Below, piece after piece: positions 1-64,000 of a DNA stretch of 64,000 nt (the stretch's first letter is position 1; every line of letters begins with the position of its first letter). The translations under genes were made by a program, and so were the position numbers. The stretch is from Solobacterium moorei (GTDB lineage Bacteria; Bacillota_I; Bacilli_A; Erysipelotrichales; Erysipelotrichaceae): NCBI RefSeq assembly GCF_036323475.1, contig NZ_AP028934.1, forward strand, positions 744,001-808,000. The letters are read 5' to 3'. The notes beneath the pieces were generated by a model that saw only the letters and a program-made list of their open reading frames with translations, searched no databases and was not told where the DNA came from.

Positions 1-17
1 CAAGTTCAGTACTTTTT

Positions 18-46
18 ATAAAAAAAGAAGGCCATTTTAGACCTTC
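18..46 (-). terminator. Rho-independent terminator of the ABC transporter operon
   Basis: Read on the minus strand, GAAGGTC and GGCCTTC pair (7 bp, one G-T) around a 6-nt loop and are followed by seven T residues. It lies just after the stop of the ATPase gene and ends the minus-strand operon. Confidence 0.85.
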
Positions 47-54
47 GATTAAGT

Positions 55-1689
55 TTACTGAATTGTTACTGAACCAGAAGCGATGAGCTTTCCTGATTTT
101 CTATCATACAGAAGAATATCGTATGGAAGAATTGTGATATGAACCCGATCACCAATGACAAAGGATTGAGAACCAAAGATAACAGATGTAAGAAGATAGT
201 TATTGACGTTAAGCTTTAATGTTGACTCCATACCAGTAGGCATAGAGCCATCGACTGCTGCATCTAACTTACCATTTACATCGACTGTAATCTTTTCTGG
301 ACGGATACCTAAGATGAAGTCCTCATTTGTAATGATTACATCATCATCGCTGATATAGTCCTCATTAACTTTTTGGATGTGATATTTGAATACTTCATCT
401 TTATTTTCTTTTTCAACCTTAGTGCTAGATTTTTCATCAAGATCATTAGAATGTTTTTCTGCATCACGCTGTTCAAACCATTCTTGCATGTTGAATTTAT
501 GCTCTGGTGTAAAGACTGCTGTCTTATCATCTAATACTGTAAATGTAAATGTTCCATCTGAGTTCTGCTTTCCTTTTGCTTCTAAGAAGTTAATTGATGG
601 ATTTCCGACGAAGTCGGCACAGAATAGGTTATTTGGCTTATTATAGAGTGACAATGGATAATCATATTGTTGTAGTAAGCCATTATTCATTAAGCAGATC
701 TTTGTTGAAAGTGTCATTGCTTCCATTTGATCATGTGTAACGTATACAAATGTTGAACCAGTTTCTACATGCAATCTCTGTAATTCATAACGCATTTCTA
801 AGCGTAGCTTTGCATCAAGGTTAGATAATGGTTCATCCATAAATAGAACCTGTGGTTCAGGTGCTAAGGTACGAGCGATGGCAACACGCTGCTGTTGTCC
901 ACCGGAAAGTTCAGCTGGATAACGATCCATAAACATACCAATCTTTACGATTCTTGCAACACGATTTACTGATAAGTCGATTTCCTCATTGCTTAATCTA
1001 CGAATGATCGTTTTCGTTATACCATTCTCTACAACTTCAAATTTCTCATTTACAGTTTCGTTCTTAGCTTGATGTGCAGCAATTAATTTATTCTTTTTCT
1101 CTTCAAATTGTTGAATATACTTTTTAGCATCTTGTTCGATAGCATTTGATGAATGTAAGTTGAACTTGAAGATCTTTTCTGCTGTATGTTTTGAAATTGT
1201 ATAGGTATTGATCAGTTTTAGAAGAAGACGCTTCTTATCAATTTTACCTGCTTTTTCTCTACATTCTTCAAAGATTTGTGTGAGTTTATTTGTGTTTTGT
1301 AATGAACGAATGACATCACTGGTTGTTTTTAATTCTATGTCCATTACCGGAAGCTCTTCTTTGATGTTTTTTAATCCAAAGGAGATGTTGTCATAAACAG
1401 TCATGTTTGGCCATAACGCATAGTTTTGGAATAAGAATCCTACTTTACGTTTGTTTGGTGGAATATTAATTCCTTGGTCGGAGTCAAATACAATTTGATC
1501 ACCAATTTTAATCTGACCGCTTGTAGGTGTTTCTAGACCAGCAATCATACGTAGTGTTGTTGTTTTACCACAACCGGATGGTCCTAAGATCGTAATAAAT
1601 GAATTGTTTTCAATATGTAGGTTGAGGTTATCTACAGCATAGAATTTTCCCCAACGCTTTGTGATATTTGTTAGTTTGATTTCAGGCAT
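55..1689 (-). CDS. ABC transporter ATP-binding protein (FbpC/AfuC/MalK type) with a large insertion
   Basis: This is the cytoplasmic ATPase of a binding-protein-dependent importer, last gene of the operon with the permease and binding protein upstream. Seen in the 544 aa: Walker [10 protein letters not shown] at 36-44, Q-loop Q88, signature LSGGQ at 261-265, Walker B VLFMDEP at 281-287, H-loop H329, then a C-terminal OB/TOBE-like regulatory domain. Between Q-loop and signature there are about 170 residues where the family normally has about 50. The extra segment (about 108-230) is charged, helical-looking and partly coiled-coil-like. A second, acidic Lys/Glu-rich insertion lies near 405-450 in the C-terminal domain. 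The reading frame is open throughout, so this is not a frameshift artefact. The start is 11 nt after the permease stop, with an AGGAGG-type site. Iron, phosphonate and sugar-phosphate importers share this ATPase type, so the substrate is not fixed by this gene alone. Confidence 0.85.
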   Translation of the reverse strand: MPEIKLTNITKRWGKFYAVDNLNLHIENNSFITILGPSGCGKTTTLRMIAGLETPTSGQIKIGDQIVFDSDQGINIPPNKRKVGFLFQNYALWPNMTVYDNISFGLKNIKEELPVMDIELKTTSDVIRSLQNTNKLTQIFEECREKAGKIDKKRLLLKLINTYTISKHTAEKIFKFNLHSSNAIEQDAKKYIQQFEEKKNKLIAAHQAKNETVNEKFEVVENGITKTIIRRLSNEEIDLSVNRVARIVKIGMFMDRYPAELSGGQQQRVAIARTLAPEPQVLFMDEPLSNLDAKLRLEMRYELQRLHVETGSTFVYVTHDQMEAMTLSTKICLMNNGLLQQYDYPLSLYNKPNNLFCADFVGNPSINFLEAKGKQNSDGTFTFTVLDDKTAVFTPEHKFNMQEWFEQRDAEKHSNDLDEKSSTKVEKENKDEVFKYHIQKVNEDYISDDDVIITNEDFILGIRPEKITVDVNGKLDAAVDGSMPTGMESTLKLNVNNYLLTSVIFGSQSFVIGDRVHITILPYDILLYDRKSGKLIASGSVTIQ

Positions 1690-1700
1690 ATTTTTTCCTC

Positions 1701-3524
1701 CTAATTACCAATTCCTTCATCAAGGCTTGCACCAGTTAATTTATTTACAATCAAGTTTGAAAGCATGATTGTTACAATTAAGATCAGGTTGATTGCACTT
1801 GAGAAAGCATATAGTCCCATTTCATCAAAGTAATCTAATGTAGTTGATAAGATAAATCCTTGCGTACATAGTAATAAGAATAGTGATAACTCACGTAAGC
1901 AAGTCATGAATGGTAACATGAACCCACTGATGATAGAAGACTTTTGAATTGGGATGATAATGCGTGTCATACGTTTGATCCAAGGGATATCTTGGATGAT
2001 TGCGGCTTCTTCGATTTCTCCAGATAATTGCAACATAGAGTTTAATGCGTTACGACTTGCGAATGGAATGTATTTAATAACACCAACAATCACAAGTAAC
2101 GTATACGTATTAAATAAATTGATGTGTTTGTTTGAGAATAGAATGAAGAAGGCTGCGCCAACTGCAATACTTGGCATTAAGTATGGAAGGAATGCCATAC
2201 TATTTACATAACTAGCCCATTTGGAACGGCGTTTCTTTGAAACGGCATAACCAATTAATGTACCGATGATACCTGCAATCAGCGCACAAGCAATGGAGAC
2301 TAGGATTGTTCCTTTATAAGCATCCCAAATTGTGCTATTAAACAAGATACCACGCTGTCCATACATACCATTTTCGGTAATGTTTTCATTTGTAAGCCAC
2401 CATTTTGTTGTTAAATTTGCGAAGTTGCCTGTATATAGGAATGAGTAATCGCCAGGATTTGGCAGGAATGTTTCAAATGCAAACGAGATAATTGGGAAGA
2501 TACTTGTAAAGAATGTAATGATAACAAAGATAAACGCAACTAAATGTTTACCAATCTTACCTAAGTTGATCTTTGATATTTGTCCGGATTTACCAGTAAC
2601 AGTTGTATAGTTCTTTCTGCTCTTTAATGATGCTTGGTTGAGTGCGAGAATTGCCATACCAAAAATCATCATAAGAACTGCCAAGATAGATGCTTCACCA
2701 GTATATTTACTGTTGAGTGAAATATACTTGGTAGAAAGGGTAGTTAGATTTAGATAATGTGGAACGGGATAGGATCCCATTGCGCTACCAAATACGAGTA
2801 AGATTGTCGAAAGGATAGCTGGTTTAATCATTGGAATCGTGATGCGCGTTAAAATTTTATGTCGAGGTGTGTTTAGAATTGTTGCGGCTTCTTCTAGGTT
2901 TGCATCCATGTTCTTGAAGATACCACCGATCAAAATATATGCGAATGGAGCATAGTGTAATCCTAATACCATTGCACTAGGAAATAGCCCAACACACCAC
3001 CATAGTGGCATATTAATGCCGAATAGTGAGGCAAGTAATCCGTTTGATGTACCAGTAATCGCATTTGAATTAAATAAATGTTGCCATACAACCGCTAATG
3101 TCCACTGTGGCATAATATATGGGAAAATAAATATAGAACTAAGGTACTTTCTGCACTTCATATTTGTTCTTGTAACAAGGAAAGCAAATACGCCACCGAA
3201 TAAAATCGAAATTATGCATGTTAGAATGGCGAGTGCTAAGGTATTACCCATGGGTATCCAAAGATTTGTTTTTGCTAAATTACTTGTGAATAAATCAATG
3301 TAATTGATGAGAGTTAATCCGGATGTTTGCCCAGTTAGATGTTGATCAATTGTACCTGGGTGAATCTCGAATGTATCACGTATGATTGCCACAATAGGTG
3401 AGATTGTTGCAATCGTACATAAGATACCAAATATGAGTAGAATCACATTAAATGGTTGCGTGAAATAGGTTTTAATCTTATTAAAGAAAATCGCATTGCG
3501 TTTTTTCGAAATTGTTGTATCCAA
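1701..3524 (-). CDS. Two-domain ABC transporter permease (FbpB/AfuB-like)
   Basis: This is the membrane channel of the importer: two fused permease halves, each with about six membrane segments, as in FbpB and AfuB. EAA-type loops that contact the ATPase are visible in both halves (EEAATILNTPRHKILTRI and EEAAIIQDIPWIKRMTRI). I place the start at a TTG at 3524 (607 aa). It has AAGGAG 7 nt upstream, while the longer reading from an ATG at 3560 begins inside a terminator-like hairpin and has no ribosome site. The ATPase gene follows after 11 nt. Family and role are secure; the substrate is inferred only from the neighbours. Confidence 0.87.
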   Translation of the reverse strand: MDTTISKKRNAIFFNKIKTYFTQPFNVILLIFGILCTIATISPIVAIIRDTFEIHPGTIDQHLTGQTSGLTLINYIDLFTSNLAKTNLWIPMGNTLALAILTCIISILFGGVFAFLVTRTNMKCRKYLSSIFIFPYIMPQWTLAVVWQHLFNSNAITGTSNGLLASLFGINMPLWWCVGLFPSAMVLGLHYAPFAYILIGGIFKNMDANLEEAATILNTPRHKILTRITIPMIKPAILSTILLVFGSAMGSYPVPHYLNLTTLSTKYISLNSKYTGEASILAVLMMIFGMAILALNQASLKSRKNYTTVTGKSGQISKINLGKIGKHLVAFIFVIITFFTSIFPIISFAFETFLPNPGDYSFLYTGNFANLTTKWWLTNENITENGMYGQRGILFNSTIWDAYKGTILVSIACALIAGIIGTLIGYAVSKKRRSKWASYVNSMAFLPYLMPSIAVGAAFFILFSNKHINLFNTYTLLVIVGVIKYIPFASRNALNSMLQLSGEIEEAAIIQDIPWIKRMTRIIIPIQKSSIISGFMLPFMTCLRELSLFLLLCTQGFILSTTLDYFDEMGLYAFSSAINLILIVTIMLSNLIVNKLTGASLDEGIGN

Positions 3525-3539
3525 GTTGTTTCTCCTTTC

Positions 3540-3578
3540 AAAAAAATGGAAGGCACCCAACTACCACGTAGGGTGCCT
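3540..3578 (-). terminator. Intercistronic terminator/attenuator between binding protein and permease
   Basis: A perfect 8-bp stem (AGGCACCC/GGGTGCCT, 12-nt loop) is followed on the minus strand by TCCATTTTTTT. It sits inside the operon, between the binding-protein stop and the permease TTG start. Partial termination here would give an excess of binding protein over membrane components, a common arrangement in ABC operons. Confidence 0.7.
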
Positions 3579-3594
3579 CATGATAACTGTGAGT

Positions 3595-4953
3595 TTATTT
3601 AGAAGTATTACCGTTAAATTTATCTAGTGTTTCAATCCAAGAACCAACAGTGAATGCTACTGAAGCACAGTATTCAGGATCTTCTAATACGAGATGACCT
3701 TTTGTTGTCCACCAATCATAACCACGGTCGTCCTTTGATGGGAACTTATCCACACCATCAACGTATCCGCCTTGTGCATGATTGAATGTCTTTTCTGTTG
3801 CAGTCATAACATCTGGATTTGAGGAATAGCCACCCATATCTTTACCCCAAGCACTGAAGCCTTTTTCTGTACATGTCATGTATGCGATAAATGCAGCAGC
3901 AGTCCATGGGAGTGGACTATTCTTTGTTAAGAAGAGGTAATGGCAATATCCGAATCCACCAATTCCTTGATATCCATCTTCATATGCAGCAACCTTAATG
4001 TTATTTACAGAAGTTTCTGAAGATTCTTCGATAGAACGTAATTTGGAATATACCAATAATCCACATTGGTCAGTTGCAGATGCGGATGTTAGGGTTGTAC
4101 AAATTGGTCCATCATCTGTTTGCGCATTGTATCCATTTACCCAAAGTTTGATCCAAGCTAAAGCATATTTACCATTTTCACCTAAGTTAAAGCTTTCAGC
4201 ATCTTTCGCAACTTCATCAATTGTTGGTTGGAATTCTGCTTTTGCGTCTGCTGGTAGCTTATCGAAAGCAGCCTTTAATTCACTTGCATATTTATCTTGT
4301 GTCAACATATACAGGAAATTCTTGCCGACGATTTCCGAGTCGATATCCATGAATAGTGGATGTGTATCCTTACGTACGAAATCCCAGCAGTTTGCAAATT
4401 TTTTGGAGCCTGTGGAGTTGTACATAAATACTTTATTTAGTGTTTGTAATGGTAGGAATCCCTTGTAGTCACTATCTTTTACACCATTTGCATCTGCCCA
4501 TTCCTTTGGAATGAATGTTTTTAGGATACCAGTTTGATTCATCTTTGACTCAATCTGGTTACCATCCTGAATCAAAGTCATTGCGAATGTTCCCTGATCC
4601 TTTAAAGAGTCAGCTTGTAACTGCTCAAAAATCTTATTGTTCTTTGGCTGCTGCCATTCGAAATCTAATTTGTAACTAGGATCGATTGTCTGCAAATATT
4701 CGATGAATAATGGCAGTGCAGATTTACCGCGGCTAGAGTTACCTAAGCCAAAGAATGTTTTGCCGTTTGATTCTTCGATTGCTTTCTTTCCAAGCTCTTC
4801 GAGTGACATTGTCTGTGCTTCTGCGATGATTTTGTCTATTTCAGACTGATTGGCTGTATCGTTTGTGGAAGTGTTAGTTCCTTTTCCTCCGCATCCAACC
4901 AATGATGCGGCCAGTACTACAGAGAGTACTGATGATAAAAAACGCTTACTCAT
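3595..4953 (-). CDS. Extracellular solute-binding lipoprotein of the ABC importer
   Basis: A 452-aa lipoprotein that captures the substrate outside the cell. The N-terminus has a short Lys/Arg region, a hydrophobic stretch and the lipobox LVGC with the lipidated Cys at 21, followed by a Gly/Thr/Asn linker. The rest has the size and look of the family 1/AfuA-type solute-binding proteins (two-lobed fold). It is first in its transcription unit, has GGAGG 8 nt before the ATG, and is preceded by a promoter overlapped by a cre site. The permease and ATPase follow on the same strand, and a sensor trio lies immediately upstream. The ligand cannot be read from the sequence; a sugar phosphate is the favoured inference from context, with iron or polyamine as alternatives. 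Confidence 0.85.
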   Translation of the reverse strand: MSKRFLSSVLSVVLAASLVGCGGKGTNTSTNDTANQSEIDKIIAEAQTMSLEELGKKAIEESNGKTFFGLGNSSRGKSALPLFIEYLQTIDPSYKLDFEWQQPKNNKIFEQLQADSLKDQGTFAMTLIQDGNQIESKMNQTGILKTFIPKEWADANGVKDSDYKGFLPLQTLNKVFMYNSTGSKKFANCWDFVRKDTHPLFMDIDSEIVGKNFLYMLTQDKYASELKAAFDKLPADAKAEFQPTIDEVAKDAESFNLGENGKYALAWIKLWVNGYNAQTDDGPICTTLTSASATDQCGLLVYSKLRSIEESSETSVNNIKVAAYEDGYQGIGGFGYCHYLFLTKNSPLPWTAAAFIAYMTCTEKGFSAWGKDMGGYSSNPDVMTATEKTFNHAQGGYVDGVDKFPSKDDRGYDWWTTKGHLVLEDPEYCASVAFTVGSWIETLDKFNGNTSK

Positions 4954-4985
4954 TATTTTCCCTCCTAATGAATGAATCTATTCAT

Positions 4986-5014
4986 ATTATAAGAGAGAAT
5001 GTAAGCGCTTTAAA
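4986..5014 (-). promoter_or_regulatory. Promoter of the ABC importer operon with overlapping cre (CcpA) site
   Basis: On the minus strand a -10 TATAAT (4986-4991) lies 17 nt from a -35-like TTTAAA (5009-5014). A cre-like 14-mer, TGTAAGCGCTTTAA (plus-strand 5000-5013), matches the TGWAARCGYTWWCW consensus at all but one position and covers the -35 and spacer. This predicts carbon catabolite repression by CcpA. Confidence 0.65.
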
Positions 5015-5050
5015 TTAAAGAAAAATGATATTTTTTGTAAATTTCTGATA

Positions 5051-5776
5051 TTAGAGATTTTGATTTTGATATTCGCTAGGTGTTATTCCATAGCGCTTTT
5101 TGAAAAGGGACGAGAAATAAGCAACGGATGTATAACCTGTTTGTTCAGCAGCCTCGCTGATTCTGCAGTTATGTTTGCAAAGCAGGTTCTTAGCTTTTTC
5201 TAATCGTATACTCGTAATATATCCAGCAAGGGTGTAGCTTGTTTCCTTATGGAATAGACGTGAGATATGTCCTTCACTAATTTCTAAATGAGAAGCTATC
5301 TCATAAATAGATAAATTAGGGTTTACATAATTTTGTTCGATATATTCAATTGCCTTTTTAACATAACGATTCGTGTCATTGATTGCTTGTGGAGTTTTTG
5401 TTTTTACAAGTTTAGGGATAATTTTTTGTACACTTGTTTCGATGGTTCCATCTTCAAATGGTTTTAAGATGTAGTCTGCAGCGTATAATCGTAATGCATC
5501 ACGAGCATAGTCAAACTCACTATATGCTGTTAGGAAGATGATTTGAACATCACTACCTTGATCGCGTAATCGCTGTAACATTTCAATACCATTACACATT
5601 GGCATATTGATATCAGATATAATTAAATCAGGTGATGTTTCTTGGTATTTTTCGAGTGCTTGTAGACCATCTTTGGCAACTGCGCAGACTGTAAAATCAA
5701 GTGAATCCCAATTGATATCATGAACTATTCCTTCTCTAGCAAATGGTTCGTCATCAACAATCATTACTTTGTACAT
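5051..5776 (-). CDS. Response regulator, YesN/AraC type (HptR-like)
   Basis: A 241-aa DNA-binding response regulator. The receiver domain (1-120) shows the acidic pair D8/D9, phospho-acceptor D55 in LIISDINMP, T83 and K105 in ILKPF. An AraC-type double helix-turn-helix fills about 140-241 (SEGHISRLFHK, AAEQTGYTSVAYFSSLFKKRYGITP). It overlaps the kinase gene by 13 nt, so the two are translationally coupled, and it most likely activates the importer operon whose promoter begins about 100 nt downstream. In Staphylococcus the same architecture is HptR of the HptRSA hexose-phosphate sensor; that assignment is by analogy. Confidence 0.9.
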   Translation of the reverse strand: MYKVMIVDDEPFAREGIVHDINWDSLDFTVCAVAKDGLQALEKYQETSPDLIISDINMPMCNGIEMLQRLRDQGSDVQIIFLTAYSEFDYARDALRLYAADYILKPFEDGTIETSVQKIIPKLVKTKTPQAINDTNRYVKKAIEYIEQNYVNPNLSIYEIASHLEISEGHISRLFHKETSYTLAGYITSIRLEKAKNLLCKHNCRISEAAEQTGYTSVAYFSSLFKKRYGITPSEYQNQNL

Positions 5777-7458
5777 GACGCCTCCTTATATGGCAGTGTT
5801 ATTTGTATTAAAGTTCCACCTTCTTCAAGACGCTGTGCGTGAAGGCCAGAATTTACACCATAGTGTAAACGTAAGATAGAATCAACATTATACATCCCAA
5901 TATGACCATCAATTTGTTTCCATTGATGTGTGTTAATAAACTTCATCATCTCGTCATCAATACCGATACCATTATCCTGTACAGATAAGATGATTGCATC
6001 ATTATTCTTGGATGCAAAGACCTTAATGATACCTGTCTCTTTCATACGTAGGCCATGAATAATAGCATTCTCTACTAATGGTTGAATAATCAGCTTAGGG
6101 ATTTTATAGGATAGTAAATCCTTTGGACAATCGAATAGGAATTGATATTTTCCCTGAAAGCGAATGTTTTGAATTTCACCATAATCAGAACAAATTTGGA
6201 ACTCTTCTCCGATTGTTATGAATTGCTCTTTCACGATGGATGTTCGTAATATGCGTGCAAGTTTTTGTGAAAGCTGAGAAATTGGTTCGACTTTAGCACT
6301 TTTTGCCATCCACTTGATTGTATCCAATGTGTTATATAGAAAGTGGGGATTGAGTTGCGCTTGCATCATTGCAATCTGTATATCAGCTAATTTTCTTTGC
6401 GTTTCTATCTTTTGTTCTAAGAAGTTAGAAAGCTCTTGTGTCATAACATTGAAATTTTGAGATAATACTCCAAATTCATCGTTGCGTAATACAGGAATTG
6501 AAGTATCTAGTTTTCCTTCTTGCACTTGTTTCATTGCTTGATTCATTTGGTTAATTGGTTGTGTAAATGAGGTTGTTGTCTTTTGAGCAACGATAATACA
6601 AACGATAAAACTCAGCACTGCAAGAAGGCCGACCATCAGATACATCCGATTCATCATGGATGAACTGAGTACTTTTGGATGAACGACAATCTGTTTGAAA
6701 CCTGTATTTTCAATATTTTGAATTGTAATGTAGTAATCGTTGAAATAATCATCGTATTTTGAATTAGAAATCCATGCATAATGTAATTTGTCAAAAATAC
6801 CGGAAGTTTCCAAGATAGAGTTTATATAAATAGGCTCATTTTCCTTACTGATAATCCCAAATCCTTCGTCATTAGATAGTTGATTACTAAATAGATATGT
6901 GAAATCTTGGCTATGGATAGAAGAGACAATATAACCAATCGTGTCGTTGTTATTTTGAATTTTTGTTGCGATATTTAAAACGATTTGATTATCTTCACTA
7001 TTAACTTGTTTGATGATATCTATTGAAGAATGATTTAATGCATGTAAGATTCCCCAGTAAGTCGGACGGTTTGCAAGCTGGCATGTTGCATACATACAAT
7101 TGCCATTCTGATCATAAATAGAGAATGTTGCATAATTTCGATAGGGATTGGTTATCTGATAAAGTGTATTATATATGGATTCACTATCTGATGAACTTAG
7201 AAATTCTTGGTGCGATGATAATGTAGAAAGTGTTTTATCAATTCCATCTAAAAATGATTGGAAGCTGGCACTGATTTCTTTTGTTTCACTTTTAACAGTA
7301 GCTTCATACGTATTAAATGTCATAGCTTGGAACAAGAAAATCATACAAAAGCCACATAATACGATTGGCACAGCCGAAATTGCAATAAAACGATTGAGTA
7401 GGCGGGTATGGACTGAATGCCTTTTTTCTATTTGTTTATTTTGGTAGAAATGTCCCAT
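5764..7458 (-). CDS. Sensor histidine kinase, YesM/LytS type (HptS-like)
   Basis: A 564-aa membrane kinase. It has an N-terminal membrane segment (about 24-46), an extracellular sensor region of about 220 residues, a second membrane segment (about 272-291), a HAMP-like linker, then a His_kinase domain with H372 in QLNPHFLYNTL and an HATPase domain (N-box in IIQPLVENAIIHG, G-box DNGIGI). This family autophosphorylates at the PHFLYN histidine and passes phosphate to a YesN-type regulator, encoded directly downstream with overlap. The upstream binding lipoprotein overlaps its start by 31 nt, suggesting that it presents the ligand to the sensor domain, as in the HptA-HptS pair. Confidence 0.9.
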   Translation of the reverse strand: MGHFYQNKQIEKRHSVHTRLLNRFIAISAVPIVLCGFCMIFLFQAMTFNTYEATVKSETKEISASFQSFLDGIDKTLSTLSSHQEFLSSSDSESIYNTLYQITNPYRNYATFSIYDQNGNCMYATCQLANRPTYWGILHALNHSSIDIIKQVNSEDNQIVLNIATKIQNNNDTIGYIVSSIHSQDFTYLFSNQLSNDEGFGIISKENEPIYINSILETSGIFDKLHYAWISNSKYDDYFNDYYITIQNIENTGFKQIVVHPKVLSSSMMNRMYLMVGLLAVLSFIVCIIVAQKTTTSFTQPINQMNQAMKQVQEGKLDTSIPVLRNDEFGVLSQNFNVMTQELSNFLEQKIETQRKLADIQIAMMQAQLNPHFLYNTLDTIKWMAKSAKVEPISQLSQKLARILRTSIVKEQFITIGEEFQICSDYGEIQNIRFQGKYQFLFDCPKDLLSYKIPKLIIQPLVENAIIHGLRMKETGIIKVFASKNNDAIILSVQDNGIGIDDEMMKFINTHQWKQIDGHIGMYNVDSILRLHYGVNSGLHAQRLEEGGTLIQITLPYKEASCTK

Positions 7459-8420
7459 AATTGTAGTATTTCCTCCTGCCTAAAATTTGACCATGGCACA
7501 AGATTTTGATAATCTGCGAGGTCAGTTAGTGCCGTGAGTTGATTGATATCTTGTCTTACGCTACGTCGGTACATCGTTGATGATAAGAATTGTTGTGCAT
7601 CTTTACTGATTGTAAAGTCGATAAATTTTTTTGCATTTTCTGCATTCTTTGCATTTTTCACTAGAAAACTACCATCTGATATAACGAAGAGATAATCAGG
7701 ATAAACCATTGTAATATTTGTGTCTGTTAATATTGCCTTCTTTGCGGTTTCTTCCAAAGTAATACCAATTAGTCTTGTTCCGGTACTAATCTCACGAATG
7801 ACGTCACCACTTCCACTAGCTACATGACCATCCAACTGTTGATAAAATTTATCGATGTATGTAGGGTCATTCAACGTCATGAATGCATTTAAGATAGAGA
7901 TGCTTGTGCCAGAAGTATGTGGATCAGCAAACGATATTTTTCCTTTCCATGATTCATCACAAAAATCAGACCATTTTTGTGGAGCACGTTGGTTATTGAC
8001 TAGTTTATTATTATAGATAAAAACAAGAGGAAGTTGGGAAAAGAAGGTGTAGCTGTCATGATGTTCTAAATATCGAAAATCAAGAGAAGAACTTTCACTG
8101 GCTACATAAGGTTCAATATAGTCGTTATAATATGTATAGTTTTGAATATCGCCACCAAACATGACATCTGCTTCTTCTCCGTTTTTTATTTTTTCCAACA
8201 TTTCTGTGGTACCACCAGCTTGAACTTCAACACTGATACCTGTTCGTAACTCGAATTCTTTGATAATTGGTGCATATACTTCAGACTTATGACTTGTAAA
8301 AACAATGAGTCTGTTTGTTGGTGGAATTGGATTTGTGTCATGCTTTGTAAAGTGTGCACAACCGGTCAATAGAGAAAGTGATAGAATGCCTGCAAGTAAT
8401 TTTGAATTAATCTTTGACAT
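7428..8420 (-). CDS. Solute-binding lipoprotein linked to a two-component system (HptA/AfuA-like)
   Basis: A 330-aa lipoprotein (lipobox LLTGC, Cys at 21) of the iron/AfuA-type binding family: VFTSHKSEVYAPIIKEFELRTGISVEVQAGGTTEML is typical of the N-lobe, cut here only by my quotation of its start. Its 3' end overlaps the kinase start by 31 nt, and its own start overlaps the phosphatase by 14 nt. Because the transport operon has its own binding protein, this one probably serves as an extracellular sensor rather than for uptake. The S. aureus HptA protein, which senses hexose phosphate, is the closest architectural parallel. Confidence 0.85.
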   Translation of the reverse strand: MSKINSKLLAGILSLSLLTGCAHFTKHDTNPIPPTNRLIVFTSHKSEVYAPIIKEFELRTGISVEVQAGGTTEMLEKIKNGEEADVMFGGDIQNYTYYNDYIEPYVASESSSLDFRYLEHHDSYTFFSQLPLVFIYNNKLVNNQRAPQKWSDFCDESWKGKISFADPHTSGTSISILNAFMTLNDPTYIDKFYQQLDGHVASGSGDVIREISTGTRLIGITLEETAKKAILTDTNITMVYPDYLFVISDGSFLVKNAKNAENAKKFIDFTISKDAQQFLSSTMYRRSVRQDINQLTALTDLADYQNLVPWSNFRQEEILQLWDISTKINK

Positions 8421-9036
8421 GTCGATTTATATACTCCGCTTGACTTAACGGTCCTTCGACTAAGGAGAAGCTTCCATCTACATCTTTAAAAACAGCAATT
8501 CCACCATTTCCAATTAAGCATTCGCGATGAAGAAGTTCATTTGGAATATTATCTTTCATTAGACTAAATAATAGATGTCTAAAGTATGCACCATGAGAAA
8601 CTAGAAGAATTCTATCTTGATCGTAACTAAGTCCATGTAACTCACGAAAAGCATTTTGAATACGTTGTCGGACCATTGTTGGGTTTTCACCACCCAAATC
8701 ATCAAAAAGATCATTTGAAAAACGATATTGATATTCTGGGTCACTCTCATTTTTAATATGTCCATCCCACGAGCCATAACTGAATTCACGTAGTGGCTCA
8801 AAGATCTTTGCATGCATGTGATGCGGCTCTAAGATTATCTCTGCTGTTTGAATTGTTCTTGGCAAAGGGGAGGTATATGCGGAATTGAAGAATTCGTTTC
8901 TTAAGGCTTCTGTTGTTTGTGCAATCTGTTCAATCCCTTTGCAAGTAAGCGGTGAATCTGTAATTCCTTGCATACGGTTTTCCAAATTAAATACTGTCTC
9001 TCCGTGTCGCACATAATAGTAGTAAATTGTCTTCAT
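8407..9036 (-). CDS. Histidine phosphatase family protein (phosphoglycerate mutase-like)
   Basis: A 209-aa cytoplasmic phosphatase of the branch-1 histidine phosphatase superfamily. The catalytic signature YYVRHGETVFN is at about 7-17, a second Arg lies in SPLPRTIQTAE, the Glu of the active site in LREFSYGSWDG, and the second His in LLVSHGAYFRHLL. Many such proteins are not mutases but hydrolyse small phosphoesters. It is the first gene of the sensor operon, with AGGAG 8 nt before the ATG. In a locus that may sense and import sugar phosphates, a phosphatase acting on the imported ester would make sense; this is inference. Confidence 0.85.
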   Translation of the reverse strand: MKTIYYYYVRHGETVFNLENRMQGITDSPLTCKGIEQIAQTTEALRNEFFNSAYTSPLPRTIQTAEIILEPHHMHAKIFEPLREFSYGSWDGHIKNESDPEYQYRFSNDLFDDLGGENPTMVRQRIQNAFRELHGLSYDQDRILLVSHGAYFRHLLFSLMKDNIPNELLHRECLIGNGGIAVFKDVDGSFSLVEGPLSQAEYINRHVKD

Positions 9037-9059
9037 AATGAACTCCTAAATTTAAGTTC

Positions 9060-9088
9060 ATTATAGACTGAATTAGTAGAAATGTTAA
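9060..9088 (-). promoter_or_regulatory. Promoter of the phosphatase-sensor operon
   Basis: On the minus strand TTAACA (9083-9088) and TATAAT (9060-9065) are separated by 17 nt, about 25 nt upstream of the phosphatase ATG. It faces away from the hydrogenase gene. Confidence 0.7.
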
Positions 9089-9190
9089 ACCTGAAACGTT
9101 GTATGGCATGGTGATAAATTGCTACGCTTAGAATTGTTTTTTTCGCTAAATAATGGTAAATTCAAAATGGTGAATAGAGGAGAGAAATTC

Positions 9191-10630
9191 ATGAGTAAGT
9201 ATCAGTTTTTAGATAAGAGAGTGCCTATAGCTGACGACAATATTTCTATTGTCCAGGATTTATCAAAATGTAAGAATTGTACATTGTGCAGACGTGCTTG
9301 CGCCATTGATGCCGGTGTATTTGATTATTATGACTTAACCACAAACGGAGATGTACCAATCTGTATAAATTGTGGACAGTGTGTAGTATCTTGCCCATTT
9401 GACAGTTTAAATGAACGTTCAGAATTAGATGGTGTTAAAGCCGCGATTCAAGATCCTGAAAAGGTTGTTGTATTCCAGACTGCACCAGCAGTACGTGTAG
9501 GACTTGGCGAAGAATTTGGTATGCCTGCTGGAACATTCGTGCAAGGAAAGATGATCACAGCTTTACGTAAGCTTGGGGGTGACTACGTACTTGATACAAA
9601 CTTTGGAGCAGACATGACCATTATGGAAGAAGCCTCTGAGTTAATTGAAAGAGTAATCAATGGTAATGGCCAATTACCTCAATATACCAGCTGTTGTCCA
9701 GCTTGGGTTAAATTTGCAGAAACATTCTACCCAGAATTAATTCCGCATCTTTCAACCGCAAAGAGTCCAATCGCTATGCAGGCCGCAACAGAAAAGACAT
9801 ACTTCGCTAAGAAGAACAATATTGATCCTAAGCAGATTATTTCTGTATGTGTAACACCATGTACAGCGAAAAAGGCAGAAATCCGTCGCCCAGAAATGAA
9901 TTCATCTGCTGAATATTGGAATGAAGAAGAGATGCGTGATTCAGACTACTGTATTACAGTGCGTGAACTTGCGCGTTGGATTCGTGAAGCGGAATTAGAT
10001 TTCGCAAATCTTGAAGATGGCAAGTTTGATCCATTGATGGGTGAAGCGTCAGGTGGAGGAATTATCTTTGCTAATACTGGTGGTGTTATGGAGTCCGCAA
10101 TGCGTTCTGCATATAAGTTTGTTACAAAGGATGAAGTGCCTGCTAACTTGATTCGCTTTGATGCAATTCGCGGCTTTGAAAATAGTCGTGAAGCAGATGT
10201 ACAAATCGGTGATAAGGTATTACACGTTGCCGCAATTCACGGTACAGGTAACTTCCGCAAGTTCTATGAACATATGAAGGAAACAGGAACGCATTATGAC
10301 TTTATCGAAGTGATGGCTTGTCCTGGTGGATGTATTGGTGGTGGAGGAATGCCTCGTCATAAGCTTCCTCAAGTGAAGGCTGCGAAGGAATCTCGTATTG
10401 CATCATTATACGAAAGAGATCAGCTCAAGCCGATCAAGATCTCACAGGATAACCCTGAAATTCAACTATTATATAATGAGTTCTATGGTGCACCATTAAG
10501 TGAGAAGGCTCATCACATGTTGCATACAGAAGGATTTATCAATCGTTCAGCTGATTTGGGTCCAAACGGTGCTTGTACACCTGAAACATGTCCAACTTCC
10601 GTTGCAAACTTGAAAAAAGCACAACAATAA
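9191..10630 (+). CDS. [FeFe]-hydrogenase, monomeric
   Basis: A 479-aa iron-only hydrogenase that reduces protons with electrons from ferredoxin, or the reverse. Two [4Fe-4S] ferredoxin sites are at C27/C30/C33/C37 and C58/C61/C64/C68. The H-cluster motifs follow: L1 TSCCPAW at 166-172, L2 TPCTAKK near 222-228 (Met replaced by Thr in the usual MPC), and L3 EVMACPGGCIGGGGMP with C377 and C381. The C-terminus has further cysteines (GACTPETCPTS). The TSCCPAW/TPCTAKK variants depart from the common TSCCPGW/MPCTxKK and may place it outside the classical group A1 enzymes. I start at the ATG at 9191 because AGAGGAGAG precedes it; the open frame extends upstream without a ribosome site. No maturase genes (hydE/F/G) are in the window. 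Confidence 0.93.
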   Translation: MSKYQFLDKRVPIADDNISIVQDLSKCKNCTLCRRACAIDAGVFDYYDLTTNGDVPICINCGQCVVSCPFDSLNERSELDGVKAAIQDPEKVVVFQTAPAVRVGLGEEFGMPAGTFVQGKMITALRKLGGDYVLDTNFGADMTIMEEASELIERVINGNGQLPQYTSCCPAWVKFAETFYPELIPHLSTAKSPIAMQAATEKTYFAKKNNIDPKQIISVCVTPCTAKKAEIRRPEMNSSAEYWNEEEMRDSDYCITVRELARWIREAELDFANLEDGKFDPLMGEASGGGIIFANTGGVMESAMRSAYKFVTKDEVPANLIRFDAIRGFENSREADVQIGDKVLHVAAIHGTGNFRKFYEHMKETGTHYDFIEVMACPGGCIGGGGMPRHKLPQVKAAKESRIASLYERDQLKPIKISQDNPEIQLLYNEFYGAPLSEKAHHMLHTEGFINRSADLGPNGACTPETCPTSVANLKKAQQ

Positions 10631-10640
10631 GTGATAAAAT

Positions 10641-10674
10641 AAAGATGAAATTTCATATGAAGTTTCATCTTTTA
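10641..10674 (+). terminator. Terminator after the hydrogenase gene
   Basis: A perfect 10-bp stem AAAGATGAAA/TTTCATCTTT with a 12-nt loop, starting 10 nt after the stop and ending in TTT. Confidence 0.75.
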
Positions 10675-10702
10675 AATAACACATGCATGTAAGGAGACCA
10701 CA

Positions 10703-11218
10703 ATGGATAAGATTAACAAAATAAGAATCGTTACTGTCTTTACAACAGTTCTACCATTTATCATGTTAGGGATAGGTGCTGTTGTAGGAGGTATTTCAGC
10801 CTATATCTTTATCCAAATGAATCAAGTTCCATCCTTTGATACAATCGGAATGGATGTAAATGGAAAGTTGACCTTATCGCCTTTTGTGAATATGACAAGT
10901 ACACCGATGCTTCAACTGGTTTGTGTTTCATTGATTGGCGTAGGAATTGGAATTGTTATCATCAACATCATTCCATGTATCACAGGAATTCAAACATTTA
11001 ATATGATTAAGTATGATGGTATTTCTGAACATGAATGCATGGAACTAGGTAGAAGAGATGGATTCTTCAAATTTATGGCTTCTATCGTCCCGCTTATCAT
11101 GTTGGTTACAGTCTATTTGATATTCCGCGTTTGGTATGTTTATTTCTTTGTCTCATATTTTTTATTAGTTGTTCCAATGCTAGTTGCTTTATATCAAATT
11201 TGGTTGTGTAGAGAATAA
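10703..11218 (+). CDS. Small integral membrane protein, unknown function
   Basis: A 171-aa protein with about four hydrophobic segments (roughly 10-35, 70-95, 118-137, 142-165) and short charged loops. It has a strong AAGGAG 8 nt before the ATG and is flanked by two terminators, so it forms its own unit. I recognise no family motif. It could be a small transporter component or a stress membrane protein, but nothing decides this. Confidence 0.7.
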   Translation: MDKINKIRIVTVFTTVLPFIMLGIGAVVGGISAYIFIQMNQVPSFDTIGMDVNGKLTLSPFVNMTSTPMLQLVCVSLIGVGIGIVIINIIPCITGIQTFNMIKYDGISEHECMELGRRDGFFKFMASIVPLIMLVTVYLIFRVWYVYFFVSYFLLVVPMLVALYQIWLCRE

Positions 11219-11226
11219 ATGCTTTT

Positions 11227-11274
11227 AAGTGTTACGGTTACCTTTCTAGGGAAAGGAGATTGTAACACTTTTTT
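11227..11274 (+). terminator. Terminator after the membrane protein gene
   Basis: AAGTGTTAC pairs with GTAACACTT (9 bp), with an inner CCTTTC/GAAAGG stem on the loop, followed by TTTT. Confidence 0.8.
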
Positions 11275-11303
11275 AATACTTTAAAACTCTGTAAAATATA
11301 GAT

Positions 11304-11987
11304 ATGAAAATGATAGAGTTTCAAAATAGAAAATATACGCTTCTAGGGGATACACGGGCTAGTACATTTTTGATGTATTTGGTAGATGAATCTAATCCAG
11401 AGGATTACAACCAAATTTATCAAAAACTATCGGATAGAAATCAAGTATGTATGATTGCGGTGGCTGTCCATGATTGGCAAGGGGAATTATCTCCATGGTC
11501 TGCACCTGCAATTTTTGGAAAACATGATTTTGCAGGGAATGCATCATTGTTGTTATCTGAGTTAGAAAGATTTTGGGATTGGTTTCAAAGTAATTATCAT
11601 GTAGAGACAGATCAGTTGTATCTTTGTGGATATTCTTTAGCTGGCCTATTTGCGATATGGGCATCATCTCAAACAAATATATTTAAAAAGATTGTGGCTG
11701 TTTCTCCGTCTGTATGGTATATGAACTTTGTGGATTATCTTGAACAACATCCAATTCATACAAACAAAGCTTATCTGAGTTTGGGAGATAAAGAAGCCAA
11801 TGCAAAAAACAAAGCCATGGCTACAGTTAAAGTCTGTTTTGAATCTGTAATACAAATTCTGCAGAAACAAAATATTCCACTAACATATGAATACAATCCT
11901 GGTAATCACTTTCAAGATGTTGAATTAAGAATGATAAAAGGCATCCAAAGTTTATTGCTTGGAAGCAGAGAAGAGGAGAAACAATGA
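11304..11987 (+). CDS. Alpha/beta-hydrolase, putative esterase
   Basis: A 227-aa serine hydrolase. The nucleophile elbow is GYSLAG (LCGYSLAGLFAIW, near residue 108-113), typical of the putative esterase/esterase D-like group. A likely acid residue is in the LSLGDKEA segment, and the catalytic His in PGNHFQDV. No signal peptide is seen, so it acts in the cytoplasm. Its stop overlaps the start of the next gene by 4 nt (ATGA), so the two are co-translated. The ribosome site is weak, and the Met two codons further in is an alternative start. Substrate unknown. Confidence 0.8.
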   Translation: MKMIEFQNRKYTLLGDTRASTFLMYLVDESNPEDYNQIYQKLSDRNQVCMIAVAVHDWQGELSPWSAPAIFGKHDFAGNASLLLSELERFWDWFQSNYHVETDQLYLCGYSLAGLFAIWASSQTNIFKKIVAVSPSVWYMNFVDYLEQHPIHTNKAYLSLGDKEANAKNKAMATVKVCFESVIQILQKQNIPLTYEYNPGNHFQDVELRMIKGIQSLLLGSREEEKQ

Positions 11988-12907
11988 CAGAACTTTTATA
12001 TCTAGGTGACTATAGTTGTCGCTTAACCTCGAAAAACAATACCGTTTTATATATTAATCCTGGCAAGGGAAAAGATTATAGTCGGCAAGCAGATATTATC
12101 CTTCAGACAACGAAAGCGAATAAATCATTGGTACAACTTCATATCACAACGGATCAAACGAAAATCATCAACCAAGATTTACTCGAGATGAGTAAGAAGG
12201 TTAGTTATCACGAGATACAGATTGAAAGAATCGCTGATGATGCCTATCGCATTGAAGTGGATGATAAAAAGATTCTTGTATGTGGGAATCAGGATGTTAC
12301 TGTAGATGGTAAAGATGATTTCGCACTTGTGCCTAGGATGCATTCGGAAATATCAGAAGCGAAAATGGGTACTCTAGCAAAGCAAATCATTCCAATACAC
12401 ACGTCACAAGCAGCACTATTTGATTATCGCGTAGCGATTGCACTGCAGGTTGAAAATAAGTTGATTCTTGAGCCTGCGATGAAGGTTGATCTACAAGAAG
12501 AAAATCATCGAAATCTAAAAGAGTTAGAGAATCAATTATATCCACTGCTATTAGATGCAGCCAAGAAATTCCATATGACGATGATTTGTATGAATGATGG
12601 TGTAGCGATGGCACAGATGTTAGTTACTAAGAAGGATATCAATCCACTGGGCCTAGTATATGGTGGTATTAGCTATAACTTTGCGGATATTGTGGCAGGA
12701 TGTACCTTCTATTCAGCAGGAGGATATGGTCCAACTATATCAGCAAACTACGATTATCTTCGCTCAACTGCAGGTACTGAAAGCTTGGTTGCGATTGCGA
12801 AAGATATTAAACGAGGAAAACATATTCATTTTATCGAAGTGGAAATTTATAATGAAGCAGCAAAACTAGTCGCAAAGGGTGGATTTACCTATTTTGTACA
12901 AAATTAG
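11984..12907 (+). CDS. Fusion of a degenerate metallo-beta-lactamase-like domain with a PaaI-type hotdog domain
   Basis: A 307-aa protein whose C-terminal part (about 185-307) looks like a PaaI/acyl-CoA thioesterase hotdog domain: NPLGLVYGGISYNFADIVAGC, then SANYDYLRSTAGTESLVAIAKDIKRG. The N-terminal ~150 residues follow the outline of UPF0173/UlaG-type metallo-beta-lactamase folds: GDYSCRLTSKNNTVLYINPG, ADIILQTT, KKILVCGNQD, DFALVP and QIIPIH. The HxHxDH metal motif that should follow ADIILQT is missing, so metal hydrolysis is unlikely. The normal hotdog HGG is VYGG here. It overlaps the esterase by 4 nt. Hotdog assignment is firm; the MBL assignment rests on pattern spacing only. Confidence 0.7.
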   Translation: MTELLYLGDYSCRLTSKNNTVLYINPGKGKDYSRQADIILQTTKANKSLVQLHITTDQTKIINQDLLEMSKKVSYHEIQIERIADDAYRIEVDDKKILVCGNQDVTVDGKDDFALVPRMHSEISEAKMGTLAKQIIPIHTSQAALFDYRVAIALQVENKLILEPAMKVDLQEENHRNLKELENQLYPLLLDAAKKFHMTMICMNDGVAMAQMLVTKKDINPLGLVYGGISYNFADIVAGCTFYSAGGYGPTISANYDYLRSTAGTESLVAIAKDIKRGKHIHFIEVEIYNEAAKLVAKGGFTYFVQN

Positions 12908-13023
12908 AAAAACATAGAAAATTAGGGATTGAATTTTTATCTGCAAGCGCTTAAAATATGGTTTCAAACCTACGATGCCGGATGAAAGAAAATACGATAC
13001 CGGTTCAATAAAAACAAAAAATT

Positions 13024-13050
13024 GTCCCGGTTATAAACTAGGACTTTTTT
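13024..13050 (+). terminator. Probable terminator of the esterase/hotdog operon
   Basis: GTCC/GGAC plus GTT/AAC pair around a 3-nt loop with a small internal loop, followed by six T residues. It is about 115 nt downstream of the hotdog gene. Confidence 0.5.
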
Positions 13051-13055
13051 ATCGA

Positions 13056-13084
13056 ATAAAAAGAAAAATCCGAAGAATCGGATT
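13056..13084 (-). terminator. Terminator of the DtxR/MntR-type regulator gene
   Basis: On the minus strand AATCCG-ATTCTT-CGGATT is followed by TTTCTTTTT. It begins at the stop codon of the regulator. Confidence 0.8.
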
Positions 13085-13460
13085 ATTCAAAATGATTAGC
13101 AAATTTTTCTTTAATCTTCTCAAATGTCTCGTCACTGAGATCGTGTTCGATCTTGTGCGCATCTCTTGCGGCAGTTTCTTCATCAACACCAATACTGATG
13201 AAGAAATGAGTTAATACACGATTTCTTTCCCAAATGCGTTCAGCAATCTTTTTTCCAGGAGCAAGCAATTTGAGAGAACCGTCTTTGTCCATGGAGATAT
13301 ATCCATTCTCGCGCAGTTTCTTCATTGCAACACTTACACTTGCTTTGGAGAAACCAGTTTCTTCAGCAACGTCAATGGAATGTACTATTCCTTTTCGCTG
13401 TTGAATCACTAGTATAGCTTCTAAATAGTCTTCAGCGGATTCATAAATAGGCATAGCCAT
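13083..13460 (-). CDS. Metal-dependent transcriptional regulator, DtxR/MntR family
   Basis: A 125-aa repressor of the MntR type. A winged helix-turn-helix occupies about 5-65 (ESAEDYLEAIL, SIDVAEETGFSKASVSVAMKKLRENGYI) and a short dimerisation/metal-binding domain the rest, with the expected ligands in LTHFF and in the DAHKIEHDLSDE helix. It lacks the SH3-like third domain of DtxR, as does MntR. The start is chosen at the second Met (MAMPIYES): the AAAGGGGG site is only 3 nt from the first ATG but 9 nt from this one. Likely senses Mn(II) or Fe(II); its targets are not evident here. Confidence 0.85.
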   Translation of the reverse strand: MAMPIYESAEDYLEAILVIQQRKGIVHSIDVAEETGFSKASVSVAMKKLRENGYISMDKDGSLKLLAPGKKIAERIWERNRVLTHFFISIGVDEETAARDAHKIEHDLSDETFEKIKEKFANHFE

Positions 13461-13556
13461 GTGCATGGTCCCCCTTTCAATAAATATATTCTAAATGGAA
13501 TTGTTATAAAATAAAAGAGCAATGCTTTATTTGCATCAATAATACGGAGGTAATCA

Positions 13557-14132
13557 GTGAAAAAGGTAATATTTTATGGAATATCAACATCTGCAGTCCA
13601 GACATATAGAGATATATTGGGGCAGATGGGTATCAATATGATGATCATCGGGGATGGCTGTCTTAGTAAAAGATTCAAGCAGGTTTTAAATATGCAGGAG
13701 TCTACATCAGATATACACGAGAAATATGATAGCTCTTATCTTTTGATGGATGGATTATCAAAAGAGGAAATCATGATTATGAGTGAATCTTTTGAGGGAG
13801 CAGATATGCCATTTGGTGGCATCATGGTAAGTGCTACCTCAACAAATCGTGAATGGACATTAGAAATGATTTTTGAAGAGGCAAAACAAGAAGCTAGAAT
13901 CATGGAGCAGATGTATCATTTACAAATGATGATCGAGTCAACTAACGGCATGGATTTAAATCAATTAGAACCAGCACACGCGGCAATCTTAAAGCGAGCA
14001 TTAATGGATTCTTATTTGATGTTAATGAAAGAAGAATATACCTATGAGCAGATTTCAGTACAAGCTCGTATTTTAAAGGAAGCACTCAAAGGAACAGAGC
14101 ATTTAAAGAAGAAGGAGAGTCATCATGAGTAG
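13557..14132 (+). CDS. DUF3783-like protein, first gene of the pseudouridine operon
   Basis: A 191-aa cytoplasmic protein starting at a GTG at 13557 with ACGGAGG 6 nt upstream. It resembles the DUF3783 group: a small alpha/beta N-terminal half (KKVIFYGIS, PFGGIMVSATSTN) and a helical C-terminal half (about 105-185). The function is unknown. The next gene, psuK, starts 8 nt before its stop, so it is translationally coupled to pseudouridine breakdown and probably serves that pathway. The family call is moderate. Confidence 0.65.
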   Translation: MKKVIFYGISTSAVQTYRDILGQMGINMMIIGDGCLSKRFKQVLNMQESTSDIHEKYDSSYLLMDGLSKEEIMIMSESFEGADMPFGGIMVSATSTNREWTLEMIFEEAKQEARIMEQMYHLQMMIESTNGMDLNQLEPAHAAILKRALMDSYLMLMKEEYTYEQISVQARILKEALKGTEHLKKKESHHE

Positions 14133-15060
14133 TATTTTCGTGATTGGTGGAGCGAATATTGATATCGTTGGATCAAGTATCGATCCATTACAGAATTTTG
14201 ATTCCAATCCTGGTGAAATTTCCATTGCTTATGGAGGAGTGGGAAGAAACATTGCACAGATTTGTGCATTGCTTGGTGAGAATATCAAGTTTGTGACTTG
14301 TTTCTCTGGTGATAGTTATGGGCAATCAATGAAAGAAGATTGCAAGAGACTAGGAATGGACGTGTCTATGTCTTCTACTGTAGAAGACCTTCCAAGTTCC
14401 ATGTATATTGCATTATTGGACAATAACCGCGATATGAAACTTGGTATGAGTGACATGAGAATTTTACGGCGTATGGATGCAAAAATGTTACAACCAATCT
14501 TAGAAACATTGCATGAAGATGATATCATTATCATAGATTCCAACTTGGATATGGAGAGTATTGAATATATTGCAATACATGCAAAAGCAAGGATTGCGGC
14601 AGACCCAGTCAGTGCACACAAAGCAACTAGATTAAAGTCTGTATTAAATCACCTAGATATCTTTAAGCCAAATCAGTTTGAAGCATCAGAATTAACAGGT
14701 ATTTGGATTAAAGATGAAGAGACTGCACGACAGAATTTGGATTGGTTTATTGAGCATGGTGTAAAAGAAGTGATTATTTCCATGGCTGATCGTGGTATCT
14801 TGTTAGGAACGGCTGAACATAAGACTTGGTTTACACATCGCCCAATCAATATGGAGAATGCGACTGGTGGAGGAGATTCCCTATTAGGCGCATATGTGGC
14901 AAGTCGACTTGCAGGGAAGTGTCCATTAGAGTCAATGAGATTTGGTATTAGTGCGGCTGTTATTAGCATTGAACAAGATGCAGTTAGACGACGCAATTTA
15001 AATACAGAAGAAGTAAATGCAAAGATATCAGATATGAAGATAGAGGAGAAAACATTATGA
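14125..15060 (+). CDS. psuK: Pseudouridine kinase (PfkB family)
   Basis: A 311-aa PfkB sugar/nucleoside kinase. It has the N-terminal PfkB signature region (IAYGGVGRNIAQICALLG) and the C-terminal catalytic motif NATGGGDSLLGAYVAS, containing the anion hole and catalytic Asp (usual form DTxGAGD). In the known pathway PsuK phosphorylates pseudouridine to pseudouridine 5'-phosphate, which PsuG then cleaves. The following gene is psuG, overlapping by 4 nt, and this decides the assignment among PfkB members. Confidence 0.88.
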   Translation: MSSIFVIGGANIDIVGSSIDPLQNFDSNPGEISIAYGGVGRNIAQICALLGENIKFVTCFSGDSYGQSMKEDCKRLGMDVSMSSTVEDLPSSMYIALLDNNRDMKLGMSDMRILRRMDAKMLQPILETLHEDDIIIIDSNLDMESIEYIAIHAKARIAADPVSAHKATRLKSVLNHLDIFKPNQFEASELTGIWIKDEETARQNLDWFIEHGVKEVIISMADRGILLGTAEHKTWFTHRPINMENATGGGDSLLGAYVASRLAGKCPLESMRFGISAAVISIEQDAVRRRNLNTEEVNAKISDMKIEEKTL

Positions 15061-15962
15061 AAGTAAGAACAAATGAAGAAGTATCAAAGGCACTAGCAGA
15101 ACACAAGCCTGTTATCGCTCTAGAATCAACAATTATCTCACATGGTATGCCATACCCACAGAATGTTGAAACAGCATTAAAGGTAGAAGCAATCATTCGT
15201 GAACACGGTGGTGTGCCCGCAACAGTCGGCATCATTGATGGTGAAGCCGTTGTTGGTATGACACCAGAGGAAATCGAAGAATTCGGTAAGCGTGGCTTAA
15301 GCATACCTAAGGTATCTCGTAGAGATATTCCAGTTATCTTAGCAAATAAGAGTTGGGGTGCTTCTACAGTTGCGACAACAATGATTCTTGCGGCTAAGGC
15401 TGGCGTTGAGTTCTTCGTAACTGGCGGTATTGGTGGTGTTCACCGTGGTGCAGAAACTACATTTGATATCTCCGCTGACTTAGAAGAATTAGGAAACACA
15501 AACGTTACAGTTATCTGTGCAGGTGCTAAGGCTATCTTAGATTTGCCAAAGACATTAGAAATTCTCGAAACAAAGGGTGTTCCAGTATTAGGCTTCCAAA
15601 CTGATGAACTTCCTGCATTCTACACACGTAAGTCAGGATTAAAGGTTGATCACAAGGTAGAAAGTTATTCTGAAGCTGCAGAAATTATCCGTGCAAAGAG
15701 AGGGTTTGGTTTAGATGGTGGTGTATTAGTCACAAATCCAATTCCAGAAGAATATTCTATGGACGCAGATGCAATCAATGCGGTGATCGATTCTGCAATC
15801 AAGGAAATGGATGAAAAGGGAATCAAAGGAAAAGAATGCACACCATTCTTACTTGCTAAGATTGCAGAAATTACTGGTGGCAAGTCCCTTGAATCTAATA
15901 TTCAATTAGTATTCAATAACGCGGCTGTTGGTACAGAAATTGCAAAGGAATACTATAAGTAA
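15057..15962 (+). CDS. psuG: Pseudouridine-5'-phosphate glycosidase
   Basis: A 301-aa enzyme that splits pseudouridine 5'-phosphate into uracil and ribose 5-phosphate. The family's conserved blocks are obvious: PVIALESTIISHGMPYPQN, GGVPATVGIIDGE, SKVSRRDIP-type segment KVSRRDIPV, GATTVATTM-type ASTVATTM, FVTGGIGGVHRG, and FQTDELPAFYTRKSG. Length is typical. It overlaps psuK by ATGA, and the acetyltransferase gene follows 4 nt after its stop. Codon use is like that of its neighbours. Confidence 0.95.
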   Translation: MKVRTNEEVSKALAEHKPVIALESTIISHGMPYPQNVETALKVEAIIREHGGVPATVGIIDGEAVVGMTPEEIEEFGKRGLSIPKVSRRDIPVILANKSWGASTVATTMILAAKAGVEFFVTGGIGGVHRGAETTFDISADLEELGNTNVTVICAGAKAILDLPKTLEILETKGVPVLGFQTDELPAFYTRKSGLKVDHKVESYSEAAEIIRAKRGFGLDGGVLVTNPIPEEYSMDADAINAVIDSAIKEMDEKGIKGKECTPFLLAKIAEITGGKSLESNIQLVFNNAAVGTEIAKEYYK

Positions 15963-15966
15963 GCTT

Positions 15967-16782
15967 ATGACAGAGATGAAACAGACAGTTTCTGATCCGG
16001 TGACAAAAGAGAGTTTTATCCAAGCACTGAAAAGTCTTGGTATTACTGGCAATCAGATTTTGGAAGTACATACACAGATGTCTAGTTTCGGATATGTAAT
16101 TGGTGGTGCTCGAACAATCGTAGATGGTTTGATGGAGTTGTGCGAAAATGGCGGGACGATTCTCATGCCAGCACAAGCAGTTGATAACAGCGAACCGAGT
16201 GATTGGGAATATCCAGCGGTTGCACCGACGCTTTACAAAGAAATTCGTGAAGCGATCCCAGCTCACGATACAAGGACAAGTGATGTACATTACATGGGAT
16301 CAGTTGTTGAAAACTTTAGACTAAGAGATGGTGTGATTACTTCCTCACATCCAACCTTCTCTTATTCTGCATGGGGTAGATATGCAAGATTGTTATGCAA
16401 TCATCAATCGATGCATTTCCCACTGGCAGATGAATCTCCAACCGCAAGACTCTATGAATTAAAAGGATATGTACTTTTAATTGGCTGTGATTTTGATTCG
16501 GCAACATGCATGCATCTAGCTGAGTACCGCTCTGATTGTCGACCAATCGGCATTCAAGGTGCAAAGGTCAAGACCGCAGAAGGTGATGTGTGGAGAAAAT
16601 ATCTTGATTTACAGTTAGATAGTGATATCTTCCTGAAAGTTGGACAAATGATGCGAAAGAAAAACATGGTTAGAGAAACCATGTTAGGTGGTTGCAAGAT
16701 TACGCTTTTCTCGGCTGCAAATGCAATTGATGAAGCCATGCGTTATTTTGATAAGACCATGGTGTACGATTTATATCGTTAA
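15967..16782 (+). CDS. AAC(3)-fold N-acetyltransferase (Antibiotic_NAT family, YokD-like)
   Basis: A 271-aa member of the aminoglycoside 3-N-acetyltransferase fold family: HTQMSSFGYVIGGARTIVDGLM, GTILMPAQ, EPSDWEYPAV, SSHPTFSYSAWG and CDFDSATCMHLAEY follow the family pattern. Such proteins transfer acetyl groups from acetyl-CoA. Chromosomal relatives such as YokD/FrbF-type proteins are not necessarily resistance enzymes. I start at ATG 15967, because the longer frame runs back into psuG. It ends the psu operon, overlapping the opposing fRMsr gene by 4 nt. Operon position suggests a metabolic role; resistance to an aminoglycoside cannot be predicted. Confidence 0.82.
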   Translation: MTEMKQTVSDPVTKESFIQALKSLGITGNQILEVHTQMSSFGYVIGGARTIVDGLMELCENGGTILMPAQAVDNSEPSDWEYPAVAPTLYKEIREAIPAHDTRTSDVHYMGSVVENFRLRDGVITSSHPTFSYSAWGRYARLLCNHQSMHFPLADESPTARLYELKGYVLLIGCDFDSATCMHLAEYRSDCRPIGIQGAKVKTAEGDVWRKYLDLQLDSDIFLKVGQMMRKKNMVRETMLGGCKITLFSAANAIDEAMRYFDKTMVYDLYR

Positions 16783-17234
16783 ATCCAATGATGCTGTAGG
16801 TATGCTTGTGCGATGTCATAAGCAGCCTGCAGCATTTCATTTTCTTCCTCTTGACCAAAGCGACTAGTAATTGGAGAATCAATATCAATTTCACCAACGC
16901 ACTTTCCATTTACAATGATAGGCACACAAAGTTCACTGCGACTATCGCAATCACAAGCAATATGTCCTGAAAAGGCTAGTACGTTATCAATGCGCTGTAC
17001 ACTTTTATCACGGTAACATTTCCCGCAGACGCCTTTATCAAAAGGAATCCTTGTGCAGGCAGGTTTTCCCTGAAAAGGGCCAAGAACGAGTTGGTTATCC
17101 TTTACAAAATAGAATCCAACCCAGTTAATATTTTTGTAACTCATTTGAATGCACGCACTGACATTGGAAAGTGCGGCAATCTTATCGCTTTCTTCTAAAA
17201 AAGTGCAAATTTGTTTATTTAATATCGTTTTCAT
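16779..17234 (-). CDS. msrC: Free methionine-R-sulfoxide reductase (GAF domain, fRMsr)
   Basis: A 151-aa single GAF-domain enzyme that reduces free methionine-(R)-sulfoxide. The family hallmarks are visible: NINWVGFYFV, LVLGPFQGKPACTRI with C60, GVCG with C70, HIACD with C94, and GEIDIDSP. The three cysteines are those used in catalysis and recycling in known fRMsr proteins; an extra Cys occurs at 73. It converges on the acetyltransferase with a 4-nt overlap, and the mgtE promoter lies just behind its start. Confidence 0.92.
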   Translation of the reverse strand: MKTILNKQICTFLEESDKIAALSNVSACIQMSYKNINWVGFYFVKDNQLVLGPFQGKPACTRIPFDKGVCGKCYRDKSVQRIDNVLAFSGHIACDCDSRSELCVPIIVNGKCVGEIDIDSPITSRFGQEEENEMLQAAYDIAQAYLQHHWI

Positions 17235-17254
17235 GGAAAAATCATAGCATAGGG

Positions 17255-17282
17255 TTGATTAAAATAAACACAGAATTATAAT
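17255..17282 (+). promoter_or_regulatory. Promoter of the mgtE leader
   Basis: TTGATT (17255-17260) and TATAAT (17277-17282) are separated by 16 nt. Transcription would start near 17289, giving a leader of about 130 nt before the mgtE start codon. Confidence 0.7.
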
Positions 17283-17286
17283 GAAA

Positions 17287-17411
17287 CCAGAGGGAGGCTA
17301 TATCTATGGATGATATATCTGGTGAGTGTAACACGGATGTAAAAATAAATAAATGATATAGCCATAAAGGTTCTTTTTTATGATGGCTGTATCAGCCAAT
17401 CATGAGGGAGG
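17287..17411 (+). promoter_or_regulatory. Structured mgtE leader, candidate riboswitch
   Basis: GGCTATATC (17296-17304) pairs perfectly with GATATAGCC (17355-17363), closing a domain of about 68 nt. The same GATATAGCC can instead pair over 9 bp (one G-T) with GGCTGTATC (17385-17393), and GGCTGTATC can also fold with the adjacent CAGCC. The first strand has its own alternative, TATATC with GATATA at 17313-17318, inside a CCAGA/TCTGG stem. These exclusive pairings end just before the GGGAGG ribosome site (17406-17411), as expected for a translation-controlling switch. It lacks the conserved core of the M-box (ykoK) Mg riboswitch and I could not match it to another known class. Confidence 0.55.
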
Positions 17412-17421
17412 ATTTTTTATT

Positions 17422-18753
17422 ATGGACAAGGACTTAGTTTTAGAGTGGATTAAAAGCAACAATTTAAAAGAATTACATGAATATTTAAAGAAACAGAATG
17501 TCGTTGATATTGCGGAGTTTCTCCACGAGTTGGATGATAGTACACTAGCAATCTTCTTTAGAATTCTAGAAAAAGAAGAAGCGGCGAATGTTTTCTCCTA
17601 TTTAGATAACGAAGAACGCAATCGTTTGATCAAGACCTTTAATAATGCTGAAATTGTAAACGTGATTAACGAACTATACTCTGATGACGCGATTGATTTT
17701 CTATCTGATATGCCAGCAAATCTGGTAACACAGCTGTTAGATAAAGTTGATGATGGTGTTCGCAAAGATATTAATCATTTATTAAAGTATAAGGATGATA
17801 CTGCAGGAAGTATCATGACGGTTGAATTTATTGAGTTTACAAAAGAGATGACAGTTGCAGACGCACTAGCAAAAATCAAGCGCGTTGGTATTGATAGTGA
17901 GACGGTGTATACCTGTTATGTAGTAGAAAACCGTAAACTAATTGGTATCGTCAGTGCAAAGAGTTTGATGTTAAGTGACTCTGATGTGCCTATCAAGGAC
18001 ATCATGAAGACAGAATTCATCTATGCATATACAAGTGATGACAAAGAAGACATCGCTAAAAAGATGAAGAAGTATGACTTGATTGCCTTACCTGTATTAG
18101 ATGTAGAAAACTGCATTGTTGGTATCGTAACATTCGACGATGCGATTGACGTCTTGACAGAAGAAACAACAGAAGACATGCAGAAGATGGCTGCAATTGT
18201 TGCGAATGATAAGCCATACCTAACAACATCTGTGTGGGAACATGCACGTAGCAGAATAGTTTGGCTATTAATCTTAATGTTTTCAGCAACATTGACAGGG
18301 AGTATTATCTCCAACTATGAACATGCCTTTGAGGTGATGCCAGTACTTGTATCCTTTATTCCTATGCTGATGGATACAGGTGGAAACTGTGGATCACAGA
18401 GTTCAACTTTGATTATCCGTGGTTTAGCGATTGATGAAATTAAGTTCAGCGATTTCTTCAAGGTTGTATTCAAGGAATTTAGGATCTCTATTGTTGTGGG
18501 TATAGTGCTAGGTTTAGCAAATGGTATCAGAATTGTTGTGCTAAATCATGACGTATATCTAGCAATTGTTGTTTCGGTTTCAATTGTTGTTACAGTCATG
18601 ATTTCTAAATTTGTTGGATGTGTGCTACCAATTATTGCAAAGAGATTGAAGATGGACCCAGCAATTATGGCTGCACCATTAATCACAACGATCGTAGATA
18701 CGCTAGCAATTATGGTGTACTTCTCAATCGCATCACAAATTTTCAATTTATAA
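17422..18753 (+). CDS. mgtE: Magnesium transporter MgtE
   Basis: A 443-aa Mg2+ channel/transporter. It has the N-terminal helical domain (about 1-120, with repeated DIAEFLHELDD-type motifs), a tandem CBS pair (about 125-250: DDTAGSIMTVEF, VPIKDIMKTEF, VGIVTFDDAIDV), a plug helix, and five membrane helices containing the pore motif PMLMDTGGNCGSQSSTLIIRGLA. In the family, Mg2+ binding to the N and CBS domains closes the pore. The start at 17422 has GGGAGG 10 nt upstream; the longer frame begins at an ATG within the structured leader. A second mgtE is at 47452. Confidence 0.95.
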   Translation: MDKDLVLEWIKSNNLKELHEYLKKQNVVDIAEFLHELDDSTLAIFFRILEKEEAANVFSYLDNEERNRLIKTFNNAEIVNVINELYSDDAIDFLSDMPANLVTQLLDKVDDGVRKDINHLLKYKDDTAGSIMTVEFIEFTKEMTVADALAKIKRVGIDSETVYTCYVVENRKLIGIVSAKSLMLSDSDVPIKDIMKTEFIYAYTSDDKEDIAKKMKKYDLIALPVLDVENCIVGIVTFDDAIDVLTEETTEDMQKMAAIVANDKPYLTTSVWEHARSRIVWLLILMFSATLTGSIISNYEHAFEVMPVLVSFIPMLMDTGGNCGSQSSTLIIRGLAIDEIKFSDFFKVVFKEFRISIVVGIVLGLANGIRIVVLNHDVYLAIVVSVSIVVTVMISKFVGCVLPIIAKRLKMDPAIMAAPLITTIVDTLAIMVYFSIASQIFNL

Positions 18754-18764
18754 GAGGAATTTTG

Positions 18765-18788
18765 GACCTTCATCATGAAGGTCTTTTT
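18765..18788 (+). terminator. Terminator of mgtE
   Basis: GACCTTCAT/ATGAAGGTC (9 bp, 1-nt loop as written, so really a slightly shorter stem) followed by TTTTT, 12 nt after the stop. Confidence 0.85.
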
Positions 18789-18898
18789 GCTAGATGTACA
18801 TATAAAGAGGGATACAAAGAGGAATGTGATAATCGAATAACGCGCTTGCGAAATATGAAATCAGTTGTAGAATGAATAACAGACGACAGGAGATTTTC

Positions 18899-19447
18899 AT
18901 GTATCCAACAGTAGGTTCATCAGTACATATTCAAAGTTTTAAACACGATGGAAGCTTGCATCGCACATGGTGTAAGGGTTTTGTTCTTGAGGCAGATGAG
19001 GATAGAATTGTAGCGGTTACTGACCATGCGTGGGTGATTGAAGCGGATAATCGTAAGTGGCTTACGCGTGAGCCGGCTGTATGTTTTTTCTATAGAAAGA
19101 AATGGTACAATGTCATCTCTATGATTCGTCACAGTGGCATCTACTATTACTGTAACTTGGCATCTCCAACAATTTATGATGGTGAAGCAATCAAGAATAT
19201 TGATTATGATTTAGATGTAAAGCTCTATCCAGATCGCACTTATCAAGTTCTTGATGAAAACGAATATTTTGAACATGCGAAAAAAATGAATTATTCAGAG
19301 GATGTTATGGATATCGTTGAAGCACAATTGGATAAGTTAATTACAGATATGGAAGAGGAGAAAGAACCGTTTAATAAAGAGTGTATTGACAAGTACTATC
19401 AGCTTTATTTAAAGATGAGTTCACATCAGAATATTGAGAAAGAATAA
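18899..19447 (+). CDS. DUF402 protein, probable nucleoside di/triphosphatase (Ntdp-like)
   Basis: A 182-aa DUF402 protein. The typical features are the N-terminal YPTVGSSVHIQSFKHDGSLHRTW, the WLTREPAVCFFYRKKWYNVISMIR segment, and the metal/phosphate-binding core YYCNLASP followed by KNIDYDLDVKLYPD and DENEYFEHA. Staphylococcal and bacillar members hydrolyse nucleoside tri- and diphosphates with a divalent metal. The start at 18899 is taken because AGGAGA precedes it by 7 nt. It stands alone between the mgtE terminator and the rRNA operon. Confidence 0.87.
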   Translation: MYPTVGSSVHIQSFKHDGSLHRTWCKGFVLEADEDRIVAVTDHAWVIEADNRKWLTREPAVCFFYRKKWYNVISMIRHSGIYYYCNLASPTIYDGEAIKNIDYDLDVKLYPDRTYQVLDENEYFEHAKKMNYSEDVMDIVEAQLDKLITDMEEEKEPFNKECIDKYYQLYLKMSSHQNIEKE

Positions 19448-19460
19448 GGTTTGAATTAGG

Positions 19461-19484
19461 TTTGGCAAACTTTCCAAATTTTTC
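19461..19484 (+). terminator. Possible weak terminator upstream of the rRNA operon
   Basis: TTTGG/CCAAA (5 bp, 8-nt loop) followed by TTTTTC, 14 nt after the DUF402 stop. The stem is short, hence the low confidence. Confidence 0.4.
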
Positions 19485-19506
19485 TCAAAAAAAGTCATAA
19501 AAGTAA

Positions 19507-19535
19507 TTGACAGAGGGATAGATACTTGGTATATT
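19507..19535 (+). promoter_or_regulatory. rRNA operon promoter
   Basis: A consensus -35 TTGACA (19507-19512), a 17-nt spacer and -10 TATATT (19530-19535), with an A/T-rich stretch just upstream that could act as an UP element. It is about 120 nt before the 16S gene. Confidence 0.85.
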
Positions 19536-19567
19536 AATACAGCACTCTTCGGAAGGAGAGGAGCAGA

Positions 19568-19588
19568 GATCTTTGAAAACTGAACAGG
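19568..19588 (+). other. 16S processing stem (5' arm) with boxA-like sequence
   Basis: The 21 nt beginning GATCTTTGAAAACTGAAC pair with 21231-21251 (beginning CCTGTTTAGTTTTGAG) across the whole 16S gene, allowing G-T pairs. This is the long stem cut by RNase III in bacterial rRNA precursors. The CTTTGAAAAC core is the boxA-like sequence common in Firmicutes rrn leaders. Confidence 0.75.
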
Positions 19589-19658
19589 AATAAGACACAA
19601 AAACAACGTCAAGCAAAAGGATACGAAGGAAAAGACTTCGTAAAATAAAAGAGTCAAT

Positions 19659-21184
<1,526 letters not shown>

Positions 21185-21413
21185 TAAGGAGAAAGATGTG
21201 AAGTAACAAGTTGTTGAAGAAGTTTTATTACCTGTTTAGTTTTGAGAGATCTCGCAAGAGGTAGCTCAGAAGGAAGTAGCTGTTCTTTGAAAACTGAATA
21301 ACAGAAGAAGACAATAGATAGGTCTTTTTCGAAAAGTTGTGATAACAAGATTAACTAAGAAAGTCTAAAACGAAATAGTTAACAGTTCTCGTAAAGCATA
21401 AACGTATATAAGT
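21185..21413 (+). other. 16S-23S spacer without tRNA genes
   Basis: About 230 nt with no tRNA. It holds the 3' arm of the 16S processing stem (21231-21251) and, at 21282-21304 (GTTCTTTGAAAACTGAATAA...), the 5' arm of the 23S processing stem, which pairs with 24359-24381 beyond the 23S gene. Confidence 0.8.
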
Positions 21414-24312
<2,899 letters not shown>

Positions 24313-24403
24313 ACGAGAGAACGCACACACGACTGTTTGAAAAAGACGAAGTCAGAAACTGTTATTTAGTTTTCAGGGAACAGAAGACCTGAAAGAAGAA
24401 AGA

Positions 24404-24508
24404 TCCGGTGATGATGGCGCAGTGGCCACACCTGTATCCATCCCGAACACAGAAGTTAAGCACTGTAGCGGCGAAAATAGCGCAAGCAAATCTAGCACGT
24501 TGCCGGGT
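24404..24508 (+). rRNA. rrf: 5S ribosomal RNA
   Basis: About 105 nt, with the conserved CCATCCCGAACACAGAAGTTAAGC and a terminal helix between TCCGGTG and the 3' TGCCGGGT. It is shorter than the usual ~116 nt of Bacilli; short 5S genes are known in the Mollicutes and related lineages, which agrees with an Erysipelotrichia host. Exact ends are uncertain by a few bases. Confidence 0.93.
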
Positions 24509-24512
24509 CATC

Positions 24513-24548
24513 GAGAGCATGGTTCTCCATCGCTCTCCCTTTTTTTAT
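24513..24548 (+). terminator. rRNA operon terminator
   Basis: GAGAGC/GCTCTC with an inner ATGG/CCAT stem, followed by CCTTTTTTT. Confidence 0.9.
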
Positions 24549-24616
24549 GTAAAGTTAGTGCTGACTTATAGCGCTTTTTATAAATCGTATTATAATAATT
24601 TGGTGAGGTTTTCTAT

Positions 24617-25069
24617 ATGAAAGATTTAAGATTAATAACGAAATCAGCTGATGAAACAAGAGAGCTTGGTTCTAAGATAGGTAAGCATAGTGAAGCAGGT
24701 ATGGTTATCTTATTAGATGGCGACTTAGGGGCTGGTAAGACTTGTTTGACACAAGGAATTGCAAAGGGATTAGATATTAATCGTAGTGTTACTAGTCCAA
24801 CATTTACAATTCAAAAAATTTATTATGGTCGACTGTTGCTAAATCATATTGATGCGTATCGTTTAGAGGGTGTTCATCAGGATCTAGGCTTTGATGAATA
24901 TTTGAATGATGAAGGGCTAACGGTTATTGAATGGTCACAGTTTAGTCCAGATTTAGTTCCTGAGGAGCATTTAAAGATTTCAATTCAATTATTGGAGAAT
25001 GGAGATCGTGAATTTACTTTTTATGCGATTGGAAAGCAGTATGAAGATTTATTGGGGGTTCTAGCATGA
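24617..25069 (+). CDS. tsaE: tRNA t6A biosynthesis ATPase TsaE
   Basis: A 150-aa P-loop ATPase that works with TsaB and TsaD to make threonylcarbamoyl-adenosine at position 37 of ANN-decoding tRNAs. Walker A is DGDLGAGKTCLTQG (about 33-46), switch-like VTSPTFTI follows, and HIDAYRL and VIEWSQF are the conserved C-terminal blocks. First gene of a compact tsaE-tsaB-rimI-tsaD operon; tsaB starts within its stop region (4-nt overlap). Length is typical. Confidence 0.95.
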   Translation: MKDLRLITKSADETRELGSKIGKHSEAGMVILLDGDLGAGKTCLTQGIAKGLDINRSVTSPTFTIQKIYYGRLLLNHIDAYRLEGVHQDLGFDEYLNDEGLTVIEWSQFSPDLVPEEHLKISIQLLENGDREFTFYAIGKQYEDLLGVLA

Positions 25070-25662
25070 TTACTTTATGTATGGATACAAGTCATATCTA
25101 TTTATCACTTGCGTTAATTCATGATGATGAAATTGTTGGTGAGGTACAGGAAGAGTGCTGGAAACATCAATCTGAGGAGATTTTTCCTAAGCTGGAAGAG
25201 ATGTTATCAAGGCTATCACTAAAGAGCGATGATATTGATCAGATTGTCATTACAAAGGGTCCTGGTAGTTACACGGGTGTTCGTATTGCAATGACGATTG
25301 CAAAAGTATTCTGTTCCATGACAAATAAGCCACTATATACACTTCCTACAATGTTGTTGTATGCAGGCATGGAAGATTGCCGTGTTGTATTGGATGCACG
25401 TGGTAAACGTGTATATACATGTGCATATAAAAATGGTAAGGCAGTCGAGGAAGAAAGAGTTGAATACATCGCTGATCTTGAAAATACAGTACTTGATGAA
25501 AAGATTATCGGTGATGGTCAATTATTTGGAAAAGAAACTTACTATCCAAATATGGCAAAGAACTTCTTATTATTAAAGAATGAGTGGCAGAAAGCAGAGA
25601 ATGTGCATTTGGTTGTGCCAGAATATTTAAAGTCATCGAATGCATATAACATTCATAAATAA
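25066..25662 (+). CDS. tsaB: tRNA t6A biosynthesis protein TsaB
   Basis: A 198-aa ASKHA-fold protein, the non-catalytic partner of TsaD. MDTSHIYLSLALIHDDEIVGE at the start, DQIVITKGPGSYTGVRIAMTIAKVF in the middle and VVLDARGKRVYTCAYKNGK are the family signatures. It is somewhat short of the ~220-230 aa usual for TsaB, ending soon after VHLVVPEYLKSSNAY. The rimI start codon overlaps its stop by one base. Confidence 0.93.
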   Translation: MITLCMDTSHIYLSLALIHDDEIVGEVQEECWKHQSEEIFPKLEEMLSRLSLKSDDIDQIVITKGPGSYTGVRIAMTIAKVFCSMTNKPLYTLPTMLLYAGMEDCRVVLDARGKRVYTCAYKNGKAVEEERVEYIADLENTVLDEKIIGDGQLFGKETYYPNMAKNFLLLKNEWQKAENVHLVVPEYLKSSNAYNIHK

Positions 25663-26105
25663 TGATTCGAAAGATGATAGAAGCAGATCTTGCGCAAGTT
25701 GCAGATCTTGAAAATATTTGTTTTCCAAAAGGGGGATGGACTTTAGAGCAGTTCCGCTATGAACTTTTGGAAAATCCTTTCTCCAACTTATTGGTATTTG
25801 AAGAAAATCAAATGATCATTGGGTACATTGATTGGTGGATTACCTATGAACAAGCACAGCTTGCGAATATTGCGGTTGATCCTTCTAGTCAGAAACAAGG
25901 TATTGGACAACAATTATTGAATGAGGCTCTTCGGGACGCAATTGAAGAAGAGTGTGAAAATATGACATTGGAAGTACGTATCTCAAATGAGCGTGCAATT
26001 CAATTCTATGAAAAAAATGGGTTTATTACGGTAAATACTCGCAAGAATTATTATGATGATGGCGAGCATGCATATCTAATGATTAAACCCTTAGGAGGTT
26101 TGTAA
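25662..26105 (+). CDS. rimI: Ribosomal-protein alanine N-acetyltransferase RimI
   Basis: A 147-aa GNAT enzyme. The acetyl-CoA binding motif is SQKQGIGQQLLNEAL (about 76-90, Q/RxxGxG/A type), with FYEKNGFI and NYYDDGEHAYLM toward the end, as in RimI proteins that acetylate the N-terminus of ribosomal protein S18. It is embedded between tsaB and tsaD, a very common arrangement in Firmicutes. Confidence 0.92.
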   Translation: MIRKMIEADLAQVADLENICFPKGGWTLEQFRYELLENPFSNLLVFEENQMIIGYIDWWITYEQAQLANIAVDPSSQKQGIGQQLLNEALRDAIEEECENMTLEVRISNERAIQFYEKNGFITVNTRKNYYDDGEHAYLMIKPLGGL

Positions 26106-27116
26106 ATGACATTGATTTTAGCATTAGAATCAAGCTGTGATGAAACAGCGTGTGCGATAATTAAAGATGGTAAAGAGATTTTATCCAATATTGTATCATC
26201 ACAGATAAATGTTCATACACAATATGGTGGTGTTGTGCCAGAAGTAGCTAGCCGTATCCACGTTGAAAATATCTCAACAGTTATCGATGAAGCGTTAAAG
26301 AAAGCCAATCTAACAATGGATGATATTGATGCGATTGCGTATACACAAGGACCAGGGCTGATTGGTTCTTTACATGTTGGCGTACAAGCGGCTAAGACAA
26401 TTGCTTGGACATTCCATAAGCCACTCATCCCGATTAACCATATGACAGGCCATATCTGGGCAAATAGCTTTGTGGCAGATTTAAAGTTTCCATTACTAGC
26501 GTTAGTGATTTCTGGGGGACACACACAGCTTGTATATATGGAAAATGATTGGGACTATAAAGTCATCGGTACAACAAAGGATGATGCGATTGGAGAAGCG
26601 TATGATAAGGTATCACGCGTATTAGGTACAGGTTATCCTGGTGGCCCAGTCATCGACCGTATGGCAAAAGAGGGCAAGGAACATTATAAGCTTCCAACCC
26701 CCAAGATCGATGGTGTATATGACTTTAGTTTCTCAGGCTTGAAGACTGCTGTATTGCAGTTAATTCAACGTGAAGAAAAAGCAGGTAATGAGATTATCAA
26801 AGAAGACGTAGCATATGCCTTCCAGGAAACTGCACTAGGACAACTGACAGGAAAGACATTACAGGCAATAGAGGATTTAAAGCCAACGATGCTAGTGCTG
26901 GCAGGTGGTGTAGCGGCAAATTCAAGATTAAGACAGTTAATGACTGAGAAGATGCAAGCATACCCAAATACACAACTCGTGATTCCACCAATGTATTGCT
27001 GCACAGATAATGCGGCGATGATTGGGGCAGTTGGTTATGTTGCGTATAAACATGGATTATTTGGAGATCTTGCTGCAGCAGCTGATCCAGGACTCATGAT
27101 GCCGGGTGAAGAATAA
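26106..27116 (+). CDS. tsaD: tRNA N6-adenosine threonylcarbamoyltransferase TsaD
   Basis: A 336-aa enzyme that transfers the threonylcarbamoyl group to A37 of tRNA. The features are LALESSCDETACAI at the N-terminus, SRIHVENIS with a metal-binding His, TQGPGLIGSLHVGVQ, the HxxxH metal motif HMTGHIWA (His residues about 109 and 113), LALVISGGHTQLV, and the C-terminal LAGGVAANSRLR. Starts on the base after the rimI stop. Essential in most bacteria. Confidence 0.97.
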   Translation: MTLILALESSCDETACAIIKDGKEILSNIVSSQINVHTQYGGVVPEVASRIHVENISTVIDEALKKANLTMDDIDAIAYTQGPGLIGSLHVGVQAAKTIAWTFHKPLIPINHMTGHIWANSFVADLKFPLLALVISGGHTQLVYMENDWDYKVIGTTKDDAIGEAYDKVSRVLGTGYPGGPVIDRMAKEGKEHYKLPTPKIDGVYDFSFSGLKTAVLQLIQREEKAGNEIIKEDVAYAFQETALGQLTGKTLQAIEDLKPTMLVLAGGVAANSRLRQLMTEKMQAYPNTQLVIPPMYCCTDNAAMIGAVGYVAYKHGLFGDLAAAADPGLMMPGEE

Positions 27117-27167
27117 AATTTAGCAATTTTTTCACAAATGGTGTTAAAATAGAGAACGGTGATAAAT

Positions 27168-27788
27168 ATGAGCGAAAAGAAAGTACCAAAGGCAACATTG
27201 CAACGATATCCTGTCTACTTAAAAGCATTGCGTAAACTACATGCGGATGGGATAAACAGAATTATGTCTAGGGAGTTGGCTGACTATGTATCAATCGAGT
27301 CAACAACGATTCGTCGTGACTTTAGTTTTTTAGGAAACCTTGGTAAGCAGGGTTATGGTTATAACGTTGAAGATTTAATCAGTATTTTCTCCAATCAGCT
27401 TGGAGTAAACTTCGATGAAAAGATTATTCTTGTTGGTGCTGGTAACCTTGGGAAAGCGTTATTAAATTACAATCACTGGAACCATATTGTTGGTGAAATC
27501 GTATGTGCATTCGATTTGCACCCAGAGAATGTAAAGAAGGCATCAGTACCTGTATATGGTATGGATGAGATAGCTGAAAAGATGCCAGAAGGCTGCCGTA
27601 TCGCTATTTTGTGTATCTCACAAGATGTACAGAAGACAGTAGATTTATTGGTTGCACACGGCATTCATGGATTTGTAAGTTTTGCGATGGAACATTTTTC
27701 AGTTCCATCAGGAGTGTATGTACGACATGTGGATGTCGTATCCAGTATTCAGGAATTGGTATTTGAAACCAATGCAATGAATAATTAA
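27168..27788 (+). CDS. rex: Redox-sensing transcriptional repressor Rex
   Basis: A 206-aa repressor that reads the NADH/NAD+ ratio. The N-terminal winged helix (KVPKATLQRYPVYLKALRKL, SIESTTIRRDFSFLG) binds DNA; the Rossmann domain carries the NAD motif LVGAGNLGKALLNY, and a C-terminal helix swaps between subunits. I start at ATG 27168 (MSEKKVPK); a GTG three codons upstream is possible. In anaerobic Firmicutes Rex controls fermentation and hydrogen genes, so the [FeFe]-hydrogenase is a plausible target, but no convincing Rex palindrome was seen upstream of it. Confidence 0.93.
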   Translation: MSEKKVPKATLQRYPVYLKALRKLHADGINRIMSRELADYVSIESTTIRRDFSFLGNLGKQGYGYNVEDLISIFSNQLGVNFDEKIILVGAGNLGKALLNYNHWNHIVGEIVCAFDLHPENVKKASVPVYGMDEIAEKMPEGCRIAILCISQDVQKTVDLLVAHGIHGFVSFAMEHFSVPSGVYVRHVDVVSSIQELVFETNAMNN

Positions 27789-27818
27789 TGCAAAAATAAG
27801 AATGGAGATTGAATAAGT

Positions 27819-29207
27819 ATGCCTACAGAAATGAGTATCCGCGAACTATATCAGTTGGCGAAAGATGGAACAACACTAGAACTAGACCAGTTAGATTTTA
27901 TCCAACTACAGGGATGGGTTCGTACAAACCGTGCTGGTAAGAATGTGTCTTTTATTGCCTTAAATGATGGAACATTCTTTAAGAATGCACAGATTGTGTA
28001 TTCTTCTGATACTCTTTCCAATTACGCTGAAGCTGCGAAGTATTTAACAGGTACAGCAATTTCTGTTGTTGGTAAATTTATATTAACACCAGAAGCTTCT
28101 CAGCCATTTGAAATTCAGGCAACTGAAATCAATTTAGAAGGTGAATGTGATAGCACATATCCTTTACAGAAGAAGAGACATACATTTGAATACTTGCGTG
28201 AAATTGGTCATTTAAGACCACGTACAAATACTTTCTCTGCTGTATTTAGAGTACGTTCTGTGCTAGCAATGGCAATTCACCAATTTTTCCAGGATCAAGG
28301 CTTTGTATATGTACATACACCAATCATCACAGGTGCTGATGCGGAAGGTGCAGGCGAAACATTTACAGTGACAACACGTGAAGATGGAAACTACGAAGAA
28401 GACTTCTTCGGCAAGCATGCGTCGCTAACAGTATCTGGCCAGTTACAGGCTGAAGCGTACGCAATGGCATTTAGAGATATCTATACATTTGGACCAACAT
28501 TCCGTGCAGAGAACTCTAATACAACAACACACGCAGCTGAATTCTGGATGATTGAACCAGAAATGGCATTTGCAGATTTAGATTACAGTATGGATGTTAT
28601 TGAGGATATGTTGAAGTACTGCATTAACTATGTTATGGAAATGTGTCCAGAAGAACTTGCATTCTTCAATGAAAGAATTGATACATCTTTATTAGAACGG
28701 CTTGAACATGTAAGAACTTCAAACTTCAAGCGTTTGCCATACACAGAAGCAATCGAAATCTTAAAGAATGCGGATGTGAAGTTTGAAAACAACAACATTC
28801 ACTGGGGTATGGATTTAAACACAGAGCATGAACGTTACATTACAGAAAAGGTTGTTAAAGGACCAACATTCTTAATCGACTACCCAGAAGAAATCAAGGC
28901 ATTCTATATGCGTCGTAATGACGATGGCAAGACAGTTGCGGCATGTGATCTATTAGTACCAGGTGTTGGTGAACTGGTTGGAGGAAGCCAGCGTGAAGAA
29001 AGACTTGATATTCTTGAAAAGAAGATGGAAAGTCTTGGTATGAATGTAGAAGGTTACCAGTGGTATCTTGACTTACGTAGGTATGGTGGTTGCCAACACG
29101 CAGGGTTTGGTTTAGGATTTGAACGCTTAGTAATGTATATTACGGGTATGGAAAATATTCGTGACGTTGTTCCTTTCGCAAGAACACCACGAAACTTAAA
29201 TTTCTAA
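27819..29207 (+). CDS. asnS: Asparaginyl-tRNA synthetase
   Basis: A 462-aa class IIb synthetase. An N-terminal OB-fold anticodon-binding domain (about 25-110: [24 protein letters not shown]) precedes the catalytic core with motif 2 [21 protein letters not shown] and motif 3 [15 protein letters not shown]. The THAAEFWM and SNT pattern is asparaginyl rather than aspartyl. No T-box is present in the 30-nt gap after rex, so it is probably co-transcribed or controlled from further upstream. Confidence 0.96.
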
Positions 29208-29271
29208 ATGAAATAATGATATGGGAGTGGTAATGCAAACGGCTGCCACTTCCATTTTTATGGAGGTAACG

Positions 29272-31137
29272 ATGTTATATCAAGTTAGTAAAGCCTCAAA
29301 ATATTATGGCGTCGATACAATCTTTGAAGATGTTAATTTTGAGATTAAAGGTACAGAGAAGATTGCCCTCGTTGGCAGAAATGGTTGTGGTAAAACAACA
29401 TTTTTGCGTTGCATGTGTGGGGAAGAACAATTTGATAAAGGTACCATCTCACAACAGAATAATACGGTGATAGGCTACTTATCACAGAAGGTATTACCAC
29501 ATGATGAAAGAACTGTTGAGGAAGAACTACGCCTTATTTATGAACCGGTATTTGTGATGCAAACAAGAATGCATGAATTAGAAAAGCAAATGGAAATAGA
29601 TGCTAGTGAAAAGGTCCTTGCGCAATACGCTAGTGTTCAAGAACAGTTTGAAGCGATGAATGGATATCATTGGGAATCGGAGATGAAAACAGTTTTTACG
29701 CGTTTTGGCTTTCCAGTTGAAGACCTTCAAAAGAAAATTGGAGAATTCTCTGGTGGACAAAAGACACGTATTGCATTCGTAAAACTACTATTATCAAAAC
29801 CAGATGTCTTATTGTTGGATGAACCTACAAACCATTTGGATATTGATGCGATTGAGTGGTTGGAAGGCTATGTAAAGAATTATCCAAAGGCTGTAGTAAT
29901 TGTGTCGCATGACCGTATGTTCTTAGATCATACAGTGGACGTTGTATATAATATGGAATATGGAAAGATGAAACGCTATTCAGGAAACTATTCCAACTAT
30001 GTAATTCAACGTGAAAATGATATCGAGCGCCAACAATCCGCGTACGCAAGACAGCAGAAAGATATTCAGCGTTTAGAGGCGTTAATTGAGAAGTTTCGTT
30101 ATAAAAAGAATAAGGCGGCTTTTGCGCAATCTAAAATCAAATACTTGGAGCGTATGGATCGTATTGAAGTTGACCAAACAGATGACAAGACATTTCACGC
30201 TAAGTTTACACCTCGTGTAAAGGGTGGTGAGAAAGTATTGGAAGTTGAAAATCTTGCGATTGGATATGACCATGTTCTTACGACAATTTCAATGAAGATG
30301 CGTCGTGGAGATAGAATTGCAATCATTGGTCCAAATGGTACAGGGAAATCGACGTTTGTAAAGACACTGATGAATATTGTTCCTGCTTTATCTGGCAGTT
30401 TCTTATTTGGTCATCAAATCGAACAAGGATATTTTGATCAGCAGCTTGCACAATTCTCTTCCGGTAAAACAGTTTTAGAAGAAGTATGGGATGAATATCC
30501 AGATTTAGATCGAACAGCTGTTCGTAGTGTATTAGGACAGTTTCTATTCTCTGCAGATGATGTATTCAAAACAGTTGATGTCTTATCAGGTGGAGAGAAG
30601 GTACGTCTATCTTTTGTAAAACTATTATTACAGCATGCTAACATGTTAATACTAGATGAACCAACAAACCACTTAGACATCCCGGGCAAGGAAGCTCTGG
30701 AATTATCCTTAAAGGGATTTACCGGCTCAATATTATTTGTTTCGCATGATCGTTACTTTATTCAACAGATGGCAACGGGTCTATTGATTCTAAGTAATGA
30801 TGGTTGTAAGTTTGTGAATCAAACCTATGACGAGTATATGAATCAAGAACCTGTACAAATGACTGAAGTGAAACAAACAAGTAGTGAACCGAATTCAAAA
30901 AAGGAAGTGAAGAGAGCACTATCACCAGAAGCACGTCGTCGTGAGATTGCGAAACTTGAGCGGTTGATTACAGAAAAAGAAGTAGAGTTAGAAGAAATGC
31001 GTGAGCTTCGCTTTGAACCAGAATATTATCAAGATTATCAAAAGATGAATGATCTCGACCAAGATATCGATGATATTCATAATGAGTTAGCACATCTAGA
31101 AGAAAGATGGGCATCATTGTTAGAAGAAGTATCATAA
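29272..31137 (+). CDS. ABC-F family ATPase (ribosome-associated, YdiF/YfmR-like)
   Basis: A 621-aa soluble protein with two ABC domains and no membrane part. The first domain has GRNGCGKTT and FSGGQKTRIAF, the second GPNGTGKST and LSGGEKVRLSF; both Walker B regions read LLLDEPTNHLDI / LILDEPTNHLDI. A charged interdomain linker of about 80 residues (around 230-310) is the ribosome-tRNA interacting arm, and the C-terminus (from about 530) is a Glu/Arg-rich coiled coil. ABC-F proteins bind the ribosomal E site and relieve stalling; some give antibiotic resistance. Which subfamily cannot be settled by eye. Start at 29272 has TGGAGG upstream. Confidence 0.92.
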   Translation: MLYQVSKASKYYGVDTIFEDVNFEIKGTEKIALVGRNGCGKTTFLRCMCGEEQFDKGTISQQNNTVIGYLSQKVLPHDERTVEEELRLIYEPVFVMQTRMHELEKQMEIDASEKVLAQYASVQEQFEAMNGYHWESEMKTVFTRFGFPVEDLQKKIGEFSGGQKTRIAFVKLLLSKPDVLLLDEPTNHLDIDAIEWLEGYVKNYPKAVVIVSHDRMFLDHTVDVVYNMEYGKMKRYSGNYSNYVIQRENDIERQQSAYARQQKDIQRLEALIEKFRYKKNKAAFAQSKIKYLERMDRIEVDQTDDKTFHAKFTPRVKGGEKVLEVENLAIGYDHVLTTISMKMRRGDRIAIIGPNGTGKSTFVKTLMNIVPALSGSFLFGHQIEQGYFDQQLAQFSSGKTVLEEVWDEYPDLDRTAVRSVLGQFLFSADDVFKTVDVLSGGEKVRLSFVKLLLQHANMLILDEPTNHLDIPGKEALELSLKGFTGSILFVSHDRYFIQQMATGLLILSNDGCKFVNQTYDEYMNQEPVQMTEVKQTSSEPNSKKEVKRALSPEARRREIAKLERLITEKEVELEEMRELRFEPEYYQDYQKMNDLDQDIDDIHNELAHLEERWASLLEEVS

Positions 31138-31139
31138 TA

Positions 31140-31165
31140 AAAAGCCTGTAATTGCACAGGCTTTT
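31140..31165. terminator. Bidirectional terminator between the ABC-F gene and tRNA-Ser
   Basis: A perfect 10-bp stem AAAAGCCTGT/ACAGGCTTTT with a 6-nt loop. T runs on both strands let it serve the ABC-F gene and the opposing tRNA. Confidence 0.88.
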
Positions 31166-31169
31166 TATA

Positions 31170-31258
31170 TGGCGGAGAAGAAGGGATTTGAACCCCCGCA
31201 CGCTTTCACGTCTAGCGGTTTTCGAAACCGCCCCCTTCAGCCTCTTGGGTACTTCTCC
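31170..31258 (-). tRNA. tRNA-Ser (anticodon CGA)
   Basis: Minus-strand cloverleaf: acceptor GGAGAAG/CTTCTCC with G73 and encoded CCA, long variable arm as in type II tRNAs, anticodon stem GCGGT/ACCGC around TTCGAAA, reading CGA (codon UCG). Length 89 nt. Confidence 0.93.
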
Positions 31259-31402
31259 GATGCTGAACAATTATATCATAGAAAGGATGAAAATCGAAGG
31301 AAGTGAAAGACAAGCAAAGAATTTAGAGGATACATATTTTTGAAAATATTTTCATAAAAGAAAAAAATATCAGGAAATATTTTCAAAAACGTTTACAAAC
31401 TA

Positions 31403-31431
31403 TTGACATCATTTTAGGATTTGCGTAATAT
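31403..31431 (+). promoter_or_regulatory. Promoter of the oligopeptide transport operon
   Basis: Consensus TTGACA (31403-31408), 17-nt spacer, TAATAT (31426-31431). The leader of about 50 nt carries AGGAGGAAGAGG just before the ATG. Confidence 0.8.
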
Positions 31432-31483
31432 TACTGGTATATTAAGAGAGGGAGTTCTCTTAACTTAGGAGGAAGAGGAATTT

Positions 31484-33466
31484 ATGAAAAAAGCACTATT
31501 GGGTTCTCTTGCCGCTTTTTTAGCTCTTGCAGGTTGCAATGGCAAAGGTGGACAGACAACTGCATCACAATCTGAAGACTTTAGAGGCGTCTATTCTTTA
31601 GATATGCAGAGCTTAGACTACATAGTTTCCAACAAGGCAGTTGATAATGAAAATACAGCAAACTTTGTTGACGGCTTATTAGAAAATGATAAGTACGGTA
31701 ACTATGTGCCTGCGCTTGCAGAATCTTATGAATCTAATGATGACAAGACAGAATGGACATTTAAGATTCGCAAGGGTGTCAAATGGGTAACAAATGAAGG
31801 CGAAGAATATGCTGAATTAAAGGCACAGGACTTCGTAACTGGTCTTCAACACGCAGCGGATTTTAAGTCTGCTACAGCATACTTAGTAGAAGATCTCATT
31901 AAGAACTTCTCTGAATATGAAGCAGGTGAAGTAACATTTGATAAGGTTGGTGTAGAAGCTGTTGATGATTATACATTGAAGTATACACTTGAAAAGCCAG
32001 CATCTTATTTCTACTCTCTAACAACATATGGTATTTTATTCCCAATTAATGAGGACTTCTTAAATTCAAAGGGTTCCGGATGTAAGTTAGGTTCCCCAGA
32101 TTTAAATGCATGTGATTTCGGTATAGTTGATCCATCATCTATTCTTTACAATGGTGGTTACGTCTTAACAAACAATACAGCTAAGTCTATCATTGAATTC
32201 ACAAAGAACCAGAACTACTGGGATGCAGAACACGTATATATCAATAAGGTAACTTATACATATGATGACGGTTCTGATGACCACTCTATCATGAATGGTT
32301 TTGAAGCTGGTACATATACAGCAGCTTCTATCCGTGGTACATGGTCAACTGATGAATTCAATAAGTACATGGAGAAGTATAAGGATAACGTTTATATTCC
32401 TATGACAGACGGTGGTACATTTGCGTTGTCATTTAACTATAACCGTCGTTCATTCAATAACACAAACAAGACAACAGATGCCGAAAAAGAAAACACACAT
32501 AAGGCTATCTTAAATAAGAACTTCCGTCTTGCTTTACAGGCTGCATTCAATAGAGTAACTTATTTGAAGCAAAGAGTTGGTGACGAATCAGCTGCTAAGG
32601 CTTCATTACGTAATGAATTAGTACCTACAACTTTTGTTCAAATCAAGGGTGAAGATTATGGTAAGACAGTTGCTAAACTTGTTACAGAACAGACAGATGT
32701 ATTTGGCAGTTCATTAGACCTATCAGAAGGACAGGATCCATACTACAACCCAGATAAGGCAAAGGAATTACTTGCTAAGGCTGTATCTGAAGCTGGATTA
32801 ACACTACCTGTTTCTCTTGACCTAGTAACGCTATCAACGATGTCCTTTGCAGTTAACCAAGCTAACTCATTGAAGAAGTCTGTTGAAGAGGCTACAAATG
32901 GACAGATTTTAATCAATGTTATGCCAGTTGACAAGGACACATACTATGCTTCAACATACCTTGTTAATAGTGGCAACGAATCCGACTGGGATATCTCTAC
33001 GGGAGTAGGTTGGAACCCAGACTACTTAGATCCAAGAAGTTACTTAAATATCTACAGTCCAGTAAATGGTGACCAGTTAAACGCAACTGGTTTAAATGGA
33101 ACAGCTGATACAAACAATTTCCAAGATTCCGATAAGGCTGCAATGGAAGCTGTTGGATTATTCGATTATCAGAAGTTATTAGAAGAAGCTGATGCAATTA
33201 CTGATGACTTAGATGCTCGTTACGCAGCATATGCTAAGGCAGATGCTTGGATTGTTGAAAATGCATTCGCTATTAGCGTACAGTGCACAGCAGTAGCAAA
33301 CACAGTTACAAGAAGAGTTCCTTTCGAAGGACCATACTCAATTGCTGGTCTAGGTGGTAATAAGTTCAAGTTAATGCGTATCCAAAAGGATATCGTTACA
33401 AGCAAGGACTACTATGCAGCTAAGGAAGCTTGGTTAGCAGAACGCGCTAAGTCCGCTAATAAATAA
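31484..33466 (+). CDS. oppA: Oligopeptide-binding lipoprotein (OppA/AmiA type)
   Basis: A 660-aa family 5 binding lipoprotein. Lipobox LAGC gives Cys18; ADFKSATAYLVEDLIKN, TLKYTLEKPASYFYSLTTYGILFPI and DYLDPRSYLNIYSP are typical of peptide-binding proteins of the AmiA group (about 650-660 aa, longer than Gram-negative OppA). It delivers peptides to the OppBCDF complex encoded downstream. Unusually for a surface protein it has two cysteines in CKLGSPDLNACD (about 203-211) that may form a disulfide. A terminator-like hairpin follows, so oppA is likely made in excess over the membrane components. Confidence 0.92.
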   Translation: MKKALLGSLAAFLALAGCNGKGGQTTASQSEDFRGVYSLDMQSLDYIVSNKAVDNENTANFVDGLLENDKYGNYVPALAESYESNDDKTEWTFKIRKGVKWVTNEGEEYAELKAQDFVTGLQHAADFKSATAYLVEDLIKNFSEYEAGEVTFDKVGVEAVDDYTLKYTLEKPASYFYSLTTYGILFPINEDFLNSKGSGCKLGSPDLNACDFGIVDPSSILYNGGYVLTNNTAKSIIEFTKNQNYWDAEHVYINKVTYTYDDGSDDHSIMNGFEAGTYTAASIRGTWSTDEFNKYMEKYKDNVYIPMTDGGTFALSFNYNRRSFNNTNKTTDAEKENTHKAILNKNFRLALQAAFNRVTYLKQRVGDESAAKASLRNELVPTTFVQIKGEDYGKTVAKLVTEQTDVFGSSLDLSEGQDPYYNPDKAKELLAKAVSEAGLTLPVSLDLVTLSTMSFAVNQANSLKKSVEEATNGQILINVMPVDKDTYYASTYLVNSGNESDWDISTGVGWNPDYLDPRSYLNIYSPVNGDQLNATGLNGTADTNNFQDSDKAAMEAVGLFDYQKLLEEADAITDDLDARYAAYAKADAWIVENAFAISVQCTAVANTVTRRVPFEGPYSIAGLGGNKFKLMRIQKDIVTSKDYYAAKEAWLAERAKSANK

Positions 33467-33506
33467 ATTCTAGACTCTTTACAGAATAAAGGTTCACAAA
33501 CAAATC

Positions 33507-33542
33507 AAAAGGCAGATATCATTAATGATTCTGTCTTTTCTT
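33507..33542 (+). terminator. Intercistronic terminator after oppA
   Basis: AAAAGGCAGA/TCTGTCTTTT (10 bp, one G-T) with an inner ATCAT/ATGAT pairing, then TTTTC on the 3' side. Expected to be partly read through into oppB. Confidence 0.7.
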
Positions 33543-33590
33543 TCGCCAATAATTAGTTATATGGATACAGTGTATAGAGTATTTTTATGC

Positions 33591-33610
33591 ATATGAATAA
33601 ATATTCATAT
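33591..33610. repeat. Inverted repeat between oppA and oppB
   Basis: ATATGAAT and ATTCATAT are perfect 8-bp arms around AAAT. It lies about 110 nt upstream of oppB and could be an operator or a small hairpin; no function is shown. Confidence 0.5.
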
Positions 33611-33722
33611 TATCTGAAAATGAAAATTAATATGAAATTATTTATGAAAAAAATTATATTTTAGTGAAATACGTAGTCTTATATGGTATTATAACTACTA
33701 TGAAAAGGTAGGGGTGAGTTAT

Positions 33723-35201
33723 ATGAAGCGTTACATTTTAGGCCGTATAATCAGATCGTTCTTCTCGATTTTTGCGGTTGTTACAATCGCACTGGTTTTG
33801 GTCTATACGCTGACGCCGCGCGACAATATCTTTACAACTGATACAACTTACCAAAAGTTGAAGAGTGCGGATGATAAAATCAAATACAAATACAATACCT
33901 GGGAGAGCCTAGGTTATCTACGTTTTGAGGAACAAAAGGACTTATGTGCAAACACAAGTGATTATGATGCATGTATGGTTACTGGTTCTGATTTATTGAA
34001 AGAACAGGTTAAGAAGTATGAGTCAGATGGATATACAATTCAAACATATTCAGATGGTAAATACTATGCCTATAAAGATTACTCTGTTCCTGAACTTGTT
34101 ATCAACTGGTTTGGTAAGCTAATTGAAGTAGATCATCCATGGAGAATGTATGATGGTCATAATGAAAATATGGAAAGAAAAGTCTATATTGAAAATGACT
34201 ACAATGGTTTACCTGCAATTAAGTGCGCAGGTTGTGAACATAAGTATCTTGTATATATGGATGGAAGCTTCCCATTTATTCATCAGAATATCGTTGGGTT
34301 GAATTTTGGTATTTCTTATCCAACTTTTAGTGGTGTAGATGTAACTGCGGTTATCACACAGACACAGGGTAATGCAAAGAGTCAGGAAGTGACTTTCGAA
34401 ACTGGAAAGACATCTTCTTCGGCAGTAAATTTGCATTCATGTACATATAAATATTCTGAACTATTAGATAACATTGATAAGGGCAAGTTCAATGACAACT
34501 ATGCAAACTGTTCATCTAACTTACAAGATCCATCAATGATAACCACATCAGCCATTCAAGGTTTAATCGCCTTATTGATTACTTATCTATTTGGTATTCC
34601 AGCTGGTATGGTTATGGCTGCTAATAAGGGTAAGTGGCAAGATAAGCTTGGTACAGTTTACATCAATATTATGAGTGCTGTTCCATCACTTGCATTTATC
34701 TATTTCGTTAGATCAATTGGTATGCAACTTGGTTTACCTGACAAATTCCCAGTATATGGTGCACATGATGTACGTTCATATATCATGCCTATCTTAATTC
34801 TTGGTTTATTGAGTACAGGTGGACAAATGTTATGGATCAGACGTTACATGGTTGACCAATCGAGTTCTGACTATGTTAAGTTTGCACGTGCTAAGGGTCT
34901 TTCCAATAGTGAAATTTTCCGTACACATATTTTACGTAATGCAATTATTCCATTCGTAAATGGTTTCCCATCAGCAGTTATTCTTACAATTTCTGGTGCA
35001 GTTATCACAGAAACTGTATTTGCGATTCCTGGTATGGGTAAGATGTTGCCGGATAGTATTAAGGCATACAATAATCCAATGGTTATTGGTCTAACATTTA
35101 TTTTCACTGCTGTTTCTATTTTTGCCTTGTTATTAGGTGACTTACTCGTTACAGTTGTTGATCCTCGTATTCAGTTACAGGCAAAAGGAGATTCGAGATA
35201 A
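33723..35201 (+). CDS. oppB: Oligopeptide ABC permease (OppB/AmiC type)
   Basis: A 492-aa inner permease. One membrane segment at the N-terminus (about 8-30) is followed by a large outer domain of about 250 residues with several cysteines, then five membrane helices and the EAA loop (SNSEIFRTHILRNAIIPFVNG, with DYVKFARAKGLS). This long form matches the AmiC layout of streptococci (about 498 aa), not the ~306-aa OppB. The ATG at 33723 is preferred over the GTG three codons earlier, since GGGGTGAG then serves as ribosome site. oppC starts 1 nt inside its stop. Confidence 0.9.
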   Translation: MKRYILGRIIRSFFSIFAVVTIALVLVYTLTPRDNIFTTDTTYQKLKSADDKIKYKYNTWESLGYLRFEEQKDLCANTSDYDACMVTGSDLLKEQVKKYESDGYTIQTYSDGKYYAYKDYSVPELVINWFGKLIEVDHPWRMYDGHNENMERKVYIENDYNGLPAIKCAGCEHKYLVYMDGSFPFIHQNIVGLNFGISYPTFSGVDVTAVITQTQGNAKSQEVTFETGKTSSSAVNLHSCTYKYSELLDNIDKGKFNDNYANCSSNLQDPSMITTSAIQGLIALLITYLFGIPAGMVMAANKGKWQDKLGTVYINIMSAVPSLAFIYFVRSIGMQLGLPDKFPVYGAHDVRSYIMPILILGLLSTGGQMLWIRRYMVDQSSSDYVKFARAKGLSNSEIFRTHILRNAIIPFVNGFPSAVILTISGAVITETVFAIPGMGKMLPDSIKAYNNPMVIGLTFIFTAVSIFALLLGDLLVTVVDPRIQLQAKGDSR

Positions 35202-36127
35202 TGTCAGAAATCAGAGATGAAAGATTTACTTTTGTTGCATTAGACGACTTTGCATCAGAAAGACTGAATAGTCCTAAATATTCTTATTGGAAGAGTGTAT
35301 TTAGAAAGTTCTTTAGTAGTAAGATTGCTATTTTCTTCTTAGTATTAACGCTATTAACTTTATTCTTGTCTTATATTTTACCGTTTATTAGTGGATATGA
35401 TCCAACTGTTCAAACACATATCAATGACTTCTCACGTCGCTTTGTTTCGCCAAACCTCCAATTCTGGTTTGGTACAAACCAAGTAGGTGATTCACTCTTT
35501 GATGTAGTTTGGGCAGGTGCTAGAACTTCATTAAGTCTTGCGATTATCGCTACATTTATTACAAATGTAATTGGCGTTATCGTAGGTGCATTCTGGGGTT
35601 ATTCGCGTAAGATGGATGTTATCATGATTGAAGTTTACAACATCATTGCGAACGTTCCATTTACATTGGTAGTTATTATCTTGTCCTATGTATTAGGACC
35701 TGGATTCTGGCAGTTGGTATTCTGCTTATGTATTACTTCTTGGTTGGGTATGGCCTATAGCATCCGTATTCAGGTTATGATGATTCGTGACCGTGAATAT
35801 AACTTAGCTTCAAGATGCTTAGGTACACCTACATCTAAGATTATTCAACATAACGTATTACCATTTATGATTCCAATTATCGTAACATCTATTTCTAGAG
35901 ATGTTCCAAGCTTTATTTCCTATGAGGTATTCTTGTCTTACTTAGGAATTGGCTTAACTGAAAAAGAAGTTTCTTTGGGTAGACTTATTTCAAGTAACTC
36001 AGCGTACATGACTTCTGCTCCATACTTATTTTGGATCCCAGTAGCTGTAGCGGCAGTTATCTCAATTTCACTCTATATCGTCGGGCAGACTTTGGCAGAT
36101 GCTTCTGATCCAAAGACACATATGTAA
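35201..36127 (+). CDS. oppC: Oligopeptide ABC permease (OppC/AmiD type)
   Basis: A 308-aa permease with an N-terminal OppC region, a periplasm-facing WFGTNQVGDSLFDVVWAGARTSL motif and the EAA loop REYNLASRCLGTPTSKIIQHNVLPFMIPI. Six membrane segments are visible. Length and order fit AmiD. Its start codon overlaps the oppB stop by one base (TAATG). Confidence 0.93.
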   Translation: MSEIRDERFTFVALDDFASERLNSPKYSYWKSVFRKFFSSKIAIFFLVLTLLTLFLSYILPFISGYDPTVQTHINDFSRRFVSPNLQFWFGTNQVGDSLFDVVWAGARTSLSLAIIATFITNVIGVIVGAFWGYSRKMDVIMIEVYNIIANVPFTLVVIILSYVLGPGFWQLVFCLCITSWLGMAYSIRIQVMMIRDREYNLASRCLGTPTSKIIQHNVLPFMIPIIVTSISRDVPSFISYEVFLSYLGIGLTEKEVSLGRLISSNSAYMTSAPYLFWIPVAVAAVISISLYIVGQTLADASDPKTHM

Positions 36128-36138
36128 AGGAGGGTATC

Positions 36139-37251
36139 ATGGCAGAAGAAACATTAGCTAAAAATCTAGATATCACCTTTGATAATACCGACAAAGAGGC
36201 AGTATTATCTGCTCGTGATATTATTGTTGAATTTACAGTTCGTGACCGTGTTTTAACTGCGATTCGTAACGTTTCATTAGATCTTTACGATGGTGAAACT
36301 CTCGCAATCGTAGGTGAATCTGGCTCTGGTAAATCTGTATTTACAAAGACATTTACAGGTATGTTAGAGAAGAATGGTAATATCCCACAGGGTAAGATCA
36401 TTTTTGAAGGAAGAAACCTATTAGAAAATACTTCCGATAAAGACTGGGAAGAAATTCGTGGTAAGAAGATTGCGACAATCTTCCAGGACCCAATGACTTC
36501 CTTAAACCCAATTCGTACGATTGGTTCACAGATTACTGAGGTTATTGTAAAACATCAAGGTGTTGATCTGATTGAAGCTCGTAAGATTGCGGTTGATTTA
36601 ATGAAGCGTGTAGGTATCAACAACGCAGAGAATCGTTTTGATGAATATCCATTCATGTATTCTGGTGGTATGCGTCAGCGTATCGTTATTGCGATAGCAT
36701 TAGCTTGCCGTCCACGCATCTTGATTTGTGATGAGCCAACAACTGCGTTAGATGTTACGATTCAGGCACAGATTATCAAGTTGATTAAAGACTTGCAGGA
36801 AGAATATCACTTTACAACTGTTTATATTACACATGACCTTGGTGTCGTTGCGAATGTTGCAGATAAGGTTGCGGTTATGTATGCAGGTCAGATTGTTGAA
36901 TATGGAACAGTAGAAGAAGTATTCTATGATCCTAAGCATCCATACACATGGGCATTATTAAGTTCAATGCCTCAGTTAGGTATTAAGGGTCAAGACTTAT
37001 ATGCAATCACAGGTACTCCACCAAGTTTATTTGAGCAGGTGGTAGGTGACGCATTTGCGCCACGTAATCCTTATGCGATGAAGATTGACTTTGAGGAAGA
37101 ACCTCCAATGTTTGCGGTAAGTAATACACATCTAGCGAAGACATGGTTATTAGACCCACGTGCGCCAAAGGTTGAAAAGCCTGCAGTAATTCATGACTTG
37201 CATGAAAGATTATTGAAGACATTAGGTGAAGGAGGCACATATCATGGATAA
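36139..37251 (+). CDS. oppD: Oligopeptide ABC transporter ATPase (OppD/AmiE type)
   Basis: A 370-aa ATPase: Walker [11 protein letters not shown]-loop [15 protein letters not shown], signature [15 protein letters not shown], Walker [15 protein letters not shown]-loop [10 protein letters not shown], and the C-terminal oligopeptide-specific extension ([28 protein letters not shown]). The usual four-cysteine iron-sulfur motif of many OppD C-termini is absent here. RBS AAAGGAGG. The next gene overlaps it by 8 nt. Confidence 0.93.
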
Positions 37252-38182
37252 CAACGAAAAAGAAGTACTAGTTGAAGTCAAAAATCTTGAAGTAACTTTC
37301 ACCAATGGTAAGAATAAATTTGTTGCAGTACATGATGCGAACTTCCAAGTATACAGAGGAGAAACGTTCTCCCTTGTAGGTGAATCTGGTTCTGGTAAGA
37401 CAACAATTGCGCGTGCAATTAACCGTATTAATCCAATTAGTAATGGTGAAGTCTTATTTGAAGGAAAGCGTATTTCTGGAAAGATTTCTCGTGAACTTGA
37501 TAAGGAAGTTATTCGTAAGATTCAGATGGTCTTCCAGGATCCAGCTGCCTCTTTAAATGAACGTGCTACAGTCGATTATATCGTTTCTGAAGGTCTTGTT
37601 AACTTTAAGTTATATAAGGATGAAGCAGATCGTTATGAACAGGTTGTTTCAGCGTTAAATGAAGTAGGTCTTCTTGAAGAACATATGTCACGTTACCCAC
37701 ATGAGTTCTCAGGTGGACAGCGTCAACGTATTGGTATTGCTAGAGCGATTATCATGAAGCCTGATTTATTGATTGCAGATGAGCCTATTTCAGCGCTTGA
37801 CGTATCGATCCGTGCTCAGGTATTAAACTTATTAAAGAGATTACAGAGAGAACGTGGACTAACATGTATCTTTATTGCACATGACTTGTCGGTTGTACGC
37901 TTTATCTCTGATCGTATTGCGGTTATTCACTTAGGGAGAATTGTGGAGCTTGCAGAAACAAACGAATTGTTCCTCAATCCATTACACCCATACACACAGT
38001 CATTATTAGGAGCAGTTCCTATTCCTGACCCACAGATTGAAAAGGCTAAGGTTGTTAAACCATATTCATTGGATAGTCATCATTATGATGAAGATAAACC
38101 AGCATTCCATGAAATTAAGCCTGGACACTTTGTATGGGCAAATAATGCTGAGTTAAATGAATATCGCAAGAAAATGAAGTAA
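37244..38182 (+). CDS. oppF: Oligopeptide ABC transporter ATPase (OppF/AmiF type)
   Basis: A 312-aa ATPase: Walker [24 protein letters not shown], signature [15 protein letters not shown], Walker [27 protein letters not shown], and the family tail [16 protein letters not shown]. The start at ATG 37244 has GGAGG 9 nt upstream inside the oppD 3' end, so the two ATPases are translationally coupled and form the heterodimer that drives peptide import. Last gene of the operon. Confidence 0.94.
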
Positions 38183-38193
38183 AAATGCTTTCT

Positions 38194-38239
38194 AAAAACG
38201 AATGAGTATTTACGCTTGTAATGAAAATTCGTTTTTTTT
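38194..38239 (+). terminator. Terminator of the opp operon
   Basis: AAAAACGAAT pairs with ATTCGTTTTT over 10 bp across a 23-nt loop, followed by further T residues. Confidence 0.78.
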
Positions 38240-38388
38240 ATTGGATCGGATATAGTCACCTTTTTAAATCATTGTTTTTGGTAGTAAGAATGTTATGCGT
38301 TACAATAAATAAGTAGACAACTATATGTAAATCAAGAGTAAAGTGATGAAAAAGTTTGAAAATAGATAACTTGATAAATATACGTGTC

Positions 38389-38433
38389 GATAGTTCTTTG
38401 AAAAGTGAATTGTGTACAATAAAAACAACTATC
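38389..38433 (+). repeat. rrn-spacer-like sequence within an inverted repeat, IS110 flank
   Basis: GATAGTT and AACTATC (7 bp) enclose TTCTTTGAAAAGTGAATTG (38394-38412), almost the same as the processing-stem sequence of the rRNA spacer (TTCTTTGAAAACTGAATAA at 21283). It lies between the opp terminator and the transposase gene, and may be an rrn fragment or part of the element's right end. Confidence 0.45.
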
Positions 38434-38474
38434 TTTACATAGTTTGGCTTTCAACTGGAATTATGGGATTAAGA

Positions 38475-39647
38475 CTATTTCAATTTTTCAGGATTGAATC
38501 TTTCACCTGTGGAAAGTATCTTGTATATAACGCGTAAGAGTTTACGTATACAGTGACCTTGTGCACAGCGGTAACTCTTACCCTGTGAAATCTTCTTTTG
38601 ATAGAATGCTTGGAATATAGGGTTGAAGCGTATGACAACATCAATGATTTGATATAGTGTCTTGCGCAAGTATTTTGACCCTTTCTTTTCTAACCGCGTA
38701 TGTGTCATACTATAGGTGCCGGATTCATAAACGCATGGGTTTACACCGGCGAACTTGATGAGTTTCTTTTCGCTAGAGAAATAAGTAATGTCACCAAGTT
38801 CGGAGATGATCGACATAGCTGAAAAGTGGGAAATTCCAGATATGTCCAAGATAGGAGAGTTTAGTTGATGACTGAATTCTTCTATTTTTTTATCGATTTC
38901 ACCTAATATTGAAGTTAATCTTCTGATAAGAGAAATCAAAAATGGAATATCCATTTCAATCGCAAGGTTGTGTTGACCGATAGATTCCTTAGCAGCTTTC
39001 TTAAGTTGTTCTGCAGAGATTGATACGGAACGACCTACGCCAACATTTTTCAGGGTATTCCGTAACAGACGAATATCGGTATTGGCGATTGTATGAGCAC
39101 TATGGTAGGTATCTAGTATCTCGAGATAGGTTTTTGAATATTTGGTGTTGAGAAGAGAATTGAATTCTGGAAAGACAATATCAATTGATTTCTGTAACTG
39201 ACACTTATAGCGGTTGATTTCTTCCGTATGTGTATGGTGCATACGTGTCAGTTGACGTACCGTAGCGTAATCAATAGATTGTGCATGTTGGTCTCTGTAG
39301 AAATTAGGATTCATCATCGTGTTGGCAATGACGAAACAATCGATTCTATCGTTTTTGACTTTGTTGGAAGCCTTACGGATATGAGATGTAACGATGGGGT
39401 TTAACATAACGACCTTATACTGTTTTTCCAATAAGAAGTTGCGAAGATTGTCTCCGTAATGTCCCGTATCTTCCATACCAACGAGGTGTTTCTTTTTAAG
39501 GAATGGTTTGATATTTTTCAATAAGGATTGGAAGCCGATGATATCATTAGTGAAATCAAAGGATTCTACAAGGACGGTGCCATACGTGTCTATGACACAA
39601 GCGGTGTGTTTGAATTTAGCTATATCAATACCAATAAAGTAACGCAT
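38475..39647 (-). CDS. IS110-family transposase (DEDD recombinase)
   Basis: A 390-aa transposase. The N-terminal DEDD (RuvC-like) domain begins FIGIDIAKFKHTACVID (first Asp), with GMEDTGHYGDNL (Glu) and NDRIDCFVIANTM (later Asp residues). The C-terminal Transposase_20 domain contains ISHFSAMSIISELGDI and FAGVNPCVYESGTYSM, with the serine nucleophile probably in that region. IS110 elements use a structured bridge RNA, made from the non-coding end, to choose target and donor. The gene is intact and full length, so the element may be active. Terminal repeats are not expected in this family. Confidence 0.92.
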   Translation of the reverse strand: MRYFIGIDIAKFKHTACVIDTYGTVLVESFDFTNDIIGFQSLLKNIKPFLKKKHLVGMEDTGHYGDNLRNFLLEKQYKVVMLNPIVTSHIRKASNKVKNDRIDCFVIANTMMNPNFYRDQHAQSIDYATVRQLTRMHHTHTEEINRYKCQLQKSIDIVFPEFNSLLNTKYSKTYLEILDTYHSAHTIANTDIRLLRNTLKNVGVGRSVSISAEQLKKAAKESIGQHNLAIEMDIPFLISLIRRLTSILGEIDKKIEEFSHQLNSPILDISGISHFSAMSIISELGDITYFSSEKKLIKFAGVNPCVYESGTYSMTHTRLEKKGSKYLRKTLYQIIDVVIRFNPIFQAFYQKKISQGKSYRCAQGHCIRKLLRVIYKILSTGERFNPEKLK

Positions 39648-39659
39648 AAAAATATATCC

Positions 39660-39889
39660 TTTCTGTAAAATATGAATATGTATTCCACTTGCAAAGTATC
39701 CGCATAGATCCTGGTAAAAGATAAGAGTTCAAAGACCCATACAACTGATCTCGATTCTGAATATTAAGAAGTGGCAAGATTCTAAAAAATGAAGTCAAAG
39801 CTTCAAGGAGGTTGTCAAAGTACACATTCACGATTTCAATTCTATCAAAAACAGTCCTGACGGATACGAGGTCAGGTAGAAAGAAAACG
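39660..39889 (-). ncRNA. Candidate IS110 bridge RNA region
   Basis: The non-coding stretch upstream of the transposase start (the side that carries the bridge RNA in the IS110 subgroup) begins, on the minus strand, with a clean hairpin CCTGAC-CTCGTATCC-GTCAGG (plus-strand 39856-39876), followed by a TGAAG/CTTCA hairpin and short repeated words (CTTTGAC, AGAATC) as expected for paired guide loops. Length (about 230 nt) fits. Precise RNA ends and guide sequences are not determined. Confidence 0.5.
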
Positions 39890-39930
39890 TATATTCAATT
39901 TAGTCAGCTATATGAGTCAAATTGAATATA
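39890..39930 (+). repeat. Perfect 12-bp inverted repeat before the glutaredoxin gene
   Basis: TATATTCAATTT (39890-39901) and AAATTGAATATA (39919-39930) are perfect complements around a 17-nt loop. The 3' arm ends next to the ribosome site CCAGGAGG of the downstream gene, and the 5' arm lies where the IS110 left end should be. It could be a regulatory hairpin/operator or the target structure of the insertion element. Confidence 0.75.
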
Positions 39931-39944
39931 CCAGGAGGTTTATT

Positions 39945-40262
39945 ATGTTAAAAGTTTTTGGTAGTCCACATTGTCCAGATTGTGTTGCATGTAAAGCAAT
40001 ATTGGAGAAGAACCACATTCCTTTTGAATATATAGATATTACAGGATCTATCCGTGCATTAAAGCAATTCTTAGCTTTACGTGATTATTCTGACGCGTAT
40101 GATGAAGCGAAAAAAGAGGGATATATCGGTATTCCAACACTTGTTCTAGAAGATGGTACGATTCGTTTTGATTATGAAGAGTGGCTAAAGGAAGAAAGAA
40201 TTTCAAGGACAGAAGTAGTGAAATCTGGACAATCATGTAATATTGATGGAGTTGGATGTTAA
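39945..40262 (+). CDS. Glutaredoxin-like protein
   Basis: A 105-aa thioredoxin-fold protein. The redox motif is CPDC at 10-13 (VFGSPHCPDCVACK, extra Cys16), with a cis-Pro in IGIPTLVLEDG (about 60-70). The C-terminus ends with two more cysteines (SCNIDGVGC). It probably reduces disulfides or glutathione-like mixed disulfides in the cytoplasm. The ATG at 39945 follows AGGAGG. The IS110 insertion lies directly upstream and may have changed its promoter. Confidence 0.83.
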   Translation: MLKVFGSPHCPDCVACKAILEKNHIPFEYIDITGSIRALKQFLALRDYSDAYDEAKKEGYIGIPTLVLEDGTIRFDYEEWLKEERISRTEVVKSGQSCNIDGVGC

Positions 40263-40319
40263 GGCAAGTCATAACTTGTCTTTTTATTACGCTATAATAT
40301 TATCTACAGAGATGAATTT

Positions 40320-41831
40320 ATGAGTGAAAGAAGAACATACATTGCAATTGATTTAAAGTCATTCTACGCATCTGTAGAGTGTCAGGATCGAAATTTAAAT
40401 CCGCTTACAACAAATCTAGTAGTGGCTGATACCTCACGTACCAATAAGACAATCTGTCTTGCGGTATCACCATCACTAAAACAACTAGGGATATCTGGTA
40501 GACCCAGACTTTTTGAGGTGGAACATAAGATTACAGAAATCAATCGTGAACGTCAAAGTAAGCTACAAGGGAAACGATTTATAAAAGAGGAATGGAATCG
40601 GGATATCTTAGAACGGCATCCTGAATATAAACTTACATATATCGTCGCTCAACCTCGTATGGCAAAATATCTTGAATACAGTGCAAATATTTATAATATT
40701 TACTTACGTTATATCGCCGCGGAAGATATCCATGTATATTCGATTGATGAAGTGATGATGGATGTGACAGGATATTTACGTACGTATCATAAGACAGCAG
40801 AGGAACTAGCGAGAATGATGTTATCGGCTGTCTATGAAGAGACAGGAATTACCGCAACTGCTGGTATTGGGACAAATCTATATCTTGCGAAAGTCGCGAT
40901 GGATATTATCGCAAAACATCTTCCAGCAGATAAATATGGTGTGCGGATTGGTGAGCTGGATGAAATCAAATATCGAAAACTCTTATGGGATCATCAACCA
41001 TTAACAGACTTCTGGCGTGTTGGTAGAGGCTATGCACGCAAGCTTGCCCAACACGGTATGTATACGATGGGTGATATCGCAAGATGCTCGATTGGCAAGG
41101 ATGGCGATTATTTAAATGAAGAATTGTTGTATAAACTATTTGGCGTAAACGCAGAATTACTTATCGATCATGCATGGGGATGTGAATCTTGTACCATGCA
41201 TGCAATTAAACATTATCAACCAAGTAATCATAGTTTTAGTTCAGGACAAGTCTTAATGTCTGGATATACTTTTTCTAAAGCAAAACTGGTCGCAAAAGAA
41301 ATGACAGAACAATTGATTCTGGATTTAGTTGCGAAAAAGATGACTGCCAACCAAGTTTGTTTATATATAAGTTATGATGTGGAAAGTCTAAAGAATCATG
41401 AACTATCAATGGATATTCAAACAGCACTAGACTGGTATGGTAGAAAGGTTCCAAAACCAACAAATGGTACTGTGAATTTATCACATCATACATCATTTTC
41501 TAAAGAGATTATGGAAGCTGTAGAACGGCTATTTGATAAAATCGTAGATGCGAGATTATTGGTGCGTAAGATAACAATCGCATTTACGAGTATTATCAGT
41601 GAAGACACCGCAAAGAAGCGTACAGAAGCGACGCAATTAGATCTATTCGCACCACCAACAGAGGATGTGGATATAATGAAGGTAGATGAAAAGAAGGACC
41701 ATCAACTGCAACAAGCAATTCTATCTATCAAGCGTAAATACGGGAAGAATAAACTATTAAAGGGTAGGGATTTAGAAGAAGGTGCTACTGCTGTAGAACG
41801 AAATAATCAGATTGGAGGTCACAAAGCATGA
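40320..41831 (+). CDS. Y-family DNA polymerase (UmuC/ImpB/UvrX type)
   Basis: A 503-aa translesion polymerase of the UvrX/YqjW group. Catalytic Asp11 is in YIAIDLKSFYASVEC, the steric-gate region is there too, and D143/E144 are in VYSIDEVMMDVT. Thumb and little-finger domains follow (helix-hairpin motif around GMYTMGDIARCSIG; SGQVLMSGYTFSKAKLVAKEM). Gram-positive members are induced by DNA damage; no LexA box was identified in the 57-nt upstream gap. The following YolD-type gene overlaps by 4 nt. Confidence 0.9.
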   Translation: MSERRTYIAIDLKSFYASVECQDRNLNPLTTNLVVADTSRTNKTICLAVSPSLKQLGISGRPRLFEVEHKITEINRERQSKLQGKRFIKEEWNRDILERHPEYKLTYIVAQPRMAKYLEYSANIYNIYLRYIAAEDIHVYSIDEVMMDVTGYLRTYHKTAEELARMMLSAVYEETGITATAGIGTNLYLAKVAMDIIAKHLPADKYGVRIGELDEIKYRKLLWDHQPLTDFWRVGRGYARKLAQHGMYTMGDIARCSIGKDGDYLNEELLYKLFGVNAELLIDHAWGCESCTMHAIKHYQPSNHSFSSGQVLMSGYTFSKAKLVAKEMTEQLILDLVAKKMTANQVCLYISYDVESLKNHELSMDIQTALDWYGRKVPKPTNGTVNLSHHTSFSKEIMEAVERLFDKIVDARLLVRKITIAFTSIISEDTAKKRTEATQLDLFAPPTEDVDIMKVDEKKDHQLQQAILSIKRKYGKNKLLKGRDLEEGATAVERNNQIGGHKA

Positions 41832-42238
41832 ATGAAAAGTACGAAGATATGCTTTACCTAGAAGCTCCAGTATCTAAGGTACATCGTAAAATGTCTATTT
41901 CAGAAAGAGCAGTTCAGTTCATGCCGTTTGCAGCACTAACAGGCTATGAAGATTTAATTCGTGAATCCTCAAGAATAACGCAACGACGCATTGAGCTATC
42001 TGAAACAGAAATAGAGGAATTAAAACATAAACTTGAAATTTTACATGAACATGAAAAAGAAAAACCTATGATTAAAGTCATGCATTTCTTGCAGGATTTA
42101 AAAAAGAGTGGTGGCAGTTATCAAACGGTTGAGAAACAATTACATCGCATTGATGATATTGAGAAAAAGATTATTTTCAAAGATCGTACCACAATACAGT
42201 TTGATGATATTATCTCGATTGAACATGAAGGGTTTTAG
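41828..42238 (+). CDS. YolD-like family protein
   Basis: A 136-aa protein with the YolD hallmark SISERAVQFMPFAALTGYEDLI and the C-terminal FDDIISIE segment. YolD-like genes are commonly paired with Y-family polymerases of the UvrX/YqjW type and are thought to act as UmuD-like partners. Overlaps the polymerase gene by ATGA, so the pair is co-translated. Confidence 0.88.
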   Translation: MNEKYEDMLYLEAPVSKVHRKMSISERAVQFMPFAALTGYEDLIRESSRITQRRIELSETEIEELKHKLEILHEHEKEKPMIKVMHFLQDLKKSGGSYQTVEKQLHRIDDIEKKIIFKDRTTIQFDDIISIEHEGF

Positions 42239-42308
42239 ATTGGCATAAAGTTGGCACAGGAATGTATCAACTTTTTTTCTATAAATAAGTGAGTAGGGAG
42301 GAACTCAT

Positions 42309-45300
42309 ATGAAGATAGAAAAGATCAAAAAACAAATTCAAAATTTGATTTTGCGTATCATGTCAGTATTCATGATATTTACACTGATATCACACATGCA
42401 TGTTCACGCAGAAAGTACAACAATCACTTGTACAAATGTACCTGGTAGACAAGTCTATTATGTGGATGGAGTTGCCTATGATACACCAGAGTCACATTTC
42501 TTACGTGCGGATGGAGTACCCGCATATTGTATACAGCCTAAAATACCGGAAATCTATCACCCAATCGGCTATGTAGGTGAAGATCCAGGATGGACAAAGA
42601 TGTCAGAACTTGACCAAAATATCATGCTTGCATATGCATTTTTTGGTTATGGTTTTGATGGAGAAAGGACAGATGAACGATATTTGGCGGCACAAGATTT
42701 GATTTGGGAATATTTAGGTACGACAAATATTACACGTGCGACAATTGATACAACACAAAAGAAAAATGAAATACGATCACTTGTAGAACAACTACATACT
42801 ATGCCAAATCTTCAGGTTGTAGAGTATAACAATAACGTAAAAGAAGGTAGCTTCTTTACGGGTGAAATTGATGGTAATATTCCTGTTCATGTTATAAATA
42901 CAAATGGTAATCTTGCAAACTTTGATGTGCTAGTTGAAAATGGAACACTTGTAGATGCGAATGGAGAGTTAGTGTCTACTGTTGTGGGGAATGACTTCTA
43001 TGTAAAAGTTGCGATGGGACAACAGGCAAAGATTCGCTTTATCAACAAACTTTTATATCGCAATGATGAAGGTGGAGAAAATCAAATTATCTATCGTTCT
43101 TCTATTAATCAGGACGTCATCAAGGCAGGAAAACTACATGTGGATAGTGCAGAAATTAACCTGCACGCAGTAGGGACAAGTCTAAACTTAATCAAGCACG
43201 ATGTAGATACAAACCTTCAAAAACCACAAGGTGCTGCAGAATCTTTTGTGCAAACCAGTTATGAATTATTTGATGAAACAACACAAACTACAGTAGGTAT
43301 GTTAAACATTGACGAAAGTGGTGTTTCTAATACAATTGACGGACTGTATTACTCACACCAATATAGTGTAAAAGAAATTACAGCACCGAAGGGATATAAA
43401 CTAGATACCGAAAAGAAAACAGTTCTATTCAATCAATTGCCTAGTTATACAAATCATATTTCACTTGATGTTACGGATGATGTAATCACAGGGAAGTTTC
43501 GTATTCATAAATTATTTGTCGATAAACACCAGTCAGCGTTAGCGACAAATGAACAAGGTGCTACATTTACAGCAATCTTACAGAAACATATTGATCGCTT
43601 TGGTAGCTTTGAAGAAGCCTATCAGCACTTATCAGAGTTTACACCAAAAGAATATGCAGTGATTACTACAGATGAAGAAGGTATTGCAGAATCTGGTGAA
43701 CTTGCATATGGAAAATATACAATACGACAAACATCCGCAAAGGATAGTGAAATGGAACTATTAAAGGAGGACTTTGTATTTGAAGTTTCTCGTGAGAATC
43801 AACCAGAAGTAAAGTATGAGATTAGCAATATTTCAAAAGAGTATTATGTGCGTCTTGTAAAGAAAGATGCAGAGACTAACGAAATCATTGATTTTCATTC
43901 TGTAGGTTTTAAAATCAAAGACGCAGATGGAAACTATGTTGTTCAACGTGTTGGAGAACGTAGTTATGATACATTCCAGACAAGCGCAAAAGAAGATGAG
44001 AAATACCCTGAGGGTACATTCTGTGTTGCACAACAGCATGGTACAATTACTACTCCACTAAAACTAGCACCAGGCAGTTATACGATTGAAGAAATCAGTA
44101 GCCCTGATGGATTTACAAGAGAGACACAGGAGATTCCCTTCACGTTAAAGCAGGAAAATGTTGTAAATGTAGATGAGGATAATAACCAATATATTACAGT
44201 TGAAGTGAGAAATAATCGTATTTATGGAAAACTCGAACTGCAGAAAAAGGTAGAAGAATATCAAAGTGATCGTAATTTGGTAATAGAAAAGAGTTTGGCT
44301 GGAATTGTTTTTAGATTGATTGCAGCAGAAGATATCATCGAACCAATCCATGGAAATGTGATATTACCAAAAGGGCAAGTATATACAGAATTCACAACGG
44401 ATGAAAATGGATATACATCAGTTGAACATATTCCTTTAGGAAAGTATGTTGTACAAGAAGTTCAGACACTTGATGGACTAGTATTAAATGAAACAGCATA
44501 TCCTGTGGATTTCTTTGCTAAAGATGATGTAACAGCTACGATTCATCACGGGCTTACAATTACAAACGAAATCACAAAAACTGAAATCACAAAGATGATG
44601 ATTACAGGTAGTCCAGAAACACCTGGTGCGAAACTACGAGTGATTGATGAAGAGAATACGTTGATTGATGAATGGGTATCTGCTTATCAAGTACCACATA
44701 AGATTGCAGGCTTAACTTCAGGCAAGAAATATACTCTACATGAGGAGATGACAGTAGATGGATACTATTATGCGGATGATATCACATTTACAGTGAATTC
44801 AGATGGAACAGTACTAGCAGTAGAAATGATAGACAAGCCAGTTGAATATCTCATCGAGAAAGTAAATGAAGAAGGCAAAGCAATAAGTGGTGTTCGTTTA
44901 CAACTAAAGAACCTTTCGACAGGAGAGTTAGTTCCACTTCCTAATGATGGTGTTACAACAGCCGAAGCCTTCCAGCTTAATAACCTGCATGCAGGCCAGC
45001 AATATGAATTAGAAGAAGTAGAGATTATTAATGGTGTACATCGTGCATCAATGATTCAGTTTACAGTTCCAAAATACAATCCAACAACATCAGAGCCAAT
45101 TAAGATTCAAATGATTGATTTAACGGTTGATATTTCCTTTAAAAAAGTAGATGAAGATGGTAAAACAGTTGCGGGAGCTATCCTTGAAATTTATGAAGCA
45201 ACACAGAATGAAAATCAAGAATATGTACCTGTATTAGATGAAAATCAAAATCCAAAACTAGTTCATCGTTTTGCCACAACTGACGAAGATATTTATGACA

Positions 45301-45875
45301 TTGGACAGTATGTAAAAGGTGGCAGTACCTATATCTTGCATGAAGTAGAAGCACCATTTGGATATGAACTGATGGATCAAGATATTGTCTTTACCGCAAC
45401 AGGCACAAAGGAAAAACCGCAGCTCATTCAAGCGGTTGATCGTAAGAAGAAAATTTATGTTCGCGTAAAGAAGGTAGATGCGGAAGATTACGATACAGTA
45501 CTTGAGAATACTGAATTTACGCTCTACCATTCTGATAGCACAATTGCAATGGATATTTATGGCAGAAGTACAGTTGGTCTAACAGATAAGTATGGCTTTG
45601 TGGACTTTGCGGTACCATATGCTGCAGAAGGATTGTATATTATGGAAACTGAAGCTCCAAAGGGCTATGAAATCTCTTTTGAAAAGTATGAAATCAAACA
45701 CCTTTCTGCCCAAAACTTCAATCCAGAGAAACCCATAGAATTAACAGTTGCAGATGAGAAAGAAAAAGACATTCCAACCGGTGTTGGGATTCACTTTGGT
45801 GTATGGTTCTGTGTTATTGGTGGAATCATTGGTATTGCATGGACTATTTTTTCAACAAGACGTATACGTAAGTAA
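42309..45875 (+). CDS. Cell-wall-anchored adhesin with thioester domain and Cna-B repeats
   Basis: A 1188-aa surface protein. Signal peptide about 1-35. An N-terminal thioester (TQXA-type) domain is indicated by Cys74 in PAYCIQP and Gln129 in YLAAQDLIWEY, the pair that forms the internal Cys-Gln bond in Cpa-like adhesins. Several SpaA/Cna-B prealbumin-like domains follow, with EITAPKGYKLD, EISSPDGFTRE, EVEAPFGYELM and ETEAPKGYEIS motifs that carry the Glu needed for isopeptide bonds. The C-terminus has DIPTG (1154-1158), a hydrophobic helix and the tail RRIRK: a sorting signal resembling the EVPTG/QVPTG signals of class B pilin sortases rather than LPXTG. A class B sortase is encoded 5 nt downstream. 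Probably binds host surfaces covalently; the ligand is unknown. Confidence 0.9.
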   Translation: MKIEKIKKQIQNLILRIMSVFMIFTLISHMHVHAESTTITCTNVPGRQVYYVDGVAYDTPESHFLRADGVPAYCIQPKIPEIYHPIGYVGEDPGWTKMSELDQNIMLAYAFFGYGFDGERTDERYLAAQDLIWEYLGTTNITRATIDTTQKKNEIRSLVEQLHTMPNLQVVEYNNNVKEGSFFTGEIDGNIPVHVINTNGNLANFDVLVENGTLVDANGELVSTVVGNDFYVKVAMGQQAKIRFINKLLYRNDEGGENQIIYRSSINQDVIKAGKLHVDSAEINLHAVGTSLNLIKHDVDTNLQKPQGAAESFVQTSYELFDETTQTTVGMLNIDESGVSNTIDGLYYSHQYSVKEITAPKGYKLDTEKKTVLFNQLPSYTNHISLDVTDDVITGKFRIHKLFVDKHQSALATNEQGATFTAILQKHIDRFGSFEEAYQHLSEFTPKEYAVITTDEEGIAESGELAYGKYTIRQTSAKDSEMELLKEDFVFEVSRENQPEVKYEISNISKEYYVRLVKKDAETNEIIDFHSVGFKIKDADGNYVVQRVGERSYDTFQTSAKEDEKYPEGTFCVAQQHGTITTPLKLAPGSYTIEEISSPDGFTRETQEIPFTLKQENVVNVDEDNNQYITVEVRNNRIYGKLELQKKVEEYQSDRNLVIEKSLAGIVFRLIAAEDIIEPIHGNVILPKGQVYTEFTTDENGYTSVEHIPLGKYVVQEVQTLDGLVLNETAYPVDFFAKDDVTATIHHGLTITNEITKTEITKMMITGSPETPGAKLRVIDEENTLIDEWVSAYQVPHKIAGLTSGKKYTLHEEMTVDGYYYADDITFTVNSDGTVLAVEMIDKPVEYLIEKVNEEGKAISGVRLQLKNLSTGELVPLPNDGVTTAEAFQLNNLHAGQQYELEEVEIINGVHRASMIQFTVPKYNPTTSEPIKIQMIDLTVDISFKKVDEDGKTVAGAILEIYEATQNENQEYVPVLDENQNPKLVHRFATTDEDIYDIGQYVKGGSTYILHEVEAPFGYELMDQDIVFTATGTKEKPQLIQAVDRKKKIYVRVKKVDAEDYDTVLENTEFTLYHSDSTIAMDIYGRSTVGLTDKYGFVDFAVPYAAEGLYIMETEAPKGYEISFEKYEIKHLSAQNFNPEKPIELTVADEKEKDIPTGVGIHFGVWFCVIGGIIGIAWTIFSTRRIRK

Positions 45876-45880
45876 GATAG

Positions 45881-46624
45881 ATGTTAGTAAAGATTAAGAT
45901 CTCTTTGTGTTTACTACTCGTAGTATTCGGTATATGTATCTATGCAAGAAAGTGGAGATTGTTGGAGAATGAACAAGAAAAGATTTTAAATCTTACAGAG
46001 AAACTACAACTCCAAAATGTAAAAGATATAATTCGATTTAACACGCATGCATGGAATGATCTGAAGAAACGAAATCCGGATTTTTGGGCATGGATGTATT
46101 GGCAAGGAGAGATTGTATCACAACCTGTTGTGATTGATATAGGTGGAAAAGAATATCTCTACCGGAATTTTGATGGAGAACCATCCATGAGTGGTACACC
46201 AATGATCTTTGAAACAAAATCAAAAAATAAAATTATTTATGGTCACCATGTTGGTTATGGTACTGAAAATGCAGTGTTTACTAGACTTGCTGAATTAACA
46301 GATAAGAAATTATTTTATGAATACCAAATATTTTACTTATGCATGCAAGATAGGATTGAGGAGTACAGAGTATTCTCGATCACCATAAAAAATAAAGAGT
46401 TAGATTGGAACTATCAGCAGAAGGAGTTTACTTCTGCTGATAAGTTCTATGAATGGATAGCAGATGCGAAAAGAGTAGCACTTATATACGATACAGATTT
46501 AAAGCCGAAATATAACGATGACTTTGTAACAATACAAACCTGTTTAGATGCATACTCTTCGAAAAGAGTTATCCTACTAGCGCTGAAAACCAGAGAATAT
46601 ACAATAGAAGATGATTCATTTTAA
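45881..46624 (+). CDS. Class B sortase
   Basis: A 247-aa transpeptidase with an N-terminal membrane anchor (about 4-22). Catalytic His122 is in KIIYGHHVGYG, Cys221 in TIQTC (usual TLSTC) and Arg229 in SSKRVIL. NPDFWAWMYWQG at 65-76 is the class B N-terminal signature. The start is 5 nt after the adhesin stop, so the enzyme very likely processes the DIPTG signal of that adhesin. No other pilin gene is adjacent, so it may attach a single protein instead of building a pilus. Confidence 0.9.
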   Translation: MLVKIKISLCLLLVVFGICIYARKWRLLENEQEKILNLTEKLQLQNVKDIIRFNTHAWNDLKKRNPDFWAWMYWQGEIVSQPVVIDIGGKEYLYRNFDGEPSMSGTPMIFETKSKNKIIYGHHVGYGTENAVFTRLAELTDKKLFYEYQIFYLCMQDRIEEYRVFSITIKNKELDWNYQQKEFTSADKFYEWIADAKRVALIYDTDLKPKYNDDFVTIQTCLDAYSSKRVILLALKTREYTIEDDSF

Positions 46625-46677
46625 AGCGTAGATTTCAGTATGGAAATGGTATAATGCTAGTAATAGTGAGGTACTAT

Positions 46678-47355
46678 ATGAAGATAATCTTAGATAAAAG
46701 TTTGGAAGCTCTTGGCGTAAAACATGTTGTGATTGGTATCGCTAAAAATGTTGATCCAAACGCAGAACTAACACCAGCATTTTTACAAAAGCAAAAAGAG
46801 GTGGAAGAGTGGGCACTACAGTGTAATATTGATGAAGTGATCCAACATCCATTCATTCAGGGCTATATTGAATTGATGCAGAAGTCTGGTAGAAGTATCA
46901 AGAAGAACCCGCCAACCATACCAGCATTTATTCGCAATATTCAACACCGTGGCTCTATGCCTCATATCAATAGTATCGTTGATATTTATAATGTTGAGAC
47001 ATTGAAGTCTTTTTTGGCAATCGGTGGTCATGACTTAGATAAGATTCAAGAACCACTCTTGTTTACTGTTAGTCAAAAAGAAGATACATTCCTACCAATC
47101 TGTTCAACCCCAAAGCATGTTGCAGAGACAGATTATCTTTATCGTGATAGTCAGGGTATCTTAGCGTGGATGGGCGTTAGAGATGGCGAAAACTATAAGT
47201 TTGATGATACTACAAAGAATGCCATCTTCATTATCCAAGGGAATGGCAATACGCCGGTTGAAGATAGGGTAGAAGCGTTACATCGTATTGAACATGACTT
47301 AAGAGAATGTATGCCAGCGCTAGAGTTTGAGACGATTATCGTTGATGCAGAATAG
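46678..47355 (+). CDS. B3/B4 domain protein (PheT-like tRNA-editing domain)
   Basis: A 225-aa stand-alone B3/4 domain protein, related to the editing domain of phenylalanyl-tRNA synthetase beta. The centre (NPPTIPAFIRNIQHRGSMPHINSIVDIYNVETLKSFLAIGGHDLDKI) is the family signature. Such proteins may clear mischarged aminoacyl-tRNA or related compounds; substrate is unproven. I start at ATG 46678, with GTGAGG 8 nt upstream. A -10-like TATAAT sits at 46650-46655. Confidence 0.85.
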   Translation: MKIILDKSLEALGVKHVVIGIAKNVDPNAELTPAFLQKQKEVEEWALQCNIDEVIQHPFIQGYIELMQKSGRSIKKNPPTIPAFIRNIQHRGSMPHINSIVDIYNVETLKSFLAIGGHDLDKIQEPLLFTVSQKEDTFLPICSTPKHVAETDYLYRDSQGILAWMGVRDGENYKFDDTTKNAIFIIQGNGNTPVEDRVEALHRIEHDLRECMPALEFETIIVDAE

Positions 47356-47451
47356 ATTCTTATATATAAAAATTTATGAAATTTAAAAGTTGAAATGAAT
47401 TGAATTTCTTGGCATAAAACTATAAAGTTATTATGCTATGGGGGCAAAGAG

Positions 47452-48813
47452 ATGTCTGAAGAAATACTGAAAGAAAATATGAATGAAGAAAGACTGCGTC
47501 ACATGATTGAAGCTGGTGAAGCCGCAGGACTTTCTGAATATATCAAAGAGAATAATCCGATTGATGTAGCACAAGCTGCTGAATATCTTGATGATGAAGA
47601 ACTATGGAAAATGTGTAGTATCTTATCTTCAGAGGATATTGCCTCCGTATTAGAGCAAGCAAAAGATGAGCTTCGTGTTCGCTTTACATATGCACTATCT
47701 AATAATGAACTTCTTGAAATCTTTAGTAGTATGGCGCAGGATGATATCGTTGATATTATCGGAGATTTAACAATTGGTAGGCGTAAAGCAATTGTGAATA
47801 TGATGAAGGATAAAGATCGTACAGAAATCACAAATCTGCTGGAATATCCTGCAGATACAGCTGGTGGTATTATGACGACTGCCTACATAGCAATTAAAGA
47901 AGATTTGAAGGTCATCGAAGGACTAGAGAAGATTCGTGAGATTGGTCCTAAGATTGAAATTATTGAAATAATCTTCGTTGTAAATGCAAGAGGGCAGTTA
48001 ATTGGTACTGCGGATTTACGTGATATTTTATCTTCTGATAAAAATATGTTGATAGCTGATATCACAAAGGAAAACTTCATCAGCGTAGGACCAGAGATGG
48101 ACCAGGAAGAAGTTGCGAAACTTGTATCTAAATACGACTTAAAAGCCATTCCAGTTGTAAATCAACGTATGGCAATTCTTGGTATCATTACTGTCGATGA
48201 TATTATCGACGTTATTGTCGAAGAGTATAACGAAGATATCTTAGAAATGGGTGGTGTATCCAAGGAAGAAAGCTTAGATACAACACTATTACAATCTATC
48301 AAGCTACGTTTGCCTTGGCTATTAATTAACTTAATTACAGCGTTTATGGCATCCTTTACAGTAAAGGTATTTGAAGGTACTATCGCTCAGGTTGTTGCGT
48401 TAAGCTCTATCATGACAATTATCTCCGGTATGGGTGGTAATGCTGGTTCTCAAACGCAGTCGATTCTAGTTCGTCAAATTGCGACAGATAAAATTGATTT
48501 CAAGAGAGTTTGGAGATCCTTTGTAAAGGAAATCTTCCTTGGAGTTATTGATGGTACAATTAATGGTTTGATTACAGCGATTATTGTAATGATTCTATAC
48601 CGTAACATATTCCTAGGTGTCATTACAGTTATTGCGATGATTGGTAACTTAGTGGTAGCAGGTATTTTTGGATTCTTAGTGCCTGTTATTTTAGATAAAT
48701 TTGGTGCTGATCCAGCTGTATCTTCTTCCATCTTTGTAACAACAGCGACAGATGTATTGGGATTCTTTATCTTCCTGGGACTAGCAAATATATTCTTGCC
48801 GATGTTAATTTGA
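47452..48813 (+). CDS. mgtE: Magnesium transporter MgtE (second copy)
   Basis: A 453-aa MgtE paralogue with the same layout as the one at 17422: N-domain (about 15-130), CBS pair (about 140-260: DTAGGIMTTAYI, ISVGPEMDQEE, LGIITVDDIIDV) and a five-helix pore with GMGGNAGSQTQSILVRQIA. The pore motif differs (GGNAGSQT against GGNCGSQS), so the two may differ in ion preference or control. It has no long leader: only about 95 nt separate it from the previous gene and no switch-like structure was found. Confidence 0.94.
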   Translation: MSEEILKENMNEERLRHMIEAGEAAGLSEYIKENNPIDVAQAAEYLDDEELWKMCSILSSEDIASVLEQAKDELRVRFTYALSNNELLEIFSSMAQDDIVDIIGDLTIGRRKAIVNMMKDKDRTEITNLLEYPADTAGGIMTTAYIAIKEDLKVIEGLEKIREIGPKIEIIEIIFVVNARGQLIGTADLRDILSSDKNMLIADITKENFISVGPEMDQEEVAKLVSKYDLKAIPVVNQRMAILGIITVDDIIDVIVEEYNEDILEMGGVSKEESLDTTLLQSIKLRLPWLLINLITAFMASFTVKVFEGTIAQVVALSSIMTIISGMGGNAGSQTQSILVRQIATDKIDFKRVWRSFVKEIFLGVIDGTINGLITAIIVMILYRNIFLGVITVIAMIGNLVVAGIFGFLVPVILDKFGADPAVSSSIFVTTATDVLGFFIFLGLANIFLPMLI

Positions 48814-48816
48814 ATG

Positions 48817-48858
48817 AAAAAACTGGGTTGATCTAGTGAAGATTAATCCAGTTTTGTT
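48817..48858. terminator. Bidirectional terminator between convergent genes
   Basis: AAAACTGGGTT and AATCCAGTTTT pair across a short loop, with A/T runs on both sides (six T on the minus strand). It includes the stop codon of the minus-strand gene. Confidence 0.75.
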
Positions 48859-49865
48859 GATAGGATGCGACGAGAAATATTTGTGTCATACATGTATGTT
48901 TTTAGCGTTTCTACATCAGAAGCTGTCTCATCAATTTGATTGAAGTAGTAAGCAATCTTTTCAATGTAGGATTGATAGTATGGATTAACTTCCAATTCTT
49001 TATTTCGTGCCAGTGATTCAAAGTATAAGAAAATTAATGTCCAAATAACTTCAAGACAAGAGTCTTCAATCCAAAAGTCTGCTTTTTCTTTTGGTAGATA
49101 ATATTGTTCTAATAGTTCTGTTATGAGTGGCAAGCCATCCTGTGAAGACTGCCAAATGTCTGTATAGATATAATCAAAGTTTGAAAGATAATCTTGATTG
49201 AAGTATTCAAACGCATCACCCTCAATTAGATGAATTGGTGTTGTTGTTTCAAATTGAGGAAGAATAAAGTTTCTGAACATTGCAATTACTTCTTTTGAGC
49301 GCTCAATAACAGTTACTTCTTCTACATTTGGATTTTGAATCGACATATATAGGAAATAACCGATACCTAAACCAAGGGTAAGCACTTTCCCGTGTGCTCT
49401 TTGTGCAGGTATATCGTTGGTGTTTGCTTCACTGGGTGCGTCAAACATCCAATCCATATCATCTTGATAGAGATAGAGAGCATCGAAATTACGGTCCATT
49501 GCACGTAACTTCATCCAATCATTTAACTCTCTATTTGGGTCTTTTTGGATCGCATCAGAATTAAATAATTCAAAGCCTGCAATCTTTCTTCTTTCAAAAG
49601 TGAAATGTGAATCTTTAATCCAATCTAGATGAATATTTTTGTGGTATGGATTATTCTCCCATTCATCGACAGATAAGAAAAGAGAAGGATAGTTTTTAGA
49701 ATCTTGGAATTCTGGGATACCAGCCTCTGCGAGCATTTTTATGACTTTCTTTTCGCTTTTCTTCGTAATATGCATTCCTACAAAATTATTCTTTGCATCA
49801 CTAGTGATATTTGCGAGGCAGCGATCAAGGAACTGATTGATTTCATCGTTTAAAGTAATTTTCAT
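48843..49865 (-). CDS. Spermidine-synthase-like / class I methyltransferase-fold protein
   Basis: A 340-aa protein. Its central part has a Rossmann methyltransferase core: VLTLGLGIGYFLYMS (motif I, about 162-176), VTVIERSKEVIAMF (acidic motif II) and FDYIYTDIWQSSQDG (motif IV). This layout is shared by spermidine synthase-like proteins and small-molecule methyltransferases. The N-terminal 150 residues match nothing I know. No membrane segment. It stands alone, convergent with mgtE and divergent from the transporter. Reaction unknown. Confidence 0.72.
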   Translation of the reverse strand: MKITLNDEINQFLDRCLANITSDAKNNFVGMHITKKSEKKVIKMLAEAGIPEFQDSKNYPSLFLSVDEWENNPYHKNIHLDWIKDSHFTFERRKIAGFELFNSDAIQKDPNRELNDWMKLRAMDRNFDALYLYQDDMDWMFDAPSEANTNDIPAQRAHGKVLTLGLGIGYFLYMSIQNPNVEEVTVIERSKEVIAMFRNFILPQFETTTPIHLIEGDAFEYFNQDYLSNFDYIYTDIWQSSQDGLPLITELLEQYYLPKEKADFWIEDSCLEVIWTLIFLYFESLARNKELEVNPYYQSYIEKIAYYFNQIDETASDVETLKTYMYDTNISRRILSTKLD

Positions 49866-49912
49866 GATTCAATCTTACATGAAACTGCATGATTTTTAAA
49901 TGCAATAATACT

Positions 49913-49939
49913 TTGATTTTTGCTTGTTTCTGTTATAAT
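49913..49939 (+). promoter_or_regulatory. Promoter of the ion transporter gene
   Basis: TTGATT (49913-49918), 15-nt spacer, TATAAT (49934-49939) preceded by TGT, an extended -10. It lies 24 nt before the ATG, with TTGGAGG in between. Confidence 0.65.
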
Positions 49940-49963
49940 TCACTTACTTGTTTGGAGGACTTT

Positions 49964-51229
49964 ATGGTACTTGCATTAGTATTGTTTGTTGTCATGTATA
50001 CATTCTTATTGGCACTTCCTGAAAAACGTCCATACGTTGCACTTATTGCGGCAGGGGTATTTATTTTGTTAGGAATTTTACCGTTAGGGAATGTCATTGG
50101 CGCTGTTGATTGGAATATTATTCTAATGTTGGCTGGTACGATGATGGTTGTACAGTTATTCATTGAAAGTCAAATGCCTGCATTAATGGCAGAGGGATTA
50201 TTAAAAGCTGTTCCAAATATTCAATGGGCAGTAGTTGTATTGAGCATTTTCTCTGGAGTTATTTCTGCGTTTGTTGATAATGTTGCGACAGTATTGATGG
50301 TTGCACCTGTTGGTTTAGCAGTATCAAAGAAATTAAAGACAAATCCTATTCCAGTATTAATTGCGATAGCAGTTTCTAGTAACCTACAGGGTGCTGCGAC
50401 TTTAGTAGGGGATACAACAAGTATTCTTCTAGGTGGTTATGCGAACATGAGTTTCAATGATTTCTTTGTATTCATGGGGAAACCTGGTATTGCGTTATCA
50501 GTAGAAATTGGTGCTGCAATGACAATTCCAGTATTACTATTCTTGTTTAGAAAATCAAAAGATCCCATTCATGAGGAAATTACTACGAAGGTAACAGACT
50601 TTGTACCTTCATTGTTGATGATTGGTGTGATTGCGACACTTATTATCGCTTCCCAGTTTGAAAATAAACCACAACTTACCAATGGCCTAATCTGCATGAG
50701 CTATGCATTGATTGGAATCATCTATAGAGCAATCCGTGAAAAGTCAACCGATGTTGTAAAGCGTGCGATTCAAGCGATTGATTTTAATACTTTATTTCTA
50801 TTAATTGGTTTGTTTATGGTAATTTCAGGTATTACAGAAGCAGGCGTGATTGATGCGATAGCAGAACTCTTTGTAAAACTAGGTGGTAGTTCTGTATTTG
50901 TGATGTATACAATGATTGTATTTGTATCGGTAATCATCTCTGCTTTTGTGGATAATATTCCATATGTTGCGACAATGCTACCAGTCGTGCAGGGGATAGC
51001 GAACTCGATGGGTGTAGAACCATATGTTCTATACTTTGGATTATTAATTGGTGCAACACTCGGTGGTAACTTAACACCGGTTGGTGCGAGTGCAAATATT
51101 GCGGCAATTGGCATTTTGAATAAAGAGGGATATAAAGTTTCTTCTAAAGACTTCTTCCGCATAGGGATTCCGTTTACGCTAATTGCAGTATTTTCCGGTT
51201 ACATCGTAACTTGGCTTATTTGGGGATAA
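49964..51229 (+). CDS. Ion transporter, ArsB/NhaD/SLC13 superfamily
   Basis: A 421-aa membrane transporter with about 11 hydrophobic helices. Inverted-repeat signature motifs are visible: AFVDNVATVLMVAPV and AFVDNIPYVATMLPV (the two xDN loops), plus GAATLVGDTTSILLGGYANM and GATLGGNLTPVGASANI (substrate-binding hairpins). This pattern covers anion transporters and Na+/H+ antiporters, and the substrate cannot be chosen by eye. The start is 49964, after GGAGG; the longer frame includes the promoter. Confidence 0.85.
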   Translation: MVLALVLFVVMYTFLLALPEKRPYVALIAAGVFILLGILPLGNVIGAVDWNIILMLAGTMMVVQLFIESQMPALMAEGLLKAVPNIQWAVVVLSIFSGVISAFVDNVATVLMVAPVGLAVSKKLKTNPIPVLIAIAVSSNLQGAATLVGDTTSILLGGYANMSFNDFFVFMGKPGIALSVEIGAAMTIPVLLFLFRKSKDPIHEEITTKVTDFVPSLLMIGVIATLIIASQFENKPQLTNGLICMSYALIGIIYRAIREKSTDVVKRAIQAIDFNTLFLLIGLFMVISGITEAGVIDAIAELFVKLGGSSVFVMYTMIVFVSVIISAFVDNIPYVATMLPVVQGIANSMGVEPYVLYFGLLIGATLGGNLTPVGASANIAAIGILNKEGYKVSSKDFFRIGIPFTLIAVFSGYIVTWLIWG

Positions 51230-51235
51230 ATCGAT

Positions 51236-51269
51236 AAAATAGACTTCTTCTGAGGGAGAAGTCTATTTT
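51236..51269. terminator. Bidirectional terminator after the transporter gene
   Basis: A perfect 13-bp stem AAAATAGACTTCT/AGAAGTCTATTTT with an 8-nt loop. Confidence 0.9.
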
Positions 51270-51281
51270 GTAAAATTATTT

Positions 51282-51809
51282 TCTAACAGTAAACAAAAAT
51301 GGCCTAGACAAGAAGAGAGGATTATCTAAGAGCCAACTCTGTATCGTTGTGGCAATCGATTGTCACAAAAATACATACGCTGTTATTTGTGGTCATGGAA
51401 AGCCATCTGCTTCACGTATCTTTGAAGCGCTAAAGAATCATATCGCTTCCGGATCAACACTAGTACATGATGGCGAAAGAGCACATGACAAGCTGATAAA
51501 AGAATTAGATTTGAAAGAAGAATTCTATAAAGCCAATACACACGACAAAGAATATCTAGAGAACATGGCATTGATAAACAATATGTGCTCGTGGTTAAAA
51601 AGGTATATCTATCGCTTCATTGGGATGAGAATGACTAATCTACAATCCTATTTAAATTGGTTTGTATATCTGTTTAGAGTAAAAGGTGCAGTAGAACTGT
51701 GGCCAAAGATGGATAGAATTTTACGACATTTGATATTATTCAACGGAACATATAAGAGAAATACTTGATTTCATCGCATTTCCATAGGCCATTTTTGTTT
51801 ACTGTTAGA
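51282..51809 (+). mobile_element. Internally deleted IS1595-family element with intact ends
   Basis: A 528-bp element bounded by perfect 25-bp inverted repeats starting TCTAACAGTAAACAAAAA (51282-51306 and 51785-51809) and flanked by an 8-bp direct repeat AATTATTT (51274-51281 and 51810-51817). The 8-bp duplication fits IS1595. The inside holds only the C-terminal third of the transposase, so it cannot move on its own but could be mobilised in trans. Confidence 0.88.
51310..51768 (+). pseudogene. Truncated IS1595-family transposase (C-terminal part)
   Basis: The frame is open from 51310 (KKRGLSKSQLCIVVAIDCHKN) to the stop at 51768. It contains the ISXO2-like DDE core end: AIDCHKNTYAVICGHGKP, HDGERAHDKLI, and the C-terminal NNMCSWLKRYIYRFIGMRMTNLQSYLNWFVYLFR. 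The N-terminal zinc-binding region and first catalytic part are missing, as about 500 bp have been lost directly behind the left repeat. No start codon with a ribosome site is present. Confidence 0.88.
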
Positions 51810-51883
51810 AATTATTTTATTTTTACCTTGCCAAACAGATATTTTCTTGCTATATTTATATAGCACTAATTTTAATGTGTATT

Positions 51884-51960
51884 GCGCCGATAGCTCAACT
51901 GGATAGAGCATTTGACTACGAATCAAAAGGTTGCGGGTTCGACTCCTGCTCGGCGCGCCA
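51884..51960 (+). tRNA. tRNA-Arg (anticodon ACG)
   Basis: 77-nt cloverleaf with acceptor GCGCCGA/TCGGCGC, encoded CCA, anticodon loop CTACGAA reading ACG (inosine-modified in vivo). First of a seven-tRNA cluster. Confidence 0.95.
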
Positions 51961-51962
51961 TT

Positions 51963-52039
51963 CGGGATGTAGCACAGCTTGGTAGTGTACTTGATTTGGG
52001 ATCAAGGGGTCGCAGGTTCGAATCCTGTCATCCCGACCA
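51963..52039 (+). tRNA. tRNA-Pro (anticodon TGG)
   Basis: 77 nt, acceptor CGGGATG with 3' CATCCCG, encoded CCA, anticodon loop TTTGGGA. Confidence 0.95.
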
Positions 52040-52043
52040 TGAT

Positions 52044-52120
52044 GGCGAGGTAGCTTAGTTGGCTAGAGCAATCGGTTCATACCCGGTAGGTCGTGAGTTC
52101 GAGTCTCACTCTCGCTACCA
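52044..52120 (+). tRNA. tRNA-Met elongator (anticodon CAT)
   Basis: 77 nt, acceptor GGCGAGG/TCTCGCT, CCA encoded, anticodon loop TTCATAC. The acceptor and the GGCTAGAGC D-arm resemble elongator tRNA-Met rather than initiator. Confidence 0.9.
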
Positions 52121-52168
52121 TTACTATTTAAGAACGAGATGTAACATGCATCTTGCAAGAAACATCTC

Positions 52169-52242
52169 GGACCCTTAGCTCAGTTGGTCAGAGCTGTCGG
52201 CTCATAACCGACTGGTCGAAGGTTCGAGTCCTTCAGGGTCCA
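52169..52242 (+). tRNA. tRNA-Ile2 (anticodon CAT, lysidine-modified)
   Basis: 74 nt, acceptor GGACCCT/AGGGTCC, A73, anticodon loop CTCATAA. The sequence is like Firmicutes tRNA-Ile with CAT anticodon that TilS converts to read AUA. CCA is not encoded (CTG follows). Confidence 0.85.
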
Positions 52243-52249
52243 CTGAAAC

Positions 52250-52340
52250 GGAGGAATACCCAAGTGGTTGAAGGGTCCGGTCTTGAAAACCGGTAGGTCG
52301 AGAAATCGGCGCCTGGGTTCGAATCCCAGTTCCTCCGCCA
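52250..52340 (+). tRNA. tRNA-Ser (anticodon TGA)
   Basis: 91 nt, acceptor GGAGGAA/TTCCTCC, G73, CCA encoded, long variable arm, anticodon loop CTTGAAA. Confidence 0.95.
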
Positions 52341-52369
52341 TTTAAATTATGTTCTTCGGAACAACACAT

Positions 52370-52446
52370 CGCGAGGTAGAGCAGCCTGGTAGCTCGTCGG
52401 GCCCATAACCCGGAGGTCGTTGGTTCAAATCCTTCCCTCGCAACCA
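52370..52446 (+). tRNA. Initiator tRNA-fMet (anticodon CAT)
   Basis: 77 nt. C1-A72 mismatch in CGCGAGG/CCTCGCA, and three G-C pairs (GGG/CCC) next to the anticodon loop CCCATAA are the initiator identity elements. CCA encoded. Confidence 0.95.
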
Positions 52447-52449
52447 TTT

Positions 52450-52522
52450 GGCTCTGTAGCTCAGTCGGTAGAGCAAAGGACTGAAAATCCTTGTGTCGCC
52501 AGTTCGATTCTGGCTGGAGCCA
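52450..52522 (+). tRNA. tRNA-Phe (anticodon GAA)
   Basis: 73 nt to A73, acceptor GGCTCTG with 3' GGAGCC, anticodon loop CTGAAAA. CCA is not fully encoded (CCT follows). Last tRNA of the cluster. Confidence 0.92.
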
Positions 52523-52526
52523 CCTG

Positions 52527-52552
52527 AAAACCTGTAGAAATACAGGTTTTTT
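52527..52552 (+). terminator. Terminator of the tRNA cluster
   Basis: AAAACCTGTA-GAAA-TACAGGTTTT, a perfect 10-bp stem with a GAAA loop, then TT. Confidence 0.92.
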
Positions 52553-52594
52553 CTTCGCTTATGCAGGATGTAATCATTCGATATTCCTATAATC

Positions 52595-53128
52595 TTATTT
52601 CTTCACTTCTGTTTCATACCAACCATCTACGCCTGGATCAATAACCGTTTGTTCTGTATCTACTCTTACAGATCCATATACAGGTGCGTAATAGTCGTAT
52701 ACACCACCATGATGTAAACAGGCTCCTTTTCCTTTCGCGTTACTAGGAGACCAGCTTCCGTCATTGCATTGCGTTTTATAATCTACAATTTGAGTTTCAT
52801 ATGTTGTTACAATTTCGATATGACTTGATTCAGGAATTGCTGGATGATAAATAAATTTAGAATAGACAATACCATCTACCTGACAGTTAGCCGTTATCGT
52901 TGTGCCATCACAAGTAGGGACTGGTGTTGGAGTAGGCTTTGGAGTAGGTTTAGGTGTTGGTTTTGGGACTGAAACAGTTGTTGTAGTTTGTGCTACATGT
53001 TCTGTATCAACGGATGTTTGGTGTTTGTCTTCATTTTTCGAGCTGCTAGAACAGCCATAAGAAAATAATAAAAATACGGTCAACGTTGCTTTACAAATCT
53101 GCTGTACAAAATGATGTGTATGAATCAT
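52595..53128 (-). CDS. Lipoprotein with Pro-rich linker and DUF3761 domain
   Basis: A 177-aa lipoprotein: hydrophobic N-terminus with lipobox FSYGC (Cys26), a Ser/Thr-rich and Pro-rich linker (PKPTPKPTPKPTPTPVP, about 55-71), then a small C-terminal domain. The segment CNDGSWSPSNAKGKGACLHHGGV is the DUF3761 signature (C-x-DGS...GxCxHHGG), with a His-His pair that may bind metal. The PT-repeat linker suggests it spans the cell wall. Role unknown. Confidence 0.8.
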   Translation of the reverse strand: MIHTHHFVQQICKATLTVFLLFSYGCSSSSKNEDKHQTSVDTEHVAQTTTTVSVPKPTPKPTPKPTPTPVPTCDGTTITANCQVDGIVYSKFIYHPAIPESSHIEIVTTYETQIVDYKTQCNDGSWSPSNAKGKGACLHHGGVYDYYAPVYGSVRVDTEQTVIDPGVDGWYETEVKK

Positions 53129-53336
53129 GTTCCCCTCCGATTTATCACAATGAGTTTAGAATGATATTTTGAAATGATAAAAACTTGCTGTTGTGATGCA
53201 ATGATTCAATGGTTTAGCACTGTTTATGTAAACGAGATCTTTAAGCAGTGTATGGATGAATTACTACTAATATCATAAAAAGAAATGTGAAAATTGTAAA
53301 TTTATTTTTGATAGGATATTTTGATATACTAAACAT

Positions 53337-54227
53337 ATGAAAAAGATATTAATTATAGGATCGGCACATGTAGACTTTGTTTCGCATGTCGATAAACTTC
53401 CGCAAGGAAATGAAGAGTTTAACGTTATAAAACAAGAACAAATTATCAGTGGTACAGGTTTTAAAGCTGCTGATGTATTTCAACATTTTGATTTTCCGTA
53501 TGAATTATATGCGCCGATTGGTACCGGTATTTATGGCGAAACTGTAGAGGCAGAAATGGTAGCACATAATCTACCAATTAATGTAAGAACGGAGCTAGTA
53601 AATGGTTGTACCTATCACATGGTTGATGAAGAAGGGAATCAAACCTATTTTAGTGTGCCTGGCGGTGAATATAACTTCGATATGTCATTTGTACAGACAT
53701 TAGAGAAAGATGATATCCATGCAGTATTAATCTATGGAGAAATGTTAAGTGAAGAAGGTGTGGTTGATTTATTGAATACTTTAGATGATTTAGAAAAACC
53801 TATCTATTTTGTACCAGGTGAATTTGGTGATCAGATGGATGAGGATGTTTTCCGTGCACTTTGTTCATTAAACCCAATACTATTACTATCTGAAACAGAT
53901 GCATATTATCTCTCTCTTGAAAAGTACCATGATTTCAAACTGACAGCAGAATACTTACATACAATGACTAGTTCAGATGTTTTAATTTTTAAGAATGATG
54001 AAGGTGTGTATTGTTATGGAGATGAGAAGTTCTTGTTACCATGCGAGCATGTATCTGATGTCGAATTGCAAGCTGCTGTATTTGTTCTTGCACAATTAGC
54101 TGGTGTTGATGTGAAGAACAGTATGGCGTTTATGTGTGACTTTGCTCAAAAGTTAGTACATGATTGGGATGATTTTACCTTTGCAGAAGGTAAGATTAGA
54201 CTTGCAGAAATTATCGCACAGAAGTAA
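53337..54227 (+). CDS. PfkB-family protein, probably catalytically degenerate
   Basis: A 296-aa ribokinase-fold protein. The N-terminal half is clear: IIGSAHVDFVSHVDKLPQGNEE and ISGTGFKAADVFQHF, the latter replacing the usual GGxGxN. In the C-terminal region where active members have DTxGAGD it reads HVSDVELQAAVFVLAQLAGV, so the anion hole and catalytic Asp are absent. It is therefore probably not a kinase, and may bind a ligand or act as a regulator. The P-type ATPase start codon overlaps its stop by one base, so the two are co-translated. Confidence 0.78.
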   Translation: MKKILIIGSAHVDFVSHVDKLPQGNEEFNVIKQEQIISGTGFKAADVFQHFDFPYELYAPIGTGIYGETVEAEMVAHNLPINVRTELVNGCTYHMVDEEGNQTYFSVPGGEYNFDMSFVQTLEKDDIHAVLIYGEMLSEEGVVDLLNTLDDLEKPIYFVPGEFGDQMDEDVFRALCSLNPILLLSETDAYYLSLEKYHDFKLTAEYLHTMTSSDVLIFKNDEGVYCYGDEKFLLPCEHVSDVELQAAVFVLAQLAGVDVKNSMAFMCDFAQKLVHDWDDFTFAEGKIRLAEIIAQK

Positions 54228-56503
54228 TGTCAAAAAAAGGACTTACAACAAGTGAAATAAACCAGCGTATTCAAGAAAATAAAGTAAATGGTGAATCAAA
54301 GAAATTATCAAAGTCGACGATAAATATCATTAAGGAAAATATCTTTACATATTTTAATTTCTTAAATATCGTGCTTTTTGTATTTGTATTTACGACTGGC
54401 AAATATCAAAATGCAATGTTTATGGGTGCGGTTATTACAAACGCGCTCATTGGAATCATTCAAGAAATGCGTGCGAAAAAATTATTGGATCAGATACGTA
54501 TTCTTACAACCACTAAAGTGAACGCTTGCCGTGACGATGCGTGGATAGAAATTTCTGTCGATGAGATTGTGCAAGATGATTTATTAAGCTTACAAGCAGG
54601 GATTCAGATACCAATTGATGGAATCGTAGTAGAAGGTAGTCTTGAAGTAAATGAAAGCCTTCTGACGGGTGAATCTGAACCGGTTTATAAAAAAGTTGGG
54701 TATACTGTTTATAGTGGGACAATAGTACTAAGTGGAGATGCGGAAGTATCTGTTACTAAAGTAGGGCACGATCGCCAATCCGAAAAGATTATGGAGGGCG
54801 CAAAGATATCTGGGTTTCAGAAGAGTGCGCTACAGAAGGATTTACAGAAACTTATCAAGATTGTATCTGTCTTAATTGTTCCTGTCGCATTGATACTTGC
54901 GGGAATGCAGATGGGAGTGAAGGAGTTAGGGTATTCAGATATCGTATTAAATACATCAGCCGCAATCATTGGTATGATTCCAGAAGGTTTAGTCGTACTA
55001 ACGAGTGTTGCCCTAGCCGTTTCTACGATGCGTTTATTAAAATTCAAGGCACTTGTGCAGGAACTGTATTCGATTGAAGGTCTTGCAAGGGTTGATGTGG
55101 TATGCCTTGATAAAACAGGTACATTAACACAAGGAGACATGCAGGTTGATCATGTTGAAATTGTCAGTGATATTTCTGAGATGAATCTACGTGCATATAT
55201 GCAAGCATATTTAGAGATGGAAAAACATCCAAATCCTACTGCGAAAGCTTTGTTGGAGTATTTCAAGAGTGATACAAAAATTCAAGTAGATAGTTTTCAA
55301 CCGTTTGCGAGTGAACGCAAATATACAAGTGCTTATTTGCATGATATAGGAACACTATATGTTGGTGCATTTGAGTTTATATTTAACAAAGAAGATGCTG
55401 TCTATCAAACGTATCATGATACGTTTTCTCAAGGAGAGCTGCGTACGATTGCGATAGCACTTACAAGGGAAGACGACAATAAAGAATTATTAGGCTTGGT
55501 ATACATCCGTGATGTGATGCGACCAAATGTAAATGAAACATTAACCTATCTTTCTAAACAAGGTGTTACAATCAAAGTTATCTCTGGTGATTATCCAAAG
55601 ACAGTTTCTTCAATTGCAAGAAAAGCTGGGGTGCCAAATGCAGATAAGTATATCGATTTGTCTGTTGGTGAAATTGATTATGATCAAGTAGTTGAAGAAT
55701 ATACAGTTTTTGGAAGAGTGCTTCCAAAACAAAAGAAAGAACTACTAAAAGCGCTACAGCGTAAACATGTTGTGGCGATGGTAGGGGATGGTGTCAATGA
55801 CATTCCTGCTTTGCGACAAGCTGATGTCTCTATTGCCATGCTTGCAGGTTCATCGGCTGCGAAAGATATTTCTGATATTGTTTTATTAGAAAATGATTTT
55901 AATGTCGTACCTTCTATTGTCTGTGAGGGTAGAAGAGTTATCAATAATATCTCTAGAGCATCTTCAATGTATCTAGTAAAAACGTTATTTTCATTCTTTT
56001 TAACGATTTATGTTGCACTATTTCAAACTGTATATCCGTTTGTACCAGTGCATCTAACAATGATAAGCGCAATCTGTGTAGGAATTCCAACCGTATTCCT
56101 ACAGCTAGAACCTAGCTATGAAAAACTAAATGGTAGATTTTTATTAGATGCATTTTTGCGAGCACTTCCATCCGCAATTACAGTTGTATTGGCTGCAATC
56201 TTTACAAAGGTCTATCGGACATCAACAGGGTTGCCTTTGGAAAGTGCGAATGCAATCCTAGTATTTGTGACAGGTGTTATCTATCTGTATACTTTGTATC
56301 GCATTTATCAACCAACCACAAAGTATCGTTTGACCATTGTTCTCATCATGAGTTTTCTCTTTGTGATCGTCTATTATTTCACGCAATCTATCTTAGGAAT
56401 TTCGTTCGGTTTAGAGTTACTTCCAGTTACACTTTTGACAAGTGTGATAGGCGTTGTATTAGTAACTTTATTAGGCTTTTCATTGACAATGCGTTCAAAA
56501 TAA
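54227..56503 (+). CDS. Cation-transporting P-type ATPase (CtpE-like)
   Basis: A 758-aa P-type ATPase. The motifs are LLTGESEPV (actuator domain), catalytic Asp295 in CLDKTGTLTQ, KVISGDYPKTV and the hinge VAMVGDGVNDIPALRQADVSIAM. Membrane segments flank these, with IPEG in M4 (AIIGMIPEGLVVLTS) as in Ca2+-type pumps. The compact form without heavy-metal domains resembles the CtpE/HAD-IC group that moves Ca2+ or related ions. Substrate is inferred from the family only. Coupled to the PfkB-like gene upstream. Confidence 0.9.
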   Translation: MSKKGLTTSEINQRIQENKVNGESKKLSKSTINIIKENIFTYFNFLNIVLFVFVFTTGKYQNAMFMGAVITNALIGIIQEMRAKKLLDQIRILTTTKVNACRDDAWIEISVDEIVQDDLLSLQAGIQIPIDGIVVEGSLEVNESLLTGESEPVYKKVGYTVYSGTIVLSGDAEVSVTKVGHDRQSEKIMEGAKISGFQKSALQKDLQKLIKIVSVLIVPVALILAGMQMGVKELGYSDIVLNTSAAIIGMIPEGLVVLTSVALAVSTMRLLKFKALVQELYSIEGLARVDVVCLDKTGTLTQGDMQVDHVEIVSDISEMNLRAYMQAYLEMEKHPNPTAKALLEYFKSDTKIQVDSFQPFASERKYTSAYLHDIGTLYVGAFEFIFNKEDAVYQTYHDTFSQGELRTIAIALTREDDNKELLGLVYIRDVMRPNVNETLTYLSKQGVTIKVISGDYPKTVSSIARKAGVPNADKYIDLSVGEIDYDQVVEEYTVFGRVLPKQKKELLKALQRKHVVAMVGDGVNDIPALRQADVSIAMLAGSSAAKDISDIVLLENDFNVVPSIVCEGRRVINNISRASSMYLVKTLFSFFLTIYVALFQTVYPFVPVHLTMISAICVGIPTVFLQLEPSYEKLNGRFLLDAFLRALPSAITVVLAAIFTKVYRTSTGLPLESANAILVFVTGVIYLYTLYRIYQPTTKYRLTIVLIMSFLFVIVYYFTQSILGISFGLELLPVTLLTSVIGVVLVTLLGFSLTMRSK

Positions 56504-56548
56504 ATTCGTGCAATTTAAGGTGAGCTTGTGTATAATTACTATTGCGAT

Positions 56549-56630
56549 GCGGATATGGTGAAACTGGTAGACACGCTGATTTCAGGTGTCAGTGAGGCGA
56601 CTCGTGCAGGTTCGAATCCTGTTATCCGCA
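56549..56630 (+). tRNA. tRNA-Leu (anticodon CAG), intact copy
   Basis: 82 nt, acceptor GCGGATA/TATCCGC, A73, no encoded CCA, variable arm typical of tRNA-Leu, anticodon loop TTCAGGT reading CAG (codon CUG). A -10-like TATAAT lies at 56531-56536. From its third base onward it lies in the 163-bp repeat created by the IS1634-type insertion. Confidence 0.92.
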
Positions 56631-56713
56631 CTTATAGTAGTCCGCCCGTTAATCGGGCTTTTTCTTTTGCATAAACATGCGTCATTTGAAGTGAGATTGT
56701 TTATCTTATACAA
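56551..56713 (+). repeat. 163-bp direct repeat (left copy), target duplication of the IS1634-type element
   Basis: Runs from the third base of tRNA-Leu (GGATATGGTG) through its terminator to GTTTATCTTATACAA. It is identical, base for base, to 58616-58778. The two copies exactly flank the insertion element. Confidence 0.95.
56644..56663 (+). terminator. Terminator of tRNA-Leu (first copy)
   Basis: GCCCG-TTAAT-CGGGC followed by TTTTTC. The same terminator is repeated at 58709-58728. Confidence 0.9.
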
Positions 56714-58615
56714 CCTGACTTTAGAGTTAAACATTAAAAAATGGTGTAAAACTACAGATTAGAATCTATAGTTCAACACCTTTTTTAGTTTTGTTGGAGA
56801 TAAAAAATAATTGTCTAAAGGTAATCCTGTCATGTCTGATAATTCGGTAATGAAGTTGGTGCCTATGGATATGTTTGTATAACTGTCTTCTCCTTCAACG
56901 AACTGGAATCCTTTGTAGAATTCATTCAGTTCTGAAGAAGAATATTTGTTTTCCAAGACTTTGAATTGAAATATTCTCTGCAGCAGTACAGTAAGATAAC
57001 ATATTAAGAAATGTCCCTTGATCGTATTCTCAAGCTGTAAATAAACAGGTCTTGCATCTAGGTCTGATTTCATGATTCTGAATGATTCTTCTATCTTCCA
57101 CAGGTTGTGGTATGTTTCATATATCTGTCTGGCATCCACCTTTGTTTCAGATGTGACAAGCATATTGTAACCGGCCAGTTTCAAGTCATTATCTATCGTT
57201 TCCTGATTGATGATGGCCTTTACTTTATCTTCTGTTTCTTCTCCGTTTGAAGTAGATCTGAAAGTGACATATTTTGCGCTTTCCCCATATTCATTTTTCT
57301 TTACAAGTGATACGGACAGACCTTTGGCTTTTTCTACAAGCTTGTTTATTTCATATTTGTGTTTTCTTGCCAGTGTCGGATTGTATGTGACGACTCTTTT
57401 TTCTTTGATGTTTACTTTTTTCTTTTTCCGCTTTCATCTGTATATGTGTATGGAAATTCATCGATGCATTCTTTACAGTAATAAATGATCTTGCCATTTC
57501 TGTCCTTGATTGCTTTGTAGTCATTAGGTAGTAGAACCCATACCTTTTCTGTTTCAGGCAGCTGCTTGACTGATTTGGAAAAGAGATATCCATCGCCGTT
57601 TGCCAAAGCTGAAAGTATATTCTCTGAACAGTTCAGTCCCTTGTCAGCTACCCGTATCGTTTTTCCGTGTACTTCATGTCTTTCCTTCAAGTCTTTCAGT
57701 ACATCTTTCAATACAGGCTTTTCTGATTCATTTCCAGGATACAGCTTCATACCAACAGGAATTTGATTCGCATCCAGCAGTAAGCCCAGCCCAATGACAG
57801 GAGCTTTCCTGTTTTCTTTGCTTGGACCCTTTCTTCTGAAGTCATCTTCTCTGTCAATTTCAAAATAGAAGTTTGTACAGTCAAAATAGGTGATAGCAGT
57901 ATCTATGGAATATTTGTCTTGGACTCTCGAAGTGAACAGTTCAACAATTTTCTCATAGTCATTTCCATAAAATGCCAGGGCACTCAATAGTTGATCGTAG
58001 TTGAATGCATAAGGAATATGAAGCTGAGGAAGGATTTCATAATATGTTTTGTATTTACTGCAGGGAGAAACACAACGAGCATATATAAGAAGAGAAAGAA
58101 CTTCATAAAGTTCAAATTCAAAATCGGTAGTGAATTTATACAGATCAATAAACTTCTTGATATCAAGATCTTCAAGAATGGATTTCAAAGGGAAATAGCC
58201 AAGATATCTTCTTGGAGAAACGGAAGTAATTTTCTTGATCTTATCTTGCTTGTTATACAGATTCATTTTTTCTACTTCATCTTTGTAGAAAGCAACAGGA
58301 TCATCAATACCGGCAGCTTTCAGTTTAGAAACAGAACCAAGAGACCTGATACAACGATGTTTGGTACCTTTGGTAGCAGGAGAATAAAAAGATTCATAAA
58401 CAGCGAGATACGTATTGTTTTGTTGTTTAGCAACCTTAAGGAAATAAGCCATAAAACACCCTCCTATATAATACACCATTACACCATTAAAAGGAATAGA
58501 TAAAAATGAATTTGTCAAGTTTTTGAACAATAAGAAAAGCCCATCAATACTGGACTTGAATTACTTTATTAAAAATGTGCTCCTAAAGATTAATGGTGCT
58601 AACTTCTAAAGACGG
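56714..58615 (-). mobile_element. IS1634-family insertion sequence
   Basis: A 1902-bp element directly between the two 163-bp repeats. Its ends are imperfect inverted repeats: the left starts CCTGACTTTAGAGTTA, the right (complement) CCGTCTTTAGAAGTTA. It carries one transposase gene with a frame interruption. The IS1634/IS1549 group is known for unusually long, variable target duplications, which fits the flanks. Confidence 0.88.
56759..58452 (-). pseudogene. IS1634-family transposase interrupted by a -1 frameshift
   Basis: About 565 codons on the minus strand, starting at ATG 58452 (MAYFLKVAKQ) after GGAGGGTG. The first part reads to TYTDESGKRKK and a TAA at 57412. A shift of -1 in the A-rich stretch there (AAAAAG) restores a frame that continues through KEKRVVTYNPTLARKHKYEIN to the C-terminal DDE part (YHNLWKIEESFRIMKSDLDARPVYLQ, with the IS4-type YREK-like block and final Glu) ending at 56759. 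First Asp in AITYFDCTNFYFE, second in IRVADKGLNCSEN. Either a loss-of-function mutation or a programmed frameshift; the slippery A run makes both possible. Confidence 0.85.
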
Positions 58616-58695
58616 GGATATGGTGAAACTGGTAGACACGCTGATTTCAGGTGTCAGTGAGGCGACTCGTGCAGGTTCGAATCCTGTTATCCGCA
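58614..58695 (+). pseudogene. Second copy of tRNA-Leu (CAG) with a damaged acceptor end
   Basis: Identical to the first copy from its third base, but the first two bases come from the IS end: GGGGATA instead of GCGGATA. The 2-71 pair becomes G-G. It has lost the original promoter. Maturation and charging are probably weakened, but the anticodon and body are intact. Confidence 0.85.
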
Positions 58696-58778
58696 CTTAT
58701 AGTAGTCCGCCCGTTAATCGGGCTTTTTCTTTTGCATAAACATGCGTCATTTGAAGTGAGATTGTTTATCTTATACAA
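58616..58778 (+). repeat. 163-bp direct repeat (right copy)
   Basis: Identical to 56551-56713. It includes tRNA-Leu from base 3, its terminator (58709-58728) and sequence running up to the leader of the acetyltransferase gene, which keeps the original right flank. Confidence 0.95.
58709..58728 (+). terminator. Terminator of the second tRNA-Leu copy
   Basis: GCCCG-TTAAT-CGGGC then TTTTTC, duplicated with the repeat. Confidence 0.88.
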
Positions 58779-58799
58779 TGTACGCATGAGGTGATATAC

Positions 58800-59378
58800 A
58801 TGAAAATCATAAAGAATGAAGAAATCAATGAGGACTTGTTTTCACAGATGATTCGTTTGGACCATGCGGTATGGCCATCAGATGATGAAAGTTACTTACC
58901 AGCTTCCTATTTACGTCGATTGTATGAAGGCTCAAAGGATGGATTGTTTTTTGCGGTAGATGATGAAGATCATTTGATTGGTTATCAAACATTAATTTTT
59001 GTGGATAAGGATAATTTTCAGAAATACTATGAGACTGGTGATTTCACGATTTTAAAAAATATTGGTATGAAGAAGGGGAATAATATCTTATATATCTATA
59101 CCGCCAATATCAAAGAAGAATACCAAGGTGGTGGTTGTATGAAAAAGATTGGAAAGGCAATAGCCTCTTGGCTAGTAGAGCAGGAAGAAAAGGGTTATCG
59201 TGTATCGGTTGCCTATGCGGAGGCGGTTACATCAGCAGGTGTAAAGACAGTCACTGGTGGATATGAGATGGAGCCAATGGAAGATGTAGATGAAACAGGT
59301 CTTGGCCATTACATTTTGAAGGATGGAATGAAAGCATATTGTAAGAAGATGCTAGAAGAAAGGCTCAATTTTCAGTGA
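58800..59378 (+). CDS. GNAT-like acetyltransferase with a 3' end altered by an insertion
   Basis: A 192-aa protein with a GNAT outline: RLYEGSKDGLFFAVDDEDHLIGYQTL (beta hairpin), ILYIYTANIKEEYQGGGCMKKIGKAI (acetyl-CoA motif of the QxGxG type, about 105-127) and VSVAYAEAVTSAGVKTVTGGYEM. Substrate unknown. RBS GAGGTGAT before ATG 58800. The last five codons (RLNFQ) and the stop lie in the MITE-like element that begins at 59363. Joining the flanks without the element gives an ending of MLEESD-stop instead, so the C-terminus was rewritten by insertion. Confidence 0.75.
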   Translation: MKIIKNEEINEDLFSQMIRLDHAVWPSDDESYLPASYLRRLYEGSKDGLFFAVDDEDHLIGYQTLIFVDKDNFQKYYETGDFTILKNIGMKKGNNILYIYTANIKEEYQGGGCMKKIGKAIASWLVEQEEKGYRVSVAYAEAVTSAGVKTVTGGYEMEPMEDVDETGLGHYILKDGMKAYCKKMLEERLNFQ

Positions 59379-59568
59379 AAGCTCCCTTTTAACGAAAGTG
59401 CCCTTTATTGAAGTGAACCCAATTAGGGCGCTTTTCCATTTACAGGTTTTGAATTTATATATTTTAAGCTATAATCTAAATAGATATTGGGCATTTTGAC
59501 CGCACGAAAAGTATACTTTCAAATGAAATTTTTTTGAATTTCTCTTGAAAGCTCCCTTTGAATATAAA

Positions 59569-60935
59569 GAGATGGTGCTGTTAGGGTCTGATGCTAATGG
59601 AGGATAGGTGTTAGATCAACTGCCTTGGGTGAAATGGGATGAAGGCGGTTTAGTTCTAACACCTTTTCGTTTAGTACTAGTTTGGCAATGCTGTAGGGTG
59701 ATTGGTAATTTAACTTCCTGCGTACATAATTATTTACCTGATTTGATACGAAATTGATGTCGTATTTTGTAAGGCTGTTCATACTGCATCCTTTTGGAAT
59801 CTTCTCTCTGAAGTGCTCGTGGTTCTTTTCACATTTGCCTTTGTCATCAGAACGTCTAGGCCTTGCGAAATAGATACTGATGAGTTTTTCTCCCGTTTCA
59901 GGGTCTGTCTCAAGCGATAGTGGATCATGGAACTCAGTGCCATTATCGGTGAGTATGATAGTGAACGTATCTTTGAATAAGTCGATGCCTAAGAAACTTT
60001 TGATAGTATCAAATAGATACGTTACCTCAAACATATTCTTGTGTCGTAAGAGAAAATATAATTGAAGATTGGAACGTCTGTGTAACAGGCTCAGTACACA
60101 CTTCTCATCGCTCCCTTTCTTCCCGATGATCGTATCCATTTCCCATACGTTTACATCTGGTCCTGCTGTTTCTAGGGCTGCTAGGAAGTCCTCGTATTTG
60201 CGTCCTTCGAGGAAATCGTAGTCAATCGATATAGGATGATGCCTTGAAGAACTGCGTTGCGTGTAGCGTACCTGACGTTTTAGGTCGATGTTTGAAATCC
60301 CGGGAATCTGGTGCTCACGAATGTATCTATATGCAGTAGAGGCGGATATATTCAGGTCGTTAGTATGGATAATCGTATCGATGGATTGCTTTTTAGGAAT
60401 ATTATTTTGAAATGCCTCCACGATAGATTTCATTTCTGCTTCGCTCTTGCGAGGTCCGGACCTCCATTCTAATTTGTCTTGCGTATATTTATCCTGTGCT
60501 ATTCGTGCGATGTAGAAGTACTTGGGAAGATGACATTTATGTATGTCAGGACAACCTGAACAGACATAAGGGAATCGCTCTATTCTCTCGCAAACGGGAT
60601 ATGAGACGAAGTCATCACATAGCTCGTTGCAGTCCTTATGCTTACAAGACTTACAATCACCGCTTATGCAATATGTGCATAAGCGATGTTTCTTACAAGA
60701 ATCTTGACGTCCACATTTGTTCGTCTTATTCGAGTGGACACGTACGACCCTGTGTGCTTTGATTTCTTCACGTACGCATTTCGGTGAATGATTGATAGAG
60801 AGTGCTATCTGTTTGAGTTTGATGTCGGAATGATTCAATAGAACTTCTATAGATTTACGTTCTTCTAAAGATAGATGTTTATAACCGCTGGCAACCATAT
60901 GATTGCCTCCTTTCTTGAACTGCCAGCACCATCTC
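59569..60935 (-). mobile_element. IS30-family insertion sequence
   Basis: A 1367-bp element with terminal inverted repeats GAGATGGTGCTG (59569-59580) and CAGCACCATCTC (60924-60935), flanked by TAAA on both sides (59565-59568 and 60936-60939) as a likely target duplication. It contains one intact transposase gene. Confidence 0.85.
59594..60898 (-). CDS. IS30-family transposase
   Basis: A 434-aa transposase. It has an N-terminal helix-turn-helix (YKHLSLEERKSIEVLLNHSDIKLKQIALSINHSPKCVREEI), a cysteine-rich segment (about 62-135, many C-x2-C pairs) that is larger than in classical IS30, and the DDE core: WEMDTIIGKKGSDEKCVL (first D), ILTDNGTEFHDPLSLE (second D), ARPRRSDDKGKCEKNHEHFREKIPKG (catalytic Glu). 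RBS AAAGGAGG before ATG 60898. Full length, so the element may be active. Confidence 0.93.
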   Translation of the reverse strand: MVASGYKHLSLEERKSIEVLLNHSDIKLKQIALSINHSPKCVREEIKAHRVVRVHSNKTNKCGRQDSCKKHRLCTYCISGDCKSCKHKDCNELCDDFVSYPVCERIERFPYVCSGCPDIHKCHLPKYFYIARIAQDKYTQDKLEWRSGPRKSEAEMKSIVEAFQNNIPKKQSIDTIIHTNDLNISASTAYRYIREHQIPGISNIDLKRQVRYTQRSSSRHHPISIDYDFLEGRKYEDFLAALETAGPDVNVWEMDTIIGKKGSDEKCVLSLLHRRSNLQLYFLLRHKNMFEVTYLFDTIKSFLGIDLFKDTFTIILTDNGTEFHDPLSLETDPETGEKLISIYFARPRRSDDKGKCEKNHEHFREKIPKGCSMNSLTKYDINFVSNQVNNYVRRKLNYQSPYSIAKLVLNEKVLELNRLHPISPKAVDLTPILH

Positions 60936-61120
60936 TAAAGACATCATATTAAAAAAGGGAACCTTCACCAATAATAAAATCAAAAGAGGAACTTTCAAAA
61001 ATAATTGAGGTGCTAGAAGAAAGTGATTAGATAATTATGGTTTTGTTGTTTTGATATTTACAGTGTATATTTATAAGCCTAGAATAGTACTGGTGAGCTT
61101 TTAAATCGAAGAGGGAAAAT

Positions 61121-61837
61121 ATGCGAGGACTCGGAACGATTATTAATATCATTTTAATTGTGCTAGCCGGTACATTTGGCTGCTCTTTTAGTTCTAAAAT
61201 GAAAGAAAAGATGCAGGAAACTCTATTTCTAGTCACGGGTGTTGCGGTTATTTTTATTGGTATTGCAGGTGCGATGGAACAGATGCTGTGTATTGAAAAT
61301 GGTAGATTATCGCCACGCAATATCATGATGGTAATCTGTTGTTTGGCAATTGGTGCTATAGTTGGCGAGCATTTTGACTTAGATGGAAAAATCAATCAGT
61401 TCGCAGACTATGTGAAAAAGAAAAGTAATAATGGAAACGATACAAAGTTTGTGGTGGCTTTTGTCAATACAAGTTGTGTCGTATGTATTGGGGCGATGGC
61501 AGTCATTGGTGCAATCAAAGATGGAGTGAATGGAGATATTACTGTACTAGCAGCCAAGGGTGTGATTGATTTTATCTTAGTCAGTGTAATGAGTGCCTCT
61601 CTTGGTAAGGGGTGTATGTTCTCGGCAATACCAGTCGCAATTTTTCAAGGTAGTATTACCGTGCTTGCGATGATGTTAAATTCTGTTGTGTCACCTGTTG
61701 CGTTAGATAATTTATCCTGTGTTGGATCTATCTTGATTTTCTGTGTTGGAATCAATATGGTATTTGACTGTAAGATACGGGTCGCCAATATTTTACCGGC
61801 AGTTGTCATTGCGGTTCTATGGGGTATGGTATTTTAA
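61121..61837 (+). CDS. DUF554 family membrane protein (YqgA/YdfK-like)
   Basis: A 238-aa membrane protein with about seven helices. GTIINIILIVLAGTFGC at the start, AIGAIVGEHFDLDGKINQFADYV in the first loop and FVNTSCVVCIGAMAVIGAIKDG are typical of DUF554. Usually proposed as a transporter, function unproven. AGAGGG 8 nt before the ATG. It lies directly right of the MITE-like element. Confidence 0.88.
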   Translation: MRGLGTIINIILIVLAGTFGCSFSSKMKEKMQETLFLVTGVAVIFIGIAGAMEQMLCIENGRLSPRNIMMVICCLAIGAIVGEHFDLDGKINQFADYVKKKSNNGNDTKFVVAFVNTSCVVCIGAMAVIGAIKDGVNGDITVLAAKGVIDFILVSVMSASLGKGCMFSAIPVAIFQGSITVLAMMLNSVVSPVALDNLSCVGSILIFCVGINMVFDCKIRVANILPAVVIAVLWGMVF

Positions 61838-61857
61838 AAAAGTCGAAAGACTTTTTT
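61836..61857 (+). terminator. Terminator of the DUF554 gene
   Basis: AAAAAAGTC-GAAA-GACTTTTTT, a 9-bp stem with GAAA loop that starts in the stop codon. Confidence 0.88.
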
Positions 61858-61904
61858 ATTTTTCCTAAAGTTTATAATCTCTAAACAAAAAGTTTAAAAA
61901 ACCA

Positions 61905-61932
61905 TTGATTTTCATCTTGAATTTCATATAAT
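61905..61932 (+). promoter_or_regulatory. Promoter of the XRE-cupin/potA operon
   Basis: TTGATT (61905-61910), 16-nt spacer, TATAAT (61927-61932). Start of transcription expected near 61939, upstream of the operator palindrome. Confidence 0.65.
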
Positions 61933-61959
61933 TATTATTGTTTTGTTACTGTTAATAAA

Positions 61960-61980
61960 TTGTTTAGTAAAACTAAACAA
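61960..61980 (+). promoter_or_regulatory. Operator palindrome, probable autoregulatory site
   Basis: TTGTTTAGT-AAA-ACTAAACAA, a perfect 9-bp inverted repeat located between promoter and ribosome site. The half-site CTAAACA recurs at 61881-61887, followed by AGTTTA, upstream of the promoter. XRE-cupin regulators commonly bind such palindromes. Confidence 0.7.
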
Positions 61981-61992
61981 ACAAGGAGGATT

Positions 61993-62535
61993 ATGATAGA
62001 TATCGGACATCGCATTAAGCAACTACGAATCAAGAATGATCTAACGCTGGAAGAATTAGCCTCAAGAACAGAACTTACGAAGGGCTTTTTGTCACAGTTA
62101 GAGCGTAACTTAACATCGCCATCCATTCAGACACTAGCAGATATTGCGGAAGCTCTTGGGGTTGATATGTCACGCTTTTTTGCAGAAGAGCATGAAGAAA
62201 AGATTGTCTTTACGCCAGAGGATGTGTTCATTGATGAACAGGATGGTGTGACAACACATTGGATTGTTCCAAATGCACAGAAGAATAATATGGAACCAAT
62301 CATCCTACAACTTCAACCTGGTGCTCGTTCAAAACAAATTGAACCGCATCAAGGAGAAGAGTTTGGATATGTATTAAGTGGACGTATTTATCTCGTAAGA
62401 GAGGGATACAAAAAAGGCGCTGTGGTAAGACGAGGGGATACATTCTATATCCGTGGGGACGTAGCGCACTATTTAGAAAATCGTGGTAAACAATCAGCAG
62501 AAGTGCTTTGGATTAGCACGCCACCAGAATTTTAG
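61993..62535 (+). CDS. XRE-family regulator with C-terminal cupin domain (PuuR-like)
   Basis: A 180-aa repressor-type protein. The helix-turn-helix is at about 5-60 ([36 protein letters not shown]) and a cupin_2 domain at about 105-178 ([45 protein letters not shown]). Such regulators sense small molecules, often polyamines, and control neighbouring transport genes. potA starts 13 nt downstream. The ATG at 61993 has AAGGAGG 5 nt upstream; the longer frame covers the operator and is rejected. Confidence 0.9.
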
Positions 62536-62548
62536 AGGGAGAATAGAC

Positions 62549-64000
62549 ATGGCAAAGAAATTGATTGAAGTAAAAAATGTTGTAAAAACTTTTGACAACC
62601 AAGTCGTATTAAAGGGAATCTCATTAGATATTTATGAAAATGAGTTCGTAACGCTACTTGGACCGTCTGGTTGTGGTAAGACAACGCTCTTACGTATTAT
62701 CGCGGGCTTTATTGAACCAACAGAAGGTCATGTCATCATGGATGGTGAGGATATCGCTCGCATTCCTGCATACAAGCGTGATGTAAATACAGTGTTCCAA
62801 CATTATGCATTGTTCCCACACTTAGATGTATATGATAATATTGCGTTTGGTTTAAAGATTAAGAAGCAGCCAAAGGATATCATCGACCAGAAAGTACGTC
62901 GTATGATTTCTCTTGTGGGTCTAGAAGGATTTGAACACCGTGATGTTACAATGATGTCAGGTGGACAACAACAGCGTGTAGCGATTGCGCGTGCGCTTGT
63001 AAATGAACCAAAGGTTCTATTATTAGATGAATCCTTGAGTGCGTTAGATAAGAATCTACGTAAGGAAATGCAGCTTGAATTAAAGGAAATTCAGCGTGAG
63101 GTAGGTATTACATTTATTTTTGTTACACACGATCAAGAAGAAGCTCTAACGATGTCTGACAAGATTGTTATCTTAAAGGATGGTGTCATCGAGCAGGTTG
63201 GTTCACCAACAGAAGTTTACAACGAACCAATTAATCAATACTGTGCACGTTTCATCGGTGACTCGAATATTATTGATGGTGTAATGAAGAAGGATAATCT
63301 TGTTAACTTTGATGATGTAGATTACAAGTGTGTAGACTATGGCTTTAGTGAGAATGAACCAGTCGATATTGTAATTCGTCCTGAGGATATCGATATCGTT
63401 GCTAGAAACCGTGGCTTGTTAAATGGTGAAGTAAAGTCTGTATTATTTAAGGGTGTTCACTATGAAGTGATTGTAGAAACATCATCTGGTACATCCAAGA
63501 CTGTTACCATGCACGTAACTGGAGAACATGATGTTATCAATAAAGAAGCGAAGGAACGTATTAGTGCATCTTCCTTTACGATGGACCTTGAAGACGTTGA
63601 TCAATTAACAGACTCTGAAGTTATCGCTCGTGCAAATGCGCAAGCATGGACAGATGAGGGTGAGGATGTTTCCTTAACACATGTAGAATATGATGTGAAG
63701 AAGGAAATTGGCACATATTCATGTACATTCGGTACAGGTGCAGGCACAAAGATTACGGTTAAGATCAATGTAGTAAAACCAACAGCGGTCGAAGATGTAG
63801 ATAATGAAGAAGGTATCCAGGCGTTCGATTTCTATCGTACAGTTGATGAAATCAAGGAATCTGTAGCGCTAGATACAGACTTAATTCGTTGGGCTGATGC
63901 ATATGCCTGGAATATTGAAGATGATTCTCGTGTTGAAATCTGGGATGTGAAGTATGACTTTGATGATGAAAACATCACAGAAGGTGATTACCAGATTACA
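62549..64000 (+). CDS. potA: Spermidine/putrescine ABC transporter ATPase PotA, with C-terminal extension; cut by window end
   Basis: Reads [20 protein letters not shown] from ATG 62549 after GAGGGAG, and is still open at the window edge (484 codons). Walker A is [10 protein letters not shown]-loop [10 protein letters not shown], signature [14 protein letters not shown] (Leu replaced by Met), Walker [12 protein letters not shown] (usual DEP is DES), H-loop [10 protein letters not shown]. The TOBE region follows ([12 protein letters not shown]). PotA is normally about 350-375 aa. Here from about residue 352 there are two copies, about 88 residues apart, of a unit: [14 protein letters not shown]...[16 protein letters not shown] and [14 protein letters not shown]...[18 protein letters not shown]. 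The extra repeats look like small beta domains. The PuuR-like gene upstream supports a polyamine role. Confidence 0.88.

Follow-up and report, generated by a model that had tools for sequence, protein, structure and literature searches.

The window, the whole 64,000-nucleotide stretch of Solobacterium moorei DNA analysed here, carries the gene mgtE at 17422..18753 on the forward strand. By its domain content (MgtE_N, CBS and MgtE domains) mgtE encodes an MgtE-family Mg2+ channel. The start at 17422, which is preceded by GGGAGG, was retained because the upstream ATG at 17380 has no Shine-Dalgarno (SD) sequence, and the in-frame extension to that ATG was rejected. A gene for a GAF-domain protein, which we take to be possibly a free-methionine-sulfoxide reductase, lies at 16779-17234 on the reverse strand. 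It is divergent from mgtE, shares the intergenic region with it, and apparently sits beside mgtE in the relative L003 too. A 16S-23S-5S rRNA operon occupies 19659-24508, 0.9 kb 3′ of mgtE.

Sequence elements of the mgtE leader

All leader elements are on the forward strand. A sequence-only reading of this DNA had placed a promoter ahead of the leader. A promoter-like site, TTGATT-16 nt-TATAAT, is found at 17255..17282; it is a single consensus match, no more than shuffles yield. L003 has a comparable site.

Three arms described by that reading are found directly in the sequence. Arm 1, GGCTATATC (17296..17304), overlaps the SD/start region of a leader ORF (see below). Arm 2 extends over 17355..17365 with the core GATATAGCC at 17355-17363, overlaps the stop codon of the same ORF, and can pair with arm 1 or arm 3. 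Arm 3 extends over 17383..17393 with the core GGCTGTATC at 17385-17393; its partner is arm 2, as an anti-sequestor, or arm 4. The 1:2 helix has 9 perfect pairs. The 2:3 helix has 9 pairs including one G-U and can be extended to 11 (17355-17365 with 17383-17393). Both pairings are thus as claimed, and the local fold with GATATA also exists, as a TATATC/GATATA pairing in the fold with a ribosome at the uORF stop.

Two elements were overlooked. The first is a leader ORF (uORF) of 16 codons, MDDISGECNTDVKINK, at 17306..17356, with the stop codon TGA at 17354-17356. Its SD, GGGAGG (17292..17297), is separated from the ATG by 8 nt, and an SD-preceded uORF is present in relatives too. The uORF lies between arms 1 and 2 and stops 65 nt upstream of mgtE. 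Its translation has acidic Asp2 and Asp3 and, unlike most relatives, no proline. The second element is a strong 3:4 hairpin (17366..17417, MFE pairs, core -20.3 kcal/mol), which buries the mgtE SD, GGGAGG at 17406..17411, within arm 4. A U6 tract follows at 17413..17418, where additional intrinsic termination is possible; despite this U6 tail, a terminator scan called no intrinsic terminator in the window leader. L003 has a similar hairpin with U7.

The leader (17284-17430) folds at -46.6 kcal/mol, as against -27 ± 3.2 kcal/mol in dinucleotide shuffles (z -6.1). The four arms are predicted to give two alternative states, 1:2 plus 3:4 with the mgtE SD buried, or 2:3 with the mgtE SD free. This arrangement is the layout of leader-peptide attenuators. 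In translational attenuators of the ermC type, a leader peptide is combined with 1:2 plus 3:4 versus 2:3, and the SD is hidden in 3:4. The inducer there is drug-stalled ribosomes, and both the gene and the peptide are different.

Helices and reading frame in close relatives

The window was compared with four relatives, L003, L004, L107 and Eggerthia L033. The MgtE of L003 is 87% identical to that of the window. The uORF starts with MDDISGDSNTDIKL (MDDISGDS...) in L003, MDDKPGGS... in L004, MDDLPCNY... in L107, and MDDSPKLIDINT (MDDSPKL...) in L033. All three helices are retained in the four relatives, with energies of -6 to -12 kcal/mol for 1:2, -7 to -13.5 for 2:3, and -13 to -21 for 3:4, though the sequences of arms 3 and 4 are quite different. 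Positions of the uORF stop differ among relatives. In L004 and L107 the uORF extends past arm 2, and a terminating ribosome would cover arm 3 or the vicinity of the mgtE SD.

MAFFT misaligned arm 2 of the five leaders, and pairs were therefore counted on hand-cut arms. Both sides have changed in 2 of the 9 pairs of 1:2 and in 3 of the 9 pairs of 2:3, counts which come from few sequences (five) and from a cutting biased toward pairing. A letter-shuffle control on the five sequences gives 116/500 for 1:2, a weak result, and 23/500 for 2:3, a modest one. One column covaries in arms 1, 2 and 3, from C/G/C to U/A/U in L033 with a wobble intermediate in L107; such a joint change of three arms is what mutually exclusive pairing predicts. 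The alternative stems are thus conserved with compensatory changes in these five sequences, and the claim of a switch that acts in cis through mutually exclusive pairings is supported.

The sequence-only reading went further and proposed a new riboswitch, whose RNA would bind Mg2+, Mn2+ or a metabolite and toggle between 1:2 and 2:3. The helices are indeed stable and mutually exclusive, and riboswitch control is typical of mgtE. Its statement that the second mgtE (about 47497-48789) has no such leader is also correct. The Rfam covariance search of the leader gave no family at the gathering threshold, and only chance snoRNAs at a permissive threshold; the M-box model (RF00380) has no match in the leader or across the whole genome. 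The leader matches no Rfam class, in agreement with the sequence-only reading; the same result counts against a riboswitch. The ligand-binding part of the claim is not supported. In the alignment of the five leaders, conservation falls on the SD, the start codon, the first codons (an M-D-D... peptide), and the arms. The same alignment shows no aptamer-like conserved unpaired core; outside the arms it is the short ORF that is conserved, and this ORF, with its conserved N-terminal residues, fills the stretch from arm 1 to arm 2. In many relatives, the peptide and the layout are conserved and the RNA sequence is not. A ligand-binding riboswitch is thus very unlikely. We consider it likely that the region is instead a leader-peptide translational attenuator with a ribosome-destabilizing leader peptide, similar to that of mgtQ-mgtB, here acting on MgtE in Bacillota.

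Putative leader peptides ahead of mgtE genes

Sequences upstream of mgtE were surveyed in a set of 237 distinct regions, almost entirely from Bacillota (Erysipelotrichaceae, Coprobacillaceae, Clostridia and others). A uORF was scored if it was SD-preceded, had 8-60 codons, and carried Asp or Glu at position 2; the background was 20 dinucleotide shuffles. Such a uORF occurs in 109 of the 237 regions, which are not phylogenetically independent, against 7.8 (maximum 13) in shuffles. A uORF of the form M[DE]x1-5P occurs in 73 of the 237, against 1.05. The corresponding numbers for 216 control genes taken from these loci are 1 and 0. Under the rule used, roughly every second mgtE region in the sample lacks an acidic uORF. 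By these counts, a putative short leader ORF is common ahead of mgtE across Bacillota.

The usual pattern is M-D-x-x-P. Typical starts are MDSGPLP, MDPGPLP, MDPVPLP, MDAGPSN, MDAYPGR, MDERPRS and MDEIPKS. The prolines favour odd positions: 14, 60 and 33 uORFs have them at positions 3, 5 and 7, respectively, versus 7, 3 and 2 at positions 4, 6 and 8. D2 and P5 are encoded by several synonymous codons. Nonsynonymous change is lowered in the first codons, and between related pairs the substitutions are biased toward silent ones (ratio about 0.46). The varied synonymous codons and the excess of silent change indicate that the peptide, and not the RNA alone, appears to be conserved. Across mgtE genes, the peptide N-terminus and the layout persist despite divergence of the RNA, which suggests control by the ribosome and a leader peptide.

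The layout is also seen in the family. The SD/start region of the uORF is complementary to the 3′ part of the same uORF at 105 loci, with a mean z of -3.19 and 77% below -2; a control window gives a mean z of 0.03 with 4.8% below -2. Generic 2:3 complementarity over 104 loci is weak (mean z -0.78, 18% below -2), possibly because the boundaries of arm 2 were taken from the 1:2 helix. After this weak result, opening of the mgtE SD was computed with a shuffle control. Without a ribosome, opening the mgtE SD costs more than it does in shuffles (5.4 versus 3.0 kcal/mol, p 2.5e-17). At 94 loci, a block the size of a ribosome placed over the uORF start reduces this cost by 2.2 kcal/mol (median), whereas with the intervening segment shuffled the median is -0.5 kcal/mol (p 1.4e-22 versus real). 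A block placed in the middle of the uORF gives no such lowering. In some relatives (e.g. L036, L037, L174 and L196), the leader ends in an intrinsic terminator.

Many Clostridial uORFs stop 11-20 nt before the mgtE start or overlap it. Such positions would suit a uORF that serves for translational coupling or as a constitutive brake, its translation opening or occluding the mgtE SD with no sensing involved. For this function, neither the conserved acidic/Pro N-terminus nor the conserved 1:2 pairing of the uORF start is needed, and the 65 nt between the uORF stop and mgtE in the window also speak against it. We regard it as very improbable.

The M-box (ykoK) riboswitch controls mgtE in many Bacillota. 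In 18 of 80 sampled Clostridial regions it lies directly upstream of mgtE, and in 15 of these 18 an acidic uORF lies between the two. The tandem of M-box, acidic/Pro leader ORF and mgtE is seen in L034, L035, L039, L043, L060 and L145, and in the Clostridial L206, L224 and L264. The genome of the window, in contrast, uses the leader ORF with no M-box at all, and its leader shows no aptamer core. In L112 and L113, mgtE has an M-box and a short MDEG... ORF that runs into the mgtE start.

A leader-peptide attenuator of the same kind could answer to another signal, with mgtE as a downstream target: the supply of prolyl-tRNA or EF-P, the energy state via an ABC-F factor, or the general translation rate. 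Most relatives have peptides with alternating prolines. EF-P acts via the proline codons of mgtL in Salmonella (PMC6460261), and EttA acts via the acidic codons of MgtL in E. coli (PMC11282234). However, the peptide of the window contains no proline, and the peptides precede a Mg2+ channel gene and adjoin the M-box in many Clostridia. For the latter reasons Mg2+ is favoured as the common signal, and a signal other than Mg2+ seems unlikely to us.

Further ORFs were noticed in the survey. In Coprobacillaceae (L124, L125 and L152-L157), an SD-preceded ORF with an N/D-rich start and a VPEP or VPES motif overlaps the mgtE start in another frame; it may be a second type of acidic/Pro leader ORF. In Leptotrichia (Fusobacteriota; L061 and L065), the SD-preceded ORF MNEEVPEEKLNNLKFTNLCK (MNEEVPEEK) lies upstream of mgtE and looks similar. 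Among 13 corA genes checked, an acidic/Pro uORF is found at one, that of Anaerocolumna aminovalerica (L276), as the SD-preceded ORF METVPGSTYRRSENIKLNCIMQLR.

Proposed control of MgtE synthesis

Translation of the leader peptide probably decides whether the MgtE channel is made. The 16-residue peptide, acidic at positions 2-3, would be translated from its own SD. When the ribosome finishes the peptide, as expected with ample Mg2+ and a stable ribosome, or never starts, the leader would be OFF: 1:2 and 3:4 form, or the terminating ribosome covers arm 2, and 3:4 buries the mgtE SD so that no MgtE is made. At low Mg2+ the ribosome would be expected to stall or drop off in the first codons, destabilized by the acidic nascent chain. 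Initiating ribosomes would then hold arm 1 and none would reach arm 2, leaving arm 2 to capture arm 3. The 2:3 pairing would free the mgtE SD, and the Mg2+ channel would be made.

From the analogy with mgtQ-mgtB and with drop-off on MgtL, we infer that mgtE is ON if translation of the leader breaks off or stalls close to its start, and OFF if the peptide is completed. We likewise infer that the uORF is translated, that destabilization is the trigger, and that Mg2+ is the signal.

Release of the mgtE SD by a start-bound ribosome is seen in silico across relatives, and not at equilibrium in the leader of the window. The 3:4 hairpin of the window (-20.3 kcal/mol) is more stable than 2:3 (-13.5 kcal/mol), and a ribosome on the uORF start leaves the cost of opening the mgtE SD unchanged at equilibrium (9.7 to 9.6 kcal/mol); L033 behaves likewise. 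In a model of the growing transcript with a start-bound ribosome, 2:3 forms until the mgtE SD emerges. With region 1 occupied, 2:3 is favoured at equilibrium across the 94 relatives; for the window this holds only while the transcript is still growing. Because 3:4 is thermodynamically dominant in the window, the decision would have to fall during transcription; in silico, the window's own leader works as a switch only kinetically.

In Salmonella, mgtQ is an 8-aa ORF with Asp2 and Glu5, its stem-loops are 1:2 plus 3:4 versus 2:3, and the mgtB RBS is in 3:4 (PMC8092293). The acidic codons of mgtQ destabilize the ribosome, and L31 (bL31) counteracts this (PMC8092293). The window shares with it a short SD-preceded ORF with early acidic codons, including Asp2, ahead of a Mg2+ transporter gene whose RBS is hidden by 3:4, and the same layout. 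A ribosome on region 1 favours 2:3 in mgtQ, and would do so in the window during transcription. The mgtQ ORF lies between mgtC and mgtB in Gammaproteobacteria, and MgtB is a P-type ATPase, whereas the ORF here is a 16-aa 5′ leader of the unrelated MgtE in Bacillota. The window ORF does not sit between mgtC and mgtB as part of an operon of the mgtCBRU type, and for this reason we liken the leader to mgtQ in its working and not as an orthologue. The 2:3 helix is more stable in mgtQ (-16.4 versus -12.3), and 3:4 is more stable in the window. Some mgtE relatives use intrinsic terminators, and many are behind an M-box.

Ribosomes translating MgtL, the leader peptide of enterobacterial mgtA, drop off at an acidic/proline motif when Mg2+ is low, and EttA has a stabilizing effect on MgtL translation (PMC11282234). 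The prolines of Salmonella MgtL occupy positions 3, 5, 7 and 9 (PMC6460261). This alternation is absent from the window peptide and partly present in many relatives; Clostridial peptides such as MDPGPLPS share with MgtL the acidic start and prolines at 3, 5 and 7. Both systems have alternative leader structures and a Mg2+ importer downstream. MgtL, however, acts via Rho-dependent termination, and the mgtE leaders would act via SD sequestration or intrinsic termination. In Mycobacterium tuberculosis, an M-box leader contains the conserved small uORF rv1805A and is likewise linked to Mg2+; in that leader the uORF is under M-box control, pe20 is the downstream gene, and the peptide is reported to be mycobacteria-specific (PMC12810186). 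The mgtE motif SRC-65-1 is also a candidate structured leader upstream of mgtE, but it is reported from Thioalkalivibrio alone and is classed as a riboswitch candidate, not a uORF (PMC11109978). It was set aside, as it shows no sign of relation to the window leader.

In the open-access literature, Mg2+ control by abortion of leader-peptide translation concerns enterobacterial P-type ATPase transporters and is suggested for corA. The search of that open-access literature turned up no description of mgtE leader peptides in Bacillota. The attenuation principle is already known; the gene, the phylum and the tandem arrangement appear to be new. We hold it fairly probable that mgtE leader peptides of a widespread class (M-[DE]-x-x-P/S/G...) make the ribosome a Mg2+ sensor in Bacillota, alone, as in the genome of the window, or directly behind an M-box, by way of four-arm attenuators whose last element either sequesters the SD or is an intrinsic terminator. 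If so, translation-abortion sensing of Mg2+ would be common beyond enterobacteria, on an unrelated transporter family. The shared peptide signature and four-arm layout suggest that ribosome-based Mg2+ sensing on Bacillota mgtE is ancient or arose repeatedly. The leader ORF offers an explanation for the control of mgtE where the M-box is absent, and the tandem of M-box and leader peptide would place two Mg2+-linked switches on a single mRNA. The mgtE leaders also lend themselves to tests of intrinsic ribosome destabilization in Gram-positive bacteria.

A different MgtE, with about 45-50% identity, is found in most species assigned to the same genus (genomes G001-G069); an M-box accompanies it in some, and the leader ORF is mostly lacking. 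The closest counterparts of the mgtE and leader of the window are found in G037, G011 and Eggerthia. Together, these comparisons suggest that mgtE and its leader in the window came by replacement or transfer.
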